Below are positions 1 through 64,000 of a stretch of 64,000 nucleotides of DNA, piece after piece. Origin of the DNA: Pseudoflavitalea sp. G-6-1-2 (GTDB taxonomy: Bacteria > Bacteroidota > Bacteroidia > Chitinophagales > Chitinophagaceae). The first letter of the stretch is position 1. Every line of letters begins with the position of its first letter. The position numbers and the translations under genes were made by a program. A model generated the notes under the pieces. It had not been told where the DNA came from and ran no database searches. It was given only the letters and a program-made list of their open reading frames with translations. The DNA is taken from positions 682,001-746,000 of the forward strand of contig NZ_JABBGB010000001.1 of NCBI RefSeq assembly GCF_012927185.1. The letters are read 5' to 3'.

Positions 1-1
1 C

Positions 2-118
2 CAATATTATTCCATCAACCCCGATGAGATGGAAAAAGAGCTGCACACTTACGGAAAGCAACTGCTGGATGCCGGTAAAGTGCAGGAGGCCTGGCAGGTT
101 CTTCTGGCCACCAGCTAA
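2..118 (+). CDS. C-terminal end of an unidentified protein (partial)
   Basis: An open frame enters from the left edge and ends at TAA 116-118, giving the last 38 residues (ending AWQVLLATS). It is polar and looks helical, with no motif I can assign. It runs in the same direction as lysS and ends about 100 bases before it. The lysS promoter motif lies between them, so the two are probably separate transcripts. Function unknown. Confidence 0.55.
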
Positions 119-184
119 GCCCTACTGAATGCCTGCTTTGGGATCTATTCCCTCCGCCGCCTTCGCAATCCGGCCCTTTTACGT

Positions 185-192
185 TATTTTTG
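185..192 (+). promoter_or_regulatory. -7 promoter element of lysS (TATTTTTG)
   Basis: TATTTTTG matches the Bacteroidota -7 consensus TAnnTTTG and lies 27 bases before the lysS ATG. No convincing -33 TTG is seen at the usual spacing. It argues against a TTG start at 190, which would lie inside the promoter. Confidence 0.55.
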
Positions 193-219
193 CAGCCGTT
201 TTATAATCAATCAAAGCAC

Positions 220-1773
220 ATGCATTTATCAGAACAAGAGATTATCCGGAGAGAGAAACTCGCTAAGCTTCAGGAAATGGGCGTTGATCCTTTTCCCGCA
301 CCCTTATTCCCGGTGAACAACACCGCTGCCAATATTCTGGCAACATTTAAGGAAGGCGAGAACAATGCTGAATTCAAAGACGTAGTGCTTGCAGGCCGCA
401 TCATGGGACGCCGCGATATGGGTAAAGCCAATTTCGCTGTTCTGCAGGATGCTTCAGGCAGGATACAGCTGTACATCAAGCGCGACGAAATCTGCCCCGG
501 AGAAGACAAATCTCTGTACGATACAGTATGGAAACACCTCACCGATATCGGCGATATCATCGGCGTGAAAGGATATGTGTTCACCACCAAAACCGGTGAA
601 ACTTCCGTACACGTAAGCGAACTGGTTCTCCTCACCAAATCTCTGAAACCACTGCCTGTGGTGAAAGAGAAAGAAGGTGAAACTTTCGATGCAGTAACTG
701 ACCCTGAGTTCCGCTACCGTCAGCGTTATGCCGATCTGGTAGTGAATCCGCATGTGAAAGAAACGTTCCTCAAACGCACCAAACTCATCAATACCATCCG
801 CGAATTTCTGAATGAGCGTGGAGCCATCGAAGTGGATACTCCTGTGTTGCAGGCTATCCCCGGTGGTGCAGCTGCACGTCCGTTTGTTACGCATCACAAT
901 GCGCTGGATGTTCCTTTCTTCCTGCGTATTGCGAACGAACTTTACCTCAAACGCCTCATCGTAGGCGGTTTCGACTGGGTGTACGAGTTCAGCCGCAACT
1001 TCCGCAACGAGGGTATGGACCGCACGCATAACCCTGAGTTCACCGTACTCGAATGGTACACTGCGTACAAAGATTATTTCTGGCTGATGGAAATCACCGA
1101 GCAACTGCTGGAGAAGATCGCCATCAACCTGAATGGTACTACCAAAATGATGGTGGGCGACAGAGAGATCGACTTCAAAGCTCCTTTCAAACGCATGACC
1201 ATTTACGATGCCATCAAAGAGCATACCGGCATCGACGTAAGCAATATGGACGAAGCGCAACTGCGCGACGCCTGCAAACAGATCGGTCTCCATCCCGACC
1301 CTAATTACGGAAAGGGCAAACTGATCGACGAAATCTTCGGAGAGAAATGCGAAGGTCATTTTGTGCAGCCAACCTTCATCACAGATTATCCTGTGGAGAT
1401 GAGTCCGCTCACAAAGAAACACCGCAGCAAACCCGGACTGGTAGAGCGTTTCGAGCTGATGATCAATGGTAAAGAAATCGCCAATGCGTACAGCGAGCTG
1501 AACGATCCTATCGATCAGCGCGAACGCTTCGAAGAGCAGGTTCGCCTGATGGAACGCGGCGATGACGAAGCCATGTACATCGATCACGATTTCCTCCGTG
1601 CACTCGAATATGGCATGCCTCCTACCGGCGGTATCGGTATCGGTATCGACAGACTGGTGATGCTGATGACCAACTCACCCAGCATTCAGGATGTATTGCT
1701 CTTCCCGCAAATGAGACCGGAGAAACCCGAAGGTCAGGAGCAGGTGGAAGAAAAAGCAGAAGAGAAGAAGTAA
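220..1773 (+). CDS. lysS: Lysyl-tRNA synthetase, class II
   Basis: Charges tRNA-Lys with lysine in the cytoplasm. The 517-residue protein has an N-terminal OB-fold anticodon-binding domain (about residues 45-145), then the class II catalytic core. Motif 2 is seen as [15 protein letters not shown] and motif 3 as [13 protein letters not shown] near the C-terminus. A short acidic lysine-rich tail (EKAEEKK) follows. Length is normal for bacterial LysS. I chose ATG 220 ([14 protein letters not shown]); the same frame is open from a TTG at 190, but that codon overlaps the promoter motif. The gene stands alone and ends at a strong hairpin terminator shared with the converging dehydrogenase gene. Confidence 0.97.
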
Positions 1774-1792
1774 GAAATTATCTCACTATACG

Positions 1793-1826
1793 AAAAGAGG
1801 TTGTCCCCAAAGACAACCTCTTTTTT
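1793..1826. terminator. Bidirectional intrinsic terminator between lysS and the SDR gene
   Basis: A 13-base stem, AAAAGAGGTTGTC pairing with the complementary arm from 1812, encloses a short loop and is followed by a T-run on the + strand. The A-run on the left gives a shorter T-run on the minus strand, so it can serve both converging genes. Confidence 0.85.
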
Positions 1827-1829
1827 ATT

Positions 1830-2651
1830 TTAGAGGAACAGATCCTGCATCAGTTTCTGATCCGGATTCACCGCGTATTTGGTGAAATCGGTAACGCCTT
1901 CTTTCATCAGCACTTCTTCATCTACAAAGAAATTGCCTGTGCATTCGTAAGAAGGTTGTTTGAGAATATGCACTGCAGCATCCGCCACAATCTCTGGAGT
2001 ACGGCTTCGCTGTATCAGAAAATCACCACCCAGCAGATTCTGAACCGCCGCAGTAGCAATGGTAGTTTTCGGCCAGAGCGCATTGGCTGCAATGCGGTGT
2101 GGTTTCAGTTCCTCCGCCAGTCCTAATATCACCATGCTCATGCCGTATTTGCTCATGGTGTAGGCAAGATGTTTGGAGAACCAGTTAGGGTCCATATTGA
2201 GCGGCGGAGACAAATTGAGGATATGCGGATTATGCGCTTTCTTCAGAAAAGGAATGCATGCCTGGCTCATGAAGAAAGTGCCGCGCACATTGATGCCATG
2301 CATCAGATCCCAGCGTTTGGGCTCTACCTGTTCTGTAGCAGACAGATTGATGGCACTGGCATTATTGATGAGAATATCGATACCTCCGAATGCGCCTACT
2401 GTGGTTTCCACAATATTGCGGATACTGTCTTCGTACCGGATATCACCTGCAATCGGCAATACTTTTCCGGGTCCGGCAGCTGCAATTTCTTCGGCAGCGG
2501 AGTAAATGGTTCCTTCCAGTTTCGGATGCGGCTCGGTGGTTTTTCCCACTATTGAGATGTTCGCCCCCTCTTTCGCCAGTCTGATGGCAATGGCTTTTCC
2601 AATACCGCGGCTTCCTCCTGTTATTAGTACTGTCTTGTTTTCCAACAACAT
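1830..2651 (-). CDS. Short-chain dehydrogenase/reductase, HSDL2-like
   Basis: A 273-residue NAD(P)-dependent oxidoreductase of the Rossmann-fold SDR superfamily. Seen directly: cofactor motif TGGSRGIG (residues 11-18), NNAS (96-99) and the catalytic YxxxK as YTMSK (164-168). The stretches KTTEPHPKLEGTIYSAAEEI and LNLSPPLN are characteristic of the HSDL2 group; animal HSDL2 carries an extra SCP2 sterol-carrier domain that is absent here. Substrate unknown; fatty acyl or sterol-like compounds are guesses from the family. It is monocistronic, with no clear TAnnTTTG motif upstream. Confidence 0.88.
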   Translation of the reverse strand: MLLENKTVLITGGSRGIGKAIAIRLAKEGANISIVGKTTEPHPKLEGTIYSAAEEIAAAGPGKVLPIAGDIRYEDSIRNIVETTVGAFGGIDILINNASAINLSATEQVEPKRWDLMHGINVRGTFFMSQACIPFLKKAHNPHILNLSPPLNMDPNWFSKHLAYTMSKYGMSMVILGLAEELKPHRIAANALWPKTTIATAAVQNLLGGDFLIQRSRTPEIVADAAVHILKQPSYECTGNFFVDEEVLMKEGVTDFTKYAVNPDQKLMQDLFL

Positions 2652-3117
2652 ATGCGAATCAGTTTAGTGAAGTACTACTGTTTATTACAATTATGAATAT
2701 AGGGACTTTCTTACAGTAACGGACAGATAGGGTAGTTGTACTAAAAATCAGAGGGGTAGAATTACGATTGCTGCGGTAAATAATGAACTCTTAAAATAAA
2801 GCAAATATGCTCTTGCAAACCGGAGCGTTTGATTCTATGTTTGTATTGTTGATTGATTGTAACAAAGCGCTCAATATCCGAACGAAAAACCAACCGAGCG
2901 AAGTTAATCCAAGAATCCTGAAGAAAATCCTAAACCCGATAACCGTCGGGACATTAAGATCCGAAATGTCCAAAAACCGAATTAAGCGCTGGTTCAATCA
3001 ATAGACAAGTAAAAATCCAATAGCCCGCTTATCCAATGATCCTACGAAACGAGCCGTGTAAAATTTGTACCTATTGATGACCCTGTTCTGTTGGTAAAGG
3101 TTTCGTACAAAGAATTT

Positions 3118-3154
3118 AAACAGTCCCGAAGTTTCTTCAGGACTGTTTCTTTTT
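3118..3154 (+). terminator. Terminator-like hairpin with no obvious upstream gene
   Basis: AAACAGTCC (3118-3126) pairs exactly with GGACTGTTT (3140-3148) across a 13-base loop, followed by CTTTTTA. It faces right on the + strand, where no gene precedes it, so it may end a small unannotated transcript. Confidence 0.5.
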
Positions 3155-3203
3155 ATGCAGGTGTTACCCCGGTAATGCAATCCCACCTTACTATTTGGCC
3201 AAT

Positions 3204-3237
3204 AAAAAAAGCCCGCAACCTCGAAGGCCACGGGCAG
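3204..3237 (-). terminator. Intrinsic terminator of the tetR-emrA-emrB-tolC operon
   Basis: GCCCG (3211-3215) pairs with CGGGC (3231-3235), with an inner CCT/AGG pairing. The seven-A run at 3204-3210 becomes a U-run on the minus strand. It sits about 60 bases after the tolC stop codon. Confidence 0.75.
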
Positions 3238-3294
3238 ATTCTCAGCTATTATTTGTAACCCCTTACTCAAACAGCCGATACTATACGTATTTGA

Positions 3295-4620
3295 TTAGTT
3301 GAACAGCTTTGTTCCAACTACTTTATGACTTTCCAGTTTATCCAGTTGGGTCTGATATTGCAGTTGCACCAGTTGCAGTTTGGCATCTTCCACATTGGTT
3401 TGCGCGGTGAGCAATTCTACGTTGGTGATCAACCCTTCTTTAAAACGAACCTGCGCCAGTGTGTAGGCACGCTCCGCCTGAGATACCAGTACGCTGGTAG
3501 TTTTCAGTTTCGTCTGCAGGTTTCTGTAATCTTCCTGAACAGTGGCCAGGTCTTTTTTGATATTGTTCTCCAGTGTATTCAATGAAAGCTTTGCGGCATC
3601 GATCTGCACCTGCGTTAATTTCTGACGCAGTTTCGGACGATCACCAGACAGTATCGGAATGCTCAAACCCACACCCACTGAGGTGTTGAGCCGAAACTGA
3701 TCGATATCGGGCTGGAAGCCATTGCGCACACCCCCGGCGGCAGAGCCGGTAAGGCTTGGGCGTGAATTCACGGATGATTCTTTCAGATCGTAATCGAACA
3801 CTTCCAGTTTTTTCTGGATGGTGCGCGCTTCGGGATTGATGCTTTTCCAGTCGCCGCTTTCGAGCAGCAAGGTGAGATCATCATAATTCTCGCGTGCGGG
3901 GATCTTACCATGCGCATCCATTGCAGTGAGCCATTGCAGCAACACGAACTGTTTCTCCAGCTGACTTTGCAGATCGGTGAGACGGTTGGTGGCATTTGCA
4001 GTACGCACCTGAGTCGTGAGCAGGTCGTATTCGAGTGCATCACCATTTTTGATACGTGCCTGAATCAGCCGTTCATTTTCTTTGAGCGAACTGATCTGAT
4101 CCTGCTGCACCTGAATCGCTTTCTGATTGAACTGAATATTGTAGTAGATCTGTGCCACCTGATAAGCAATCGCATTCTTGCTGTTATCGAGGTTTTCGAT
4201 ATTCAGCGAATGTTCTGCATTGTTCTTGTTCAGCGCCAGCTTTGTTCTTCCGAAATCGTAGATCAGCTGCTGCACACTCACGTTTGCATTGTAATTGTTA
4301 TTCGGCGCAAACTGAATGCTGGCGGGGCCTGTAGGCAATGGGAATTCTGCCTTCGGAACAGGCGCATCGAAACGGTAACTCAGGTTGCCGGTAACGGTAG
4401 GAAGATAACCGGCTTTGATGATGGACTCTTTTACACCATCAGCTTTCAGCTGCTCTTCCATTTCTTTTATGCGGGGATAGTTGTTCACAGCAGCATGTAT
4501 GAGGCTGCGCAACTGTTCGTCCCTCACGGGCGAATCCTGTGCCATTGCCGGACTAAGCGCAATGATCAGGGCAAGCCCGCCGATAATCTTCTTCATGTAT
4601 GATTTGTTTAATCGCTTCAT
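3295..4620 (-). CDS. TolC-family outer-membrane efflux channel
   Basis: The outer-membrane exit duct of a tripartite drug pump. The protein (441 residues from this start) has a signal peptide best read from Met9 (MKKIIGGLALIIALSPAMA, cleaved before QDS), so ATG 4596 is an equally good start. Two long helical repeats typical of the OEP family follow, with the usual alternation of helical segments and beta-strand stretches such as RLNTSVGVGLSIPIL in the second half. It is the last gene of a four-gene operon, 10 bases after emrB, and is followed by the operon terminator. It should work with the EmrA- and EmrB-like proteins encoded upstream. Confidence 0.93.
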   Translation of the reverse strand: MKRLNKSYMKKIIGGLALIIALSPAMAQDSPVRDEQLRSLIHAAVNNYPRIKEMEEQLKADGVKESIIKAGYLPTVTGNLSYRFDAPVPKAEFPLPTGPASIQFAPNNNYNANVSVQQLIYDFGRTKLALNKNNAEHSLNIENLDNSKNAIAYQVAQIYYNIQFNQKAIQVQQDQISSLKENERLIQARIKNGDALEYDLLTTQVRTANATNRLTDLQSQLEKQFVLLQWLTAMDAHGKIPARENYDDLTLLLESGDWKSINPEARTIQKKLEVFDYDLKESSVNSRPSLTGSAAGGVRNGFQPDIDQFRLNTSVGVGLSIPILSGDRPKLRQKLTQVQIDAAKLSLNTLENNIKKDLATVQEDYRNLQTKLKTTSVLVSQAERAYTLAQVRFKEGLITNVELLTAQTNVEDAKLQLVQLQYQTQLDKLESHKVVGTKLFN

Positions 4621-4630
4621 AATTGTACAA

Positions 4631-6226
4631 TCAATGTGCTGCTTCCATGGCTTCTTTCACAGCTTTCTGATCGATAGGTGCAGGTGGAGCATTGGTTTTC
4701 TTCTTCCGCAGGAATACCACTAATGGAATTACAACGATGAAGAAGATGCCGATGAGATGGAATGTATCCAGATAAGCCAGATAGTACGCCTGTTTATCCA
4801 CTGCACGGTCGATCATCGATAATGCCTTGGTGCCGGCTGTAGCAGCATCACCGGTTTTGGTGATCATGCTTTGCGTGATGGCGTTCAGTCTTTCCGTCAT
4901 CGCCGGAGCGCCGTCGTACGTGTTGGCCACCATGTCTGCGCGGTGTTGCGCATATTGGTGACTGATATAGTTGTTGGCCATTGCGATACCGAATGCACCA
5001 CCGATCTGACGGATCATATTGTTGAGCGAAATGCCCGCCGCGTATTCTTTCGGCTGCAACCCTGCTACGGCCTGATTGATCAATGGCAGCTGGCTCATTG
5101 AGATACCAAATGCACGCACCAGCAGCGGGAAGAAAAAAGCCCATCTTCCTACATCCGGACTCACATCGGCACTGAGCCATGAGTAACAGGCGAAGAGAAT
5201 GAAACCCACCACAATGAAGGGAATCGGACTCACACCTTTGCTCATCACTTTACCGATGATGGGCATCATTATCACGCCCGCCAGCGTTGGTGGTAAGAGT
5301 GACAAGCCCGTTTCGAGTGCCGAAAATCCCAACACGCGCTGCGCGAGTACAGGATAAACGAACACGGAAGTAAAGAGGCCAAGCCCTGCAACAAAAGTGA
5401 ATAAGGTAGTGAATGCATAAGGCCGGTATCGCATCACACGCAGGTTCACCACAGGATGCGGCGTTTTCAATTCATAGATAATGAAGCCCACAACTCCCAC
5501 TACAGCCAGAACTGCGCAAACCTTGATGGCATCACTGCTGAACCAGTCTTCTGCTTCTCCTCGTTCCAACACAAACTGCAGTGTGCCGATCCCAACCATC
5601 AATAGGGCAATGCCAATGTAATCGATCTTTATACTTTCCTTTTTCTTGCCTTCACCAGGCTTCTTATCTATGAATGTGTAAGCTAATATCGTTGCGATGA
5701 TGCCGATGGGAAGGTTCACGAGGAACATCCATGGCCATGAGAAATGTTCGATGAGATAACCACCTACTGTAGGCCCGAGAGTTGGACCGAGAACGATACC
5801 CATACCGAAGAGACCGGAGGCCATGGGCCTGTCTTCCGGTGGAAAGGCATCGAAGAGGATGGCCTGCGATGTGGAGAGCAATGCGCCACCGCCAACACCC
5901 TGCACAAAGCGCCAGATGATCAGTTCAACCAGATCGGTACTTTGCGCACACATATAACTCGCAATGGTGAAGATGATCATGCTCACGATGTAGTAGTTCT
6001 TTCGTCCGAAATATTCGGCGAGGAAACCTGTCATCGGAATGATGATCACATTTGCGATAGCATATGAGGTGATAACCCAGCTGATGTCTTCGATATTCAC
6101 ACCAAGGCTGCCGGCCATTTCACTCAGACCCACGTTCACGATACTGGTATCGATCAGCTCCATGATGGCTGCCGTAACAGTAGTGAGCACTATGATAAAT
6201 CGGGCAAATCCTTTTGGACTGGACAT
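4631..6226 (-). CDS. emrB: EmrB/QacA-type multidrug transporter, DHA2 family
   Basis: An inner-membrane proton antiporter of the major facilitator superfamily with about 14 predicted membrane segments, 531 residues, the usual size for DHA2. The N-terminal ELIDTSIVNVGLSEMAGSLG corresponds to the DHA2 motif LDxTIVNVALP, and GFLAEYFGRK is motif A. It lies between emrA (85 bases upstream) and tolC (10 bases downstream), which supports an EmrAB-TolC export complex. Substrates cannot be read from the sequence; hydrophobic toxic compounds are typical for the family. Expression is probably controlled by the TetR protein encoded first in the operon. Confidence 0.94.
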   Translation of the reverse strand: MSSPKGFARFIIVLTTVTAAIMELIDTSIVNVGLSEMAGSLGVNIEDISWVITSYAIANVIIIPMTGFLAEYFGRKNYYIVSMIIFTIASYMCAQSTDLVELIIWRFVQGVGGGALLSTSQAILFDAFPPEDRPMASGLFGMGIVLGPTLGPTVGGYLIEHFSWPWMFLVNLPIGIIATILAYTFIDKKPGEGKKKESIKIDYIGIALLMVGIGTLQFVLERGEAEDWFSSDAIKVCAVLAVVGVVGFIIYELKTPHPVVNLRVMRYRPYAFTTLFTFVAGLGLFTSVFVYPVLAQRVLGFSALETGLSLLPPTLAGVIMMPIIGKVMSKGVSPIPFIVVGFILFACYSWLSADVSPDVGRWAFFFPLLVRAFGISMSQLPLINQAVAGLQPKEYAAGISLNNMIRQIGGAFGIAMANNYISHQYAQHRADMVANTYDGAPAMTERLNAITQSMITKTGDAATAGTKALSMIDRAVDKQAYYLAYLDTFHLIGIFFIVVIPLVVFLRKKKTNAPPAPIDQKAVKEAMEAAH

Positions 6227-6311
6227 ATGAAAATGTTGGGTCAGTTCTGGTCATAGCATGGCCGGCTGTTGCGATGCAATCAGTAAGAGATGTTATGACA
6301 AGAACTGTTTG

Positions 6312-7376
6312 TTAATTCAAAGGAATGCTTACAAAAACACTGAGACCTGCACGAAGCACTTCGCGGTATTTATCGATATCATTGATAGCGATCTTAACCG
6401 GAACGCGCTGTGTTACTTTCACAAAGTTTCCGCTGGCATTGTCGGGAGGCAGCAGGGCGAAACGCGCACCGGTTGCATCACTGAGGCTTTCAACAGATCC
6501 TTTGATCTTCATATCGGGATATGCATCAACCTCAATATCAACGGGCATTCCGGGGTGCAGCTTCTTGATCTGATTCTCTTTGAAGTTGGCCACGATCCAG
6601 TAAGTGGTATCGTTCACAACGGTAAAGAGTGGAGCGCCTGCCTGTACGTACTGGCCGAGTGAAATATTCTTTCTTCCGATTTTTCCTGCCTGGGGAGCGA
6701 AGATCTTCGTGTAGCTCAGTTTGAGTTTTTCCTGCTCTATCAAAGCTTTCTTCACATCGATGTTTGCAGCAGCTTTTGTAACTGCAGCTTCGAGAATAGC
6801 GATTCTGCTTTCAGCGCCGGCGAGGTCGTTATGACTGTTGTCGGTTTGTTTCACCAGTGTTTCGTAATCGTACTTGCTGTCTTCGAGTTGTTTGGCAGTG
6901 ATAGCATTCTCTGCAAAAAGGTTCTGGTTGCGGGTGAGGTCTTTCTGCGCTTTTTCGAGTTTCACCTGGTTGATGGAGATGTTTCCCCTGTTCACACGGA
7001 GAGAGATCTGCGCATTGTTGAGAGAAGCTTTTGCATTGGAGAGATCGGCTACTGCTGCCTGATAGTCTGCTTCGAGTTGCAGAATATGAGTTTGAATTTC
7101 TGCGTCGTCGAGTTCTACTACCAGTTGTCCGGCTTTCACGGTGTCGTAGTCATTTACGGCGATGCTCTTCACATAACCGGCAACACGGGGAAGTACGGGT
7201 ACCAGCTGTGTTTCCACCTGTGCATTGTCTGTGCTTTCATGATGCAGTGCAAACATGATCTTCTTATAACCGAAAACGCCGGCTACAATGAGGAGGGCGA
7301 CAATGACAATCAGCCTCACAGGTGATTTCTTCTTTTCAGGTTTGTTTGGTTGTTCCATACTGTTTCTGTCTGTCAT
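6312..7376 (-). CDS. emrA: EmrA/HlyD-type membrane fusion protein
   Basis: Periplasmic adaptor linking EmrB to TolC. It has 354 residues: a short charged cytoplasmic N-terminus, one membrane segment (about 21-40), a split lipoyl domain (STDNAQVETQLVPVLPRVAGYV and SYTKIFAPQAGKIGRK), a long coiled-coil hairpin (about 95-215) and a beta-barrel domain. The stretch GARFALLPPDNASGNFVKV is characteristic of EmrA proteins. Its ATG follows the TAA of the tetR gene with no base between them, so translation is probably coupled. Confidence 0.94.
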   Translation of the reverse strand: MTDRNSMEQPNKPEKKKSPVRLIVIVALLIVAGVFGYKKIMFALHHESTDNAQVETQLVPVLPRVAGYVKSIAVNDYDTVKAGQLVVELDDAEIQTHILQLEADYQAAVADLSNAKASLNNAQISLRVNRGNISINQVKLEKAQKDLTRNQNLFAENAITAKQLEDSKYDYETLVKQTDNSHNDLAGAESRIAILEAAVTKAAANIDVKKALIEQEKLKLSYTKIFAPQAGKIGRKNISLGQYVQAGAPLFTVVNDTTYWIVANFKENQIKKLHPGMPVDIEVDAYPDMKIKGSVESLSDATGARFALLPPDNASGNFVKVTQRVPVKIAINDIDKYREVLRAGLSVFVSIPLN

Positions 7377-8021
7377 TTATAAATTAGGTTGTTCTGCCGA
7401 GAGGTGGGAGCGCATCATCATCTTGAGATGTGTTTTGAGGCGTACACTCATTTTGGTCTGATATTCTTCTTCCGAAGCGCCTTCCATACTGAACAGTCTG
7501 CAATAGAGATTCTTTGCGTTGATGGCCTGATTGATGGTGCCCATCATGGAAGCCATTGTCATTTCGGGATCGATCTTGCGGAACTGTTTTTTCTTTACAC
7601 CTTCTTCGAGAATGAGTTTGATCAGTTCGAAGTTTCTCATTTTGATGCCGGTGATGAGATCGATGATCTCTTTAGACCGGTCTGTATTGTATTCCTGATT
7701 GATGATAGAGTGAAAGCGGCGGCCGCCGAGGATTTTGTCTACATAATATTCAATGAGCCTTTCGATCTTCTCCCAGGGCGTCATTTTGTTGTTGTTGATC
7801 ATTCCTTCGAGCAGCTCGAGGCTGGAAGCGAATCGTTGTTCGATGAGTACCTGCAGCAGTTTTTCTTTTGAGCCGAAATAGTAGGAGATCATGGCCAGGT
7901 TCACATCGGCTTTCTGGGCGATGTCGCGAACGGAAGTGCCGTCGAATCCTTTCTCTGCGAAAAGTTCTTCCGCTGCTTTGAGGAGGTGCTCTCTTTTGTC
8001 TGTTTTTTCCGGTAATGTCAT
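7377..8021 (-). CDS. TetR-family repressor of the efflux operon
   Basis: A 214-residue regulator with an N-terminal helix-turn-helix (about residues 8-55; GTSVRDIAQKADVNLAMISY is the recognition region, followed by YFGSKEKLL) and a variable C-terminal ligand domain. It is the first gene of the tetR-emrA-emrB-tolC operon and abuts emrA. Two tandem inverted repeats lie over its own promoter, so it very likely represses itself and the pump, with relief by a pump substrate. The regulatory logic is inferred; the helix-turn-helix and operators are seen. Confidence 0.93.
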   Translation of the reverse strand: MTLPEKTDKREHLLKAAEELFAEKGFDGTSVRDIAQKADVNLAMISYYFGSKEKLLQVLIEQRFASSLELLEGMINNNKMTPWEKIERLIEYYVDKILGGRRFHSIINQEYNTDRSKEIIDLITGIKMRNFELIKLILEEGVKKKQFRKIDPEMTMASMMGTINQAINAKNLYCRLFSMEGASEEEYQTKMSVRLKTHLKMMMRSHLSAEQPNL

Positions 8022-8043
8022 TTACGGGACTGATTTGCGTGTA

Positions 8044-8080
8044 CAAAATTAAACAAACGTTTAACTTAAACAAATGTTTA
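8044..8080 (-). promoter_or_regulatory. Efflux-operon promoter with two overlapping TetR operators
   Basis: On the minus strand a -33 TTTG (8071-8074), a 19-base spacer and -7 TAATTTTG (8044-8051) form a near-ideal Bacteroidota promoter. Two inverted repeats, TTAAACAAACGTTTAA (8049-8064) and TTAAACAAATGTTTA (8066-8080), are spaced 17 bases apart and cover the -7, the spacer and the -33. They lie 28-60 bases before the tetR start. Confidence 0.82.
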
Positions 8081-8105
8081 GTTAGTTAAGATTGTTATTT
8101 GGTTG

Positions 8106-8450
8106 TTAACGGGCGGAAACCGGATAAGCATACGGAGGTTCCTTCCTGGTGGAAATGAAAGGGTGGAAGGGTAAATTCAGGATTCCGTCAGCGAGCGAAA
8201 AAGCGAGGCAGTATATTCGTTTATCCGGGTTGGTCAATCGCCTAAGCTCCAGCTTCATTGCTTTGCCCGGGTCTTCCAGAATTTCCTGTGGAGTGTTGGA
8301 GGCCAGCATTTTCTCGAACGTTTCCGCTGCATCTTCGGATAGAGGAAGCCAGCGGGCACCGATGTACCACATATCTCTTTCTACCACTGAAACAGTACCA
8401 ATCTGTTTGCCATTCCAGAAACAGCTGTATTCTCTCAGACCGTTTTCCAT
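8106..8450 (-). CDS. Hypothetical protein, 114 residues
   Basis: An unrecognised small, probably soluble protein without signal peptide or membrane segment. It starts MENGLREYSCFWNG, contains RDMWYIGARWLPLSEDAAETFE and ends in a proline-rich tail (EPPYAYPVSAR). It ends just upstream of the tetR operator region and is divergent from korB. Good codon use and an open frame in a region with no competing gene support it; no function is proposed. Confidence 0.6.
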   Translation of the reverse strand: MENGLREYSCFWNGKQIGTVSVVERDMWYIGARWLPLSEDAAETFEKMLASNTPQEILEDPGKAMKLELRRLTNPDKRIYCLAFSLADGILNLPFHPFISTRKEPPYAYPVSAR

Positions 8451-8534
8451 GGCAACAAGATATCCATTTGTTAGAATTTCCCTTACTCGAAAACCATCCC
8501 AAAGGCTATTTACCGAAAATGCCCTCCTAAACCG

Positions 8535-8542
8535 TAAATTTG
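8535..8542 (+). promoter_or_regulatory. -7 promoter element of korB (TAAATTTG)
   Basis: TAAATTTGCA is a perfect -7 element 19 bases before the korB ATG. No clear -33 is visible at the usual spacing. It shows that korB has its own promoter and is not the second gene of an operon. Confidence 0.6.
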
Positions 8543-8561
8543 CAGTAACCTATTTATTGTT

Positions 8562-9590
8562 ATGAGTGTAACTACCACCCCTGCGCTGACAGCAAAGGAC
8601 TTTTCAAGTGACCAGGAAGTACGCTGGTGTCCGGGCTGCGGCGACTATTCCATATTAGCCCAGGTGCAGAAGATCATGCCGGGATTAGGGATCCCCAAAG
8701 AAAATATCGTGATCATTTCGGGTATCGGCTGCAGCAGCCGCTTCCCTTACTATATGAATACCTACGGAATGCACTCGATCCATGGCCGCGCCACTGCGAT
8801 TGCCAGCGGATTGAAAGCATCCCGCCCCGATCTCAGCGTTTGGATCGTAACCGGCGACGGTGACGGACTCAGCATCGGCGGTAATCATACCATCCACCTG
8901 TTGCGCCGCAATTTCGATGTGAATGTGATGTTGTTCAACAACCAGATCTATGGTCTTACAAAAGGACAATACTCTCCCACATCCGAAGAGAACAAAGTAA
9001 CCAAGTCTACTCCATTCGGCAGCATCGACCATCCTTTTAACCCACTGGCCCTCGCCATGGGAGCGGATGCTACCTTCATTGCACGCAGTATGGACCGCGA
9101 CCCCAAGCATTTGCAGGAAGCGCTGATCCGCAGCCATAAGCACAAAGGATCGAGTTTCCTCGAAATCTATCAGAACTGCAACATCTTCAACGATGGCATC
9201 TTTGAAGCATTCACCGAAAAATCGACCAAGCCGGATAACACCCTCTTCCTCGAACAGGGCAAACCACTGATCTTCGGAGCACAGCAAAACAAAGGCATCA
9301 AGCTCGATGGCTTCAAACCTGTGATTGTTGAACTCGGTGAAGGCGCCAGCACAGACGATCTCTGGGTACATGACGAACGCGACTTCTACAAAGCGCAGAT
9401 CCTCGTTCGCATGTTCGATGATCCGAGAATTGAAGGACATCTTCCCCGCCCCTTTGGTGTATTCTACGAAACCGATCGCCCATGCTATGAAGACATGATG
9501 GGCATGCAGATCGAAGAAGTGATCAAATCGAAAGGTGCAGGAGATCTCGATAAACTGCTTCGCGGAAAAGAGACCTGGACCATCGCCTAA
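8562..9590 (+). CDS. korB: 2-oxoacid:ferredoxin oxidoreductase, beta subunit
   Basis: The thiamine-diphosphate-binding subunit of a 2-oxoglutarate or pyruvate:ferredoxin oxidoreductase. The 342 residues include WCPGCG (Cys23, Cys26), GIGCSS (Cys57) and NCNIF near 206, which fit the [4Fe-4S] ligands of this subunit. The TPP motif runs from GDGDG (98-102) to NNQIYG (126-131). Subunits of this length in Bacteroidota usually pair with a fused gamma-alpha subunit commonly encoded next door; none is present here, so the partner must be elsewhere. A terminator follows directly. The choice between 2-oxoglutarate and pyruvate is by overall similarity, not proof. Confidence 0.9.
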   Translation: MSVTTTPALTAKDFSSDQEVRWCPGCGDYSILAQVQKIMPGLGIPKENIVIISGIGCSSRFPYYMNTYGMHSIHGRATAIASGLKASRPDLSVWIVTGDGDGLSIGGNHTIHLLRRNFDVNVMLFNNQIYGLTKGQYSPTSEENKVTKSTPFGSIDHPFNPLALAMGADATFIARSMDRDPKHLQEALIRSHKHKGSSFLEIYQNCNIFNDGIFEAFTEKSTKPDNTLFLEQGKPLIFGAQQNKGIKLDGFKPVIVELGEGASTDDLWVHDERDFYKAQILVRMFDDPRIEGHLPRPFGVFYETDRPCYEDMMGMQIEEVIKSKGAGDLDKLLRGKETWTIA

Positions 9591-9613
9591 GCGATTGTAA
9601 AAATAGTACGATT

Positions 9614-9642
9614 AAGGGCTGACTTGAGGTCAGCCCTTTTCT
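9614..9642 (+). terminator. Intrinsic terminator of korB
   Basis: AAGGGCTGAC (9614-9623) pairs exactly with GTCAGCCCTT (9629-9638) across a 5-base loop, followed by TTCT. Confidence 0.85.
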
Positions 9643-9698
9643 ATTGCAGCAATAGCGTAAGACGGAGTAGGATCTTATCAATGAAAGATTGCTGCAAA

Positions 9699-11363
9699 TT
9701 ATTTTGGGGTGGCCATATTGATTGCTTTCTCCATGTCCGGAAGTCCATACCCGAAGGGGATTTCAGGCTTAACGGCTCTGTCCGAAGAATTTCTGATCAG
9801 CTCCAGCAATTGCTGGTTACTCAGATCAGGAAATGCCTGCCATAAACAGGCGGCCACGCCACACATATTGGGTGTAGCAAACGAGCTGCCGCTTCTCGTC
9901 TCAACTGTACCATATATATTCACTACGTTAACACCACCACCTCTCGCCACAACATCGGGCTTCATTCTGCCATCAACGGTAATGCCCCATGAGCTGAAAT
10001 TATCGATGCTCAAATGCGAATTCACGGAGCCAACCGTTAACACACCCGGAGCATCTGCCGGCGTGCCAACCCACGATCTTTCATTGCCAGAACAGTTCAC
10101 AATAAATATTCCTTTGCTGAATGCCATGTTAGCTCCGCGTGATGCGAAGGCAGTTTTTCCATTCATCTGTTCAAAAGTATAACGGGCATCTACCAATGCA
10201 TATCCGGTAGTATAGGAAAGCGAAGAGTTCACTATGTCTACACCTGCACTGTCTGCAAATTCGATAGCGCTTACCCAGTAATCTTCCTCCACCGGATATT
10301 CAGTGTCGTCTTCTTCTGTTCTCAGCAACCAGTAACTGGCTTCCGGCGCTGTTCCTACGTAGATGCCTGGTTTATTTACCGCCATGCAGGATGTTACCCA
10401 TACGCCATGCTGGCCAATCGCATACGGATCGTCATTCTCATAGATAAATGACTTTGCTCCTTTGATATGTACATTTTTAAATAGGGGATTCGATTTCAGA
10501 TTCAGAAATCCTGCATCGATCACAGCTATATCGATGCCTGCTCCTTTGAATCCTCTGGCGTGCAGTTGCTGCCCTTTATGTACACTGATGTTTTCGAGAG
10601 CAGCGCCATAATCAACCGGCAATGTTGTTGTATTTGAACCCATCTGCGGATGATCTGCATATCCGCGAACAGGCGCCACACCTCGTTTTCCTTCCCAAAC
10701 CATTATTACATTTTCCACAAATGGCAGCTCTTTGAATTTGTCTGAAAGAAACTGATCGGAACAATGTACAGTAACGGTTTTCAGCCATTTGCTCTGCGCA
10801 ACTACAATGCCTCCGAGTTGCTGAATGGCTTTGATGTATTCAGTGGATATGGGAAGATCACTTTCATCTACAGGGATATTTCTTTTCCTTCTTCTTTCAA
10901 TTGCTTTCGCAGAGAGAAAGGACTGAGGGGAGCCAATAGAAAAAACAGTTGGGCCTTTATCTTTCAATACAATCCTGAATTTGAAATCGGAATTGTCTGT
11001 AACGATCACTTTGCATCTGGCTGCAGCTTTACCACTTACAAGCGATGCAGTAACATACGTTTCGCCGGCACCTTTCGGATATACCAGCCCTGCATCTGTT
11101 ACAGTAGCAATGCGCGGATCATCCGAACTCCAGACGATATCAACAGATTCTCCTGCAGGCAGATTTTTCACGGTAGCCACTACTCTTCCCAGATAAGGCT
11201 GATCTCTTGCCAGCGTGATGGCCGATGGATCAACAGTGAGTGTAATTTCTCCGGGCTTGGGTGGTGGAGCAGGTGTTGTTTCCGTTTTTGGTTTGGAGCA
11301 GGAAAAAAATGAAACGCAAACAACTAAAAGAAAATAAGAAAAGCTATACTGAACAAACTTCAT
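9699..11363 (-). CDS. Subtilisin-like (S8) protease lipoprotein with Ig-like domain
   Basis: An exported serine protease of 554 residues. The signal sequence ends in VSFFSC, so Cys22 is a probable lipidation site, followed by a proline-rich linker and a BIG2-type Ig-like domain (about 37-118). An S8 prodomain-like segment and catalytic domain come next, with Asp in AVIDAGF, His in GQHGVWVTS and Ser in GSSFATP. I chose ATG 11361-11363 because it gives a clean signal peptide; the frame is open 90 bases further upstream without one. The His motif lacks the common HGTHV form, but all three catalytic residues are present. Likely surface-anchored and acting on extracellular or periplasmic protein. 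Confidence 0.88.
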   Translation of the reverse strand: MKFVQYSFSYFLLVVCVSFFSCSKPKTETTPAPPPKPGEITLTVDPSAITLARDQPYLGRVVATVKNLPAGESVDIVWSSDDPRIATVTDAGLVYPKGAGETYVTASLVSGKAAARCKVIVTDNSDFKFRIVLKDKGPTVFSIGSPQSFLSAKAIERRRKRNIPVDESDLPISTEYIKAIQQLGGIVVAQSKWLKTVTVHCSDQFLSDKFKELPFVENVIMVWEGKRGVAPVRGYADHPQMGSNTTTLPVDYGAALENISVHKGQQLHARGFKGAGIDIAVIDAGFLNLKSNPLFKNVHIKGAKSFIYENDDPYAIGQHGVWVTSCMAVNKPGIYVGTAPEASYWLLRTEEDDTEYPVEEDYWVSAIEFADSAGVDIVNSSLSYTTGYALVDARYTFEQMNGKTAFASRGANMAFSKGIFIVNCSGNERSWVGTPADAPGVLTVGSVNSHLSIDNFSSWGITVDGRMKPDVVARGGGVNVVNIYGTVETRSGSSFATPNMCGVAACLWQAFPDLSNQQLLELIRNSSDRAVKPEIPFGYGLPDMEKAINMATPK

Positions 11364-11593
11364 GGGTATTGATGTAACTAATCCTCCAAGATATTCAATG
11401 CAGGTACTGCAAGAATTCAGTATTTGATAAACGGCATTAATGGAAGTGTGCACACATCAGCCGCAATCAACAGTTGACGAAAATTACATGCACCTGGTTG
11501 TAAAAAATGATTGTTTCGTAGACACATAACAGTTTTTTCTATAGAAAGAAAACTGCCTTGCATGTTGCTGAAATAGTATGAGAGGAAGTAATA

Positions 11594-11626
11594 ATAAAAA
11601 AAAGGCCAGCGATGGAAATCGCCGGC
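11594..11626 (-). terminator. Minus-strand intrinsic terminator with no annotated gene before it
   Basis: GCC-A-GCGAT pairs with ATCGC-C-GGC (one A/C mismatch) around a GGAA tetraloop. The eight-A run at 11596-11603 gives a U-run on the minus strand. The next minus-strand gene upstream ends 570 bases away, so a smaller transcript probably ends here. Confidence 0.65.
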
Positions 11627-11661
11627 ATGTGCTTACCTCTGAAACCACAAAAAGAAAGAAG

Positions 11662-11757
11662 TTAGCAATAGGTTCTATCTACTAATAATAGGTTGGGCAT
11701 TTCCCATAAGTTGTATTGGATCCTTCCCAGCGGGGTGGCAACACCATCTGTTGCCAT
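11662..11757 (-). CDS. Possible 31-residue peptide (speculative)
   Basis: ATG 11755-11757 opens a frame of 31 codons ending TAA, about 35 bases before the terminator at 11594-11626. The peptide begins MATDGVATPLGRIQYNLWEM and ends LLLVDRTYC. A perfect hairpin GCGGCA-GTA-TGCCGC lies 20 bases upstream. No promoter motif or homology is evident. The DNA could equally encode only a small RNA, or nothing. Confidence 0.2.
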   Translation of the reverse strand: MATDGVATPLGRIQYNLWEMPNLLLVDRTYC

Positions 11758-12103
11758 ATAAAAACTTACACTTGCTGCGGCATACTGCCGCACATATATC
11801 GGTTTCCTTTGCAGGAATAAATTTTATTCAATAGCTGAATGCAGTTAGCCCGGAGATAGATGAATACATGCATCATCACCTTTCAACTGTAAAGGGCTTA
11901 CAACAACGAGGTACTTGTTTATTTACAAGGGTTGGGATACAACTTAATCAACACGGGATATTCAACACGGAAAAAGATTCGGCCGCACATTAGATTTTAA
12001 TGTAACCGGAGATTGGATGGTTGGAAATGAGGAGATTGGATTGTAGAAGGGTGCTTTGTCGGTGAGAGTATTGTTTCAGCGCATAAGCAGGGTAAAAATA
12101 AAG

Positions 12104-12149
12104 ACTGTTTTCTTAAAAATCAATATTTTTAAGAAGTATTTTTAACAGT
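12104..12149. repeat. Nested AT-rich inverted repeat
   Basis: TTCTTAAAAAT (12110-12120) and ATTTTTAAGAA (12125-12135) form an 11-base perfect inverted repeat with a CAAT loop, flanked by an outer pair ACTGTT (12104-12109) and AACAGT (12144-12149). A second hairpin, TTACTGA/TCAGTAA, lies at 12166-12185 next to the cupin gene stop. They may help end that transcript. Confidence 0.5.
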
Positions 12150-12193
12150 TATGCAATAAATCAATTTACTGACAAAAATCAGTAACTCAGCCG

Positions 12194-13084
12194 TTAATGC
12201 ACACCGTTAGTGCTCATTTCCTTTCCTGCTGCTTTGAACACCTGTTCCTTTTTATAATCATACCACCATTTCGGAGCGGTCTTTTTCATCAGCGTGTCGA
12301 TGCCGCGCATGCCGAACAGATTCCAGAGGCCTTTCAGTTTGCCGGTTAATGGTTTTTGCAGCGCTCTGAGACTCATGGCAAAGCCACTGTCCAGATACTC
12401 CATATGATGCCAGTATCCCGCAGGCATGAACAGCGTATCGCCATGTTCGAGAATCACTTCATAACCATTGGCCAGCTTCAGTGCCGGGAACTGATCGTAA
12501 TCCGGCTTGCCCTTATTCTCGGCATAATTGGAGAAATCGGCCAGGCTCAATACCTCAAATGGTTTACGATACAATTTGTGCTGTTCTTCAAAAGGAAAAA
12601 GCAGCACACGCTTTCTGCCGGAAAACTGTGTATGAAGAATATGAGAGAGATCGATATCGAAATGCATATGTGTGATGCTGGTTGCACCTCCGGTGAACAG
12701 CATCGGATATTTTTTCACAAAACCTGTCATCAGGTGTTCGGGCCAGGTAAACTCATTAGTGAGCTGGGGTGCGTGATCGAATATATTGAAAAGAAAGATG
12801 CGCCATCCGGCCGGGCCCTGGCTGATCATATCGATATATTCTCCAAAGGTCTTATAATCGTCTGCTGTATTGATGGGAGTATAGGCGTCGCTCTTAACAT
12901 TATTGTACAGCCCTACTTTCTTATCTCCAACGATGCTTTTGAAATAGCTCCAGGTCCATTTATCATATGCTGGCCAGGCTTTCGCTAAGTCGCGGATCAC
13001 CAGAGGCTTCATGGGTTTATAGTAGTGCTGCTGAAAATCGTCTCCGCTTATATTGTCTACTCTGTCAACAGTCTGTAAACGCAT
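12194..13084 (-). CDS. JmjC/cupin-8 family protein, probable Fe(II)/2-oxoglutarate oxygenase
   Basis: A 296-residue cupin-fold protein. The metal-binding triad is visible as HMHFD (His141, Asp143) and a distal His in PAGYWHHM (226/227). SGRKRVLLFPFEEQHKLY is typical of cupin-8 proteins, a family that includes protein hydroxylases. The substrate cannot be named. I chose ATG 13082-13084 (MRLQTVDRVDNIS): a TAGATTTG promoter element sits 16 bases upstream, so the Met codons further upstream in the open frame would lie before the transcript. Divergent from the Sua5-like gene with a 110-base spacer. Confidence 0.85.
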   Translation of the reverse strand: MRLQTVDRVDNISGDDFQQHYYKPMKPLVIRDLAKAWPAYDKWTWSYFKSIVGDKKVGLYNNVKSDAYTPINTADDYKTFGEYIDMISQGPAGWRIFLFNIFDHAPQLTNEFTWPEHLMTGFVKKYPMLFTGGATSITHMHFDIDLSHILHTQFSGRKRVLLFPFEEQHKLYRKPFEVLSLADFSNYAENKGKPDYDQFPALKLANGYEVILEHGDTLFMPAGYWHHMEYLDSGFAMSLRALQKPLTGKLKGLWNLFGMRGIDTLMKKTAPKWWYDYKKEQVFKAAGKEMSTNGVH

Positions 13085-13099
13085 AGCAACAATTTTGCG

Positions 13100-13107
13100 C
13101 AAATCTA
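13100..13107 (-). promoter_or_regulatory. -7 promoter element of the cupin gene (TAGATTTG)
   Basis: On the minus strand TAGATTTGCGC lies just before ATG 13084, leaving a leader of roughly ten bases. It decides the start codon of the downstream gene. Confidence 0.55.
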
Positions 13108-13194
13108 ACATTAAATTCATTTTCTGAGTATAGCCATTCATCCCAATATGGCTGTATCGTGACAATTTCGCAACTTTACATCTTAATTCTTAAT

Positions 13195-13812
13195 ATGTTA
13201 CTACACCTGCATCCTGAAGATCCGCAACCCAGGAACATCCGAACGGTTGCTGCAACTTTATCGAAAGGCGGCGTAATCATCTACCCAACCGATACCATCT
13301 ATGGGCTTGGGTGCGACATATTTCAACACAAGGCCGTGGAGCGAATTGCCCGGCTCAAGGGCATCGACCCCGAAAAAGCGCAGCTCTCCTTTATTTGTTA
13401 CGACCTCAGCGATCTCAGCAAATACACCAAGAGCATTTCCACTCCGCTCTACCGGATGCTGAAAAGCTACCTTCCGGGACCGTACACATTTATTCTGCCC
13501 GCCAGCAAAGAAGTACCCAAAATTCTGAAGAGCCGGAAAGACACAATCGGACTGCGTATCCCGCACAACAATATTGCGCGTGCAATTGTAAAGGAGCTTG
13601 GCCGTCCGATTCTCAGCGCCTCCCTTCCCGGAGACATGGTAGAAGAGTATACAGATCCCGAACTCATGTTCCGCAACTTCGGCAAACAGGTTGAACTGGT
13701 AATAGATGGAGGAATCGGCGGAATGACGCCCTCCACCATTGTAGACTGTACCGGCGACACCCCCGTAGTAGTGCGCGAAGGAGCCGGCCCCTTTGAACTT
13801 ATCGAAGAATAA
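13195..13812 (+). CDS. Sua5/YciO/YrdC-family protein
   Basis: 205 residues forming a single YrdC domain. Seen: KGGVIIYPTDTIYGLGCD near the N-terminus, KRxT-like region replaced by LKGIDPEKAQLSFICYDL, and GPYTFILPAS, GLRIPHN and STIVDCTG further on. YrdC/Sua5 proteins make threonylcarbamoyl-AMP for t6A37 tRNA modification; the weaker KxR/SxN motifs place this protein nearer the YciO branch, so the exact reaction is uncertain. ATG 13195 fits the family start (MLLHLHPEDP); a GTG at 13159 is in frame but adds unconserved sequence. A GNAT gene follows after 19 bases, probably the same transcript. Confidence 0.85.
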   Translation: MLLHLHPEDPQPRNIRTVAATLSKGGVIIYPTDTIYGLGCDIFQHKAVERIARLKGIDPEKAQLSFICYDLSDLSKYTKSISTPLYRMLKSYLPGPYTFILPASKEVPKILKSRKDTIGLRIPHNNIARAIVKELGRPILSASLPGDMVEEYTDPELMFRNFGKQVELVIDGGIGGMTPSTIVDCTGDTPVVVREGAGPFELIEE

Positions 13813-13831
13813 ACCTTACAACTATTGCAGC

Positions 13832-14437
13832 ATGCAACAACAGCTTTACGAACAATTTTTCCCTCAATCCATTGTTCTCGAAACCCCACGTGTAGCCCTG
13901 CGCCTGCTTCAACCCGAAGATTATGATCAGCTGCTTCCGCTGACATATTCCAAAGACACCTGGAAGTATTTCACCAAAGACCTCAGCGATGCCGAAGAAT
14001 TGCGCAGCTGGATCTATGTAGCCCTCGAAGAAAGAGCTGTGCACAAGCGCATGCCCTTTACCGTTATAGACAAAGACAGTAACGAAATTTGCGGAAGCAC
14101 CAGCTTCGGCAATATCTCCTTTTACGATTCCCGCATCGAAATCGGATGGAGCTGGCTCGGCCCTCAACACCTGGGCACCGGCGTTAACTACAACGCCAAA
14201 TTCGCACTGCTCAGTTATGCATTTGAAGTGATGAAACTCGAACGTGTGGAGATCAAAACCGACAACCTCAACGAACGCGCCAAAGCAGCCTTGCTCAAAG
14301 TAGGCATGATACCCGAAGGCGTACTTCGCAGCCACATGCAGATGCACAGCAACAGAAGAAGGGACAGCATTTATTTCAGCATGCTCAAACACGAATGGGC
14401 AGAAAGAAAATTCCAGTTCTTCCCCGAAATGTTCTAA
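13832..14437 (+). CDS. GNAT acetyltransferase, RimJ/RimL type
   Basis: 201 residues of the acetyltransferase_3 family, which acetylate N-termini of ribosomal proteins or small amines with acetyl-CoA. Visible features are LETPRVALRLLQPEDYDQL at the N-terminus, IEIGWSWLGPQHLGTGVNY at the acetyl-CoA binding region and the C-terminal NERAKAALLKVGMIPEGVLR. ATG 13832 begins MQQQLYEQFFPQS; it lies 19 bases after the Sua5-like gene. Substrate unknown. Confidence 0.88.
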   Translation: MQQQLYEQFFPQSIVLETPRVALRLLQPEDYDQLLPLTYSKDTWKYFTKDLSDAEELRSWIYVALEERAVHKRMPFTVIDKDSNEICGSTSFGNISFYDSRIEIGWSWLGPQHLGTGVNYNAKFALLSYAFEVMKLERVEIKTDNLNERAKAALLKVGMIPEGVLRSHMQMHSNRRRDSIYFSMLKHEWAERKFQFFPEMF

Positions 14438-14466
14438 AAAAAACTCCCCGCCGAATGGCAGGGAGT
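14436..14466 (-). terminator. Intrinsic terminator of the small basic exported protein gene
   Basis: CTCCC (14444-14448) pairs with GGGAG (14461-14465), with inner GCC/GGC. Eight A residues at 14436-14443 give a U-run on the minus strand. Confidence 0.7.
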
Positions 14467-14497
14467 AAAGTACAACCACCTGAAAAACCTTCCTTAG

Positions 14498-14809
14498 TTA
14501 TTTGCAGCGAACACGGCTATTGTGTTTCGCATGATAGATCCTTTTGCTTGCTTTCTGACGCTCGTGCATCAAATGTTTTCTTTCGCGTGGGCTGATATGT
14601 CCGTCGTTTCTTTTGTATCGCACATAATCTCTGTGAATATCCCGCTGATCGGCTCTCAGTCTGTATGCTTCTCCACGTGTAAGTTCGCCCGATCTAACGC
14701 CGTTGTTTATGCGACGATGTTCGTTCTTTGCGATATATGGCTGAGCTTGTGCAGCGCTAACTCCAACTACCAGCATCAGTGCGAGGGAGAGTATCATTGT
14801 AGTTTTCAT
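14498..14809 (-). CDS. Small exported basic protein
   Basis: 103 residues with a signal peptide (MKTTMILSLALMLVVGVSAA, cleavage near AQAQ) and a very basic mature part. The pattern RINNGVRSGELTRGEAYRL, then DGHISPRERKHLMHERQKAS, then RIYHAKHN belongs to a widespread family of small periplasmic proteins with paired acidic-turn helices. Function is not known to me; a stress-related periplasmic role is only a guess. Monocistronic with its own terminator. Confidence 0.75.
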   Translation of the reverse strand: MKTTMILSLALMLVVGVSAAQAQPYIAKNEHRRINNGVRSGELTRGEAYRLRADQRDIHRDYVRYKRNDGHISPRERKHLMHERQKASKRIYHAKHNSRVRCK

Positions 14810-14892
14810 GATCTGTAATTTTTGTGTTCAACAATCTTTACATATCAGACTACAGTCGATACAGCAGGTTTAGGCAGTAAATGTTATGGAAA

Positions 14893-15498
14893 CTATAAAC
14901 CCAATTCGAGCTGTTCTTCGGAGGAGAAACACTGGAAACTGCGGCGATGGTACGGGCTTAATCCATGCGTCATGATGGCTTTGCGATGTGCGGCGGTGCC
15001 GTATCCTTTATTGTCGCTCCATTTATAGTGAGGGAAAGAAAGATGGAGTTCTTTCATCAGATCGTCGCGATGTGTTTTTGCAAGAATGCTCGCGGCAGCG
15101 ATGCTTGCATAAATGGAATCGCCTTTGATGATGCAGGCATGCGGAATACCCGGATAAGGAATAAACCGGTTGCCATCGATCAGCAGCATGCCCGGTTTGC
15201 GGTTCAGCTGCTCCACGGCAATATGCATGGCTTTGAAAGACGCTTTGAGAATATTGATCTCATCGATCTCTTCGTGGCCTACCACCCCAACAGCATACGA
15301 TAATGCGTGTTCCATGATAAACCCGCGGAGTTCATAGCGGTCTTCTTCATTCACCTGCTTCGAATCGTTCAGCAAAGGGTGATGGAATTCGCGCGGCAAT
15401 ATCACAGCTGCCGCAACTACAGGGCCTGCGAGACAGCCGCGGCCGGCTTCATCACATCCTGCTTCGATCCATTCTTCCTGGTGAAAATTCTTCAGCAC
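14893..15498 (-). CDS. rnhB: Ribonuclease HII
   Basis: Cuts the RNA strand of RNA:DNA hybrids and removes single ribonucleotides from DNA. The conserved AGCDEAGRGCLAGPV motif with the first catalytic Asp-Glu pair lies near the N-terminus, LLIDGNRF carries the next acidic residue, and GDSIYASIAAASILAKTHRD is the family's central signature. I placed the start at GTG 15496-15498 (MLKNFHQEEWIEAG) because TACTTTTG, a promoter -7 element, overlaps the alternative TTG start at 15516. Length 201 residues is normal. Confidence 0.93.
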   Translation of the reverse strand: MLKNFHQEEWIEAGCDEAGRGCLAGPVVAAAVILPREFHHPLLNDSKQVNEEDRYELRGFIMEHALSYAVGVVGHEEIDEINILKASFKAMHIAVEQLNRKPGMLLIDGNRFIPYPGIPHACIIKGDSIYASIAAASILAKTHRDDLMKELHLSFPHYKWSDNKGYGTAAHRKAIMTHGLSPYHRRSFQCFSSEEQLELGL

Positions 15499-15513
15499 GT
15501 AGTAAACTTTGCT

Positions 15514-15521
15514 CAAAAGTA
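15514..15521 (-). promoter_or_regulatory. -7 promoter element of rnhB (TACTTTTG)
   Basis: A perfect TAnnTTTG match on the minus strand, 15 bases before the chosen GTG start of rnhB. It rules against the upstream TTG, which it overlaps. Confidence 0.5.
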
Positions 15522-15646
15522 AGGCTTGCCGTGTAGAATGGCCGCGTTGGTACTTAATTTTTACGCACAGGTGTATTCACAGCAGGGTGTTAATGTATCG
15601 AAACATCTTATTAACCAAAGATTCCGTTCTTTTGCTAAATTTTTGG

Positions 15647-16447
15647 ATGGAGATTGTTGCCTATATCATTGCTGTGCTGATCGGCGTTTCGCTTGGATTG
15701 ATTGGTGGAGGTGGTTCCATCATCACAGTTCCGGTATTGGTATATCTCCTGAAAGTGCAACCCGAACTGGCTACCGCCTATTCCTTATTTGTAGTCGGAA
15801 GCTGCAGCCTCGTAGGATCGGTTCGCTCTTACCGCAAAGGACTGATAGATTTTCCCGTGGTATTTGTTTTTGGCGGCGCTTCGATGTTATCCGTTTTCAC
15901 TACGCGCCATTTTCTGGTGCCCAAGATACCCGCACATCTTTTTTCCATCGGCAGCTGGGAAGTGAATAAAGGCACTTTCCTGATGCTGCTCTTCGCCTGT
16001 CTGATGCTGGCCACTTCTGTTTCCATGATCCGTTCGTCGAGACAAAAACTCACGGCAGTTCCTCCCGCCGATCAGCCCAGAAATATGGGTCCGTTGTTTT
16101 TTCAGGGCATTGCTGTAGGCGCCATCACCGGACTGCTGGGTGCAGGTGGCGGATTCCTCATCATTCCTGCATTGGTATTGTTTGGCAAACTGCCGATGAA
16201 AACAGCCGTTGGTTCCTCCCTCACCATCATGGCTTTCAGTTCGCTGTTCGGATTTTTCAGTACCATGAATCAGTACGTGATCGACTGGAAGCAGTTGCTG
16301 CTGTTCACCGCCATTGCTGTTTCAGGCATTTTCGCCGGCACCAGCCTCAGCGATAAAATTTCCGGAGCCAGCCTCAAGAAAGGTTTCGGATGGTTTGTAC
16401 TGGCCATGGGCCTCTACGTACTCAGTAAAGAACTGCTTCACTGGTAA
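15647..16447 (+). CDS. TSUP-family permease (TauE/SafE)
   Basis: A 266-residue inner-membrane protein with about eight segments in two homologous halves. The glycine-rich repeats GLIGGGGSIITVPVLVYLL and GLLGAGGGFLIIPALVLFG mark the TauE/SafE (DUF81) family, exporters or importers of sulfite, sulfonates and related anions. The substrate cannot be told from sequence. ATG 15647 (MEIVAYIIAVLIGVSLG) begins directly at the first membrane segment; the frame is open further upstream but that part overlaps the rnhB promoter region and looks non-coding. Confidence 0.88.
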   Translation: MEIVAYIIAVLIGVSLGLIGGGGSIITVPVLVYLLKVQPELATAYSLFVVGSCSLVGSVRSYRKGLIDFPVVFVFGGASMLSVFTTRHFLVPKIPAHLFSIGSWEVNKGTFLMLLFACLMLATSVSMIRSSRQKLTAVPPADQPRNMGPLFFQGIAVGAITGLLGAGGGFLIIPALVLFGKLPMKTAVGSSLTIMAFSSLFGFFSTMNQYVIDWKQLLLFTAIAVSGIFAGTSLSDKISGASLKKGFGWFVLAMGLYVLSKELLHW

Positions 16448-16487
16448 TAGTTTCCTGTTTTTGAGAGGGCCGTCAACTGTTTGTTAC

Positions 16488-16495
16488 TACCTTTG
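16488..16495 (+). promoter_or_regulatory. -7 promoter element of the heme A synthase gene (TACCTTTG)
   Basis: Exact TAnnTTTG match ending eight bases before ATG 16504. Transcription would begin within a few bases of the start codon. Confidence 0.5.
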
Positions 16496-16503
16496 TGCCC
16501 GCT

Positions 16504-17601
16504 ATGAATACACAATCCTCCCCTGCGGACCTCAGCGGCAAAGGGCAAAAAGCGGTTGCCAACTGGATCATGATCGGTGTAATAATGCTGTTGGTCCAGG
16601 TTGTATTAGGCGGTATCACCAGATTAACCGGTTCCGGATTGTCCATCACAGAATGGAATGTGGTTACCGGCGCCCTGCCTCCTCTCAGTGAAGCAGCCTG
16701 GCTGAAAGAATTTCAGAAATACCAGCAGACCCCTCAATATTACTATCTCAATTCAGAGTTCACTATCAGCGATTTCAAATTCATTTTCTTCTGGGAATGG
16801 TTTCACCGCCTTTGGGCAAGATTGATCGGTGTGGTATTCCTCGTTGGTTTTGTGTATCTCTTAGCAAAGAAATACCTCAAGAAAGAAATGCTCGGATCGC
16901 TGCTGTTTCTTTTCTTCTTCGGCGCATTTCAGGGGGCCATCGGCTGGATAATGGTAGCCAGCGGACTAACCGGCGATGCCGTATACGTAAAGCCCACCAA
17001 ACTGGCCATGCACTTTGTATTTGCCATGGGACTGATCTCCTGCGCTTACTGGTATGCCCTCGACCTGCGCGTTACCAAAAGCCGCAGCATCGGATTGCCT
17101 GCGCTTCGGAAGTTTACATTATGGCTGATTGTACTGGTGTATATTCAACTGGTTTTCGGCGCACTCATGGCCGGTCATAAAGCCGCTATTGCTGCACCTA
17201 CATGGCCAACCATCAATGGGGATATGATTCCCGGAGGATTGCTTCACGAAACGCCGGCCATTCTCAATTTTGTAGAGAATAAAGTAACCATTCACTTCAT
17301 TCACCGCGGTTTGGCGTACCTGTTACTGGTACTGATAGTGGTTTATTCCGTAAAACTGTTCAAAGTAAAAACTCATAACACCCAATTCAATAAAGCCCGC
17401 AAATATCCGTTGATATTTGTGCTGGTACAGGTATTGCTGGGTATTCTGAGTTTGCTCACTGCTCCATCTATCATTCCCAATCACTGGGGCGCTTTCGAAT
17501 GGATGGCCCAATTGCATCAGATCACCGGAATGCTGTTAACACTGAGTCTGGTGGCTATGTTATACCTGATCAGGAAAAATGATCCTGAACAACCTGCTTA
17601 A
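16504..17601 (+). CDS. ctaA: Heme A synthase (COX15/CtaA)
   Basis: Converts heme O to heme A in the inner membrane for cytochrome aa3 oxidase. 365 residues with eight predicted membrane segments. The four heme-ligand histidines expected for the family are seen in WFHRLWARL (His101), LAMHFVFAM, FIHRGLAYL and LHQITGM. The first loop GGITRLTGSGLSITEWN is a family signature. Length fits the longer mitochondrial-type COX15. The cytochrome oxidase structural genes are not nearby. Confidence 0.95.
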   Translation: MNTQSSPADLSGKGQKAVANWIMIGVIMLLVQVVLGGITRLTGSGLSITEWNVVTGALPPLSEAAWLKEFQKYQQTPQYYYLNSEFTISDFKFIFFWEWFHRLWARLIGVVFLVGFVYLLAKKYLKKEMLGSLLFLFFFGAFQGAIGWIMVASGLTGDAVYVKPTKLAMHFVFAMGLISCAYWYALDLRVTKSRSIGLPALRKFTLWLIVLVYIQLVFGALMAGHKAAIAAPTWPTINGDMIPGGLLHETPAILNFVENKVTIHFIHRGLAYLLLVLIVVYSVKLFKVKTHNTQFNKARKYPLIFVLVQVLLGILSLLTAPSIIPNHWGAFEWMAQLHQITGMLLTLSLVAMLYLIRKNDPEQPA

Positions 17602-17675
17602 TTGTTCTTAAACCTTTTTGTTTTGATGTAAATTGAGCACAGATACCGGTGCTTCCGGATATCTGATTGTCCGTT

Positions 17676-19931
17676 ATGAAAGCCATCCTGAGAGGAATAT
17701 ATTGTTCATTTCCGATGCAGCTTTTTCTGCTGCACTTCAAGAAGTTTCAGATATTGCTGGCCTTCTGGTTTGTGCTGTTCAGTACAGTGAACGGAACCTT
17801 CATGAAGAGCTTCGGTGCAGACTCGCTGTACCTCGCTCCGGAATACCTCGGTAATGTAAATGCACTGAGCGCGGGTTTTGTTGGTGTGTCCATCGGCATC
17901 TTTATCATGAGCTGGAATATCACCACATTTATTTTGTTCAGCCGGCATTTCCGGTTCCTCGCCACTACTTCCAATCCGTTTCTGAAATATTGCATCAACA
18001 ATTTTGTGATACCACTGGCCTTCCTGATCTTTTATTTCATCAAAGCCGTGGCATTTGCACGCGATAAAGAACTGATGGGAAGCTGGGACATCTTTCTGCT
18101 GGTATTGGGCTTTCTGGCCGGACTGGTGTTGATCATCATCATTTCGCTGTTCTATTTTTTCCGGGCAGATAAGACCATCATCCGAAGACTGGCGCCAGTG
18201 ATCAGTAATCCGCAATTGTTCAAAGCGCAGTTCAGAAAGGGAGAGACAAGAGCCACTGAAAGCCGATTGGTGAAAGTGGAGTTCTACATCAATTCATTCT
18301 TCAAAATAAAGAAGGTGCGCGATGTAAGCCACTACTCGCGCGAGTTTCTGGAGAAGATCTTCAACAGGCATCACTTTGCTGCCGTGATCTCCATTTTTGT
18401 GGCGTTCATATTTCTCATAGTTGTGGGCTTCTGGCTCGACAACCCATTGTTTCAGCTGCCTGCTGCGGCTGGCATCACTTTGTTCTTCTCCATCCTCATT
18501 GCGGTATCAGGAGCATTCACTTATTTTTTACAGAGCTGGAGCATTCCGGCGCTTGTGCTGATATTTCTGTTGCTGAATGTGCTTTACCGGTATGGAATTA
18601 TCGACCCTACCAACAAAGCATACGGACTCGATTACTCCAACAAAAAAGAGAGGCCGGCTTACACAAAAGAAGCCATGCTCGCACTCTGCAGTCCGCAAAG
18701 AACTGCCGCCGACGAAGCCAATATGATTGCTATCCTCAATCGCTGGAAGGCGAAGCAGGATAGTCCCAAACCCATCCTGTACATCATCAACACCAGTGGT
18801 GGGGGCAATCGCAGCGCCACATTCACCATGAACGTGATGCAGCGGCTCGACAGTCTCAGCAACGGTCAGCTGATGAGAAAAACTTTCCTCATCACAGGCG
18901 CATCCGGTGGCATGCTGGGCGCAGCTTATTTCCGCGAGCTGGCGCGACTAAAAACCAATGGCGAAAAAATCGATCTGCAAAACAGGCAGTATGCCGATGA
19001 TATTTCAGCCGATCTGCTCAACTCACTTTTCACGTCGTTCGTAGCCCGCGATCTCGCGGCGCCAGCGCAGAAGTTCTCAGTAGGCAAATACCAGTATGTG
19101 AAAGACCGCGGATATGCATTTGAAGAAAAACTCAACAGCAATACAAAAGGGCTGCTCAATAAGCAACTCAAAGAACAGGCTAACGATGAAGCACAAGCGA
19201 ATATTCCCTTAATGCTCTTCAACTCCGTTATCACGCGCGATGGCCGCAAAATGATCATCAGCACACAACCTGTGAGTTTTCTCATGCGTCCATTGTACGA
19301 CACCATCCGCGATGCAGACGTAGACATCGATGCCGTTGATTATTCGGCACTTTTCGCCAAACAGGACCCGCTCAATCTGCGCATGCTCACCGCCCTGCGC
19401 ATGAATGCCACATTCCCTTACGTACTCCCCAACGTATGGCTTCCCAGCACACCGGTTATTGATGTGATGGATGCAGGTCTCCGCGATAATTTCGGACAGG
19501 AAACCGCTACCCGCTTTGTGCAGGTGTTTCATGAGTGGATCAAAGAAAACACCGGAGGCGTTGTACTGATTCAGATCCGCGACCGCAAAACCGGCGGATG
19601 GGATCATCCATATGAATCTGGCGCCATCACCGATATCGTTACCAAACCTATGCTGCTATTGCAATACAACTGGTTCAAAATGCAGGAATATGGCCAGAAC
19701 GAAATGATGAGCCTCTCGCAGGAACTCATGGGTGGTCATTTTCATCGTCTCACTTTCCAGTATGTTCCCAAGAAAGAAGATGCAGCGGCAGCGCTCAACT
19801 TCCGTCTCTCCAAACGCGAAAAGCAAGACATCCGCGAAGCCATGGAAAGCAATGTAAACGCCAAAAGCTTCGAGAGCTTCAGCAGTTTCACCAATCAGCC
19901 AACAAGGTCTCTTACGAAGAAGGATGAATAA
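17676..19931 (+). CDS. Membrane-embedded patatin-like phospholipase
   Basis: 751 residues. The N-terminal half has about seven predicted membrane segments (roughly 25-305). The C-terminal half is a patatin domain: oxyanion loop SGGGNRSA (about 374-381), nucleophile motif GASGG (Ser410) and the dyad Asp in MDAGLRDN. Patatins hydrolyse phospholipid or other acyl esters; the fused membrane part suggests it acts on membrane lipid from the cytoplasmic face (inferred). ATG 17676 is preferred over an in-frame TTG at 17667. Its end overlaps the converging lipid kinase gene by 20 bases, with no terminator between them. Confidence 0.85.
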   Translation: MKAILRGIYCSFPMQLFLLHFKKFQILLAFWFVLFSTVNGTFMKSFGADSLYLAPEYLGNVNALSAGFVGVSIGIFIMSWNITTFILFSRHFRFLATTSNPFLKYCINNFVIPLAFLIFYFIKAVAFARDKELMGSWDIFLLVLGFLAGLVLIIIISLFYFFRADKTIIRRLAPVISNPQLFKAQFRKGETRATESRLVKVEFYINSFFKIKKVRDVSHYSREFLEKIFNRHHFAAVISIFVAFIFLIVVGFWLDNPLFQLPAAAGITLFFSILIAVSGAFTYFLQSWSIPALVLIFLLLNVLYRYGIIDPTNKAYGLDYSNKKERPAYTKEAMLALCSPQRTAADEANMIAILNRWKAKQDSPKPILYIINTSGGGNRSATFTMNVMQRLDSLSNGQLMRKTFLITGASGGMLGAAYFRELARLKTNGEKIDLQNRQYADDISADLLNSLFTSFVARDLAAPAQKFSVGKYQYVKDRGYAFEEKLNSNTKGLLNKQLKEQANDEAQANIPLMLFNSVITRDGRKMIISTQPVSFLMRPLYDTIRDADVDIDAVDYSALFAKQDPLNLRMLTALRMNATFPYVLPNVWLPSTPVIDVMDAGLRDNFGQETATRFVQVFHEWIKENTGGVVLIQIRDRKTGGWDHPYESGAITDIVTKPMLLLQYNWFKMQEYGQNEMMSLSQELMGGHFHRLTFQYVPKKEDAAAALNFRLSKREKQDIREAMESNVNAKSFESFSSFTNQPTRSLTKKDE

Positions 19932-20811
19932 GTTTGAAGAAATGCGGCAACACACGGATAGATAAGTTTCTTATCGACTCACGCGGTTCGCCATCAATAT
20001 GCAGCGGCGCTTCAGCCAGATTAACGATACTCAGATGATCTGTCTGAAAGTAGATCACCGGTGAGCGAAGCGAGTTCTCCACGTTTTTCAGTTTACCCGC
20101 CAGTACCTGTTTCATTACAGTGAGCAGCAGCAATGGCTTGGCAACTTTTTTCACAATCACCACATCGAGCAGTCCATCTGAAAGAACCGCCTGCGGCGCG
20201 ATAGTGAAATTGTTTCCGAACTGGTTGCTATTGGCAACACTGATGAAGAATGCATCGGTATGGAAAGCAATGCCATTGGCCTTTACCTCGAATGGATAGG
20301 CTTTGGCAGTAAAGAAGTTGCGGGTAGTGAGTTTGGTGTAGGTAGCCAATCCACGTTTGGGTTGCTCTGCAAATTCGTGGGCAACCTTGGCATCGAAGCC
20401 CAGGCCGCAGAGCATGCAGGCAAACTGATCATTTACGAGAAAGGCATCGGTGGCACGGGGAACGCCATCGAACACAATGTCGAGCGCTTTTGCACTGGCT
20501 TTGGGAATGCCGGCGGCCAGCGCCAGTCCATTTCCCGATCCCATGGGAACGATGCCGAAGTTCAGATCCATATCTGCCAGCGAATGCACGGCTGCATTTA
20601 CGGAGCCATCACCACCACAAACCACCAGATCAGTGATCTTTTCTTCTCTGATCTTCGATTTGAGAAAACGATAGTCCCCGTCTATCATGGTGGGCAACAC
20701 CTCAAAGGCAATCTTGCGTTCTTTGGTCTTTGCGACCACCAGTTCCTTTAAGGATGTTTTGCCCCGTGTACCGGAGATAGGATTGATTAAGTAGATGATC
20801 TTTCTTGCCAT
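19912..20811 (-). CDS. Diacylglycerol/lipid kinase family protein (YegS-like)
   Basis: 299 residues of the DAGK catalytic-domain family (YegS, DgkB, sphingosine kinase). Seen: LINPISGTRGKTSL at the N-terminus, the nucleotide-binding GGDGS (66-70) and GSGNG (91-95), and a C-terminal beta-rich domain with PLHIDGEP. It phosphorylates a lipid alcohol; which lipid is not evident. It converges on and overlaps the patatin gene by 20 bases, and its start faces ppk1 with 68 bases between. Confidence 0.9.
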   Translation of the reverse strand: MARKIIYLINPISGTRGKTSLKELVVAKTKERKIAFEVLPTMIDGDYRFLKSKIREEKITDLVVCGGDGSVNAAVHSLADMDLNFGIVPMGSGNGLALAAGIPKASAKALDIVFDGVPRATDAFLVNDQFACMLCGLGFDAKVAHEFAEQPKRGLATYTKLTTRNFFTAKAYPFEVKANGIAFHTDAFFISVANSNQFGNNFTIAPQAVLSDGLLDVVIVKKVAKPLLLLTVMKQVLAGKLKNVENSLRSPVIYFQTDHLSIVNLAEAPLHIDGEPRESIRNLSIRVLPHFFKLIHPSS

Positions 20812-20867
20812 GGAGACGCAAAAGTCGGTAAAATAAATATTCCATCATAGTTTTCAATATTGCGTAT

Positions 20868-20875
20868 TAGTTTTG
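20868..20875 (+). promoter_or_regulatory. -7 promoter element of ppk1 (TAGTTTTG)
   Basis: TAGTTTTG ends four bases before the ppk1 ATG at 20880. If used as in other Bacteroidota, transcription would start at or beside the A of ATG, giving a leaderless mRNA. Confidence 0.5.
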
Positions 20876-20879
20876 AAAT

Positions 20880-22931
20880 ATGAGTGAAGTTTTATTTTTC
20901 GATCGGGATCTGAGCTGGCTGTCGTTCAACGAGCGGGTTTTGCAGGAAGCAGCGAATGGCCGCGTGCCGCTGCTGGAGCGGATCCGGTTCCTTTCCATCT
21001 ACTCTTCCAACTCCGATGAATTCTATCGGGTGAGGATGCCGGCATTGATGGCACTCGAAAAGTTAAATCAGAAGACTGTTCGTCCGGATTTGCCCGCTTT
21101 CACTACCGTGCAGGAAGCCAACCGCCGCATTCACCAGGCACAGGAGCAATTCGGAAGCATTCTGCGGAACATTGTCCCCGAGTTGAAAGAAAAGGGAGGA
21201 TACGACCTGCTTTTAAATCGTCCTGTTCCGGAATCGATTCAACCCATCGTCTCTGAATATTTCTTCACACAGGTACTGGCATTTCTGCAACCGCTGTACC
21301 TGAGCGCCCTGGAGAGCAGCTTCTTTCCCGAAAACAATAAGATCTACCTCGCAGTAGTCGCCAATAACAATGCACGGAAAGAATACATCATTGTGAATGT
21401 TCCTTCCGATGCACTGCCCCGCTTCTTTACTGTCAGTGACGGACAAACGAAATACATTATTTTCCTCGAAGATATCATCCGCCATCACCTGCAGCAGGTA
21501 TTGCCGCTGGTGGAGGTAGAAGCCAGCTACAGCTTCAAAGTCACCCGCGATGCAGCGCTCGATATCGAAGATGAGTACGAGGGAGATCTTGCAGAGAAGA
21601 TAGAGAAGCAGATTGCGAAGCGTGATTTCGGCTTCGCAACCCGCCTGCTGTACGGAGCCAATATGCCGCCTGAATGTCTGGCAGCATTGATCAATCTGTT
21701 CAATCTCGAAAAGGCCAGCATCATGCAGGGTGGCGTGTACCACAACCTGAAAGACCTTGCCAGCCTGCCTGTTAATGATGCCGTACTTCAATACCCCAAA
21801 TGGCCGGTGCATACACATCGTCCGGATCCGAAATATTTTTCACTGCTGAACGAAATTTCGGAGAAGGATATCATTTTGCATGCACCGTTTCAGTCGTTCA
21901 ATACAGTACTGCGTTTTTTCAACGAAGCAGCGATCGATCCCTGCGTAGAAGAGATCTATGTAACGCTGTATCGCATCGCCAGTGATTCGCGGATCGCTAC
22001 GAGCCTTATCAGCGCGGCGAAGAACGGCAAGAAAGTGGTAGTATTCGTAGAGCTCAAAGCCCGCTTCGATGAAGCCAACAATATTCGCTGGTCGAAGAAA
22101 CTGAAAGATGCCGGAGTAAAGATCATCTATAGCATCCCTACGCTGAAAGTGCATGCGAAAGTGGCGCTGGTGAAGCGAATGATCAATAACCGCCCACACC
22201 ATGTAGGATTATTCGGCACGGGCAATCTCAATGAAAGCACCGCCCGTTTCTATACCGATCATTTTCTGCTCACTGCGCATCCCGGCATGATGGCGGAACT
22301 CGAACAGCTCTTTGTTTTCCTCGCTGAACGAAAGAAACCTCTCACACCCGGACTGCTTCAGTTCTCACACCTGCTGGTAGCACAGTTCAATTTGCAGGAA
22401 CGGTTCCTGCAACTCATACAGCAGGAGATCGATAATGCAAAGCAGGGATTGCCTGCCGGCATCATCATCAAAATGAACAACCTCGAAGAGAAAGTGCTGA
22501 TCGGGAAATTATATGAAGCCTCCAATGCCGGAGTTCGCATACGGCTCATCGTTAGAAGCATTTGCTGCCTTATTCCCGGCGTGCCGGGCATGAGTGAGAA
22601 TATCACCATCCGCCGGATAGTGGATCGTTATCTGGAGCATCCGCGTGTATTCATCTTCCATAACAACAACGATCCGCATGTATGGCTGGGTTCCGCCGAC
22701 TGGATGAACCGGAACATCTACAGAAGAATTGAGGTCTGCTTCCCTGTTTACGATCAGGCGATCAGAGAAGAGTTACTGCATATCATCGATCTTCAGCTAA
22801 AAGACAACATGCAGGCCGTTCAGCTGAACAATGAATTGCAGAATACACCTGTACCGATGGATGGATTACCCATACGCTCGCAGGAAGCGGTGAGTGAGTT
22901 TCTTAACCAGCAGTTCAGATCAACGTTATGA
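20880..22931 (+). CDS. ppk1: Polyphosphate kinase 1
   Basis: Polymerises the terminal phosphate of ATP into polyphosphate, reversibly. 683 residues with the four PPK1 domains. The N-terminal FFDRDLSWLSFNERVLQEA and SSNSDEFYRVRM are family signatures. The autophosphorylated histidine is in LKVHAKVALV (His425), and a second conserved region reads HNNNDPHVWLGSADWMNRN. Normal length. Monocistronic or co-transcribed with the small exported gene that starts 30 bases later. Confidence 0.95.
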   Translation: MSEVLFFDRDLSWLSFNERVLQEAANGRVPLLERIRFLSIYSSNSDEFYRVRMPALMALEKLNQKTVRPDLPAFTTVQEANRRIHQAQEQFGSILRNIVPELKEKGGYDLLLNRPVPESIQPIVSEYFFTQVLAFLQPLYLSALESSFFPENNKIYLAVVANNNARKEYIIVNVPSDALPRFFTVSDGQTKYIIFLEDIIRHHLQQVLPLVEVEASYSFKVTRDAALDIEDEYEGDLAEKIEKQIAKRDFGFATRLLYGANMPPECLAALINLFNLEKASIMQGGVYHNLKDLASLPVNDAVLQYPKWPVHTHRPDPKYFSLLNEISEKDIILHAPFQSFNTVLRFFNEAAIDPCVEEIYVTLYRIASDSRIATSLISAAKNGKKVVVFVELKARFDEANNIRWSKKLKDAGVKIIYSIPTLKVHAKVALVKRMINNRPHHVGLFGTGNLNESTARFYTDHFLLTAHPGMMAELEQLFVFLAERKKPLTPGLLQFSHLLVAQFNLQERFLQLIQQEIDNAKQGLPAGIIIKMNNLEEKVLIGKLYEASNAGVRIRLIVRSICCLIPGVPGMSENITIRRIVDRYLEHPRVFIFHNNNDPHVWLGSADWMNRNIYRRIEVCFPVYDQAIREELLHIIDLQLKDNMQAVQLNNELQNTPVPMDGLPIRSQEAVSEFLNQQFRSTL

Positions 22932-22961
22932 GCAATCTGATTAAACCTTAAACACAATTAG

Positions 22962-23555
22962 ATGAATGCAATCAAACCACTGTTCATTTTTGCAGTTGCA
23001 CAGGCCATGAACCTAAGTCTGCACGCACAGGAGCAGCCCACCGATTATCTGGTGACGAATCAGGGGGATACGCTCTGGGGAGAATTCAAGACTGGCCTCT
23101 CTGGACGCGGCACATTCCGTTCCGGAAAAAAGAAGATCACTGTAAAATCAGCTGACCACAAATCTTATTATGATGACAAGAAAAAGAACTTGTACAGAAC
23201 CATGGAGCTTCCTGGATTCTCAGGAAAAAAATGGTGCCGGTTAGTGGATAATGGAGTTATCCGTTTGTATGAATTTGAGCAGAGCAAAATCTATGCAGGG
23301 GCAATGGGTAACGGCATGAACACCACTTCTACTTTCACAACCTGGTATGCCACTAAAGACGATCAAAACATGCAGGAAATTAAGACCAATGCCATTACAT
23401 TAGGTCGCAATGAAAGAAAAGAGGCTTTAAGAGAATTATTCACAGATGATCCTGTCACCTTGAATGAGTTCGACCAGGCGAAGGATTTCGGATTTCATAC
23501 TATCAGAGACCTGATCATAAGATATAACAGGCGAAAAGCCGATTCCGGCAACTAA
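22962..23555 (+). CDS. Exported protein of unknown function
   Basis: 197 residues with a signal peptide (cleavage near LSLHAQ). The mature part starts TDYLVTNQGDTLWGEFK, a pattern common at the start of Bacteroidota secreted proteins of unknown role in which an initial beta-strand region names a stored or reported quantity. No enzyme motif is visible. It starts 30 bases after ppk1 on the same strand, so co-transcription is possible. Codon use is somewhat more AT-rich than ppk1. Confidence 0.7.
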   Translation: MNAIKPLFIFAVAQAMNLSLHAQEQPTDYLVTNQGDTLWGEFKTGLSGRGTFRSGKKKITVKSADHKSYYDDKKKNLYRTMELPGFSGKKWCRLVDNGVIRLYEFEQSKIYAGAMGNGMNTTSTFTTWYATKDDQNMQEIKTNAITLGRNERKEALRELFTDDPVTLNEFDQAKDFGFHTIRDLIIRYNRRKADSGN

Positions 23556-23599
23556 AAGAAAAAGCATATGAAAGTAAATCCAGCCCACTTCCATATGCT
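23556..23599 (-). terminator. Intrinsic terminator of fabH
   Basis: AGCATATGAAAGT (23563-23575) pairs with ACTTCCATATGCT (23587-23599) with one mismatch. The A-rich left flank yields a U-rich tail on the minus strand. It lies directly after the exported-protein gene and may stop both. Confidence 0.65.
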
Positions 23600-23615
23600 C
23601 AATCAGGTTAATTTA

Positions 23616-24665
23616 TTACCACTTCAGCAATGCACTCGCCCAGGTAAATCCGCTGCCGAATGCAGCCAGACAAACGAGATCTCCCTTTTTTATCTTTCCA
23701 TCTTCCCACGCTTCGCACAATGCAATCGGAACTGAAGCTGCCGTAGTATTTCCGTATTTCTGAATATTGTTGTGCACCTGATCGTCCCGCAGCCCCAGCT
23801 TCTGCTGCACAAACTGTGCAATGCGCAGATTCGCCTGATGCGGAATCAGCATCGTGAGATCCGAAGGTTTGTAATTGTTTTGATTGAGCGCTTCCATGAT
23901 CACCTCAGGAAACTTCACTACCGCTTTTTTGAAAACAGATGGGCCATCCATGAAAGGATAGTTCTGAGCTTTGTCGATCATTTGGTGACTCATGAACATT
24001 TCACCGATCTCAGCCTCATCGAAGTCTGCGAGTTTTTGTTCCATCCAGTGATTGGCATGTGTACCAGGATTGTACATGGCCAGTATCTCTGCACTTTCTC
24101 CATCGCTATGCAAATGCGTACTGAGTATGCCGCGGTTCTCATCAGTGGATGGTTGCAGCACAACAGCGCCTGCACCATCGCCGAAGATCACGCTGATAGC
24201 GCGCCCGCGGGTACTGAAGTCAAGCCCGAAGGAATGTTTCTCTGCTCCTATCACCAACACATTTTTGTACATGCCGCCGCGGATGAACTGATCGGCCACA
24301 GAGAGCGCATATACAAATCCGCTGCACTGATTGCGAACATCGAGTGCACCGATCTCTTTCATCTTCATGGCACGTTGTACCAATACGCCGCAACCGGGGA
24401 AGTAGTAATCCGGACTGAGTGTAGCAAACACTATAAAGTCGATATCCTGTGGAGTGATGCCTGCGCGCTCGATAGCGATCTCTGCAGCTTTCACTCCCAT
24501 GGTGGTAGTTGTTTCTTCTGTGCGATGTGCATACCGGCGTTCCTTTATTCCGGTTCTTTCCTGAATCCATTCGTCACTGGTTTCCATGTAACGGGTGAGG
24601 TCCTGATTGGTAACAACATTCTCTGGAACATACTTGCCGATGCCGGCAATTACTGATCGGATCAT
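23616..24665 (-). CDS. fabH: 3-oxoacyl-ACP synthase III family protein
   Basis: Condensing enzyme of the KAS III type, which starts fatty-acid chains by joining an acyl-CoA primer to malonyl-ACP. 349 residues. The catalytic triad is seen as Cys114 in QCSGFVYAL, His in PHQANLRIAQ and Asn in YGNTTAASVP. Several FabH-like copies are usual in Bacteroidota, where they also serve branched-chain or flexirubin-like pathways; this copy stands alone, outside any acpP or fabF cluster, so its exact primer use is open. A palindrome lies just upstream. Confidence 0.9.
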   Translation of the reverse strand: MIRSVIAGIGKYVPENVVTNQDLTRYMETSDEWIQERTGIKERRYAHRTEETTTTMGVKAAEIAIERAGITPQDIDFIVFATLSPDYYFPGCGVLVQRAMKMKEIGALDVRNQCSGFVYALSVADQFIRGGMYKNVLVIGAEKHSFGLDFSTRGRAISVIFGDGAGAVVLQPSTDENRGILSTHLHSDGESAEILAMYNPGTHANHWMEQKLADFDEAEIGEMFMSHQMIDKAQNYPFMDGPSVFKKAVVKFPEVIMEALNQNNYKPSDLTMLIPHQANLRIAQFVQQKLGLRDDQVHNNIQKYGNTTAASVPIALCEAWEDGKIKKGDLVCLAAFGSGFTWASALLKW

Positions 24666-24682
24666 ATAGCAAACACATTTTG

Positions 24683-24700
24683 TTCCGGTAAATTACGGAA
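24683..24700. promoter_or_regulatory. Imperfect palindrome upstream of fabH
   Basis: TTCCG-G-TAA-A-TTA-CGGAA is symmetrical around position 24692 except for one extra G. It ends 18 bases before the fabH ATG on the minus strand. A regulator site is possible; no consensus is known to me. Confidence 0.35.
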
Positions 24701-24739
24701 AGAAAAATTGCAGGGAAAATGAAACTATTTCAAACGGAA

Positions 24740-25738
24740 CTATTGTTTCGGAAGATGCAGTATGTCTGTGAAGAATTTTTCGGTTTCGGCTTCAACGCCG
24801 GGTACATCTTTCGATTTGATCCAGCTGCCGATTACGTGATTGCCGGTATTGGGCATGGCAACGGCACGCTTGAGTGCGGGCGGAGTGCCCAGATCTTCAT
24901 ACATCTGTTTGATGGCGCTTACGCGTACAACGCTATCGCGTAACACATCATTCTTATAATAATACATTACCAGCGTTGGTTGATTCACCCGTTGAAAAGT
25001 GGCTTTGTTCATGGATGTTTCGAGCAGCTCCTGAAGCGCTACTGCGGCTTCTATGCGATAGTAGGGAGTCCAGTACTGAAGATATTCGGGACGCAGATCG
25101 GATTTCGAATCGATGTATTTGCTGCCTTTCACCATTCTGGCTATCTGCAGTCCCCATGGGTTGTTGATAAGCCATGCATTGTTATCATCGATCTCGATAT
25201 TGGGCGACATCAGCACCAGCGCATATACATCGGGGTATTCCGCAGCGAGTTTGAGTGCAAGGGTACCTCCGGTGGAAGTGCCCATGATGATTACTTTCTG
25301 TCCGATCTGGCGGCCGATGGCGAGCGCGCGTTTGGCGGACTCCCAGTAACTGTCGGCAGTGAGTCGCTGAAGTGTTTCAACGGTATCGATGCCATGCTCT
25401 GAAAGGCGGCTCAGATAAAGGTTACAGCCGAATTTTTTAGCGATATCGCGATGAACGGGATTGCCTTCTTCCTGCGAAGCAGTAAATCCGTGCAGGTATA
25501 CGATAGAAACGGGGGTTACATTTTTGAGGGAATCGTTGAACCATACGATGCGGGCCTCATTGTTCTCTTTCACTTTATGCCTGGCTTCTTCTGCTGCCAC
25601 GTAGCCTGTAAGTGCTTTAGGATCAGAAGGTAATACCGGCATGGTAATGTCGTATACCGGAGTTTTGGGCTTGGGGCCCAGCAGGTAAACTATCAGCAGG
25701 AGCAATGGAATAATCAAAAGCCAATTCCTTTTCCGCAT
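24740..25738 (-). CDS. Membrane-anchored alpha/beta hydrolase
   Basis: 332 residues. A single N-terminal hydrophobic segment (NWLLIIPLLLLIVYLLGP) acts as signal anchor. The hydrolase domain shows the oxyanion motif YLHGFTAS, the nucleophile elbow GTSTGG and a C-terminal catalytic His in NTGNHVIGS. It resembles serine aminopeptidase S33/monoacylglycerol lipase relatives. The substrate is unknown; an ester or lipid at the inner membrane is plausible. Confidence 0.83.
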   Translation of the reverse strand: MRKRNWLLIIPLLLLIVYLLGPKPKTPVYDITMPVLPSDPKALTGYVAAEEARHKVKENNEARIVWFNDSLKNVTPVSIVYLHGFTASQEEGNPVHRDIAKKFGCNLYLSRLSEHGIDTVETLQRLTADSYWESAKRALAIGRQIGQKVIIMGTSTGGTLALKLAAEYPDVYALVLMSPNIEIDDNNAWLINNPWGLQIARMVKGSKYIDSKSDLRPEYLQYWTPYYRIEAAVALQELLETSMNKATFQRVNQPTLVMYYYKNDVLRDSVVRVSAIKQMYEDLGTPPALKRAVAMPNTGNHVIGSWIKSKDVPGVEAETEKFFTDILHLPKQ

Positions 25739-26044
25739 TCAGTAAATTTGCAGTGAAAATAAACTAATTCCGGCAACTGAAATAGCCGAAAAGGGGCAGA
25801 TTCGGAATTGCTTTTTTACTTCGGACAATCAAAACACCGCCAATTTTCCGAAGCCAACACACTGGTTTTCAGGAGGCTGCAAATCATTGACTTATCCAGC
25901 TTCAACCTCATCCTTTACCAAAATAATAAGTTTGGCAACTGCCCTTGCCCTCCCATTGATTTGACGTACCTTTGCGCACTCAAAAATAAGTGCAGGTCTA
26001 AGACCGAAAGGGATTATAAAACAGACAGGCACAAAAACTCATTT
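25739..26044. other. Intergenic region holding the typA promoter and leader
   Basis: About 300 bases between divergent genes. It contains a good typA promoter (25945-25974) and a leader of about 65 bases, with a short hairpin GGTC-TAA-GACC near 25996-26006. A second TAAATTTG on the + strand at 25743-25750 has no -33 partner. No other gene is seen. Confidence 0.6.
25945..25974 (+). promoter_or_regulatory. typA promoter
   Basis: -33 TTG (25945-25947), a 19-base spacer and -7 TACCTTTG (25967-25974). This is one of the best matches in the window to the Bacteroidota housekeeping consensus. Predicted start near 25980. Confidence 0.7.
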
Positions 26045-27847
26045 ATGAATATTCGCAACATAGCGATCATCGCGCACGTAGACCACGGAAAAACTACGCT
26101 TGTAGACAAGATCCTGCACGCAACAAAAGTATTCCGTGACAATCAGGAAACTGGAGAACTGATTATGGATAGCAACGACCTCGAAAGAGAACGTGGTATC
26201 ACCATCTTCAGTAAGAATGCCGCCGTAACCTACAAGGATGTTAAGATCAATGTGATCGATACTCCGGGCCACGCCGACTTTGGTGGAGAAGTAGAACGTG
26301 TTCTGAAAATGGCCGATGGTGTATGCCTGCTGGTAGACGCTTTCGAAGGACCGATGCCTCAGACAAGGTTCGTACTTCAAAAGGCGCTTCAGCTGAACCT
26401 GAAACCAATTGTGATCATCAATAAAGTTGATAAACCCAACTGCCGCCCAGACGAAGTGCATGATGCGGTTTTCGAACTTTTCTTCAACCTCGATGCTACT
26501 GAAGAGCAGCTCGACTTCCCTACCTACTACGGTTCAGGAAAGAACGGTTGGTTCAACGATTCACTCACTCCTTGTGACGATATTACTCCGTTGCTCGATG
26601 GTATCATCAAGCACGTGCCACCTCCCAAAGTAGCAGAAGGTCCGCTGCAGATGCAGATCACCTCTCTCGACTATTCTTCATTCCTCGGCCGTATCGCCAT
26701 CGGTAAAGTATCCAGAGGTTCTATCAAAGAGAACCAACCGATCGCACTGATGCAGGCTGATGGCACCATCAAAAAATCAAGAGCGAAAGAACTCTATGTT
26801 TTTGAAGGAATGGGCAAGAAGAAAGTACAGGAAGTAGTTGCCGGTGACCTCTGCGCAGTTGTAGGTCTCGAAGATTTCAACATCGGCGACACCGTTGCTG
26901 ATGCAGAAAATCCGGAAGCACTCCCTATCATCAGTGTTGATGAACCAACCATGAATATGTTGTTCTCTGTAAACAACTCACCTTTCTTCGGAAAGGATGG
27001 TAAGTTCGTTACCAGCCGTCACCTCCGCGACCGTCTGATGAAAGAAACAGAAAAGAACCTCGCACTGAAAGTAACCGATAGCGAAGAAGGCGATAGCCTG
27101 GTAGTGTATGGCCGTGGTATTCTTCACCTCGGCGTACTGATCGAAACCATGCGTCGTGAAGGATATGAGTTAACTGTAGGTCAGCCACAGGTAATCGTGA
27201 AAGAGATCGACGGTAAGAAATGTGAGCCATACGAAACACTGGTGGTAGATGTACCTCAGGAGTTCGCCTCTAAAGTGATCGACCTGGTTACCCGTCGCAA
27301 AGGCGAAATGCTGGTGATGGAAACCAAAGGCGAAATGCAGCACCTTGAATTCGACATTCCTTCAAGAGGTCTGATCGGTCTGCGTACACAAATGCTCACT
27401 GCCACAACAGGCGAAGCTGTAATGGCTCACCGTTTCAGCGAGTACAAACCATGGAAAGGCGCAATCCCCGGAAGAAACAACGGTGTATTGCTTTCCAAGA
27501 ACACAGAAAAAACAACCGGTTACTCAATCGATAAACTGCAGGATCGCGGAACATTCTTCGTTGATCCGGGTGAAGATGTATACGCAGGTATGATCATTGC
27601 CGAGCATATCAAACCAGGCGATCTGGTAGTGAATGCAACTGAAGGCAAGAAACTCACCAACCACCGTGCAAGCGGAAGCGACGATGCAACACGTATCGCT
27701 CCTAAAACGCTGATGACACTCGAAGAGTGCATGGAATACATCCAGTTCGATGAGTGTATCGAAGTAACTCCAAACTATATCCGTATGCGTAAGACCATTC
27801 TGGATGAGGAGGAGAGAAAGAAACAAGCAAAGAGCATGGCTCAGTAA
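26045..27847 (+). CDS. typA: Translational GTPase TypA/BipA
   Basis: Ribosome-associated GTPase involved in 50S assembly and stress adaptation. 600 residues: G domain with [10 protein letters not shown] (about 10-19), [13 protein letters not shown] switch [13 protein letters not shown] (G3) and [10 protein letters not shown] (G4), then EF-Tu domain 2, EF-G-like domains III and V and the TypA-specific C-terminal domain ([19 protein letters not shown]). ATG 26045 ([15 protein letters not shown]) is the family start; the open frame continues upstream through the promoter and cannot be coding. Terminator follows. Confidence 0.97.
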
Positions 27848-27890
27848 TGGTGAAAACCACGCTGGCTCAGCAATATTGAATTTGATGATG

Positions 27891-27918
27891 AAAGGCTGTC
27901 TGAATAAGGCAGCCTTTT
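27891..27918 (+). terminator. Intrinsic terminator of typA
   Basis: AAAGGCTG (27891-27898) pairs with CAGCCTTT (27910-27917) across an 11-base loop, followed by T. Confidence 0.7.
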
Positions 27919-27983
27919 GATTTTCGAAATGTGGAGGGGAAGGATGTAAAACGATTATCTTAGTTGAGTATTTAACCTCTTCT

Positions 27984-28844
27984 ATGAAAGTATTGAAACC
28001 TCTTGCGTTAGCTGTGATCATGTTTGAAATCATAGTCACTCACTATGAAATGTTCTTCACGGGGGACTCTTCATCATCTGGCCTGCCCAACCCGAACCAC
28101 ATATTCTGGAAACTCTCCATTATTTCTCAGCTGGCATTTTACACTAGAGAATTTTTCCCTTTGGCGTATTTGATAACAACCATCATTTACTTCGTTTCCA
28201 CGAACTCCAGGTTACAAAATAAAGCCTACTCAATATTTCGGTATTTATTCATTATTCAGTTTATATTCAATCTACCTACATTTCTATCACACGGTCTATC
28301 AGGCCTTAAATTTGAAACGCTAAAACAGAGGATAGAAATCATTCAGATCCCGGTCAGGTTTGCAGTCTTCTTTATTCTTCTTTTCAATAAGCCAATTAAC
28401 CAACCTAAAGCAATTAACCTACAGGATTATACTACTCATATACCGGCATCACGCTGGAGCAGACTTCTTACCCATTTGCTGGATATGTTGTTTTGCTTTA
28501 CGGTAACCAAGCTATGGTATCTTACTTTAAATAACGTGTATTCCGTTTCCTTAGAAACGGCTCTCTTATTGCTGAGCTTCACGCTCCTCTATTTTGCTTA
28601 TTTCTTTCTATCTGAAGCCTTGTTTAGTCAAACCTTCGGCAAGCTCCTGACAGGAAGCATTGTGGCAGGAGTAAGCAGTAAAATGGGACCAGGCAAAGCC
28701 GCGCTCAGATCTCTTTTCAGACTTATCCCATTTGAGAGATACTCATTTCTTATAGGGAAAGACTGGCATGATAAACTATCCGGCACAACCGTTGTTTACA
28801 TCAACTCACTTAAAGAAGATTTCTTTCCGGATGAAAGTAAATAG
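27984..28844 (+). CDS. RDD-family membrane protein, first of four tandem paralogs
   Basis: 286 residues. The N-terminal half holds about four hydrophobic segments; the C-terminal half (from about 155) is an RDD domain with Arg in SRWSRLLTHL, Asp in LLDMLF and Asp in DWHDKLSGTTVVY. The signature EALFSQTFGKLLTGSIV and RSLFRLIPFERYSFL are shared by all four paralogs. RDD proteins are poorly understood; some act as Na+/H+ antiporters, others accompany secretion systems. Here the role is unknown. It starts the array, 66 bases after the typA terminator. Confidence 0.85.
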   Translation: MKVLKPLALAVIMFEIIVTHYEMFFTGDSSSSGLPNPNHIFWKLSIISQLAFYTREFFPLAYLITTIIYFVSTNSRLQNKAYSIFRYLFIIQFIFNLPTFLSHGLSGLKFETLKQRIEIIQIPVRFAVFFILLFNKPINQPKAINLQDYTTHIPASRWSRLLTHLLDMLFCFTVTKLWYLTLNNVYSVSLETALLLLSFTLLYFAYFFLSEALFSQTFGKLLTGSIVAGVSSKMGPGKAALRSLFRLIPFERYSFLIGKDWHDKLSGTTVVYINSLKEDFFPDESK

Positions 28845-28864
28845 CACCCTACAATCCTTTCAGC

Positions 28865-29749
28865 ATGCAACGCCTTAAAACTATCACGCTTGTTCTTATC
28901 TCTCTTACCCTGATTACGCAGGCTTTTCTTTACCAATACGACAGTTATATTTCATTGGCAGAGACTGTTTCTTCTGGTTTAGCTGAGGCAGGAGAAATTG
29001 GTCTGTTTGCTTATACAAGCATTGACTTCGTCTTGATGGGTATCGTTATCATTCTTCCCCTTCTTTGTTTCTGTTTTAGAAATCCTGCGAAAAAGGAGAT
29101 GGCCTATACTGTGACCAGATACATTGTTATCATCCAGTTTATTATAAGACTACCAATGTCAACGTTGATCCATTTGGTGCAAGGAAAAGACATGCATATT
29201 TATGCACAATTTGTTTTTATTTCTGTACAGCTGCTTTTTCTTATTTATTGCATCATTCTTTTGAAAATAAAACCTCAGGTCCAGAGGCCACGTATCAGCA
29301 CAACTGTTGACTACCTTTCAGTTTCGCTTGCAACCAGGGCAAACCGTCTTTCTCATTTAGTGATAGATACGAGTTTGTTTCTTCTCAGTTTTCCGCTATG
29401 GTCCTTGAATATTGTATTTAATGATTATGAAGATTACAGTATTCCTATAGCCACGATGATAGTGACCGTTTTCTTTTACATGCTTTATTACTGGCTTTCT
29501 GAAGCCATGTTCAGGGCAACACTCGGAAAGATTCTTACAGGAACTATGGTTGTCGGCACAAAAAAACGCATGGGTGCAGGGCGTGCGTTCAACAGATCAA
29601 TCTGCCGGCTCATTCCGCTCGAAGCCATTAGCTTTCTGTCCGGACATAACTGGCATGACAAACTCACCAGCACTGCAGTGGTTTACATTAACTCACTCGA
29701 AGAAGATTTTTTTCCTGATGAGCAACCCGCCAATAAACCAATTCACTAA
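28865..29749 (+). CDS. RDD-family membrane protein, second paralog
   Basis: 294 residues with the same plan as its neighbours: N-terminal membrane segments, a linker beginning VDYLSVSLATRANRLSHLV, then the RDD domain with EAMFRATLGKILTGTMVVG, RSICRLIPLEAISFLSG and HNWHDKLTSTAVVYINSL. It is closest to the third copy, with which it shares SICRLIPLEAISFL exactly. It starts 20 bases after copy one and ends 2 bases before copy three. Confidence 0.85.
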   Translation: MQRLKTITLVLISLTLITQAFLYQYDSYISLAETVSSGLAEAGEIGLFAYTSIDFVLMGIVIILPLLCFCFRNPAKKEMAYTVTRYIVIIQFIIRLPMSTLIHLVQGKDMHIYAQFVFISVQLLFLIYCIILLKIKPQVQRPRISTTVDYLSVSLATRANRLSHLVIDTSLFLLSFPLWSLNIVFNDYEDYSIPIATMIVTVFFYMLYYWLSEAMFRATLGKILTGTMVVGTKKRMGAGRAFNRSICRLIPLEAISFLSGHNWHDKLTSTAVVYINSLEEDFFPDEQPANKPIH

Positions 29750-29751
29750 CC

Positions 29752-30648
29752 ATGAATCGAACCAAAACAATTACCCTTGCCCTTATCACAATCTTACCGA
29801 TTGCACAATATTCAGTATCCGACAATACCCTTATCACAGAGCTGATTAAGCTGGCTTTTTCGCCAGGCAGCAACCTGTTTTATTTTACAAGCCTGCTGTC
29901 TTTTTTCCTCGACCTCATCACTGTTTCAATCACCTCATTACTACCCATTATCTATTTCGCAACAAAGAAGAATGATAAAAAAGACAGACTCTATGCATTG
30001 ATCAGATACATGGTTATCATCAGGTATATCTTCATTGCACCCATGTTTTTGCTGTTTCAATTCGGCCAGGAAGATCAGAACCTATCTTTATCCGATTACG
30101 CATCCTGGGTTGGGATATTTGGATTTCTCATTTTCTGTATGATTCTTTGGAACATAAAACCTGCATCAGAAAAACACAAGGTAAACTTGTCTGATTATCT
30201 CTCTGTATCGTATGCATCCAAATCAAGCAGATTCATGCATTTACTGATTGACAGCATATTTTTCCTCTGTATCTGTCCTATCTGGAATATCTTTTTTAAC
30301 CCGGACGAAGGGATAAGTCATACTAAATGGTACATTACTTTCATTATCCTGTTTGTAACTTATTATTGGCTTTCCGAGGCTATGTTCAGATCTACATTAG
30401 GCAAATACATAACCGGTACTATGGTCGCTGGCACCAATCAACCAATGCAACCTAAGTTAGCATTCAGCAGATCCATCTGCCGGCTCATTCCACTCGAAGC
30501 CATCAGCTTTCTTACAGGTCGCGACTGGCACGATAAATTCACCAGTACAGCTGTAGTTCACGTCAATTCCCTGCAAACAAATATCTTCGAATCTGAAACA
30601 GCGCCAACAACCGGCGAGTTCAATCAAACATCCGGTACCAATCAATAA
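29752..30648 (+). CDS. RDD-family membrane protein, third paralog
   Basis: 298 residues. RDD domain with SDYLSVSYASKSSRFMHLLIDS, EAMFRSTLGKYITGTMVAG, RSICRLIPLEAISFLTG and DWHDKFTSTAVVHVNSL. It has a longer polar C-terminal tail (SETAPTTGEFNQTSGTNQ) than the other copies. The start lies 2 bases after the stop of copy two, so the two are almost certainly one transcript. Confidence 0.85.
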   Translation: MNRTKTITLALITILPIAQYSVSDNTLITELIKLAFSPGSNLFYFTSLLSFFLDLITVSITSLLPIIYFATKKNDKKDRLYALIRYMVIIRYIFIAPMFLLFQFGQEDQNLSLSDYASWVGIFGFLIFCMILWNIKPASEKHKVNLSDYLSVSYASKSSRFMHLLIDSIFFLCICPIWNIFFNPDEGISHTKWYITFIILFVTYYWLSEAMFRSTLGKYITGTMVAGTNQPMQPKLAFSRSICRLIPLEAISFLTGRDWHDKFTSTAVVHVNSLQTNIFESETAPTTGEFNQTSGTNQ

Positions 30649-30666
30649 ACATTATCAAACCTACCC

Positions 30667-31521
30667 ATGAAAAAGTCCGCACTCATTATTGTAATACTCA
30701 TAGCCGTATTTCAGATTCTCGCTACTGCGCTATTTAATTTCAGGCAGGAAAAATTCATACTCGAAGTACTTACGGGTAATCTTTACGACTACAAAGACAT
30801 TCTCAGAAGCTCCAAGTTATTTTGCTATGAGCTGCTGAAGATCTTTTATATTGTTGCAACCATCATGCTGCTGACATCCAACGGAGAACGCAGAGACAAA
30901 ATATACGCGCTTATCAGGTATGTATTCATGATGCATATGCTCATAAACATTCCCGCAACCATCAGATTCTATCTTGAAGTTGGAATAATGTCGAAAGACA
31001 CAAGATGGTATTATCTGATCATTCACCAGGCCTTTACCATTACAGCGCTGGTGGTTCTTTGGAAGAACAAACCCCAAAATGCTGTACCCTCGATCAACTT
31101 GTCTGAATACAGTTTGGTATCCTATACAAACAGGGGGCATCGGTTACTGAATCATGTTGCCGATTACGCCCTTTTCTTAATTATCGGTTATACCTATGTA
31201 GATACATCCCGGAGTTACTACAATCCCGGACCGATTCTGGTAGACTACCTGATGAACTTCATCGCCTGGTTCCTATATTATTTCCTGTCGGAAGCCATTT
31301 TCCGCCAGACCTTCGGCAAAATGCTCACCCGCTCCTGCGTGGTAGCCATCGACGCCCCCATGACCACAGGCCGGGCGCTCACCAGAACCCTTGGAAGGCT
31401 GATCCCCTTCGAGGCTTTCTCCTTTTTATTCAATGCAAACTGGCACGATAAGGTCTCCGGAACCACCGTAGTTTATCAAAACACCTGGGAAGATCCCCTC
31501 TTCGAGGACGAGCGGCAATAA
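30667..31521 (+). CDS. RDD-family membrane protein, fourth paralog
   Basis: 284 residues, the most diverged copy. The RDD domain has SYTNRGHRLLNHVADYALF, EAIFRQTFGKMLTRSCVV, RTLGRLIPFEAFSFLFN and NWHDKVSGTTVVYQNTW. The first part is AT-rich like the other copies, while the last 250 bases are richer in G and C, close to the surrounding genes. Starts 18 bases after copy three. No clear terminator follows. Confidence 0.84.
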   Translation: MKKSALIIVILIAVFQILATALFNFRQEKFILEVLTGNLYDYKDILRSSKLFCYELLKIFYIVATIMLLTSNGERRDKIYALIRYVFMMHMLINIPATIRFYLEVGIMSKDTRWYYLIIHQAFTITALVVLWKNKPQNAVPSINLSEYSLVSYTNRGHRLLNHVADYALFLIIGYTYVDTSRSYYNPGPILVDYLMNFIAWFLYYFLSEAIFRQTFGKMLTRSCVVAIDAPMTTGRALTRTLGRLIPFEAFSFLFNANWHDKVSGTTVVYQNTWEDPLFEDERQ

Positions 31522-31678
31522 CACCGCATGAAAGGTTTTAATTGTTAAAATGGAAAATAGATGCAACCAATTTGTAACATCGGAGAAAAAGCTGCGTCTT
31601 ATTAACTGTAGAAAGCAAACGCGCAAATGCTTCAGGAAACCAACAAAACAATTAAACATCTTTCTAAAAATATTTCAC

Positions 31679-32128
31679 ATGAAAAAGTTCACACTCATTG
31701 TTGCAATGTTTATCGTAACAGCCTTCACCGCAACATTTGCTAACGTAAAAGGAAACGTAAACGAAAAGATCACCAACGCATTCAATAAAGAATTTTCAGG
31801 CGCTCTGGAAATTAAATGGGATAACAGTAAAACCTTTGCCAAAGCCACTTTCAAGCTCAACGGACAAGTGATGTTCGCATACTATTCACTCGATGGCGAT
31901 CTGCTTGGCGTAACCAGAAACATCGTATCTACACAGCTTCCGCTCAACCTGCAGACCGAGCTGAAAAAAGATTACAGTGATTGCTGGATCTCTGATCTCT
32001 TTGAAATGAGCAACAACGGCAGCAACGCTTACTATATCACACTCGAAACAAGCACGTACACCATTGTGTTGAAATCTGTAGAGAATGAAGGATGGGAAGT
32101 GTACAGCCGCACAAAGAAAGCCGCATAA
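31679..32128 (+). CDS. Exported PepSY-like small protein
   Basis: 149 residues with a signal peptide (MKKFTLIVAMFIVTAFTATF, cleaved near ANVKG). The mature part (EKITNAFNKEFSGALEIKWD, FAYYSLDGDLLGVTRNIVS and a C-terminal VLKSVENEGWEVYSRTKKA) has the alternating beta-alpha layout of Bacteroidota PepSY-like/BLIP-like periplasmic proteins. ATG 31679 is chosen because it opens the signal peptide; the frame is open before it without one. Role unknown. Confidence 0.75.
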   Translation: MKKFTLIVAMFIVTAFTATFANVKGNVNEKITNAFNKEFSGALEIKWDNSKTFAKATFKLNGQVMFAYYSLDGDLLGVTRNIVSTQLPLNLQTELKKDYSDCWISDLFEMSNNGSNAYYITLETSTYTIVLKSVENEGWEVYSRTKKAA

Positions 32129-32238
32129 CAAATAGGACGTAACAATAAAGTATAGCCGAAAAACAAAAAAGATCATGCAGTTTGATCTTCCATGAGTCAG
32201 CAACCAATTTTCTCATGAGTTTGCAGTCTCTGAAAAGA

Positions 32239-32277
32239 AAACTGGTGTACCGGAAGCGGTACACCAGTTTTTGTTTT
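32239..32277 (+). terminator. Strong intrinsic terminator
   Basis: AAACTGGTGTACC (32239-32251) pairs perfectly with GGTACACCAGTTT (32258-32270) around GGAAGC, followed by TTGTTTTT. It ends the transcript of the PepSY-like gene about 110 bases after its stop. Confidence 0.9.
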
Positions 32278-32340
32278 TACCCTTTCCGGCGTCCATTTCT
32301 ACCGCCTGTAATTACTGCCGCAAAAGTGCCGATTGAGTTG

Positions 32341-32348
32341 TATTTTTG
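32341..32348 (+). promoter_or_regulatory. -7 promoter element of the small CxxC membrane protein gene (TATTTTTG)
   Basis: TATTTTTGCA matches TAnnTTTG and lies 22 bases before ATG 32371. It separates this gene from the terminated one upstream. Confidence 0.55.
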
Positions 32349-32370
32349 CATACCCATCAAATCCATGATA

Positions 32371-32589
32371 ATGAAAACGTGGCGTAAGACATTACTCATA
32401 TTGGCAATGGTTGTAATTACTGCAACTACAGCTTCTGCACAATGTTCTATCTGCACCAGAACTGCATCGCAGTTGGGCGAACGGCCTGCAAAGGCACTGA
32501 ATGGCGGCATCGTATACCTGGCATTCACTCCTTTAGCCATTATCGGATTCGTAGCTTATCGCTGGTACAAGAACAACAAACCAGCCTAG
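32371..32589 (+). CDS. Small exported membrane protein with CxxC motif
   Basis: 72 residues. A signal-like segment (KTLLILAMVVITATTASA) is followed by QCSICTRTASQLGERPAKALNG and one C-terminal membrane segment (IVYLAFTPLAIIGFVAYRWY). The pattern of an exported CxxC followed by LNGGIVYL and a single membrane helix recurs in small Bacteroidota proteins found near respiratory genes; no function is established to my knowledge. An ATG two codons upstream (32365) is equally possible. Confidence 0.7.
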   Translation: MKTWRKTLLILAMVVITATTASAQCSICTRTASQLGERPAKALNGGIVYLAFTPLAIIGFVAYRWYKNNKPA

Positions 32590-32681
32590 TTTCTCCACTG
32601 ATCACTGATTTTCCGGCAGTTGTCCAATGAGCCTTTGCAGGCTTGCTGATTTTCTTATCTTGTTGCAAACCCAAAATGCAC

Positions 32682-35090
32682 ATGAGATACTGCTGGTTAC
32701 TGCTGCTGTTTATAGCCAATGCTGCTATGGCGCAGAAACTCCCCTCCATCGAAGAAAAAACCAACGGCTTAAAAAAACTGGAAGGCTTCTTCCCGCTCTA
32801 CTGGGATGAAAACTCCGGAAAACTCTGGCTCGAAATTACCCAACCCGATTCTGAAATCTTATACGTGAAGTCGCTCCCCGCAGGGCTCGGCTCCAACGAT
32901 ATCGGCCTCGACCGTGGAAGCCTCGGCGGCAACAACATTGTAAAATTCTCCCGGTCAGGAAGAAAGGTCTTGCTCATTGCCCCCAACTACGATTATCGTG
33001 CAGTCTCCAATGATGCAGCTGAAAGAAGAGCAGTTGAGCAATCATTTGCCCAGAGCGTTATCTGGGGTTTTCAGGCAGAAGCAGAAAGCAATGGCCATCT
33101 CTTGGTGGACGCCACTGATTTCGTTTTGCGGGATGCTCTCTTTGTTGGAGCTAAACTTCGCAGCATGAAGCAGGGCAGTTACAACTTCGACAAAAGCCGG
33201 TCTGCCATTTATCTTCCACGTACAAAAAACTTTCCGCAGAATACCGAGATCGAAGCTACCATCACTTTCAGCAGTGGTGACGGCGAAGCGGGCAATTACC
33301 TGCGATCTGTAATTCCTGTTAACGATGCATTCACATTGCGCATGCACCACAGTTTTGTGCAGCTTCCCGATAACGATTACCAGCCACGCATCTTCGATCC
33401 GCGTGCAGGTTACTTTGCCACTTCATTTTTCGACTATAGCACACCGGTAGCAGAACCAATTGAGAAATTCTACATTGCCCGGCACAGACTGAAGAAGAAA
33501 GACCCTTCCGCTGCGCTCAGCGAAGCTGTTAAACCTATCGTTTATTATCTCGATAACGGCACTCCCGAACCTATCCGCAGCGCACTGCTCAAAGGCGCTC
33601 AATGGTGGAACCAGGCATTCGAAGCAGCCGGATACAAAGATGCCTTTCAGGTGAAGATATTGCCGGATTCCGCCGATCCGATGGACATTCGTTACAATAT
33701 GATCAACTGGGTGCATCGCAGCACACGCGGATGGAGCTACGGCGCTTCTGTATCTGATCCGCGTACCGGTGAGATCATCAAAGGAAATGTAACGCTCGGT
33801 TCGCTTCGCGTAAGACAGGATTATCTCATTGCACAAGGCCTGCTCGCTCCTTTTGAAAATGGCACTCCCGCAAACGACAAAATGCTGAAGATGGCGCTCG
33901 AACGCCTCAATCAGCTCGCTGCTCACGAGATAGGACATACGCTTGGTCTTATGCACAACTACTATTCCAGCGTTAACAACCGCGCCAGCGTAATGGATTA
34001 TCCGCATCCCGTTGTTAAACTCGATAACGGCTCCATCGATCTCAGCAACGCATACGACAATAAAATTGGCGATTGGGATAAAGTGGCCATCACATGGGGT
34101 TATCAGGATTTCCCCAAAGGCACCGATGAAAAATCTGCCCTCAACAATATTCTGCTCGATGCCGCCAACAAAGGATTGCTCTTCATCGCAGACCGCGATG
34201 CACGCGCACCCGGCGGACTGCATCCGCAGGCGCATCTCTGGGATAACGGCACCGATGCCGTTACAGAACTCAAAAACATGGTGAAGATCAGAGCTAAAGC
34301 GCTGTCACAATTCGGCATCAACAATATCAAACCAGGTGTGCCCATGGCGCAGCTCGAAGATGTGCTGGTGCCCGTTTATCTTTTCCATCGCTACCAGGTG
34401 GAAGCCGTAACCAAAGAAGTAGGTGGCATGTTCTACACCTACGCTACTCGTGGCGACAACCAAACTGTTACCCGCGCTATTTCAAAAGACGAACAACTCA
34501 AAGCGCTGAATGCAGCTGCAGACTGCCTCGAACCTGATTTTCTGAAACTGCCGGATGAACTGGTAAAACTGATTCCTCCGAGACCCGCCGGCGTGGAAGT
34601 AACCAGAGAACTTTTCAAAAAACGTACTGGCCTTTCATTCGACGTGCTCTCACCTGCTGAAACTGCAGCAGATCTTCCATTATCGTTTTTGTTCCATCCC
34701 GAAAGACTTAGCAGAATGGTGCAATACGAAGCACAGCAGCAAGGCCTGGGCGTTCGCGAAATGATCACCACACTCGTTAACAGAACATGGAAAGCTCCCC
34801 GCAAATCGGGCATGGAAAAACTGATTCAGCAACAGACCGAACAAATACTGCTCACCTATATGCTCAGATCTTCCGTCGACGAAAGTCTTTCTTTCCAGGC
34901 AAGAGCAGAAGCACAACAAGCCGTGAACAATTTAGGCACGTTCATTGCAACTCAGCAGAAGATCAGTAAAGACAATTCATATCTCGCGCATCTGTCACTG
35001 GCAGCAGCGAGAATCAAAGCGCCGGAAAAGGCGCAGGGTACACAACACAAAGAGATACCTCCGGGTGCACCGATCGGTTGTGAACAATAA
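32682..35090 (+). CDS. Exported zinc-dependent metalloprotease (DUF5117/DUF5118 type)
   Basis: 802 residues. After a signal peptide (MRYCWLLLLFIANAAMA) come a short DUF5118-like segment, a DUF5117-like region (about 70-300) and a metzincin-like catalytic domain with HEIGHTLGLMH (415-425): His415, Glu416, His419 and His425 fit the HExxHxxGxxH zinc site. SVMDYPHP downstream supplies the Met-turn-like SVMDY. This architecture is common and multi-copy in Bacteroidota; substrates are unknown. ATG 32682 gives the best signal peptide; 32676 is also possible. Terminator follows. Confidence 0.88.
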   Translation: MRYCWLLLLFIANAAMAQKLPSIEEKTNGLKKLEGFFPLYWDENSGKLWLEITQPDSEILYVKSLPAGLGSNDIGLDRGSLGGNNIVKFSRSGRKVLLIAPNYDYRAVSNDAAERRAVEQSFAQSVIWGFQAEAESNGHLLVDATDFVLRDALFVGAKLRSMKQGSYNFDKSRSAIYLPRTKNFPQNTEIEATITFSSGDGEAGNYLRSVIPVNDAFTLRMHHSFVQLPDNDYQPRIFDPRAGYFATSFFDYSTPVAEPIEKFYIARHRLKKKDPSAALSEAVKPIVYYLDNGTPEPIRSALLKGAQWWNQAFEAAGYKDAFQVKILPDSADPMDIRYNMINWVHRSTRGWSYGASVSDPRTGEIIKGNVTLGSLRVRQDYLIAQGLLAPFENGTPANDKMLKMALERLNQLAAHEIGHTLGLMHNYYSSVNNRASVMDYPHPVVKLDNGSIDLSNAYDNKIGDWDKVAITWGYQDFPKGTDEKSALNNILLDAANKGLLFIADRDARAPGGLHPQAHLWDNGTDAVTELKNMVKIRAKALSQFGINNIKPGVPMAQLEDVLVPVYLFHRYQVEAVTKEVGGMFYTYATRGDNQTVTRAISKDEQLKALNAAADCLEPDFLKLPDELVKLIPPRPAGVEVTRELFKKRTGLSFDVLSPAETAADLPLSFLFHPERLSRMVQYEAQQQGLGVREMITTLVNRTWKAPRKSGMEKLIQQQTEQILLTYMLRSSVDESLSFQARAEAQQAVNNLGTFIATQQKISKDNSYLAHLSLAAARIKAPEKAQGTQHKEIPPGAPIGCEQ

Positions 35091-35111
35091 GCTTCATATT
35101 CCAACCAAACA

Positions 35112-35142
35112 GAAAGCCTGCTTCGGCAGGCTTCTTTATTTT
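35112..35142 (+). terminator. Intrinsic terminator of the metalloprotease gene
   Basis: AAGCCTGC and GCAGGCTT enclose a TTCG tetraloop (35122-35125), followed by CTTTATTTT. Confidence 0.85.
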
Positions 35143-35177
35143 ATCGGGTAGAATGTTCTACAATATGTTTGGGAAGA

Positions 35178-36065
35178 TCAGATCCAGCGTTGAACAAATC
35201 GGTAGAGATTGAATTGCTCCTCTTTCAAAGCCGCTTCCACAGCCTGTTTCAGCTGTTCTTTGCTGAGATCTTTCATGCGGTACTGCTGAATTAAGAACCA
35301 GGCGCGTTCCGTCAGCAGCCAGGATTTCTTCGATTGATGTACAGGATGACTGAAAAACTCCAGGATCTTCTCATACAGTTTATCCACTCCTTCTTTCTGT
35401 GAAGCCACCGTTTTCACTATCGGAATTTCGTACTGATGCGTGGAGAAAACAGGCGCCAGCATCAATCGGAGGTTCTTGACGAAAAGATCTGCACCGGGGC
35501 GGTCGGCTTTGTTCACTACAAAGATGTCTGCAATCTCCATCAGTCCGGCTTTCATGGTCTGCACTTCATCGCCAGCTTCAGGAACTACCACCACCACCGT
35601 GATATCGGCCAGCCCTACGATTTCCACTTCGCTTTGTCCTACGCCAACTGTCTCTACTATCACATAATCGAAGTCGGCTGCTTTCATCAGCTCGGTGATC
35701 TCTATGATGCGTGGATGCAATCCACCCAAGGAACCGCGTGTAGCCAGCGAACGGATGTATACATTCGGATGATCGTACCACTCGCTCATGCGAATGCGAT
35801 CTCCCAGCAACGCACCGAAATTGAATGGGGAAGATGGATCAACGCAAAGCACTCCTACTTTCTTTCCTTCTTTCACTATCACGTGGATCAGCGAATCTAC
35901 CAGTGTAGATTTGCCTGCACCCGGAGGGCCCGTGATGCCGATCACTTTTACCTTGTCGTTGGTCTGCAATCCGGACAATAATTCTTCAAACCCCGGCACT
36001 TCGTTCTCTACATAAGAAATGCTGCGGGCCAGTGCACGGGTAGTATTTGAAGGGAGTGTGAGCAA
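35178..36065 (-). CDS. meaB: MeaB/ArgK-family GTPase, methylmalonyl-CoA mutase chaperone
   Basis: A G-protein that loads and protects adenosylcobalamin in methylmalonyl-CoA mutase. Seen: P-loop GPPGAGKST, VLCVDPSSPFN, RGSLGGLHP, DYVIVETVGVGQSE (Walker B/switch) and NKADRPGAD. The C-terminal region (from about 235) is the dimerisation arm. No ATG exists between the stop of the upstream glycosyltransferase (36098) and the conserved region TRALARSISYVENEVPGF. I chose TTG 36065 (295 residues); an ATT at 36092 six bases past that stop is an alternative. No mutase gene lies nearby, which is not unusual. Confidence 0.88.
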   Translation of the reverse strand: MLTLPSNTTRALARSISYVENEVPGFEELLSGLQTNDKVKVIGITGPPGAGKSTLVDSLIHVIVKEGKKVGVLCVDPSSPFNFGALLGDRIRMSEWYDHPNVYIRSLATRGSLGGLHPRIIEITELMKAADFDYVIVETVGVGQSEVEIVGLADITVVVVVPEAGDEVQTMKAGLMEIADIFVVNKADRPGADLFVKNLRLMLAPVFSTHQYEIPIVKTVASQKEGVDKLYEKILEFFSHPVHQSKKSWLLTERAWFLIQQYRMKDLSKEQLKQAVEAALKEEQFNLYRFVQRWI

Positions 36066-36097
36066 TATTTTGTGTATTGAATCTTTTGCAATGGTGG

Positions 36098-36859
36098 CTA
36101 TTGCTGGTTTCGTTGCAGCAGCCTGAGTTTGGCATATTTGGCAAAGGTCTGATAGGCTACTGTAACGGCAATGATCAGCCCCGGTGTTCCATCCCGGAAT
36201 CCTCCTTTGAAGATATAGCCGTTCACAAATGCAACAATCGGATTGATCCAGAGTTTTGCGAATGTGCCTTTTTTTCCTTCTTTGTTCAGCGCTGCTGCCT
36301 GAATGGTAGTGAACCTGTTCAGCTGTGCAATATGCGCAGTAAAGCTTTCGAAAGACGAGTGAAGGATATCTCCTTTCAAGTGTTTTTTTCTGTAGCCCTC
36401 CGATTCGATGATCCGGTCGTGCGGATTGGTTCCACCAAAATGGCTTTTTCTTCTGTCGAACAATCGCAGCTTTACATCGGGGTACCAGCTTCCGTGCCTG
36501 ATCCATTTGCCTGCATAGCTGGTAGTGCGGTTCATGGTATATCCGTCGAAAGGAAAATCTTTTTGCTTCTCTGCGAGCATGGATGCCTGCAGCTTTTCGT
36601 CCAGTACTTCATCTGCATCGAGCGAGAGCACCATTTCGTGAGTAGCCTGTTGCAATGCAAAATTCTTTTGCTCGATGTATCCGAGAAAGGGCTGACTCAC
36701 AAACCTTACACCGAATTCTTTTGCAATTTTCTCGGTGTTATCGGTACTGAGCGAATCTACCACTACAATTTCATCTGCAAGGGTCCGTACACTTTCAAGG
36801 CAAGCCCTGAGTTTGTCTTCTTCATTGAAGGTTATGATTACAACTGAAAGTACTGCCAT
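36098..36859 (-). CDS. Family 2 glycosyltransferase, WaaE/KdtX type
   Basis: 253 residues, predicted to add a sugar to lipopolysaccharide core on the cytoplasmic side. The GT-A fold begins LSVVIITFNEEDKLRACLES; VVVDSLSTDNTEKIA and the metal-binding SLDADEVLDE follow. GKWIRHGSWYPDVKLRLFDR and LKGDILHSSF are signatures of the WaaE group. The C-terminal part has a hydrophobic stretch that may touch the membrane. It is the first gene of a two-gene unit with meaB; the pairing has no obvious functional logic. Confidence 0.9.
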   Translation of the reverse strand: MAVLSVVIITFNEEDKLRACLESVRTLADEIVVVDSLSTDNTEKIAKEFGVRFVSQPFLGYIEQKNFALQQATHEMVLSLDADEVLDEKLQASMLAEKQKDFPFDGYTMNRTTSYAGKWIRHGSWYPDVKLRLFDRRKSHFGGTNPHDRIIESEGYRKKHLKGDILHSSFESFTAHIAQLNRFTTIQAAALNKEGKKGTFAKLWINPIVAFVNGYIFKGGFRDGTPGLIIAVTVAYQTFAKYAKLRLLQRNQQ

Positions 36860-36945
36860 TGCTCGATTGTTGGTTACGGTATTTACGCGGCTAAGGTAAT
36901 CAATTACACCAAACAGGAAAGCGGGGTTTTGAATGATATGATTTC

Positions 36946-36958
36946 GTTACTTTGTAAC
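36946..36958. promoter_or_regulatory. Perfect palindrome directly before the LON-domain gene
   Basis: GTTAC-TTT-GTAAC ends one base before ATG 36960. It contains TACTTTG, one base short of the TAnnTTTG -7 element. It may be a regulator site, part of a promoter, or chance. Confidence 0.35.
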
Positions 36959-36959
36959 G

Positions 36960-37610
36960 ATGACCAATTTTATTCCAATATTTCCCCTTGCCGTAGTGGT
37001 ATATCCCGGAGAAACGATGCACCTGCATATTTTTGAACCGAGGTACAAACAACTGATCAAAGAATGTCAGGAAAGCAAAAAACCCTTCGGTATTCCGGCT
37101 GTTGTCAATGAAAAACTGCAGGATATGGGTACTCTGGTGGAGGTGGTAGAGATTGTGCAGGAATACCAGAATGGCGAAATGGATATCCGCACAAAAGGAA
37201 TGAAGGTTTTCCGCATTCTCGAGGTAATCAAAAAGATCCCGGACAAATTATACAGCGGCGCCATTGTGAGTTATCCTGAAAACGACGACGATGCCGGCAA
37301 CCGGCTGCTGATGCAAAAAGTAGTGAACGGCGTGAAAGAACTGCACCGCATGCTCAATATCAGCAAAGACTTCCGCAAAGCAGAAAACGATCTTACCAGC
37401 TACGATGTGGCGCATCATGCAGGACTATCGCTCGAAGAAGAATATGAAGTGCTTCAACTGATGAGAGAACTGCAGCGGCAGGAATACATCCGGCGGCATC
37501 TCGAAAAAGTATTGCCCATGCTGATGGAGATGGAGCAACTGAAAGATAAAGTAAAACTGAATGGTCATTTCAGAAACCTGTCTGCCTTTGACCTCGACAT
37601 TGATGTTTAG
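36960..37610 (+). CDS. LON substrate-binding-domain protein
   Basis: 216 residues comprising only the N-terminal substrate-binding domain of Lon protease (PUA-like). FIPIFPLAVVVYPGETMHLHIFEPRY is the signature; the ATPase and protease domains are absent, as in many stand-alone family members. The second half is helical and charged. Such proteins are widespread with no settled role. It begins a probable operon with coaX, an outer-membrane protein and lptC. Confidence 0.9.
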   Translation: MTNFIPIFPLAVVVYPGETMHLHIFEPRYKQLIKECQESKKPFGIPAVVNEKLQDMGTLVEVVEIVQEYQNGEMDIRTKGMKVFRILEVIKKIPDKLYSGAIVSYPENDDDAGNRLLMQKVVNGVKELHRMLNISKDFRKAENDLTSYDVAHHAGLSLEEEYEVLQLMRELQRQEYIRRHLEKVLPMLMEMEQLKDKVKLNGHFRNLSAFDLDIDV

Positions 37611-37634
37611 CATCATCACAAATCCCATACAGCT

Positions 37635-38369
37635 TTGACGCCAACAACAACGCTTTGTCTCGACTTCGGAAATACCCGCCTCAAATGCGCCGTGTTCAAA
37701 AACAGGGAAATGCAGGAGATCGTTGTATTGCCCGATGATTCGGAAGCTACCATCAGAGAGCTGGTAGCCCGGTTTCAGCCAGATCGCTCCATTTTATCTT
37801 CGGTGATAGAACACAAACCCGAAGTGGAGACCATCCTCGCTTCAGCCGGCCGCTTTCATAAACTGAGTCATGCATCGAAACTGCCTTTCACTACACCGGT
37901 AGGCAAGCCCCAGACCATCGGGGCCGACAGGCTGGCTATGATCTCCGCAACCATCGACCTCTTTCCTACCTATAATAATCTTATCATCGGACTGGGTACC
38001 GCCATCACTTTCAACTTCGTGAACAAGTATCATGAATTTGTGGGAGGAAGTATTTCGCCGGGGATGGAAATGCGTTTCAAATCACTCCATGCATTTACCG
38101 CCAAACTGCCGCTGATAGAGAAAGACTGGAACTTCCCGCTCATGGGATACGACACCAGAACCAACATTCTGAGTGGCGTTATCCTTGGAATGGCCACTGA
38201 GATCGATGGAATCATAGATATTTATCGACAAAAGTACCATAACTTTAACGCCGTCTTAACCGGGGGCGACGCACCGTATTTTGTCTATCATCTCAAAAAC
38301 AAGATATTTGCAGACCCTAATTTAATATTTAAAGGGCTTTATGCTATCTGCGAATACAACAATGTATAA
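37635..38369 (+). CDS. coaX: Type III pantothenate kinase
   Basis: Catalyses the first step of coenzyme A synthesis, ATP-dependent phosphorylation of pantothenate. 244 residues with the ASKHA-fold motifs of type III enzymes: LDFGNTRLK near the N-terminus, QTIGADRLAM, GLGTAITFN and VLTGGDAPY. The only start that keeps the DFGNT strand is TTG 37635, 24 bases after the LON-domain gene; no ATG precedes the motif. Its last eight bases overlap the next gene. Confidence 0.94.
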   Translation: MTPTTTLCLDFGNTRLKCAVFKNREMQEIVVLPDDSEATIRELVARFQPDRSILSSVIEHKPEVETILASAGRFHKLSHASKLPFTTPVGKPQTIGADRLAMISATIDLFPTYNNLIIGLGTAITFNFVNKYHEFVGGSISPGMEMRFKSLHAFTAKLPLIEKDWNFPLMGYDTRTNILSGVILGMATEIDGIIDIYRQKYHNFNAVLTGGDAPYFVYHLKNKIFADPNLIFKGLYAICEYNNV

Positions 38370-39663
38370 GAAAATCAGGCTGTTAGGAATCGTTTGCTGC
38401 TGTTTCACATCTCTGGTACAGGCGCAATCAGACAACTCGCCCTACTCCCGTTACGGACTAGGTGACCGTTTACCCGGACAATCCATCGTTCAGCGTGGAA
38501 TGGGAGGATTAGCTGCGGCTTACTTCGACTACTCGTCCATCAACTACGTGAACCCGGCTTCTTACGGAAGAATTTCGCTTACCACACTCGACCTAGGTTT
38601 TGAGTTGACTAACCGAACGCTTCGCGCAGGCGAACCATCCCGCAAATTCAGCTCATACAGCCCGAACATATCTTACCTGCAGGTTGCATTTCCGCTCAAA
38701 AAGAATGGCGGATGGGGAATGAATCTCGGCCTGAACCCGATTACCCGCGTAGGTTACAAGATCAACTCCAGTGATAGTCTCAGAAGACCCAACTTCTCAC
38801 AACCCATGGCACTGAACACCCTTTACGAAGGAAATGGCGGTGCTTATGAAGCCCATATCGGAACCGGATTTCTCGTAGCCAGAGGCCTCACTGCAGGTTT
38901 CAACTTCGGTTATGTATTCGGATCCAAAGATCACAGCACAAGAACACTGATCTCAGATACGACCTCCTATTATTATAAGAGCAACTACGAAAAGAATACC
39001 AGCTATAATGGTGTGAAATTCACCGGTGGTCTTCAATACGTAGCCAAACTCGATAAAACTTCTTATCTGCGTCTCGGCGCTTACGGTAGCCTTCAGCAAA
39101 ACCTGAACGCTTCTGAAGATCTCGTGATCAACACATTCGAATATTCGCAGAGCGGCGCTATCGACACTGTCGATATCATAGACCGCAAAAAAGATGTTTC
39201 TGGAAATATCAAGTACCCCGCCAGCTACGGCGCAGGTCTGATCTACGATAAAGTTGGTAAATGGATGATCGGTATCGATTACGCTGCCGAAAAATGGAGC
39301 TCATTCCGCACCTACGAAAGCAAAGACATGGTGCAGGATAGCTGGGAAGTTCGCCTCGGCGGACAGGTTGCTCCAAGGCAAGGCAAAACTTACTGGAGCA
39401 ATGTTGCTTACCGCGCCGGTTTCGCATACGGACAGGATATTGTGTACATCAACAATCAGAAACTTCCTAAATGGACAGTATCTGCAGGCGCTTCACTCCC
39501 AATGCGCAAACCAGCATATACCAACCAGTTCTCCATGATCAACATAATGGTGGAGTATGGCAACCGTGGCAACAACAACAATCCGCTGCGCGAAAACTTT
39601 TTCCGCATCGGTGTAGGTCTCGCACTCACCGATATCTGGTTCCTCAAACGCAAGTACGATTAA
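38362..39663 (+). CDS. Outer-membrane beta-barrel protein of unknown function
   Basis: 433 residues. After a signal peptide (YKKIRLLGIVCCCFTSLVQA) the mature protein starts QSDNSPYSRYGLGD and shows repeated amphipathic strands and a C-terminal aromatic-ended strand (GVGLALTDIWFLKRKYD). The motif NSPYSRYGLGD with GMGGL is widespread in Bacteroidota barrels loosely related to FadL/PorV-type proteins. ATG 38362 overlaps coaX by eight bases, suggesting coupled translation. It lies directly before lptC. Confidence 0.8.
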   Translation: MYKKIRLLGIVCCCFTSLVQAQSDNSPYSRYGLGDRLPGQSIVQRGMGGLAAAYFDYSSINYVNPASYGRISLTTLDLGFELTNRTLRAGEPSRKFSSYSPNISYLQVAFPLKKNGGWGMNLGLNPITRVGYKINSSDSLRRPNFSQPMALNTLYEGNGGAYEAHIGTGFLVARGLTAGFNFGYVFGSKDHSTRTLISDTTSYYYKSNYEKNTSYNGVKFTGGLQYVAKLDKTSYLRLGAYGSLQQNLNASEDLVINTFEYSQSGAIDTVDIIDRKKDVSGNIKYPASYGAGLIYDKVGKWMIGIDYAAEKWSSFRTYESKDMVQDSWEVRLGGQVAPRQGKTYWSNVAYRAGFAYGQDIVYINNQKLPKWTVSAGASLPMRKPAYTNQFSMINIMVEYGNRGNNNNPLRENFFRIGVGLALTDIWFLKRKYD

Positions 39664-39666
39664 TGC

Positions 39667-40488
39667 ATGACGAAGCTCATGTCACGATATATTTTCATTC
39701 TGGCAGTCCTTTTACAGGGCTGCTTTTTTATGATCAGCTGTGAGAACAGTCAGAAAGAAGTGGATGCCTTATTCACCAAAAAAGTGGCAGTGGAAGAAGC
39801 CAATCAGGTGGTAAGCTTTCTCAGTCAGGATGGAAAAATCAAAGCGAAGCTCACATCGCCTTTCATGATCCGTCAGGTAACAGATTCCAACTACCTGGAA
39901 TTTCCCCGCACATTGCATGTTGATTTTTATGACGACAGTGCAAAGATCGAAACCATACTCGACGCCAAATACGCCAAGTACCGCGAATACGAAAGCAAGG
40001 TACTGCTGCGCGACAGTGTAAGAGTGATCAACATCAAAAACGGTGATACACTTCGTACACCCGAACTCTGGTGGGATCAGAATAAACAGGAATTCTACAC
40101 AGACAAACCGTCGCATATCAGCAAACGCGATGGTACCGTGATATTCTCCAAACAGGGGATGAAGGCCAAGCAGGACCTCTCCTGGTATGAGCTCTATCAG
40201 AACTCAGGCCAGTTGCCGGTTCCGGACGAAGCCAATCCCAATACCGGCACAGACAGTCTGCAGGCGCCGCCCGCAGGTACGCTGCAAACACCGGTAACCA
40301 CTCCGGCCGTGAAACCCGGAACACCTCCGCCGCCACCACCTGCGGGCAATCAACCAGCGCAGCAACCAGTAAAATCAGGAGGCTTACAGTTTAAGCAGGC
40401 TCCCGGTACAACACCTCCGCCTTCGCTCAGAAGAACCGACAGCATGAGACTGGAGCGCGAGAAGCTGATCAAAAAACCACAGCAATAA
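39667..40488 (+). CDS. lptC: LptC-like LPS export protein with proline-rich tail
   Basis: Single-span or lipid-anchored periplasmic component of lipopolysaccharide export, bridging LptB2FG and LptA. 273 residues: signal sequence ending FMISC (probable lipoprotein Cys), then the LptC beta-jellyroll (about 30-165; AKLTSPFMIRQVTD, YLEFPRTLHVDFYDD, GDTLRTPELWWDQNKQEFYT). The last 100 residues are an unusual proline/glutamine-rich tail including PGTPPPPPPAG, ending in a charged segment. It starts 3 bases after the barrel gene, consistent with an envelope operon. Confidence 0.85.
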   Translation: MTKLMSRYIFILAVLLQGCFFMISCENSQKEVDALFTKKVAVEEANQVVSFLSQDGKIKAKLTSPFMIRQVTDSNYLEFPRTLHVDFYDDSAKIETILDAKYAKYREYESKVLLRDSVRVINIKNGDTLRTPELWWDQNKQEFYTDKPSHISKRDGTVIFSKQGMKAKQDLSWYELYQNSGQLPVPDEANPNTGTDSLQAPPAGTLQTPVTTPAVKPGTPPPPPPAGNQPAQQPVKSGGLQFKQAPGTTPPPSLRRTDSMRLEREKLIKKPQQ

Positions 40489-40605
40489 GTTTGCATTCAC
40501 CCGGCATATTGTAGCCTGTAACAGCAGGCCCTGTCAGCTATTTTACTGAGTACAATTCAATCCGATCTTTCTCCGTAAATTCATTGCCTTAAAACCGCAA
40601 TCATT

Positions 40606-41595
40606 ATGGAATATCGCAGACTTGGAAGATCAGGACTGGAATTAAGTGTATTGTCGTTTGGAAGCTGGGTAACTTTTCATAAGCAGGTAGATGACAGTCT
40701 CGCAGATGAACTGATGGGAATAGCTTACGACAAAGGGATCAACTTCTTTGATAACGCAGAGGTATATGCGAATGGAGAAAGTGAGAAGATGATGGGCCGC
40801 GTGCTCAAAAAGAAAAACTGGGATCGCACATCTTACACCGTTTCATCAAAAGCTTATTTCGGCTGGAGAGGAAAACAAAACAAACCCAATCAGACGGGGC
40901 TTAGCCGCAAACACCTCTTTGAAGCCTGCAACGAAGCGCTTCAAAGATTGCAGCTCGATTACCTCGATCTCTATTTCTGTCACCGTCCCGATGTGAATGT
41001 GCCTATCCAGGAAGTTGTATGGACCATGCACAATCTCATTCAGCAAGGCAAGATCCTCTATTGGGGTACCAGCCAGTGGAGCGGAGCAGAGATCATGGAA
41101 GCGCATCGTGTAGCGCAGGAATATAAACTCATCGGCCCAGTGATGGAACAGCCACAATACAATATGTTCGAGCGATTCAAAATGGAACTCGACTATCTGC
41201 CGGTTTTCCAGAACGTTGGCCTCGGAACTACCATCTGGAGCCCGCTCGCAGCAGGCTTCCTCACCGGAAAATACAATGATGGCATCCCTTCGGATTCTCG
41301 TCTCGGCCTCGAAGGATACGACTGGCTGAAAGAACGCTGGTTGCAGGATGCAAAGATTGCGAAAGCAAAACAGCTCACCGAATACGCAAAGAAACTCGGC
41401 GTATCGCTGGCTACGCTCGCTATTGCATGGACCATCAAAAATCCGAATGTAACAACCACCATTCTCGGTGCAACAAAAGTTTCGCAGCTCGAAGAAAATC
41501 TGAAATCGCTGGAAGTAGTGCCACTGCTCACTCCCGAAGTGATGAAAGATATCGATGATATTTTGCAGAACAAGCCTTCGCTCGACATTGGCTAG
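40606..41595 (+). CDS. Aldo/keto reductase, Kv-beta-like
   Basis: 329 residues with the (beta/alpha)8 fold of NADPH-dependent aldo/keto reductases. Catalytic tetrad seen: Asp49 and Tyr54 in FDNAEVYANGESE, Lys82 in SSKAYFG and His in CHRPD. Sequence features such as GSWVTFHKQVDD and SQWSGAEIMEA place it with AKR6, the potassium-channel beta-subunit group, common as soluble enzymes in bacteria. Natural substrate unknown. It stands alone before a strong terminator. Confidence 0.92.
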   Translation: MEYRRLGRSGLELSVLSFGSWVTFHKQVDDSLADELMGIAYDKGINFFDNAEVYANGESEKMMGRVLKKKNWDRTSYTVSSKAYFGWRGKQNKPNQTGLSRKHLFEACNEALQRLQLDYLDLYFCHRPDVNVPIQEVVWTMHNLIQQGKILYWGTSQWSGAEIMEAHRVAQEYKLIGPVMEQPQYNMFERFKMELDYLPVFQNVGLGTTIWSPLAAGFLTGKYNDGIPSDSRLGLEGYDWLKERWLQDAKIAKAKQLTEYAKKLGVSLATLAIAWTIKNPNVTTTILGATKVSQLEENLKSLEVVPLLTPEVMKDIDDILQNKPSLDIG

Positions 41596-41608
41596 TAACA
41601 GCAAATAC

Positions 41609-41652
41609 ATTACTGCGCAGATCATTCAGCTGATCTGCGCAGTAATTTTTAT
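41609..41652 (+). terminator. Strong intrinsic terminator after the aldo/keto reductase gene
   Basis: A 16-base perfect stem, ATTACTGCGCAGATCA (41609-41624) with its complement at 41631-41646, around TTCAGC, followed by TTTTATAT. The converging AhpD-like gene ends 15 bases further on. Confidence 0.92.
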
Positions 41653-41666
41653 ATAAGACCCCAATG

Positions 41667-42011
41667 TTATCCTTTTACCAACTCTTCCCAATATTCTGCA
41701 GCCCTTCTCGTATGCGGAATTACAATGGTTCCACCCACAATATTCGCTACAGCGAACACCTCATATACCTGCTCCGTAGTGATTCCAAGTTCATGACACT
41801 TGCCTAAGTGATACTTGATGCAATCGTCACACCTCAGTACCATACTGGCTACCAGCCCCAGCATTTCCTTTGTCGGAACATCGAGCGCCCCTGCAGCATA
41901 TGTATTGGTATCGAGGTTCCAGAGTCGTTTCATTACGAGGTTGTCTTTGCTGAGGATCACCTCATTCATCTTTTCACGATAGTCGTTGAATTCTTGTACC
42001 AGATTGCTCAT
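41667..42011 (-). CDS. Carboxymuconolactone decarboxylase-family (AhpD-like) protein
   Basis: 114 residues of the CMD domain. The redox motif CDDCIKYH (Cys61, Cys64, His68), preceded by Glu49, matches the active site of alkylhydroperoxidase AhpD, which reduces peroxides through a thiol pair. Many small CMD proteins of this size are uncharacterised. Monocistronic, divergent from the S9 peptidase gene. Confidence 0.9.
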   Translation of the reverse strand: MSNLVQEFNDYREKMNEVILSKDNLVMKRLWNLDTNTYAAGALDVPTKEMLGLVASMVLRCDDCIKYHLGKCHELGITTEQVYEVFAVANIVGGTIVIPHTRRAAEYWEELVKG

Positions 42012-42114
42012 GAATCAATTTTTATTAAAGTTAAATTAAGAAACGCTGCCGGTCATCAATAACTCTTTCATCAAAAGTTTTGAATTTGTACATTCATTCA
42101 CTAAATAACTGTTT

Positions 42115-44280
42115 ATGAAACACGTCACATGGGTACTCCTGCTGTTAGGGCAGGTACCGGCACTCTATGCGCAGCAACAGGCAACATCGCCGCGTAAAGA
42201 ACCGGTGAAAGTTACAGACATGCTGAAAATAAAGACCATCGGCAATGTTATACTTTCCAACGACGGCAGCAAAGCCGCTTACAGCATCACTTCCATCGAA
42301 CCGGATGGAGACAGCAAACAAGATTACAAATACAATAGTCAGCTATGGCTGGTGAATACAGATGGCACGCCATCTTCCAAACAACTCACCAGCACCAGTG
42401 CATCGCAGGTGGCCTGGAGTCCCGATGGAAAAACATTGGCCTTCGTGCGCACAGCCGACGGCAAGCCACAGATTTTTCTGCTGAGCATGGATGGCGGCGA
42501 AGCCATTCAGCTCACCAAACAAAAGAATGGCGCTACCTCTCCCAAGTGGAGTCCCGACGGAAAAAAGATTGTCTTCGCATCTTCCATTTCACTGAAAGAT
42601 CTGCTGAAAGATTCCGTACTCAATCCCGGCAAGTCCGTTCCCGAGTGGACTATGGAACGTCCCGGATTCAGCAACAACAACTGGCTGAAACCTACTACCA
42701 CCAAGGCTGATCCCGATGGCAGCATCGATGAAGTGAGAGCATGGCTCGACAATAACGTGAACGATCGCAAAGCAACGCTCATCAACAAACTCAACTTTCA
42801 GGATGAGATGAATATCAGCGGCGCTCAGGGCTTCACGCACTATTTCATTACAGAAGCAAAACCCGGAGCTGCTGCAACCGCCATCACCAAAGGTTTTGCG
42901 CGTTTCAATGGTGTAGACTTCACGCCCGATGGCACTCAGCTGCTGCTCAGCGGCAACACCGATGTGAGCCAGCATCCCGACCGCGCACTGGAACAGGAGA
43001 TCTATCTCATGAATGTGGATGGCAGCAATTTCCGCAAACTGCTGGGATCAAAAGGCAAGAGTTATTTTGCGCCTGGCATCTCCCCTTCCGGCAAACAGTT
43101 AGCCTTTCAGCAAGGCACCACTTCGTTTGTGAATGTTCAGTCGCTGGCCATCATGCCACTGAACGGAACTGAAAAAGATATTGTGGAGATTCCGATGGAT
43201 CGCTCCAAAGGCGGTCTCACCTGGAGCCGCGATGAAAAGTATGTTTACTTCACAGCACAGAGCAATGGCGGTGCTCCACTCTATCGCGCAGATGTGAAAA
43301 CAAAGAAGGTTGAACAACTCACCGACTACGATGGAGGTATCGGCGCTTTCGATCTGGTGAACAACAAACTCGTGTACACAAGAACAGATATCACCAGCCC
43401 ATCTGAACTGTACTTCGCAGATGCATCTGCAAAGAATGCCAAACGCATCACCAGCCTCAATACAGACTGGATTCAGAACAAACAGTTATCCCTACCCGAA
43501 AAGAAAACATTCGTTAACAGCAAGGGGCTCACCGTTGAATACTGGATGATGAAACCAGCCAACTACGAGCCCGGCAAAAAATATCCACTGGTACTGGAAA
43601 TTCATGGTGGTCCTTCAGCGATGTGGGGGCCTGGTGAAGCCAGCATGTGGCACGAATATCAGTTCTTCGCCAGCAAAGGCTATGGTGTGGTGTATTGCAA
43701 TCCCAGAGGCAGTGGCGGATATGGACAGGAGTTTCTCCGCGCCAATGTGGAAGACTGGGGCACAGGCCCAACCAGCGATGTACTCACCGCGGTAGATAAA
43801 ACTGTAGCCGAAGGATGGGCCGACACATCTAAACTGGTTGTAACCGGAGGATCTTATGCAGGCTATCTCGTTGCATGGATCATCAGTCACGATCAGCGTT
43901 TCAAAGCAGCCTGTTCACAACGCGGCGTGTACGAACTGAATACATTCTTCGGAGAAGGCAACGCATGGAGACTGGTGCCGAACTATTTCGGAGGATATCC
44001 ATGGGAGCAAAAAGCAAGAGAGATCCTCGACAGAGAATCTCCCTTCAATTATGTGCAGAATATTAAAACTCCTTATATCATTTTCCACGGAGACAACGAC
44101 CGCAGAACCGGATTTGTGCAGAGCGAGATGATGTATCGCGCACTTAAAGTATTGGGTCGTCCGGTGGAGTATGTTCGTCATCCCGGAGGAACACACGAAC
44201 TCACACGCAGTGGTGATAACCGTCAACGCATGGATCAGATGCTGCGTACCTGGGAGTTCTTCGAGAGATACATCAGGTAG
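42115..44280 (+). CDS. Exported S9-family prolyl oligopeptidase
   Basis: 721 residues. Signal peptide ([19 protein letters not shown]), then a beta-propeller (about 35-440) with TolB-like repeats such as [14 protein letters not shown] and [14 protein letters not shown], then an alpha/beta-hydrolase domain. Catalytic Ser580 is in GGSYAGY, Asp in HGDNDRRTG and His in PGGTHEL. It resembles acylaminoacyl-peptidase/DPP members that cleave short periplasmic peptides. Its last eight bases overlap the converging transporter gene. Confidence 0.94.
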
Positions 44281-45511
44281 TTTGTTGCGGTACCGATGGA
44301 TGTTTCTCTTTGTACAGTGTTCTGTACGCGATCCAGGTAGCGATCAAAATCATTACTGCACCCAGGAAGAAAGGCGCGCCGGGCATATAAACCGGTGCGC
44401 TTTTATGTGTAAAGTAGCTGAACAATCCGGTCATCAATGGTGGTCCGATTACAGCGGTAACGCTCATCAGACTGGTCAATGCACCCTGCAGTTCTCCCTG
44501 CTCATTCGGTGGAACGTGATTGGAGATAACGCCCATCAATGCGGGGTTACCAATTCCTCCAAGGCAATAGATTACACAGAACGCATACATCATCCAACCT
44601 TCGGTAGCAATTCCGAAAAGGAACATGCCGATGGCATAAAGCAGAAAGCCGAAGTAAATGCTTTTCTCCTGTCCGAACATCGGAATGGTTTTGCGGATCA
44701 GCACACCCTGCACCAATCCTACCATTGCGCCTACAATACCGAGCGAGATGCCGATATGAGTTGAGTCCCATTTGAACACTTCTTTTCCGTAGTAAGCCCA
44801 GTTGCTCTGTACCGCATGTGAGGCGATGTAGATGAACACGAGAGAGATCACCAATCCCGAAATGGAAGGGTACTTTCTCAGGTGCATCAATGAGCCGATG
44901 GGATTTGCACGTTTCCATTCAAACTCTCTGCGGTTCTCTTTTTTGAGCGATTCCGGAAGAATGAAATATCCGTAAAGGAAGTTGAGCATGGTAAGTGCAG
45001 CACAAACGAGGAATGGAACGCGAACACCAAAACCTCCGAGCAGTCCGCCAATGAATGGGCCGATAATGAAACCCATTCCAAATGCAGCGCCGATGATGCC
45101 GAAGTTCTGTGCACGTTTTTCGGGTTCGCTGATATCAGCGATATAAGCACTTGCAGTAGTGAAGCTCGCACCGGTGATGCCGGCAATGATGCGGCCCACG
45201 AACAGCCATGCAAGCGTAGGAGCAAATGCCATGAAGAGATAATCGACGGCGAAGCCCAGCAAACTCAGCAGCAGTACGGGTCTTCTGCCATATTTGTCGC
45301 TGAGGTTTCCTAAGATCGGAGCGCAGATGAACTGCATGATAGCATAGGCAGTGAGCATCCAGCCACCGATATTCGAAGCGGTGCTGTTATCTACATGCCC
45401 TAGCGACATAATCAGATCCGGCATTACAGGAATAATGATACCGAAACCAATCACATCGATAAGTATAGTTACAAAAATGAACCCTAATGCCGCTTTCCCT
45501 GTTGATTTCAT
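44273..45511 (-). CDS. TetA-type (TCR/Tet) major facilitator transporter
   Basis: 412 residues, 12 predicted membrane segments. Motif A is seen as [14 protein letters not shown], and the first helix [18 protein letters not shown] resembles TetA of class A/B. This group includes tetracycline exporters, but many Bacteroidota members have no shown drug phenotype; resistance should not be assumed. No adjacent TetR gene. Overlaps the S9 gene end by eight bases, no terminator in between. Confidence 0.9.
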
Positions 45512-45657
45512 GAGAATAAGAATTATTGGTTAAAGAGCCCTGCAAAGAAAGAACATTACCGCCTTGCGTCCGTCAGAATTCCAATGTTATCCGGTGAAAT
45601 TTCGGTAAACGGCCGTCCCTGCTGGCGAAACTGAAAATTGCTGATTATATTCAGCAT

Positions 45658-46044
45658 ATGAAAAACACATTTGGACGACTGGTCTTATTGGTACACGACT
45701 ACGATGCGGCAACATCATTCTACATCAAACATTTCGGCTGCAAAGTAGTGTACGACCAAATTGCCCCCAATGGGCAACGATACGTTCATATCGGGTTTGA
45801 TAACACAGACAATACGGGCATCTGGCTGCTGAAAGCAGATACTGATATTCAGCAAAAACAGGTCGGCAATCAAATCACAGGCCAGCCGCTGATGGTGATC
45901 TACACAGACGACATCCATTCTTTATACAACCAACTCAGCGAAGCCGGTGTACAAACGAAAGGCGTTCCGGTAATTACAGCTGCCTACAGTTTCTTTCACT
46001 GCTACGATCTGTACGAAAATGAAATTGTTGTAGTACAGGTATAA
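45658..46044 (+). CDS. VOC-family (glyoxalase-fold) protein
   Basis: 128 residues built of two beta-alpha-beta-beta-beta modules. It starts FGRLVLLVHDYDAATSFYIK, typical of VOC proteins, and contains MVIYTDDIHSLYNQLSEAG and a C-terminal CYDLYENEIVVVQ. A metal-binding Glu/His set is only partly visible, so enzymatic activity is uncertain. Resistance proteins, dioxygenases and glyoxalases share the fold. Ends at a shared terminator. Confidence 0.85.
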   Translation: MKNTFGRLVLLVHDYDAATSFYIKHFGCKVVYDQIAPNGQRYVHIGFDNTDNTGIWLLKADTDIQQKQVGNQITGQPLMVIYTDDIHSLYNQLSEAGVQTKGVPVITAAYSFFHCYDLYENEIVVVQV

Positions 46045-46072
46045 AAAAAGCCCCGCTGAAGCGAGGCTTTCA
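46044..46072. terminator. Bidirectional terminator between the VOC and RRM genes
   Basis: AAAGCC-C-CGC and GCG-A-GGCTTT enclose TGAA. The seven-A run on the left gives a strong U-run on the minus strand, so it mainly ends the RRM gene; TTT on the right is weaker. Confidence 0.8.
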
Positions 46073-46091
46073 GTATCGGTAATCGCACTAA

Positions 46092-46415
46092 TTAATAACG
46101 GTTGTTATAGTTATTATTGCGGGGAGCGAAAGAGCGTTTGCCGCCGCCACCACCACCGGTGTTGCTGCGCTCTTCACGCGGACGAGCTTCGGTAACCTTG
46201 ATAGCTCTTCCTTCTACAATGCCTCCGTCGAGTTCTGCGATAGCCTTCTGACCAGCTTCGTTATCCGGCATTTCCACAAAACCGAAACCACGGCTCTTGT
46301 TGGTGAATTTGTCAGTAATAACCTTAGCAGAAGTTACTTCGCCATACTCTGCGAAGAAATCGTTCAGATCCTCATCCGTAACGTTGTAGCTCAAATTAGA
46401 AACATAAATGTTCAT
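46092..46415 (-). CDS. RNA-binding protein with one RRM and a glycine-rich tail
   Basis: 107 residues. The RRM shows RNP2 as IYVSNL (3-8) and RNP1 as SRGFGFVEM (41-49). The C-terminal part NTGGGGGGKRSFAPRNNNY is a flexible Gly/Arg/Asn tail. Such proteins are abundant in Bacteroidota and act as cold-responsive RNA chaperones or post-transcriptional regulators. The gene has a predicted leader of about 135 bases, which may be used for autoregulation or temperature sensing (inferred). Confidence 0.92.
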   Translation of the reverse strand: MNIYVSNLSYNVTDEDLNDFFAEYGEVTSAKVITDKFTNKSRGFGFVEMPDNEAGQKAIAELDGGIVEGRAIKVTEARPREERSNTGGGGGGKRSFAPRNNNYNNRY

Positions 46416-46556
46416 ACAAAAAACTGATTAAATTAAATAAATCATCTGAGAAGTAAGCAGGGAGTAAAGAAGACCTAACTAAACTAATAGCAGAAAATGC
46501 GTAGCAGAATTATTTATCGTTCACTTACTGAATGCTCAATCACTCAAATCTCGCCG

Positions 46557-46564
46557 CAAATATA
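46557..46564 (-). promoter_or_regulatory. -7 promoter element of the RRM gene (TATATTTG)
   Basis: TATATTTGCGGC on the minus strand lies about 140 bases before the RRM gene ATG, implying an unusually long leader. A TTG occurs upstream with spacing 22, longer than usual. Confidence 0.5.
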
Positions 46565-46595
46565 CAGCTTTCTAAAAATACTACCTCAATTTACC

Positions 46596-46603
46596 TAATT
46601 TTG
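46596..46603 (+). promoter_or_regulatory. -7 promoter element of gnd-zwf-pgl (TAATTTTG)
   Basis: TAATTTTGC on the + strand ends 20 bases before the gnd ATG. It lies 32 bases from the divergent RRM-gene element, so the two promoters share upstream DNA. Confidence 0.55.
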
Positions 46604-46623
46604 CTGATCATATAACATACAGC

Positions 46624-48042
46624 ATGGCAGTAAAGCAATTCGACTTCGGTATGATCGGTCTCGGAGTGATGGGCAGAAACCTCCTCCTGAATATGGCAGA
46701 TCATGGATTCAAAGTGATCGGATTTGATTTAGATGAACAAAAAACCAGCGCATTTGAGCAGGCCGCTACTCCCGGTACTACCGTAAAGGGTGTGGGTAAC
46801 CTCAAAAACATGACGGAAGAGCTTTCGCTCCCCCGCAGAATAATGATGCTGGTACCCGCAGGAAAACCTGTGGACGATGTAATCGAAAGCCTCCTTCCCC
46901 TCGTTGAACCCGGCGATATCATCATCGACGGCGGTAACTCCCACTACACAGACACCCTTCGAAGGGTTCAGTATCTCGCTGCAAAAGGCATCCACTTTAT
47001 GGGTGTTGGTGTTTCCGGTGGAGAACAGGGAGCAAGAACCGGCCCCAGCATTATGCCCGGTGGCGATGAAGTTGCTTACCCTCATGTTCAGCCCATGCTC
47101 GAAGCCATCTCCGCAAAATTCAAAGGAGAGCCCTGTGTGGCACATCTCGGAAAAGGCGCTGCTGGTCACTACGTGAAAATGGTGCACAACGGTATCGAAT
47201 ATGCCATTATGCAAATGCTCAGCGAAAGTTACGATCTGCTCCATCGCGGCGCAGGCCTCAGCAACGACGAACTGCATCAGGTATTCGATCAGTGGAATAA
47301 AGGAGACCTGCAATCTTTTCTTGTGGAGATCACTGCAGCCATCTTCACACAGCCCGACGAAAAAACAGGCAACCGCCTCATCGATATGATCCTCGACAAA
47401 GCAGGCGCCAAAGGCACCGGCAAATGGACCTCACAGGATGCACTGGACATCGGCGTTCCCATCCCTGTTATCGATATGGCCGTTACTATGCGCAATATCT
47501 CTGCGCTTAAAGCCGAACGTACCAATGCAGCTGCATTGTATGCCAATAAAGTAAGCCCCGTTACTACAGATAAAGCCACCTTTGTACAGCAGGTGCACGA
47601 TGCCCTCTATTTTGGAATCCTCATCAGCTATGCACAGGGGCTGTCGATGCTGCATCGCGCTTCCACAGAGCTCGATATGCAGATACCACTTCCCAAAGTG
47701 GTGCGCGTATGGCGTGGCGGATGCATCATCCGTTCTACCATGCTCGATGTATTCAGCGGCATTTATGATCAGAACCCTCAGCTGGAAAATTTGTTATTGG
47801 ATAAGCAGATCGCTTCCATGCTGCAAAACACTGAAGCAGGAATGCGCGCAGTGGCAGCCGCCGCGGTTCAAAACCGCTTCGCTGCAGGATGTCTGCTCAA
47901 TGCACTCACCTATTTTGATGCCTACAGCAGCCAGCAACTGCCCACCAACCTTATCCAGGCTCAGAGAGATTTCTTCGGCGCTCACACATACCAACGTATC
48001 GACGAGCCCGGATCTTTCCATACCGAATGGAAGAATTCATAA
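46624..48042 (+). CDS. gnd: 6-phosphogluconate dehydrogenase, decarboxylating
   Basis: Oxidises 6-phosphogluconate to ribulose 5-phosphate and CO2 with NADP+. 472 residues: Rossmann GLGVMGRN near the N-terminus, the substrate signature VSGGEQGARTGPSIMPGG and KMVHNGIEYAIMQ with catalytic Lys, and the all-helical C-terminal domain. Length is that of the long, dimeric NADP+ enzyme. First gene of the operon; the order gnd-zwf-pgl places the last enzyme of the branch first. Confidence 0.96.
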   Translation: MAVKQFDFGMIGLGVMGRNLLLNMADHGFKVIGFDLDEQKTSAFEQAATPGTTVKGVGNLKNMTEELSLPRRIMMLVPAGKPVDDVIESLLPLVEPGDIIIDGGNSHYTDTLRRVQYLAAKGIHFMGVGVSGGEQGARTGPSIMPGGDEVAYPHVQPMLEAISAKFKGEPCVAHLGKGAAGHYVKMVHNGIEYAIMQMLSESYDLLHRGAGLSNDELHQVFDQWNKGDLQSFLVEITAAIFTQPDEKTGNRLIDMILDKAGAKGTGKWTSQDALDIGVPIPVIDMAVTMRNISALKAERTNAAALYANKVSPVTTDKATFVQQVHDALYFGILISYAQGLSMLHRASTELDMQIPLPKVVRVWRGGCIIRSTMLDVFSGIYDQNPQLENLLLDKQIASMLQNTEAGMRAVAAAAVQNRFAAGCLLNALTYFDAYSSQQLPTNLIQAQRDFFGAHTYQRIDEPGSFHTEWKNS

Positions 48043-48069
48043 TTGACCACTGATTTTTATCTACATACT

Positions 48070-49584
48070 ATGCAACAACACAAAAGACCACCGGCCTCAT
48101 TATTGTTCATTTTCGGTGGCAGCGGCGACCTCAATCACAGAAAGCTTTCCCCGGCTCTCTTCAATCTTTTTATCGATAACTGGATGCCGGAAAAATTCGG
48201 TATCGTAGGTATCAGCAGAAGACCATACGCAGATGATGGCTATCGCAATCACCTGCTCGATGGCATCCGCCAGTTCTCACGCAGAAAAGAAGAGCACAAC
48301 GATAAATGGGCCGATTTCTCCCAGCATGTAAGCTACCTGCAGATGAATGCAGAAGTAGAAGAAGAATATCAGAAAATTGCTGAGATCGTAAAGCAGAAAG
48401 AAGCAGAGTTCGGAGAACATCCTACTGTGATCTTCTATATGGCAGTTGCTCCGCAACTGGTGCCCGATATTGCGCGCAAGCTCGGCAATCTCAACCTCTG
48501 CTCAGACAGAAAGTACACCCGCATTGTGGTGGAGAAACCTTTCGGTCATGATCTCCAGAGCGCACACGAACTGAACGAACTGCTCTCTTCCATGTTCAAC
48601 GAAGAGCAGATCTACCGCATCGATCACTATCTCGGAAAAGAAACCGTTCAGAACATCCTGGCATTGCGTTTCGCCAATGCGCTGTTCGAACCAATCTGGA
48701 ACCGCAACTATATCGATCACGTACAGATCACCGCTGCAGAAACAGTAGGTGTTGAAGGCCGTGGTGATTATTACGAACGCTCCGGCGCGCTGCGCGATAT
48801 GGTGCAGAACCATATTCTGCAACTGATGTGCATGATTGGCATGGAAGCGCCCGTATCTTTCGAAGCCAATGAGATCCGCAATAAAAAAGTGGATGTACTC
48901 AACGCTATCAGAAAGTACTCTAACGATGAAGTACATGCGCACGCAGTACGCGGCCAGTACGGTCCGGGCTGGATGAAAGGAACCGAAGTTCCCGGATACC
49001 GCCAGGAGAAAAGCGTAGTTCCCGATTCACCGGTAGACACTTTCGCTGCCGTGAAATTCTATATCGATAACTGGAGATGGCAGGATGTGCCTTTCTATGT
49101 GCGTACCGGAAAACGCATGCACGAGAAAACCACTACCATCAATATCCAGTTCAAGCCAGCTCCTTCATTTGCATTCCCTTCCGAAGCTGCTGATACATGG
49201 AGACCCAACAGGCTCACCATCAGCATTCAGCCGGAAATGGATATCCGTCTGCGCTTCCAGGCAAAACGCCCGGGACAAGCCATGACACTCAATCCCGTTG
49301 ATATGATCTTCAATTACAAAGACGCATACGACGGAGATGAACCCGAAGCATACGAAACACTGCTGCTCGATGTAATGGAAGGAAACCCTACTCTCTTCAT
49401 GCGTTCAGATCAGGTGGAAGCTGCATGGAAGATCATCATGCCGATTCTCGAAGTATGGGAAAGCCGCCCTCCTGTTGATTTCCCCAACTACTCACCAGAC
49501 AGCTGGGGACCAGAGGATGCAGAAGCGCTGATCGCAAGAGATGGAAATAACTGGGTTACACTCCCGCAACCACACAAGGATTAA
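48070..49584 (+). CDS. zwf: Glucose-6-phosphate 1-dehydrogenase
   Basis: Oxidises glucose 6-phosphate to 6-phosphogluconolactone, making NADPH. 504 residues. N-terminal cofactor motif FGGSGDLNHRKLSPALF, active-site RIDHYLGKETVQN with the catalytic His, and VPFYVRTGKRMHEK are family signatures. ATG 48070 is chosen; a TTG directly after the gnd stop (48043) is in frame but adds nine unconserved residues. Ends one base before pgl. Confidence 0.96.
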   Translation: MQQHKRPPASLLFIFGGSGDLNHRKLSPALFNLFIDNWMPEKFGIVGISRRPYADDGYRNHLLDGIRQFSRRKEEHNDKWADFSQHVSYLQMNAEVEEEYQKIAEIVKQKEAEFGEHPTVIFYMAVAPQLVPDIARKLGNLNLCSDRKYTRIVVEKPFGHDLQSAHELNELLSSMFNEEQIYRIDHYLGKETVQNILALRFANALFEPIWNRNYIDHVQITAAETVGVEGRGDYYERSGALRDMVQNHILQLMCMIGMEAPVSFEANEIRNKKVDVLNAIRKYSNDEVHAHAVRGQYGPGWMKGTEVPGYRQEKSVVPDSPVDTFAAVKFYIDNWRWQDVPFYVRTGKRMHEKTTTINIQFKPAPSFAFPSEAADTWRPNRLTISIQPEMDIRLRFQAKRPGQAMTLNPVDMIFNYKDAYDGDEPEAYETLLLDVMEGNPTLFMRSDQVEAAWKIIMPILEVWESRPPVDFPNYSPDSWGPEDAEALIARDGNNWVTLPQPHKD

Positions 49585-49585
49585 C

Positions 49586-50314
49586 ATGCTGCATATTTTC
49601 AAAGACGCCAACGAAGTAAGCCATCAGCTGGCTGAATTCATCACCTCTCAAATCGAAGCAACCCTGCAAACACAGGATCGTTTCACCTGGGTGCTCACCG
49701 GTGGCAACTCGCCCAAACAGCTGTATGAGCTGCTGGCGCAAAGTCCTTACCGCGAACGCATCCAATGGAATAAACTCCATTTCTTTTGGGGTGATGAACG
49801 CGCAGTGCCGTTTGACGACAGTCGCAACAATGCACGCATGACCTTCGAAGCATTGCTGAATCATGTACCTGTGAACAAAGAGCAGATACATATCATGCAA
49901 ACAGATATCAGCGCCGAAGCATCTGCAGAAGCCTACGCAAAACTGCTGCATGATTATTTTCCTTCAGGCAATACCACGTTCGATCTCGTACTGAACGGAA
50001 TGGGAGATGATGCGCATACGCTCAGCCTCTTCCCTGGATCACCCGCCATTGCTGTGAATGATAAATGGACTACATCGTTCTGGCTCGAAGCACAGCAGAT
50101 GTATCGCATCACATTGACCGCACCGGTGGTTAATCTCGCGAAGCATGTGGTATTCCTCACATTTGGAGCTAATAAAGCCAATGCATTGAAACAGGTGCTG
50201 GAAGGAGACCGCAATGTGGAGTTGTATCCATCACAACTTATTCAGCCTTTATCAGGCGAATTGCATTGGTTTGTGGATGAAGCCGCAGCAGCGCAGCTCA
50301 CAAAAAAGCAATAA
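49586..50314 (+). CDS. pgl: 6-phosphogluconolactonase
   Basis: Hydrolyses 6-phosphogluconolactone to 6-phosphogluconate. 242 residues of the SOL/DevB type: TGGNSPKQLYELLA near the N-terminus, WGDERAVPFDDSRNNARM and NGMGDDAHTLSLFPGSPA (normally GxGxDGHxASLFP) containing the catalytic His. GDDAHT replaces the common GxDGHT. ATG 49586 lies one base past the zwf stop, so the genes are co-translated. Terminator follows. Confidence 0.94.
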   Translation: MLHIFKDANEVSHQLAEFITSQIEATLQTQDRFTWVLTGGNSPKQLYELLAQSPYRERIQWNKLHFFWGDERAVPFDDSRNNARMTFEALLNHVPVNKEQIHIMQTDISAEASAEAYAKLLHDYFPSGNTTFDLVLNGMGDDAHTLSLFPGSPAIAVNDKWTTSFWLEAQQMYRITLTAPVVNLAKHVVFLTFGANKANALKQVLEGDRNVELYPSQLIQPLSGELHWFVDEAAAAQLTKKQ

Positions 50315-50339
50315 TTTTTGTAAGATATTTTCCCTCTGC

Positions 50340-50369
50340 AAAGCCGTTCGCGTAAGCGGGCGGCTTTTG
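50340..50369 (+). terminator. Intrinsic terminator of gnd-zwf-pgl
   Basis: AAGCCGTTCGC (50341-50351) pairs with GCGGGCGGCTT (50356-50366), with two G:U pairs in the RNA, around GTAA, then TTTG. Confidence 0.8.
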
Positions 50370-50378
50370 TGTTTCGCG

Positions 50379-51554
50379 TTAGTCCATCGCTTTCAGCCAA
50401 TCGGAAATTCCTTTGGCGATCTTGGCGGCAACATCTTCATCGAATCCTTTTGCTGTCATTTTCTTTTCATCGTCTTCATTGCTGAGGAAACCTACTTCCA
50501 CCAGACAGTTAGGATAATCTGTAGGGCCGCTCAGCGCAAAATTGAAGCTGCCTACATTCCCGAAATTATCGAAGCCGAGTTCGAGCATGCGACCCAGAAT
50601 AACTTTGGTAAGCGATTGAAATCCTACATAGCGATAGAATGTGCTGGTGCCCTTTGCCGCAGGATTTCCGGCAGAGTTGAAATGTATGCTCACCAGCAGA
50701 TCAGGCGATGCATTGCGCAGCAGAGCCGTTCTCTGCGGCTGATCGAGGTCCGCATCTGTAGTTCTGGTCATTACCACAGTAGCGCCTTTCTTTTCCAGCA
50801 AGGCCTGCAGTGCTTTAGCGTATTGAAGCGTGAGGTTCTTTTCGAGTACTTTGGTGTTCTTTCCCGATGCGCCGGTATTGGAGCCACCATGCCCGGCATC
50901 GATGGCTATAACCATATCGCGTAACCGAAGTTTTTCAGGTGGTCGTTTAATTTTGATCAGCAATCTTTTTCCTGTGCTGTCGTATGCGATGGAATGCCCC
51001 CAGTGCTGCGGTTTATCCAGCTCGATGAATACACGCAGTACATCATCTTCGGGTTGCTCATACCAAACCTGTTTGATATAGGTACTGGTACCGCGTTGCG
51101 TGATCCAGTTAGTGTTGGAGGTAACACCATAGAGGTCTACCACAATGCGCGATGGGCTCACCTGCTGCACACTTTTGTAAGGAAGCCTGTTTTCCATAGC
51201 AATGGCAACCTGATCGAAACGGCCATCACCGGTTACCATCCAGCTGCCGCTAAGGTTCTCTTGTTTCAGGCGAAGTGCAGCATCTGCCACCACATTGCTT
51301 TTGCTCACATAGGCTGTATGATATTTCGAGAGCTGAACTTTGTAGTCTGTACCCACAGAATCGACCACTTTCAACACAACATTCGTATCGAGGTAGGTCA
51401 TTTTTGCGCCACCGAGTCGATCGTCGCCTGTGCCATATTCGAGATAGGGTAACGGCCCGATAGTTTTTACAAGAAAGGTACTGCGTGTTGTATCCTGTGC
51501 ATTCGCCTGATGAAGGGCAATAGTGGCCAGCAATACAGTTATGATGCTTTTCAT
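50379..51554 (-). CDS. N-acetylmuramoyl-L-alanine amidase (amidase_3)
   Basis: Cleaves peptide stems from peptidoglycan in the periplasm. 391 residues: signal peptide (SIITVLLATIALHQANA), an SH3-like segment, an AMIN-like domain (about 100-205) and a C-terminal amidase_3 domain. Zinc ligands are seen as His222 in DAGHGG, Glu238 in EKNLTL and His in SIHFNS; the catalytic Glu is in VEVGFLSN. Related to AmiC, which acts in daughter-cell separation. Monocistronic; divergent from the M48 gene. Confidence 0.92.
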   Translation of the reverse strand: MKSIITVLLATIALHQANAQDTTRSTFLVKTIGPLPYLEYGTGDDRLGGAKMTYLDTNVVLKVVDSVGTDYKVQLSKYHTAYVSKSNVVADAALRLKQENLSGSWMVTGDGRFDQVAIAMENRLPYKSVQQVSPSRIVVDLYGVTSNTNWITQRGTSTYIKQVWYEQPEDDVLRVFIELDKPQHWGHSIAYDSTGKRLLIKIKRPPEKLRLRDMVIAIDAGHGGSNTGASGKNTKVLEKNLTLQYAKALQALLEKKGATVVMTRTTDADLDQPQRTALLRNASPDLLVSIHFNSAGNPAAKGTSTFYRYVGFQSLTKVILGRMLELGFDNFGNVGSFNFALSGPTDYPNCLVEVGFLSNEDDEKKMTAKGFDEDVAAKIAKGISDWLKAMD

Positions 51555-51614
51555 ATCTGAAAGATACAGCTTTGAAAAAGATTTTATTATTTTCGCGCCA
51601 GACCCTTAATCCTT

Positions 51615-53072
51615 ATGAGCAATATTTTCCGAACTCTAAGCCTGATCCTGCTTTTGACCGTACTCCACCTCAATGGGATGACTCAGCAATCGTTCGTTTT
51701 TACTCCACTGAAAGATGATGCTGAAAAACTGAAAGCATGGAACGATTCCACCGACCAGCAGTATCGAAAATTGTTGAGCAGTCTTTCAAAAACCTACCGT
51801 AAAGATTACCAGAGTCTGTACGAAGACAGATACAAACAACTCAAAGAACTCGCAGAAAAAAATAAGATCATTACCGATGCTGCTGCAGACAACTATCTGC
51901 AACAACTGGTGAATGCCATCGTGAGCAGCAACCCGGTACTGAAACAATCCGGTTACCGTGTGCGATTCTCCCGCGACTATTGGCCCAATGCCTATTGCTT
52001 AGGAGAAGGAACCATCATTTTCAATATTGGTCTCTTCACTAAATTGCAGAACGAAAGCCAGGTTGCATCTGTATTGTGTCACGAACTCGCTCACCAGCAT
52101 CTCAACCATGTACAGCGCAGCATCGACGAGCTTGTAACTACCATCAATTCCGACGACTTCAGAGATGAATTGAAACGAATCAAAAGATCGGATTATCTGC
52201 AGGGGCAGCAGCTGAAAACGCTGATGAAAGGCCTCACGTTCACCAGTAGAAAGCACGGCAGAAATCACGAAACATCTGCCGATTCATTAGCCCTTGAATG
52301 GCTGAAGAACACGCCGTTCAATGCAGGAGGAGCGATCAGCAGTCTGGCGTTGTTAGACAACATCGATGAAGACAAGTACAACGTGATGCCCGATCTCGCC
52401 AATGTTTTCAATTTTCCACAGTACCCTTTTCGTAAGGAATGGCTGCACCAGGAAAAAACATTGTTCGCCACCATGGCAACCAGTGCACAAAAAGAAAACA
52501 CCAAAGAAAGGGATTCGCTCAAAACCCATCCTGATTGCACAAAGCGCATACAGCTGCTTTGGGCAAAAGCGCAGCAATACAGCAAAGACAACAAACCACT
52601 ATCGCCTGTCAGCGAAGAAACATTTAAGCGATTACAGCAGCAATTCGATTATGAGATCATAGAGTACTGTTACCAGCAGAATGAAGTATCGAGAAGCATG
52701 TATCATACACTTCAGATGCTCTCCAAATACCCACAGGACGTTTATCTGACAGCCAATACAGCCCGATGCCTCAATGCATTCTACAAAGCGCAGAAAGAAC
52801 ATGCGCTCAGTAAAATAGTTGATCTTCCTTCACCATTCATGGATGAGAAATACGAAAAAACATTGCAGTTTATTCAGAATGTAAGACTCAACGATTTTGC
52901 GGCTTTCAGCTATTACTTGCTGATTGCTGTTGAATCGAAAACGCCGCACTCGGAATTGATGCTGCAGGCGCTGATATTAAGCAAACAACATTTCAACAAA
53001 ACATCCGAGCAGCAGCACTGGATGGAACAGTACAAAAAACAATACCCTAACGGTAAGTTCACATTTCAATAA
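51615..53072 (+). CDS. Exported M48-family metalloprotease
   Basis: 485 residues with a signal peptide ending near GMTQ. The M48 zinc site is CHELAHQHLNH (HELAH at 156-160), followed by a third ligand Glu in HETSADSLALEWL. The C-terminal 200 residues are helical and may form repeats, as in BepA-type periplasmic proteases involved in outer-membrane protein quality control. The role is inferred from that similarity. The next gene starts 11 bases after it. Confidence 0.9.
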   Translation: MSNIFRTLSLILLLTVLHLNGMTQQSFVFTPLKDDAEKLKAWNDSTDQQYRKLLSSLSKTYRKDYQSLYEDRYKQLKELAEKNKIITDAAADNYLQQLVNAIVSSNPVLKQSGYRVRFSRDYWPNAYCLGEGTIIFNIGLFTKLQNESQVASVLCHELAHQHLNHVQRSIDELVTTINSDDFRDELKRIKRSDYLQGQQLKTLMKGLTFTSRKHGRNHETSADSLALEWLKNTPFNAGGAISSLALLDNIDEDKYNVMPDLANVFNFPQYPFRKEWLHQEKTLFATMATSAQKENTKERDSLKTHPDCTKRIQLLWAKAQQYSKDNKPLSPVSEETFKRLQQQFDYEIIEYCYQQNEVSRSMYHTLQMLSKYPQDVYLTANTARCLNAFYKAQKEHALSKIVDLPSPFMDEKYEKTLQFIQNVRLNDFAAFSYYLLIAVESKTPHSELMLQALILSKQHFNKTSEQQHWMEQYKKQYPNGKFTFQ

Positions 53073-53083
53073 TCCCAACACGC

Positions 53084-54583
53084 ATGAAAAAGTTTCTCTC
53101 CTTACTTACGCTTCTGAGCTGCATTGCCCAATATGGCATAGCGCAGAGCAGACAAAGCATTGAAAACGTACACACAGTCTATCTCCGAAGCACGGGACCC
53201 ATCAAATCACAGGAAGAAGTAAAAGGATATTACACCTTTTATCAATCAGATAAGGTTGACAAAAAAACCAACGAGTACACGCTTCAGATAATGGACGAAA
53301 ACCTCAACAAGGTGAAGGATGTAAAATTCCTCGATTCAAAAAAAGTTACTCTGGAAGAATCTGCATATGGCGGCAATAGCCTGGCATTCAAATTTCTTAA
53401 TGAGAACGAAAGCATGTATCAGGTAAAGGTTCTGGGCGTTGACGGAAAGGAAAAGTTTGTGTACACGCATATGGTAGACGATAACACGCTTGGCATGATA
53501 GGAGCTATAAAAAAATATACGCCAATGGAATTCACCAGGTTATTTGCGGTGGAAGACAAAGGCTTCGTTTCTATTTATCCGGTGTACAAAGGCACCAAAG
53601 CCAATACTGAAATAAAATTTTACAGCAGCAGGAACAAATCAGAGTGGATGCATCTCCCTTCTGATGTAAGAACTGGTGGAGCATCCTATCTGGGATGCAC
53701 TGATAAACTGGCCCTGTTTGTTGTAGCCAAATTAGCTGGCCGGGGCATGGAGAGCTGGCTGCTTGGGCTTAATATCGAGAATGGTGAGAAGGCATTTGAA
53801 ATCAGATCTGATCTGGACCAATATATGTTAGCACCCATGAATGTTGTGAAAGTAAAGGGCACTGATAACTTTCTGATAATGGGTGCATATTTCAATAAGA
53901 AAGATACAGATGCCGGAGCCAGAAATCTTGGCGTTGGCATGTGGCTCGTAGACGAAAAAGGAAAAATTATCAACACAAAATACAACTCATGGGAGACAGA
54001 GATCAGCAAAGTTCTGAATGTTGACGCCAAAGGAAAAGTGAATGATCTCGGCCATGTGTTTTTCCATGATATCGTTGAAACGGCTAACGGTGAATACTTT
54101 GCCATAGGAGAAGGATTTAAGCGAAAATCGATTGCATTTGGCAGTACAATGTCCAATATGGTTGTCACCAATATGCTGCTGTTGCGATTTGATCAGAAAT
54201 TCGATGTGAAAGCTGCCACCATTTACGAGAAGAACAGCAATACACTTGAAATGCCTTCAATTATTCTGATGCCTGCTTTGCAGGGAGGAATGGGAGGATC
54301 GATGTCTGCATTCTACGGTTTTGATTATGCTTTCACTCAAATGGATAAATCGCGCAATTCGTTCTCCATCGGCTATACAGATTATGTAAAAGTTGAGGGC
54401 TACAAAGGACTTACCTTCAACTCCATTTCTTACAACAATGGAAACATCACCACCGATAAGATCAATCTGAAAACAGAATCCGGCAATATGCGCATCTTCC
54501 CTGCCAAACCCGGTTCACTGATGATCATGGAATACTTTAAAAAAGATAAGAAGATCGATATGAGACTGGAGAAACTTAACTGA
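53084..54583 (+). CDS. Exported protein of unknown function
   Basis: 499 residues with a signal peptide (MKKFLSLLTLLSCIAQYGIA). The mature part is rich in predicted beta-strands with repeated patterns such as EYTLQIMDENLNKVKD and NTEIKFYSSRNKSEWMHLP, suggesting a beta-propeller-like fold. I recognise no catalytic motif. It begins 11 bases after the M48 protease gene and is followed by a terminator, so the two form an operon and may act together in the periplasm (inferred). Confidence 0.75.
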   Translation: MKKFLSLLTLLSCIAQYGIAQSRQSIENVHTVYLRSTGPIKSQEEVKGYYTFYQSDKVDKKTNEYTLQIMDENLNKVKDVKFLDSKKVTLEESAYGGNSLAFKFLNENESMYQVKVLGVDGKEKFVYTHMVDDNTLGMIGAIKKYTPMEFTRLFAVEDKGFVSIYPVYKGTKANTEIKFYSSRNKSEWMHLPSDVRTGGASYLGCTDKLALFVVAKLAGRGMESWLLGLNIENGEKAFEIRSDLDQYMLAPMNVVKVKGTDNFLIMGAYFNKKDTDAGARNLGVGMWLVDEKGKIINTKYNSWETEISKVLNVDAKGKVNDLGHVFFHDIVETANGEYFAIGEGFKRKSIAFGSTMSNMVVTNMLLLRFDQKFDVKAATIYEKNSNTLEMPSIILMPALQGGMGGSMSAFYGFDYAFTQMDKSRNSFSIGYTDYVKVEGYKGLTFNSISYNNGNITTDKINLKTESGNMRIFPAKPGSLMIMEYFKKDKKIDMRLEKLN

Positions 54584-54605
54584 TTTCTTCCTTCAGCAAT
54601 AAAGA

Positions 54606-54645
54606 AACGGGGTCCGCGCATAAAGCCGGACCCCGTTCTTGTTCT
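54606..54645 (+). terminator. Intrinsic terminator of the M48 operon
   Basis: AACGGGGTCCG (54606-54616) pairs with CGGACCCCGTT (54627-54637), followed by CTTGTT. Confidence 0.8.
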
Positions 54646-54661
54646 GTTGTGTATGATAAAA

Positions 54662-56461
54662 TTATAAAGCAAACCTGTTGTCTGCGATCAGTTTCGCAGC
54701 AATGCGTCTGCGTGCTTCTTTGCTGTCGAAAGGATCTGCTTTGGTGAAGCGTTTCAAACCGAGCAGCATCATGCGTTGCTCATCTCCGTCAGCGAATGCG
54801 TTGATGGCATCTTTACCGAATTTGTTGATGCGGTCAGCTGCGTCGTAGAGGTAAGTGTGAACGATATCGCTTTCGTATTGCAATGCGTTGCCGCCCTTGA
54901 GATCGGTGAGCTTCATCAGACGAAGCAATGCGCTTTCTGCATTGAATGTCTGGATGGCCATGTCTGCGATGTTCATCAGAATTTCCTGCTCGCTTTCGAT
55001 CTTCATCATCAGTTTCTGAACGGCAGCGCCTGCTGTCATCAGAATAGCTTTTTTGAAGTTCGCAATCAGCTTGCGCTCTTTTGCGAAAGGCGTTTCGTCG
55101 TCGTTGCCGAAATCGGGAATGCTCATCAGTTCTTTCTGTACGTTCATGGCAGGTCCCATCAGATCGAGCTTGCCTTTCATAGCGCGTTTCAGTACCATGT
55201 CTACAGTAAGGAGACGATTGATTTCGTTGGTTCCTTCGTAGATGCGGTTGATGCGGCTGTCGCGGTATGCTTTGGAAATTACGTATTCGTCGCTGAATCC
55301 GTTGCCACCGTGGATTTGCACACCTTCGTCCACAACAAAGTCCAGCATCTCACTCCCACTTACTTTCAGAATGGCGCATTCGATAGCATATTCTTCAGCT
55401 GCACCCAGCAATGCTTCGTTGAAAGGTTTGCCGGATTGCAGCAGTTCGTTTTCTTTATCATCGATCCATTTGGATGTGCGGTAGAGCGAGCTTTCGTTCA
55501 CCCACATATCGATGGCCATATCGGCCAGCTTGTGTTTGATGGCGCCGAAATTGGCGATGGCGGTTTTAAACTGCTCGCGTGTATTGGCATACTGAATGCT
55601 GGTAGTTGCTGCGCGTTTTGCGCCACCCAGCGCTGCTGCACAGAGTTTAAGACGACCGATATTCAGGATGTTGAACGCAATGATATGTCCTCTTCCAACT
55701 TCACCGAGCACATTCTCCACAGGCACTTTACAGTCCTGGAAGTAGAGCTGTACAGTGGAAGAACCTTTAATACCCATCTTGTGTTCTTCGGGGCCTTGTG
55801 TGAATCCTTCAAATCCGCGTTCTACAATAAAGCCGGTGAATTTGTCTCCATCGATCTTCGCAAACACGGTGTACACATCTGCGAAGCCACCATTGGTGAT
55901 CCAGCATTTCTGTCCGTTGAGGAGATAATGTTTTCCGTCTTCGCTGAGTTTGGCAGTGGTTTTTGCACCGAGTGCATCGGATCCGCTGTTGGGTTCAGTG
56001 AGTCCGTAAGCGCCTTTCCACTCGCCTGTGGCGAGTTTGGTGATGTATTTCTGTTTCTGTTCTTCAGTACCGAAATAGAGGATCGGCAATGTACCGATAC
56101 CCGTGTGTGCAGCTACAGCAACGGAGAAAGAGAAGCCGCCACCGAGCCCTTCGTTCACCAGTGTGCTGGTGATGAAATCTTTTCCGAGGCCACCATATTG
56201 TTCGGGGATGGAAGTTCCCAGCAGTCCCTGTTCACCGGCTTTTGCCACCAGTGATGGCATCAGCCCCTGTTCCAGTTTATCTATTCTGTCGAGAATGGGA
56301 ATCACTTCAGCATCCAGGAAAGAGATACACATATCCTTTACCATTTGCTGCTCTTCGTTAAAATCTTCCGGGATGAAGGTATCTGAAGGAGCGCTTTCTT
56401 TGATCAGCCATTCGCCGCCCTTGAGAACGGATTGCTGATTTGTTGCTGTTGCACTGCTCAT
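54662..56461 (-). CDS. Acyl-CoA dehydrogenase with C-terminal extension
   Basis: FAD enzyme of fatty-acid beta-oxidation. 599 residues: the usual three ACAD domains (about 30-420) with YGLTEPNSGSDALG (FAD/substrate), KCWITNGGFAD and catalytic Glu in RINRIYEGTNEINR, then a helical C-terminal domain of about 170 residues as in very-long-chain acyl-CoA dehydrogenase. Specificity for long chains is inferred from that domain. It lies 36 bases after a MarR gene and is probably controlled by it. Thiolase and hydratase genes often found with it in Bacteroidota are absent here. Confidence 0.93.
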   Translation of the reverse strand: MSSATATNQQSVLKGGEWLIKESAPSDTFIPEDFNEEQQMVKDMCISFLDAEVIPILDRIDKLEQGLMPSLVAKAGEQGLLGTSIPEQYGGLGKDFITSTLVNEGLGGGFSFSVAVAAHTGIGTLPILYFGTEEQKQKYITKLATGEWKGAYGLTEPNSGSDALGAKTTAKLSEDGKHYLLNGQKCWITNGGFADVYTVFAKIDGDKFTGFIVERGFEGFTQGPEEHKMGIKGSSTVQLYFQDCKVPVENVLGEVGRGHIIAFNILNIGRLKLCAAALGGAKRAATTSIQYANTREQFKTAIANFGAIKHKLADMAIDMWVNESSLYRTSKWIDDKENELLQSGKPFNEALLGAAEEYAIECAILKVSGSEMLDFVVDEGVQIHGGNGFSDEYVISKAYRDSRINRIYEGTNEINRLLTVDMVLKRAMKGKLDLMGPAMNVQKELMSIPDFGNDDETPFAKERKLIANFKKAILMTAGAAVQKLMMKIESEQEILMNIADMAIQTFNAESALLRLMKLTDLKGGNALQYESDIVHTYLYDAADRINKFGKDAINAFADGDEQRMMLLGLKRFTKADPFDSKEARRRIAAKLIADNRFAL

Positions 56462-56497
56462 ATGGACAATTTTATAAGTGAATGTTATGATGAAAGT

Positions 56498-56938
56498 CTA
56501 TTTCAAATTATCGTACACGATCTGCAATACTTCTTTACACACTTCGATGCGATCTGCCGGAACACCTTCGAGTGCTTCGTTGAGGGTGAGCTCTGCAAGG
56601 TTCATGGTTTCTTCCTGTAATTTCTGTGCCTGTCTGGTGAGGTATACCATGTTCATGCGACGGTCGGATGAGGAGGGTACGCGTTTTACCAGCTGCAGTT
56701 TTTCGAGATTGTCCACCAGGCGCGTGATGCTTGGTTTGTCGCGGAAGGTAGCATTGCATAATTCCTGCTGACTGATTCCATCCTGCTTCCACAAATGATA
56801 CAATACGCTCCATTGTTCGATGGTAATGTTCAATCCTGCGGCATTGAATCGCTTCTGCAAACTTCTTGCGATTGCAGTGCTGGCTTTACCTGTGATAAAG
56901 CTGTACAGTTCTCCTCTCTTAAAATGGTTGTTTGGCAT
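56498..56938 (-). CDS. MarR-family regulator of the acyl-CoA dehydrogenase gene
   Basis: 146 residues with a winged helix-turn-helix: QDGISQQELCNATFRDKPSITRL is the recognition region and SSSDRRMNMVYLT the wing. Helical ends form the dimer interface. The start at ATG 56936-56938 (MPNNHFKRGEL) is chosen because the earlier in-frame ATG at 56962 overlaps the promoter and operator. A 20-base perfect palindrome abuts the start codon. MarR proteins next to beta-oxidation genes usually respond to acyl-CoA; that is inference here. Confidence 0.92.
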   Translation of the reverse strand: MPNNHFKRGELYSFITGKASTAIARSLQKRFNAAGLNITIEQWSVLYHLWKQDGISQQELCNATFRDKPSITRLVDNLEKLQLVKRVPSSSDRRMNMVYLTRQAQKLQEETMNLAELTLNEALEGVPADRIEVCKEVLQIVYDNLK

Positions 56939-56990
56939 ATAGTTGTTTATACAACTATCCAAACTTAGCCTATTTCGTTGGGATTGTCAA
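56939..56990 (-). promoter_or_regulatory. marR promoter and palindromic operator
   Basis: On the minus strand: -33 TTG (56988-56990), 20-base spacer, -7 TAAGTTTG (56960-56967). The perfect palindrome ATAGTTGT-TTAT-ACAACTAT fills 56939-56958, covering the predicted transcription start and ending at the ATG. Confidence 0.8.
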
Positions 56991-57148
56991 GTTTTTGATG
57001 ATAATTTTTTGCAAGCAAATACATGGTTACCCTAATACGCTGAAACTATGTACAGTACTGGATTTTTCGTAATTTCAGTGCAGTTTCCTTCCTTTGATTT
57101 ACCGCAGTTTTGAAGTGCCCGACCATTACCCCCTAAACTCCATTCAAC

Positions 57149-58396
57149 ATGAAGCGGTTGCATCTTATTTGCCTCCTGCTGGCAGTCTGCTGTCAGGAAA
57201 TCACTGCCCAATACCGGGTTGCTGTAATTGGTTCTTCCACAGCCGGAGGTACAGGAGCCTGGCCACTGGATAGTGCCTGGGTTCGCAGGTTCAATTATCA
57301 TTACAAACATCAGTTGGGAATTGTAGACAGCACCTACACGCTGGCAGTGGGAGGATATCCCGTGTACAAGGGAATGCCCGGCAGTTATGTTCCTCCGCCG
57401 GACCGGGATGGTCCTGACCACAATAACAATGTTACCAAAGCCAATGCAGTGCTGGCCAGTTTGCCGGTTCCGGCGAATGCCATTGTGTTTGTGAATTATC
57501 CTTCCAATAAATATGAGCAGTACAGCATTGCAGAAATCATGTTCTGTCTGCAGACTATTTATGATTCGGTGCTGAAAGCGGGGCATCGCTGTTATATCAT
57601 CACCACACAACCCAGAACGGGTGGACCATTCGACGATCCGGCAGTAAAGCGAAAGCTTGCTGTGATCAAGGATAGCACCATTCAGCGATTCGGCGTTGCC
57701 AACACCATCAACTTTTATGATGGATTGTACAATCCGGCCGACAGTTCCATACTTGCTAAGTACAACTCAGGAGATGGCATCCATTACAACAATGCAGGGC
57801 ATCGGGAATTGTTTGAACGTGTGCTGGCCAAAAATGTTTTTGCCACTCCCCTGCCGGTGAAACTTACGAAGTTCATCGGCAATTATTCAAATGCGTCGAT
57901 TGCTTTGCAATGGACGGCAGAATGCACAGACCCCAATACCAGCTTCACTTTGCAGCGAAGCACAGATGGACGCAATTTTGAAAACATCACAGTGTTGAAA
58001 GCAAAAGGGCTTCGCAGCAGCCTCTATGAATTTACAGACAGGCAGCCTTCGCCGGGAAAGAATTTCTACCGCCTGCGAATCAGTGAAACAGCATCGCTTG
58101 TGATGAGCAATGTGATACTGGTAAAAAATCCGCAGGAAGGATTGCAGGTGAAAGGGCTTTATCCCAACCCTGTCAATCAGCCTGATCTGGAAGCAGAGCT
58201 GCTATCGGCACAAACCTACAGCGGCATTGTAACCGTATTGAATACAGCAGGCATGAGCTTTTACCGAAAGGAAACCAATTTTGAAAAAGGGCTTAACAAA
58301 CTGATCGTCCCGGTGCAATTTCTGCCGCATGGTCAGTTTATACTGTGCATCCGGTATGGCGACGGCAATTCCATTCTGCGAACCTTCAGCAAGTAG
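57149..58396 (+). CDS. Secreted SGNH hydrolase with type IX secretion tail
   Basis: 415 residues. Signal peptide (RLHLICLLLAVCCQEITA), then an SGNH/GDSL hydrolase domain (about 22-225): block I AVIGSSTAGG with the nucleophile Ser, block III NYPSN and block V DGIHYNNAGH with the Asp-His pair. A fibronectin-like linker (VKLTKFIGNYSNASIALQW) follows, then a T9SS type A sorting domain (YPNPV at about 338; C-terminal VPVQFLPHGQFIL). Likely exported through the type IX system and acting on an acetylated or acylated polysaccharide; the substrate is not determinable. Confidence 0.88.
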   Translation: MKRLHLICLLLAVCCQEITAQYRVAVIGSSTAGGTGAWPLDSAWVRRFNYHYKHQLGIVDSTYTLAVGGYPVYKGMPGSYVPPPDRDGPDHNNNVTKANAVLASLPVPANAIVFVNYPSNKYEQYSIAEIMFCLQTIYDSVLKAGHRCYIITTQPRTGGPFDDPAVKRKLAVIKDSTIQRFGVANTINFYDGLYNPADSSILAKYNSGDGIHYNNAGHRELFERVLAKNVFATPLPVKLTKFIGNYSNASIALQWTAECTDPNTSFTLQRSTDGRNFENITVLKAKGLRSSLYEFTDRQPSPGKNFYRLRISETASLVMSNVILVKNPQEGLQVKGLYPNPVNQPDLEAELLSAQTYSGIVTVLNTAGMSFYRKETNFEKGLNKLIVPVQFLPHGQFILCIRYGDGNSILRTFSK

Positions 58397-58409
58397 TTGG
58401 AAAAGGTTG

Positions 58410-58417
58410 TAGATTTG
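58410..58417 (+). promoter_or_regulatory. -7 promoter element of the alpha/beta hydrolase gene (TAGATTTG)
   Basis: TAGATTTGGC ends nine bases before ATG 58427. It supports that ATG as start rather than the TTG at 58397 that abuts the previous stop. Confidence 0.45.
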
Positions 58418-58426
58418 GCACCATTG

Positions 58427-59245
58427 ATGCAGTCGGCAATTCTGCAATATAAACAATCGTCTGTACATTACCGGTATGGAGGTAAGGGCAGCAAACTGCT
58501 CTGCTGCCTGCATGGCTATGGGGAGAACGCTGCCAGCTTCGATTTCCTGAACAGTTATCTCGGAGAGGAGTATTCTATCATCGCTATCGATCTGCCCTAT
58601 CATGGAGCTACCCAATGGAAAGAAGGGATGCAGTTTGGGGTGGAAGATCTCACCGCTATTGTTCGGGCAGTGTTTGCAGACAAGGGCCATGCTCCCGATC
58701 AACGATTCGCACTGATGGGATTCAGCATGGGAGGAAGAGCAGCGCTCTGCCTTATACAGTCCATCCCCCAACAAATAGAACGCTTGCTGCTGCTGGCTCC
58801 GGACGGACTGAAAGTAAACGGCTGGTACTGGCTGGCAACGCAGACTTTTATCGGCAACCGGTTGTTTCGTTTTACGATGTACTATCCCGGCTGGTTTTTC
58901 TCGCTGCTCAATATTGGTCACAAATTAGGACTGATCAATCTCAGCGTGTACAAATTCACCCGCCACTATATTCACGATGCACGCATTCGCCATGAATTGT
59001 ATAATCGCTGGACCTGCATGCGCCGCATATCGCCCAAACTCCATCGCATCAAACAAAACGTTCAGCAGTTTCAAATACCGGTAAGGTTGCTGTACGGACA
59101 GTACGACCGCATTATTCTGCCGCAACCCGGCGAGCGGTTCCGGAAAGGAATAGAACAGTGGTGCACCATCACGATGTTGCCTGCAGGGCATCAGGTGTTG
59201 CAGGAAAAATACATGCCCGATATTGCATACTCACTCCGGCATTAG
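58427..59245 (+). CDS. Alpha/beta hydrolase
   Basis: 272 residues without signal peptide. Seen: oxyanion region CLHGYGENAASF, nucleophile elbow GFSMGGRAAL, acid in YGQYDRIILP and His in PAGHQVL. A cap segment with several aromatics (WYWLATQTFIGNRLFRFTMYY) lies between, suggesting a hydrophobic substrate. No specific enzyme can be named. ATG 58427 preferred because of the promoter motif; TTG 58397 would add ten residues. Confidence 0.85.
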   Translation: MQSAILQYKQSSVHYRYGGKGSKLLCCLHGYGENAASFDFLNSYLGEEYSIIAIDLPYHGATQWKEGMQFGVEDLTAIVRAVFADKGHAPDQRFALMGFSMGGRAALCLIQSIPQQIERLLLLAPDGLKVNGWYWLATQTFIGNRLFRFTMYYPGWFFSLLNIGHKLGLINLSVYKFTRHYIHDARIRHELYNRWTCMRRISPKLHRIKQNVQQFQIPVRLLYGQYDRIILPQPGERFRKGIEQWCTITMLPAGHQVLQEKYMPDIAYSLRH

Positions 59246-59298
59246 TTGCCATTGCATTGATACAATCGTATATTTATCGCATCAAGATCATTCTGCCG

Positions 59299-60447
59299 AT
59301 GCCATTTTTCTTGCTGATATTCTTTTTGTTGTTAGTGGGCTATGCCGTACTGATCGGGTATTATCACAATGCCTGGAACAAACTGCCGCTGTATACGGCT
59401 CCGGAAACTACACCGGCAACTGCAATAACAGTGATCGTTCCTGCACGCAATGAAGAACAGCACCTGCCTGCATTGCTGCAGTCTTTGCGGCAGCAGCAAT
59501 ACCCCGCGCATTTGCTGGAGGTGATTGTGATCGACGATCATTCTACAGACAGCACACTCCGCATTTTGCAGGAGGCAGCTATAACCTGGCCGCAACTGAA
59601 AGTGATTGAGCTGGCAAAAGTTCCGTTGCCCGAAAATGCCTCATCGGCATTCAAGAAAAGAGCCATTCAGGCAGGCATCGACCAGGCGGGTGGAAAGCTG
59701 ATTGTGACCACAGATGCAGATTGCATCTTCTATCCGCGCTGGCTGCATACGCTGGCATCCTTTTACGAAAGCAACGGCGCGAAATTCATAGCAGCTCCTG
59801 TGCTGATAAAAGCAAAACACCGGTTGCTGGATATTTTTCAGACCATCGATTTCCTCACTTTGCAGGGCATTACGGGAGCAGCAGTTTTCAAAAGAATTCA
59901 TTCCATGTGCAATGGCGCCAATCTTGCTTATGAGAAAGCTGCATTTGAAGAGGTACGCGGGTTCGAGCAGATCGATCATCTTCCTTCGGGCGATGATATG
60001 TTTCTGATGCATAAGATCTATCAGAAATATCCTGATAAAGTTTTCTATTGCAAAAGCCCCGAAGCAATTGTGGAAACTGCACCGGCTCCCAGCTGGAAGG
60101 CATTCTTTCATCAGCGCATTCGCTGGGCAAGCAAGGCAGACAGTTACAACGATAAACGGATCTTCTGGGCATTGCTGCTGGTGTACTGTTCCAATGTGGG
60201 TTTTCTGATACTGTTTATACTGGGCTTCTGGAAGCCATTGTCGTTCTTCTTCCTCCTTATTTTATTGCTTGCAAAAGTGTTGATAGAATTTCCGTTTGTA
60301 AATGCAGTGGCCATCTTCTTCCGGCAGCAACGCTGGATGCGATATTTTCTTGTACTGCAGCCGCTGCATATAGTGTACACCATCATTGCAGGATGGCTGG
60401 GCAAGTTCGGACGATACGAATGGAAAGGCAGAACAGTGAGCAAATAA
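59299..60447 (+). CDS. Membrane family 2 glycosyltransferase
   Basis: 382 residues: an N-terminal membrane segment (FFLLIFFLLLVGYAVLIGYY), a cytoplasmic GT-A domain with VIVPARNEEQHL, VIDDHSTDST, TTDADC and QRIRWASK (the QxxRW motif of processive enzymes), then two or three C-terminal membrane segments. It resembles polysaccharide or glycolipid synthases of the cellulose-synthase clan. ATG 59299 starts at the first membrane segment; sequence upstream in the same frame overlaps the hydrolase gene. Product unknown. Confidence 0.88.
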   Translation: MPFFLLIFFLLLVGYAVLIGYYHNAWNKLPLYTAPETTPATAITVIVPARNEEQHLPALLQSLRQQQYPAHLLEVIVIDDHSTDSTLRILQEAAITWPQLKVIELAKVPLPENASSAFKKRAIQAGIDQAGGKLIVTTDADCIFYPRWLHTLASFYESNGAKFIAAPVLIKAKHRLLDIFQTIDFLTLQGITGAAVFKRIHSMCNGANLAYEKAAFEEVRGFEQIDHLPSGDDMFLMHKIYQKYPDKVFYCKSPEAIVETAPAPSWKAFFHQRIRWASKADSYNDKRIFWALLLVYCSNVGFLILFILGFWKPLSFFFLLILLLAKVLIEFPFVNAVAIFFRQQRWMRYFLVLQPLHIVYTIIAGWLGKFGRYEWKGRTVSK

Positions 60448-60477
60448 TCATTTCGCATAAAATTGTAATTTCCACCA

Positions 60478-61548
60478 ATGGCCGACGCAGCTTCCCGAAA
60501 TATCTGGCGCAGATTAAGAAAGAACAAAGGCGCATTGTTCGGCATTGTTGTGATTCTACTGAGCCTGCTCACCGCGTTGTTTGCCTATTTCATTGCACCC
60601 GACGGATCGCCCAATGCCAACCGCATGATAGTGGAAATCGGCGGACAAAAGCCCGGATTCACACAGCAGTTTCTGCAAATACCCAAAGATCCTTTGCCAC
60701 CGAAAGCATCGTTCTTTCAACGATTGATGTACGGGCAGGAAGATCAATATCATTACATCCCTATCAGTTCCTATACAACTACCAGCGACAGTTTGATCAT
60801 ACAGCAATACATCGATGAAGGTGTTACCGAACGCGTGGCTTACTCTCTGAAAGCAACTGACTGGAAAATAAGCACCATAAAATTCAGGCTGGGAACAGAC
60901 AAATACGGAAGGGATATTCTCAGTCGCTTGATCGTTGGAGTTCGGGTATCCCTTAGCGTTGGATTGATAACAGTACTGATCTCTCTGAGCATTGGTGTAC
61001 TGCTGGGATCACTCGCAGGGTATTTCAGAGCAAAAACGGATGATGCCATCATGTGGTTCATCAATGTGATCTGGAGCATCCCAACGCTGCTGCTTGTATT
61101 TGCCATTACATTGATGCTGGGCAAAGGTTTCTGGCAGGTATTCATTGCAATCGGACTTACGATGTGGGTGAATGTGGCGCGCATCATTCGTGGACAGGTA
61201 ATGAGCGTAAGAGAGATGGAGTATGTAGAAGCCGCGCGTGCGTTGGGTTATACGCATACGCGGATACTGTTCAGGCATGTATTGCCCAATGTGATGGGGC
61301 CGGTAACCGTGGTGGCTGCGTCGAATTTCGCATCGGCAATTGTAATTGAAGCCGGACTCAGTTTTCTCGGCGTGGGTGTTCAACCTCCGCAGCCGAGCTG
61401 GGGGCTGATGATCAAAGAGAACTACAATTTCATTATCACCAATAATCCGATGCTGGCACTGGCGCCCGGCTTTGCTATCATGTTGCTGGTACTGGCTTTC
61501 AATCTGCTTGGGAATGGATTGCGGGATGCAATGGAAGTGCGCGGATAA
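60478..61548 (+). CDS. ABC transporter permease, DppC/OppC type
   Basis: Inner-membrane subunit of a peptide or nickel importer. 356 residues: an OppC_N segment with the first membrane helix, a periplasmic insert of about 85 residues larger than usual (about 45-130), then five membrane segments with the EAA loop EAARALGYTHTRILFRHVLPN. Normally paired with a DppB-type permease, two ATPases and a binding protein; none is adjacent. Orphan dppC genes are seen in some Bacteroidota, with the rest elsewhere. Confidence 0.9.
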   Translation: MADAASRNIWRRLRKNKGALFGIVVILLSLLTALFAYFIAPDGSPNANRMIVEIGGQKPGFTQQFLQIPKDPLPPKASFFQRLMYGQEDQYHYIPISSYTTTSDSLIIQQYIDEGVTERVAYSLKATDWKISTIKFRLGTDKYGRDILSRLIVGVRVSLSVGLITVLISLSIGVLLGSLAGYFRAKTDDAIMWFINVIWSIPTLLLVFAITLMLGKGFWQVFIAIGLTMWVNVARIIRGQVMSVREMEYVEAARALGYTHTRILFRHVLPNVMGPVTVVAASNFASAIVIEAGLSFLGVGVQPPQPSWGLMIKENYNFIITNNPMLALAPGFAIMLLVLAFNLLGNGLRDAMEVRG

Positions 61549-61573
61549 TATCAACCCATTTTCAATCAAGTGC

Positions 61574-61602
61574 AAAAAAGAACGCCAGCGCTGAGGCTGG
61601 CG
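61574..61602 (-). terminator. Intrinsic terminator of the small exported protein gene
   Basis: CGCCAGC (61583-61589) pairs with GCTGGCG (61596-61602) around GCTGAG. The A-run at 61574-61579 gives a U-run on the minus strand. Confidence 0.75.
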
Positions 61603-61674
61603 TAAATATGTATGCAGTATCGGAATGAGCCTCGCAAACGCTTGTCTGATGGCCACTCCGGAGAACTTATCTTT

Positions 61675-62085
61675 CTATTTTCTTGAATACCTCAACGTGC
61701 CCGTCCAAGTATTCTCAGCACAGCTATTGGAAACAACAGATACCTGCACCACCACCGATGTTGCAACCGGGGTTCCGGTAATGGTGATATTGTTTATACC
61801 CGCTGTGGCAGCAAAAGCTTTGTCCAACACTACCTGATTATTTACTTCGTTTTTAGCAAGCACATTTATTTTGGCGCCGGTTGCCGGAAATCCGTTGGTG
61901 ATATTCACATTGATCAGAAAATCTCCGCCCACCTGTGGTGGAGTTACAGAGCCATTGGCAGGTGTGGTAGTTACCTGCAATTGTGTTTCAGAGCAAGGTC
62001 CATCATCGCCTTTGTCTTTGCTGCTGCATTGCGCAAATGCGGTAATGGTGAGTAATCCAACAATGGCAATAAACAGTTTTTTCAT
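61675..62085 (-). CDS. Small exported protein with Ig-like fold
   Basis: 136 residues. The signal sequence (KKLFIAIVGLLTITAFAQC) may end in a lipoprotein cysteine, though Gln before Cys is not ideal. The mature part looks like one beta-sandwich (VTTTPANGSVTPPQVGGDFLIN onward) with two further cysteines. Function unknown. It has its own terminator and no operon partner. Confidence 0.7.
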   Translation of the reverse strand: MKKLFIAIVGLLTITAFAQCSSKDKGDDGPCSETQLQVTTTPANGSVTPPQVGGDFLINVNITNGFPATGAKINVLAKNEVNNQVVLDKAFAATAGINNITITGTPVATSVVVQVSVVSNSCAENTWTGTLRYSRK

Positions 62086-62167
62086 ATCAGAAGATTAGGT
62101 TTTTCAATAACGGTCAGGCAACTAAAATAATATTTATTACAACGCCTTAAAACAAATATTTATGATC

Positions 62168-62638
62168 TTATGGCGTATATACCTGAACATTACGGCTGAA
62201 CGACTCTTCGAGTGAGATGAAGGTCTCGGTTCTTTCAATACCCTTGATCTTCTGCAATTCATCGTGCAACACTGATCTCAGCTGATTGATGTCTTTACAG
62301 ATGATCTCTGCAAACATGCTGTAGTTACCGGTTGTATAATTGAGCCGGATGATCTCCGGGATCTTCTGCAATTCTTTGGCAACGAAATCGTAGAGGGAGC
62401 TTTTTTCGAGATAGATGCCGATGAAGGCGATCACATCGTAGCCAAGCGCCTTCATGTCCACATTTAATTTTGTACCTTTAACTATACCTGCTTCCTGCAA
62501 TTTCTTAATGCGGACGTGAATCGTACCTCCGGATACAAATAGTTTCTTACCCAGATCAGCATACGAAATTTCAGCATTATCGATCATTTCATGAATGATC
62601 TGAAGATCCAGTTTGTCAAGATTCAATTTAGCTCCCAT
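62168..62638 (-). CDS. Lrp/AsnC-family regulator
   Basis: 156 residues. N-terminal helix-turn-helix (LDLQIIHEMIDNAEISYADLG, then SGGTIHVRIKKLQEAGIV) and a C-terminal RAM ligand-binding domain (VIAFIGIYLEKSSLYDFVAK). Such proteins form octamers that bind AT-rich DNA in response to amino acids. The upstream region is very AT-rich with the palindrome CAAATATTTG, likely an autoregulatory site. It is divergent from the tRNA-like RNA and may influence its promoter (inferred). Confidence 0.92.
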   Translation of the reverse strand: MGAKLNLDKLDLQIIHEMIDNAEISYADLGKKLFVSGGTIHVRIKKLQEAGIVKGTKLNVDMKALGYDVIAFIGIYLEKSSLYDFVAKELQKIPEIIRLNYTTGNYSMFAEIICKDINQLRSVLHDELQKIKGIERTETFISLEESFSRNVQVYTP

Positions 62639-62676
62639 TTTGCAATCAGATTTTTCGATTTATCAAACCAACAGTG

Positions 62677-62686
62677 CAAATATTTG
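62677..62686. promoter_or_regulatory. AT-rich palindrome upstream of lrp
   Basis: CAAATATTTG is a perfect 10-base palindrome 39 bases before the lrp start, in a stretch of A/T runs phased about 20 bases apart (TAAATATT near 62696, AAATTT near 62706). This fits an Lrp-type binding region. Confidence 0.4.
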
Positions 62687-62747
62687 TATAATATCTAAAT
62701 ATTCCAAATTTGTATTGAATTATTTTCAAGTAATTGCCCATTTTCTT

Positions 62748-62755
62748 TAAATTTG
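62748..62755 (+). promoter_or_regulatory. -7 promoter element of the tRNA-like RNA (TAAATTTG)
   Basis: A perfect TAnnTTTG followed by CA, with a weak -33 candidate TTTC about 20 bases upstream. Predicted transcription start near 62761, 28 bases before the first paired base of the RNA. Confidence 0.6.
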
Positions 62756-62788
62756 CATTGTAATCGTTCTTAACAAGTCAGCAAATAC

Positions 62789-62957
62789 TGTGGAGTGATG
62801 GAATTTTGGCAGACATGCCCTCTTGTCTCGAGGGTGGGGGTCACAGGATAAACTAAGTGTAATGCCGGACTGGTTCACGCCGGCCCGACTGGGGTTGACC
62901 ACCGCAGGTTGCGCTTATGCTAACTGCCCCGTGGAGGTTCGAGTCCTCCCTCTACAG
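62789..62957 (+). ncRNA. tRNA-like RNA with a very long variable region
   Basis: All arms of a tRNA pair. Acceptor: TGTGGAG (62789-62795) with CTCTACA (62950-62956), one G:U. D-arm: ATG/CAT (62798-62800, 62814-62816) with a GAATTTTGGCAGA loop of leucine type. Anticodon stem: CCCTC/GAGGG (62818-62822, 62830-62834) with loop TTGTCTC, anticodon position GTC. T-arm: GGAGG/CCTCC with loop TTCGAGT (62938-62944). Between anticodon stem and T-arm are 98 bases instead of 4-24, closed by GGGG (62836-62839) with CCCC (62927-62930) and holding a hairpin GCCGG/CCGGC (62864-62868, 62880-62884). Discriminator G; CCA not encoded. C62788:G62957 could make the acceptor stem 8 bp. Own promoter and terminator. 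It may be a functional tRNA, a tRNA mimic or a decayed gene. Confidence 0.7.
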
Positions 62958-62961
62958 CAAC

Positions 62962-62992
62962 AGCCCGAAAGTAATCGCTTTCGGGCTTTTTT
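62962..62992 (+). terminator. Strong intrinsic terminator of the tRNA-like RNA
   Basis: AGCCCGAAAG (62962-62971) pairs perfectly with CTTTCGGGCT (62978-62987) around TAATCG, followed by TTTTT. It starts five bases after the acceptor stem. Confidence 0.92.
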
Positions 62993-63168
62993 ATGTCTGC
63001 ATTTTCAGGTGACTTTACTCAATTTCAATTCCGCAAGAGTCCTATCGCACAGCAACAAAGATGCCGGGAGCCTCATTTTTTACAACAATAATAGCTGGAT
63101 TGCATTTACCTGCAGACCCCGCACCTGCTGGTTCCGCAAGGGTTTTTCACCGGGGAAAATGTTTGCTT

Positions 63169-63176
63169 TACATTTG
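63169..63176 (+). promoter_or_regulatory. -7 promoter element of trmB (TACATTTG)
   Basis: TACATTTGCGGG ends six bases before ATG 63183, so transcription would start within a base or two of the start codon. It argues against ATG 63159, which lies upstream of it. Confidence 0.5.
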
Positions 63177-63182
63177 CGGGCA

Positions 63183-64000
<818 letters not shown>

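Follow-up and report, generated by a model that had tools for sequence, protein, structure and literature searches.

We describe a tRNA-like RNA of Bacteroidota in which a large structured domain replaces the variable loop, and we propose, with a probability of about 0.6, that it is a dedicated non-decoding carrier that would receive aspartate from AspRS and have it amidated by GatCAB, for a regulated supply of asparagine. What we establish is the RNA family together with its structure, identity nucleotides, regulator neighbourhood and co-occurrence with GatB; that the RNA is expressed is a prediction. The copy studied here lies in the window, the whole stretch of 64,000 nucleotides of DNA from Pseudoflavitalea sp. 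G-6-1-2 that was analysed.

A cloverleaf with a multi-helix domain

The RNA occupies positions 62789–62957 (+) from U1 to G73, with C-1 at 62788 and C74 at 62958 (predicted mature ends). Its 7-bp acceptor stem pairs TGTGGAG (62789–62795) with CTCTACA (62950–62956), so that 62789/62956 is the U1-A72 pair, and C-1 lies opposite G73. The D-arm (62798–62816, +) resembles that of tRNA-Leu, with an ATG/CAT stem and G18 G19 C20 A20a G20b numbered by analogy with tRNA-Leu. An anticodon arm (62818–62834, +) follows, with a 5-bp stem and a 7-base loop UUGUCUC (TTGTCTC, 62823–62829) providing G34, U35, C36 and C38. The domain that replaces the variable loop holds 98 bases between the anticodon stem and the T-stem (62835–62932, +). 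The T-arm (62933–62949, +; GGAGG TTCGAGT CCTCC) has a 5-bp stem identical in 29 of 29 relatives. The cloverleaf and the D/T-loop elbow nucleotides of a canonical tRNA are thus present.

The gene appears to be transcribed on its own. A putative -7 promoter element, TAAATTTG (62748–62755, +), presumably of the Bacteroidota type, lies 34 bases before U1, and downstream of it is a leader element, GTTCTTAACAA (62766–62776), that we take to be boxA-like. An intrinsic terminator (62963–62992, +), made of an inverted repeat (hairpin 62963–62986) and a T-run, begins 5 bases past C74. Many of 30 fetched copies have a similar TTTAATATTGC and GTTCTT(A/T)A upstream and similar hairpins downstream. A previous sequence-only reading of this DNA had described the four arms, the 98-base domain, the -7 motif and the nearby terminator, and all of these are found in the sequence. 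The AspRS/GatCAB identity set, the AsnC-like partner gene and the association with GatB, treated below, had gone unnoticed there.

Existing models do not recognise the RNA. ARAGORN reported neither tRNA nor tmRNA over the window, and Rfam 15 gave no match there at the gathering score; a relaxed Rfam search gave six matches, every one under its family's gathering score. Single-sequence folding yielded a z-score of only -1.05, and 26 of 200 shuffles folded equally well.

The 30 fetched loci gave an alignment of 29 distinct relatives. The structure has 51 pairs in 9 helices; 98.0% of its pair cells form and 18 pairs vary on both sides, covariation figures that are inflated by kinship among the relatives. 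None of 500 shuffles matched any of five measures, and slid registers dropped to 42–55%. Compensatory changes are plain in the acceptor and in the domain helices P4, P4b, P5 and both hairpins, while the D- and T-stems are invariant among the 29 relatives and so uninformative on covariation. Covariation supports a cloverleaf with a multi-helix domain in the variable-loop position, and conservation with compensatory changes in relatives supports the earlier proposal of a functional, noncanonical, stand-alone tRNA-like RNA.

From its base outwards, the domain (+ strand throughout) consists of P4 (62836–62839/62927–62930, GGGG/CCCC), P4b (62844–62846/62924–62926, CAG/CTG), an internal loop (GATAAAC 62847–62853/TGCTAA 62918–62923), P5 (62854–62863/62908–62917), a variable hairpin (62866–62887, stem 62866–62873/62880–62887) and a second hairpin with GTTGACCAC (62890–62904). 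The domain pairing first proposed from the sequence is upheld in its GGGG/CCCC closure, where relatives show compensatory changes, and is displaced in its other two registers: instead of a GCCGG/CCGGC hairpin whose loop TGGTT pairs with GACCA, relatives favour the stem of the variable hairpin, the TGGTT part being hypervariable, and instead of GCAG/CTGC they favour the CAG/CTG of P4b. Nor do the members support a tRNA carrying an inserted element, as had also been suggested: no domain-less version was seen among them, although in short forms the domain comes down to about 38 bases. Short forms retain P4, P4b, the internal loop (GAYAAA/CUAA) and a short hairpin.

Identity nucleotides of tRNA-Asp and tRNA-Asn in one RNA

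We examined 84 distinct cellular members, taken from 98 rows of model- or blastn-found loci after 8 rows that were short or contained N and 6 duplicates had been removed. In the model alignment, U1-A72, G2-C71 and G73 are present in all 84. The anticodon loop has G34 in 81 members, U35 in 83, C36 in 83 and C38 in 82; three members have no visible G34 (one of them a gap) and two lack C38. Other loop positions are freer: position 33 is U in 69 members, G in 12, C in 2 and a gap in 1, and is A in the members from a second class, whereas position 37 is U in 72, C in 5, G in 5, A in 1 and a gap in 1. A decoding-type loop (U33, purine 37), a feature of canonical tRNAs, is therefore not maintained. 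By a simple pattern, 83 of 84 members have A at position 20a; G1-C72 is absent from 84 of 84, G10 is absent, and the D-loop has bases at 20a/20b.

A second collection was made by pattern, in which six of 120 cellular loci yielded no element, leaving 114. Its cellular matches carry U1-A72 in 98/100 and G73 in 100/100; viral rows carry U1-A72 in 66 of 70 distinct sequences (from 109, with short and duplicate rows left out), and C74 follows G73 in 149/149 pattern-found elements. The pattern used for these loci (L133–L252 and L366–L474) fixed GTCTC, so loop counts there, viral rows included, are biased.

According to excerpts of PMC9976931, the five strong AspRS determinants are G73, G34, U35, C36 and C38; Asp-tRNAAsn owes its amidation to U1-A72, that of Asp-tRNAAsp is blocked by G1-C72 and U20a, and G1-C72 helps AspRS to position the acceptor end of bacterial tRNA-Asp. 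The RNA has the sequence features of a GatCAB substrate, namely U1-A72 without G1-C72 and without U20a. Of the tRNA-Asp features, it has the G34/U35/C36/C38/G73 set and lacks the G1-C72 and U20a set. Among the tRNAs read in the same genome, U1-A72 occurs only in Asn, Gln and Ile(TAT), and the two ordinary tRNA-Asp(GTC) genes both have G1-C72. Judged by its nucleotides, the RNA is a merger of two identity sets, the AspRS determinants and the GatCAB-admitting U1-A72, and appears to have one identity set each of tRNA-Asp and tRNA-Asn without the other. It is thus like tRNA-Asp in its anticodon determinants, like tRNA-Asn in its acceptor end (U1-A72, G73) and like tRNA-Leu in its D-arm, but unlike all three in its 98-base domain and in leaving U33 and purine 37 unconstrained.

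Distribution in the phylum

The search of close relatives that the sequence-only reading had called for found matches by blastn in all 6 genomes of the genus and in 204 of 294 genomes of the family; the element is not a strain-specific insert with decayed stems. A covariance model, which matches the window copy at 62788–62957 (E 7e-45), found strong members (E < 1e-12) in 140 of 248 genomes drawn from the order, with a best E of 2e-46, and in 49 of 295 genomes drawn from the class (hand count). Beyond the class, only G1001 and G1009, both of the second class, were positive among the genomes drawn, with three copies each. Two family genomes missed by the model, G129 and G041, were counted as positive from blastn (E 1.4e-13 and 7.7e-14).

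Taking every model match as a member was rejected, the resulting tallies (160/248, 89/295 and 112/296) being too high. Four matches of 83–87 nt at no more than about 60 bits were read, and all are ordinary tRNA-Leu-like genes; the remaining weak matches of this length also appear to be ordinary tRNA-Leu genes. A partial tRNA-like match of 29.6 bits at G000:C3:1655364-1655422 (L294) is not accepted by ARAGORN.

Among the matches listed, the closest named carriers are Chitinophagaceae, and named carriers include Chitinophaga, Niabella, Terrimonas, Dyadobacter, Spirosoma and Cyclobacterium, with Algoriphagus, Echinicola, Marivirga, Fulvivirga and Saprospiraceae as further carriers; the model confirms the 80 loci given to it. 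Plasmid records gave no match to the RNA. Lengths among relatives range from 108 to 211 nt, corresponding to domains of roughly 36–140 bases as judged from total length. Several genomes have two to five tandem copies. The five tandem copies at L112 (G440:C2:110850-111960) are of a 178-nt (TTGTCTC) and a 120-nt (TGGTCTC) form in alternation, as if these were paired sub-types. A conserved stretch (about GGTTATTTTGGGTTTATTGTTAATTGACTAAAG) lies 3' of one RNA copy in Algoriphagus, Cyclobacterium, Belliella, Echinicola and Indibacter (L142, L147, L150, L152, L160, L169, L178 and L182) and is possibly the leader of the next gene.

A divergent AsnC-like gene adjoins the RNA

Immediately upstream of the RNA and divergent from it lies an AsnC-like gene of the Lrp/AsnC family of regulators (62168–62638, −), identified by NCBIfam, Pfam and its conserved position. 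The best PDB sequence match of its protein is E. coli AsnC (2cg4, E 3.9e-32). The best NCBIfam model was AsnC in 5/5 proteins tested (the window gene and four divergent neighbours), with the next model at 78 bits or less; the scores of 150–170 bits lie below NCBI's AsnC equivalog cut-off of 227. Elsewhere in the window, at 61675–62085 (−), a frame encodes a lipoprotein-like protein of 136 aa that has no Pfam or NCBIfam match at E 0.001.

Of 72 distinct loci found by model or blastn and having 700 nt or more of upstream sequence, 66 have an AsnC-like neighbour. In the pattern-found set it was present at 69/114 loci, and at 66 of the 99 whose upstream sequence reached 900 nt or more, mostly at a spacing of 118–269 nt; both second-class genomes have it too, also divergent. 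The 33 of 99 loci that lack it come, among the matches listed with titles, mainly from genera that we assign to Saprospiraceae and Cyclobacteriaceae. The AsnC-like gene is alone in being a neighbour at most loci; the next commonest neighbour cluster is present at 17 of 114. Other neighbour names, read by eye, were TrmB, SufB, SufC and acyl-CoA synthetase.

In E. coli, asnC and asnA are arranged divergently. The RNA gene occupies the place of asnA, a difference from E. coli, while in both cases an AsnC-type regulator adjoins a gene for asparagine formation, known or proposed; AsnC of E. coli is an activator of asnA, the gene for asparagine synthetase A, and its effect is lessened by asparagine (excerpts of PMC8707732).

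In the family, the RNA and GatB come and go together

We judged the presence of GatCAB from gatB alone, the gatB of the Pseudoflavitalea genome being an open frame. In the draw of 248 genomes from the order, 136 have both the RNA and gatB, 6 the RNA alone, 52 gatB alone and 54 neither. Only 6 of 142 RNA-positive genomes from the order thus lack a GatB match; four of these are 61–86% complete, and G398 and G466 are about 99% complete. Within the family, the RNA and GatB agree in 60/60 genomes drawn (50 with both, 10 with neither; two of the 50 are RNA-positive by blastn only). AsnRS and GlnRS are present in all 60, so GatCAB is not required there for either Asn-tRNA or Gln-tRNA.

Because the family genomes are related, this agreement amounts to about three joint changes and not to 60 independent points. 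On an AsnRS tree the RNA/GatB state switches three times, and supported branches make all three switches necessary; the history may have been three joint losses, or else a single gain with two losses. One genome on this tree, G454, sits on a very long branch with odd composition, probably because its frame is wrong; the row is a positive one, and none of the three changes is due to it.

Among the GlnRS-positive genomes tested (n = 72), 58 have the RNA and gatB, 13 have neither, 1 has the RNA only (G466) and 0 have gatB only. The GlnRS-negative genomes (n = 8) all have gatB, with the RNA in G300 and G338 and absent from six. The six GatB-positive, RNA-negative genomes tested, of the 52 with gatB alone, are thus all devoid of GlnRS and need GatCAB for another reason.

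Other routes to asparagine exist. An AsnB-type gene scores over the cut-off in 68 of 80 genomes tested, three such genes being found in the Pseudoflavitalea genome, and the idea that the RNA is the sole asparagine route was rejected because AsnB-type genes are this common. AsnA was found in 0/60 family genomes, and AsnB-type and AsnA are both missing from seven RNA-positive family genomes (G091, G019, G022, G262, G040, G454 and G472). An AsnB-type match is also missing from G446, of another family, and from three RNA-negative genomes of g31, a genus of the family; these three (G035, G128 and G194) are without AsnA, AsnB-type, GatB and the RNA, and are perhaps asparagine auxotrophs.

A proposed carrier for asparagine synthesis

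How might the RNA act? In the proposed mechanism, (i) AspRS would read GUC, C38 and G73 and place aspartate on the 3' end of the RNA; (ii) GatCAB, admitted by U1-A72, would convert Asp-RNA to Asn-RNA; and (iii) asparagine would then be freed or passed on, the weakest step. When asparagine is low, the AsnC-like regulator would switch the RNA gene on, as E. coli AsnC does for asnA. The loop retains the bases that AspRS reads and not those that the ribosome needs, suggesting that the RNA is unlikely to decode, so that asparagine would not be put at Asp codons. As a guess, the domain could prevent binding to EF-Tu or the ribosome, or it could dock or recruit the enzymes, for example GatCAB. In the Pseudoflavitalea genome we read an AspRS-like frame of 611 aa, a candidate for the charging enzyme. 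Against the carrier speak the absence of G1-C72, an aid to AspRS, and of G10, the D-loop bases at 20a/20b, the few members that lack G34 or C38, and the 52 GatB-positive order genomes in which the RNA has no strong match. The six RNA-positive genomes with no GatB match, the frequency of AsnB-type genes, the three g31 genomes devoid of every asparagine route looked for, the small number of joint changes behind the family agreement, the AsnC-like scores under the cut-off and the 33 loci with no AsnC-like neighbour count against it as well.

At its widest, the proposal is that a phylum-wide class of non-decoding tRNA-like RNAs forms, with AspRS and GatCAB, an RNA-carried asparagine synthetase under AsnC-type feedback, which phages carry so that asparagine stays available and which explains why AsnRS- and GlnRS-positive Bacteroidota have GatCAB; to this wider picture we give even odds.

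Alternatively, the RNA could be a regulatory decoy or sensor that binds AspRS or GatCAB, or whose charging state reports the supply of aspartate and asparagine, and that thereby tunes the enzymes with no part in metabolism as a carrier. Its tRNA mimicry, AsnC-like neighbour, structured domain and stand-alone gene would all suit such a role, but a pure decoy need not retain G73, C74 (149/149) and U1-A72 (84/84), and the RNA also occurs on phage stretches without an AsnC-like match, several times among tRNA genes. We consider this role unlikely.

A carrier of aspartate or asparagine could also serve non-ribosomal transfer, with a transferase handing the residue to a peptide, lipid or wall precursor, in the manner of the non-proteinogenic tRNA-Gly of staphylococci. 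The same identity nucleotides, non-decoding loop and GatB link would be expected of it. However, no aminoacyl transferase was recognised by eye among the neighbour clusters present at 4 or more of the 114 loci, though one may be encoded elsewhere in the genome, and an asparagine-type regulator suits amino-acid supply better, which makes transfer quite improbable.

The full cloverleaf, the GUC anticodon and the phage tRNA arrays could instead speak for a decoding tRNA for GAC/GAU with an unusual variable arm, or for Asp-to-Asn recoding. This is very unlikely, since the two ordinary tRNA-Asp(GTC) genes are already present, G or C stands in place of U33 in 14/84 members and A does so in the second class, 72/84 have U at position 37, and neither ARAGORN nor Rfam calls a tRNA. 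A pseudogene, that is, a decayed tRNA-Leu copy carrying an inserted element, would fit the Leu-like D-arm and the four weak short model matches read as tRNA-Leu-like genes, but it is contradicted by covariation and by retention across the phylum and in phages with compensatory changes, and it has next to no chance of being right.

Relation to known systems

Staphylococci have a non-proteinogenic tRNA-Gly, a tRNA kept for a non-ribosomal job; it is unlike the RNA described here in its amino acid, enzymes and structure, and no amidation is involved. tmRNA is alike in being a tRNA-like RNA with an extra domain, but tmRNA models gave no match in the window, and a normal tmRNA is found elsewhere in the genome.

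Closer to the proposed carrier is the tRNA-dependent asparagine synthesis of Bdellovibrio, which takes place on tRNA-Asn with a nondiscriminating AspRS and GatCAB (excerpts of PMC4206432). That system is alike in the order of AspRS and then GatCAB, in U1-A72 and in its occurrence alongside AsnRS and GlnRS, and unlike in that its carrier is an ordinary decoding tRNA-Asn and its AspRS must be nondiscriminating. The RNA described here would be a separate carrier with the Asp anticodon GUC, and could serve even a discriminating AspRS. Such a separate non-decoding carrier was not found in Rfam 15 or in the open-access texts searched, though it may have been described elsewhere; the known parts are AspRS, GatCAB and the AsnC-type regulator, the carrier would be the new part, and we can name no known kind of tRNA-like carrier of this sort for amino-acid synthesis.

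For many bacteria equipped with AsnRS, GlnRS and an asparagine synthetase, the role of GatCAB is described as open (excerpts of PMC4206432), and for Bacteroidota the RNA offers a direct, testable answer. If the proposal is true, an RNA descended from tRNA has been kept as a cofactor of amino-acid synthesis and not for translation, and may serve metabolism as a working partner made of RNA. Should the charging steps prove wrong, the RNA would still be a new family. Its shared presence with gatB, its AsnC-type regulator and its phage copies make for clean genetics.

Phage copies

The RNA pattern is present in 109 IMG/VR contigs, and the covariance model found strong members in 99 of the 100 viral contig stretches given to it. 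In phage records, blastn returned 8 records, the sole similarity being 43 bases shared with mycobacteriophage tRNA-Asn genes (E 3e-4). An AsnC-like match (E < 1e-15) was found in 0 of 109 fetched viral stretches, 92 of which hold the full element; for most contigs the stretch covers only a part. tRNA or tmRNA genes occur in 15 of 20 viral stretches checked, up to 25 in one, some of the 20 having been picked for visible tRNA-like sequence beside the RNA. As the RNA stands beside tRNA genes in phage contigs, phages carry it much as they carry tRNAs. Five phage stretches (L461, L468, L469, L384 and L413) have 9 to 25 tRNA genes, the RNA included, and in three others (L387, L459 and L420) a tmRNA gene lies near the RNA. 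At L380, the RNA sits in a gap between frames; some 400 bases further on comes a terminase large-subunit gene, and then a portal gene.
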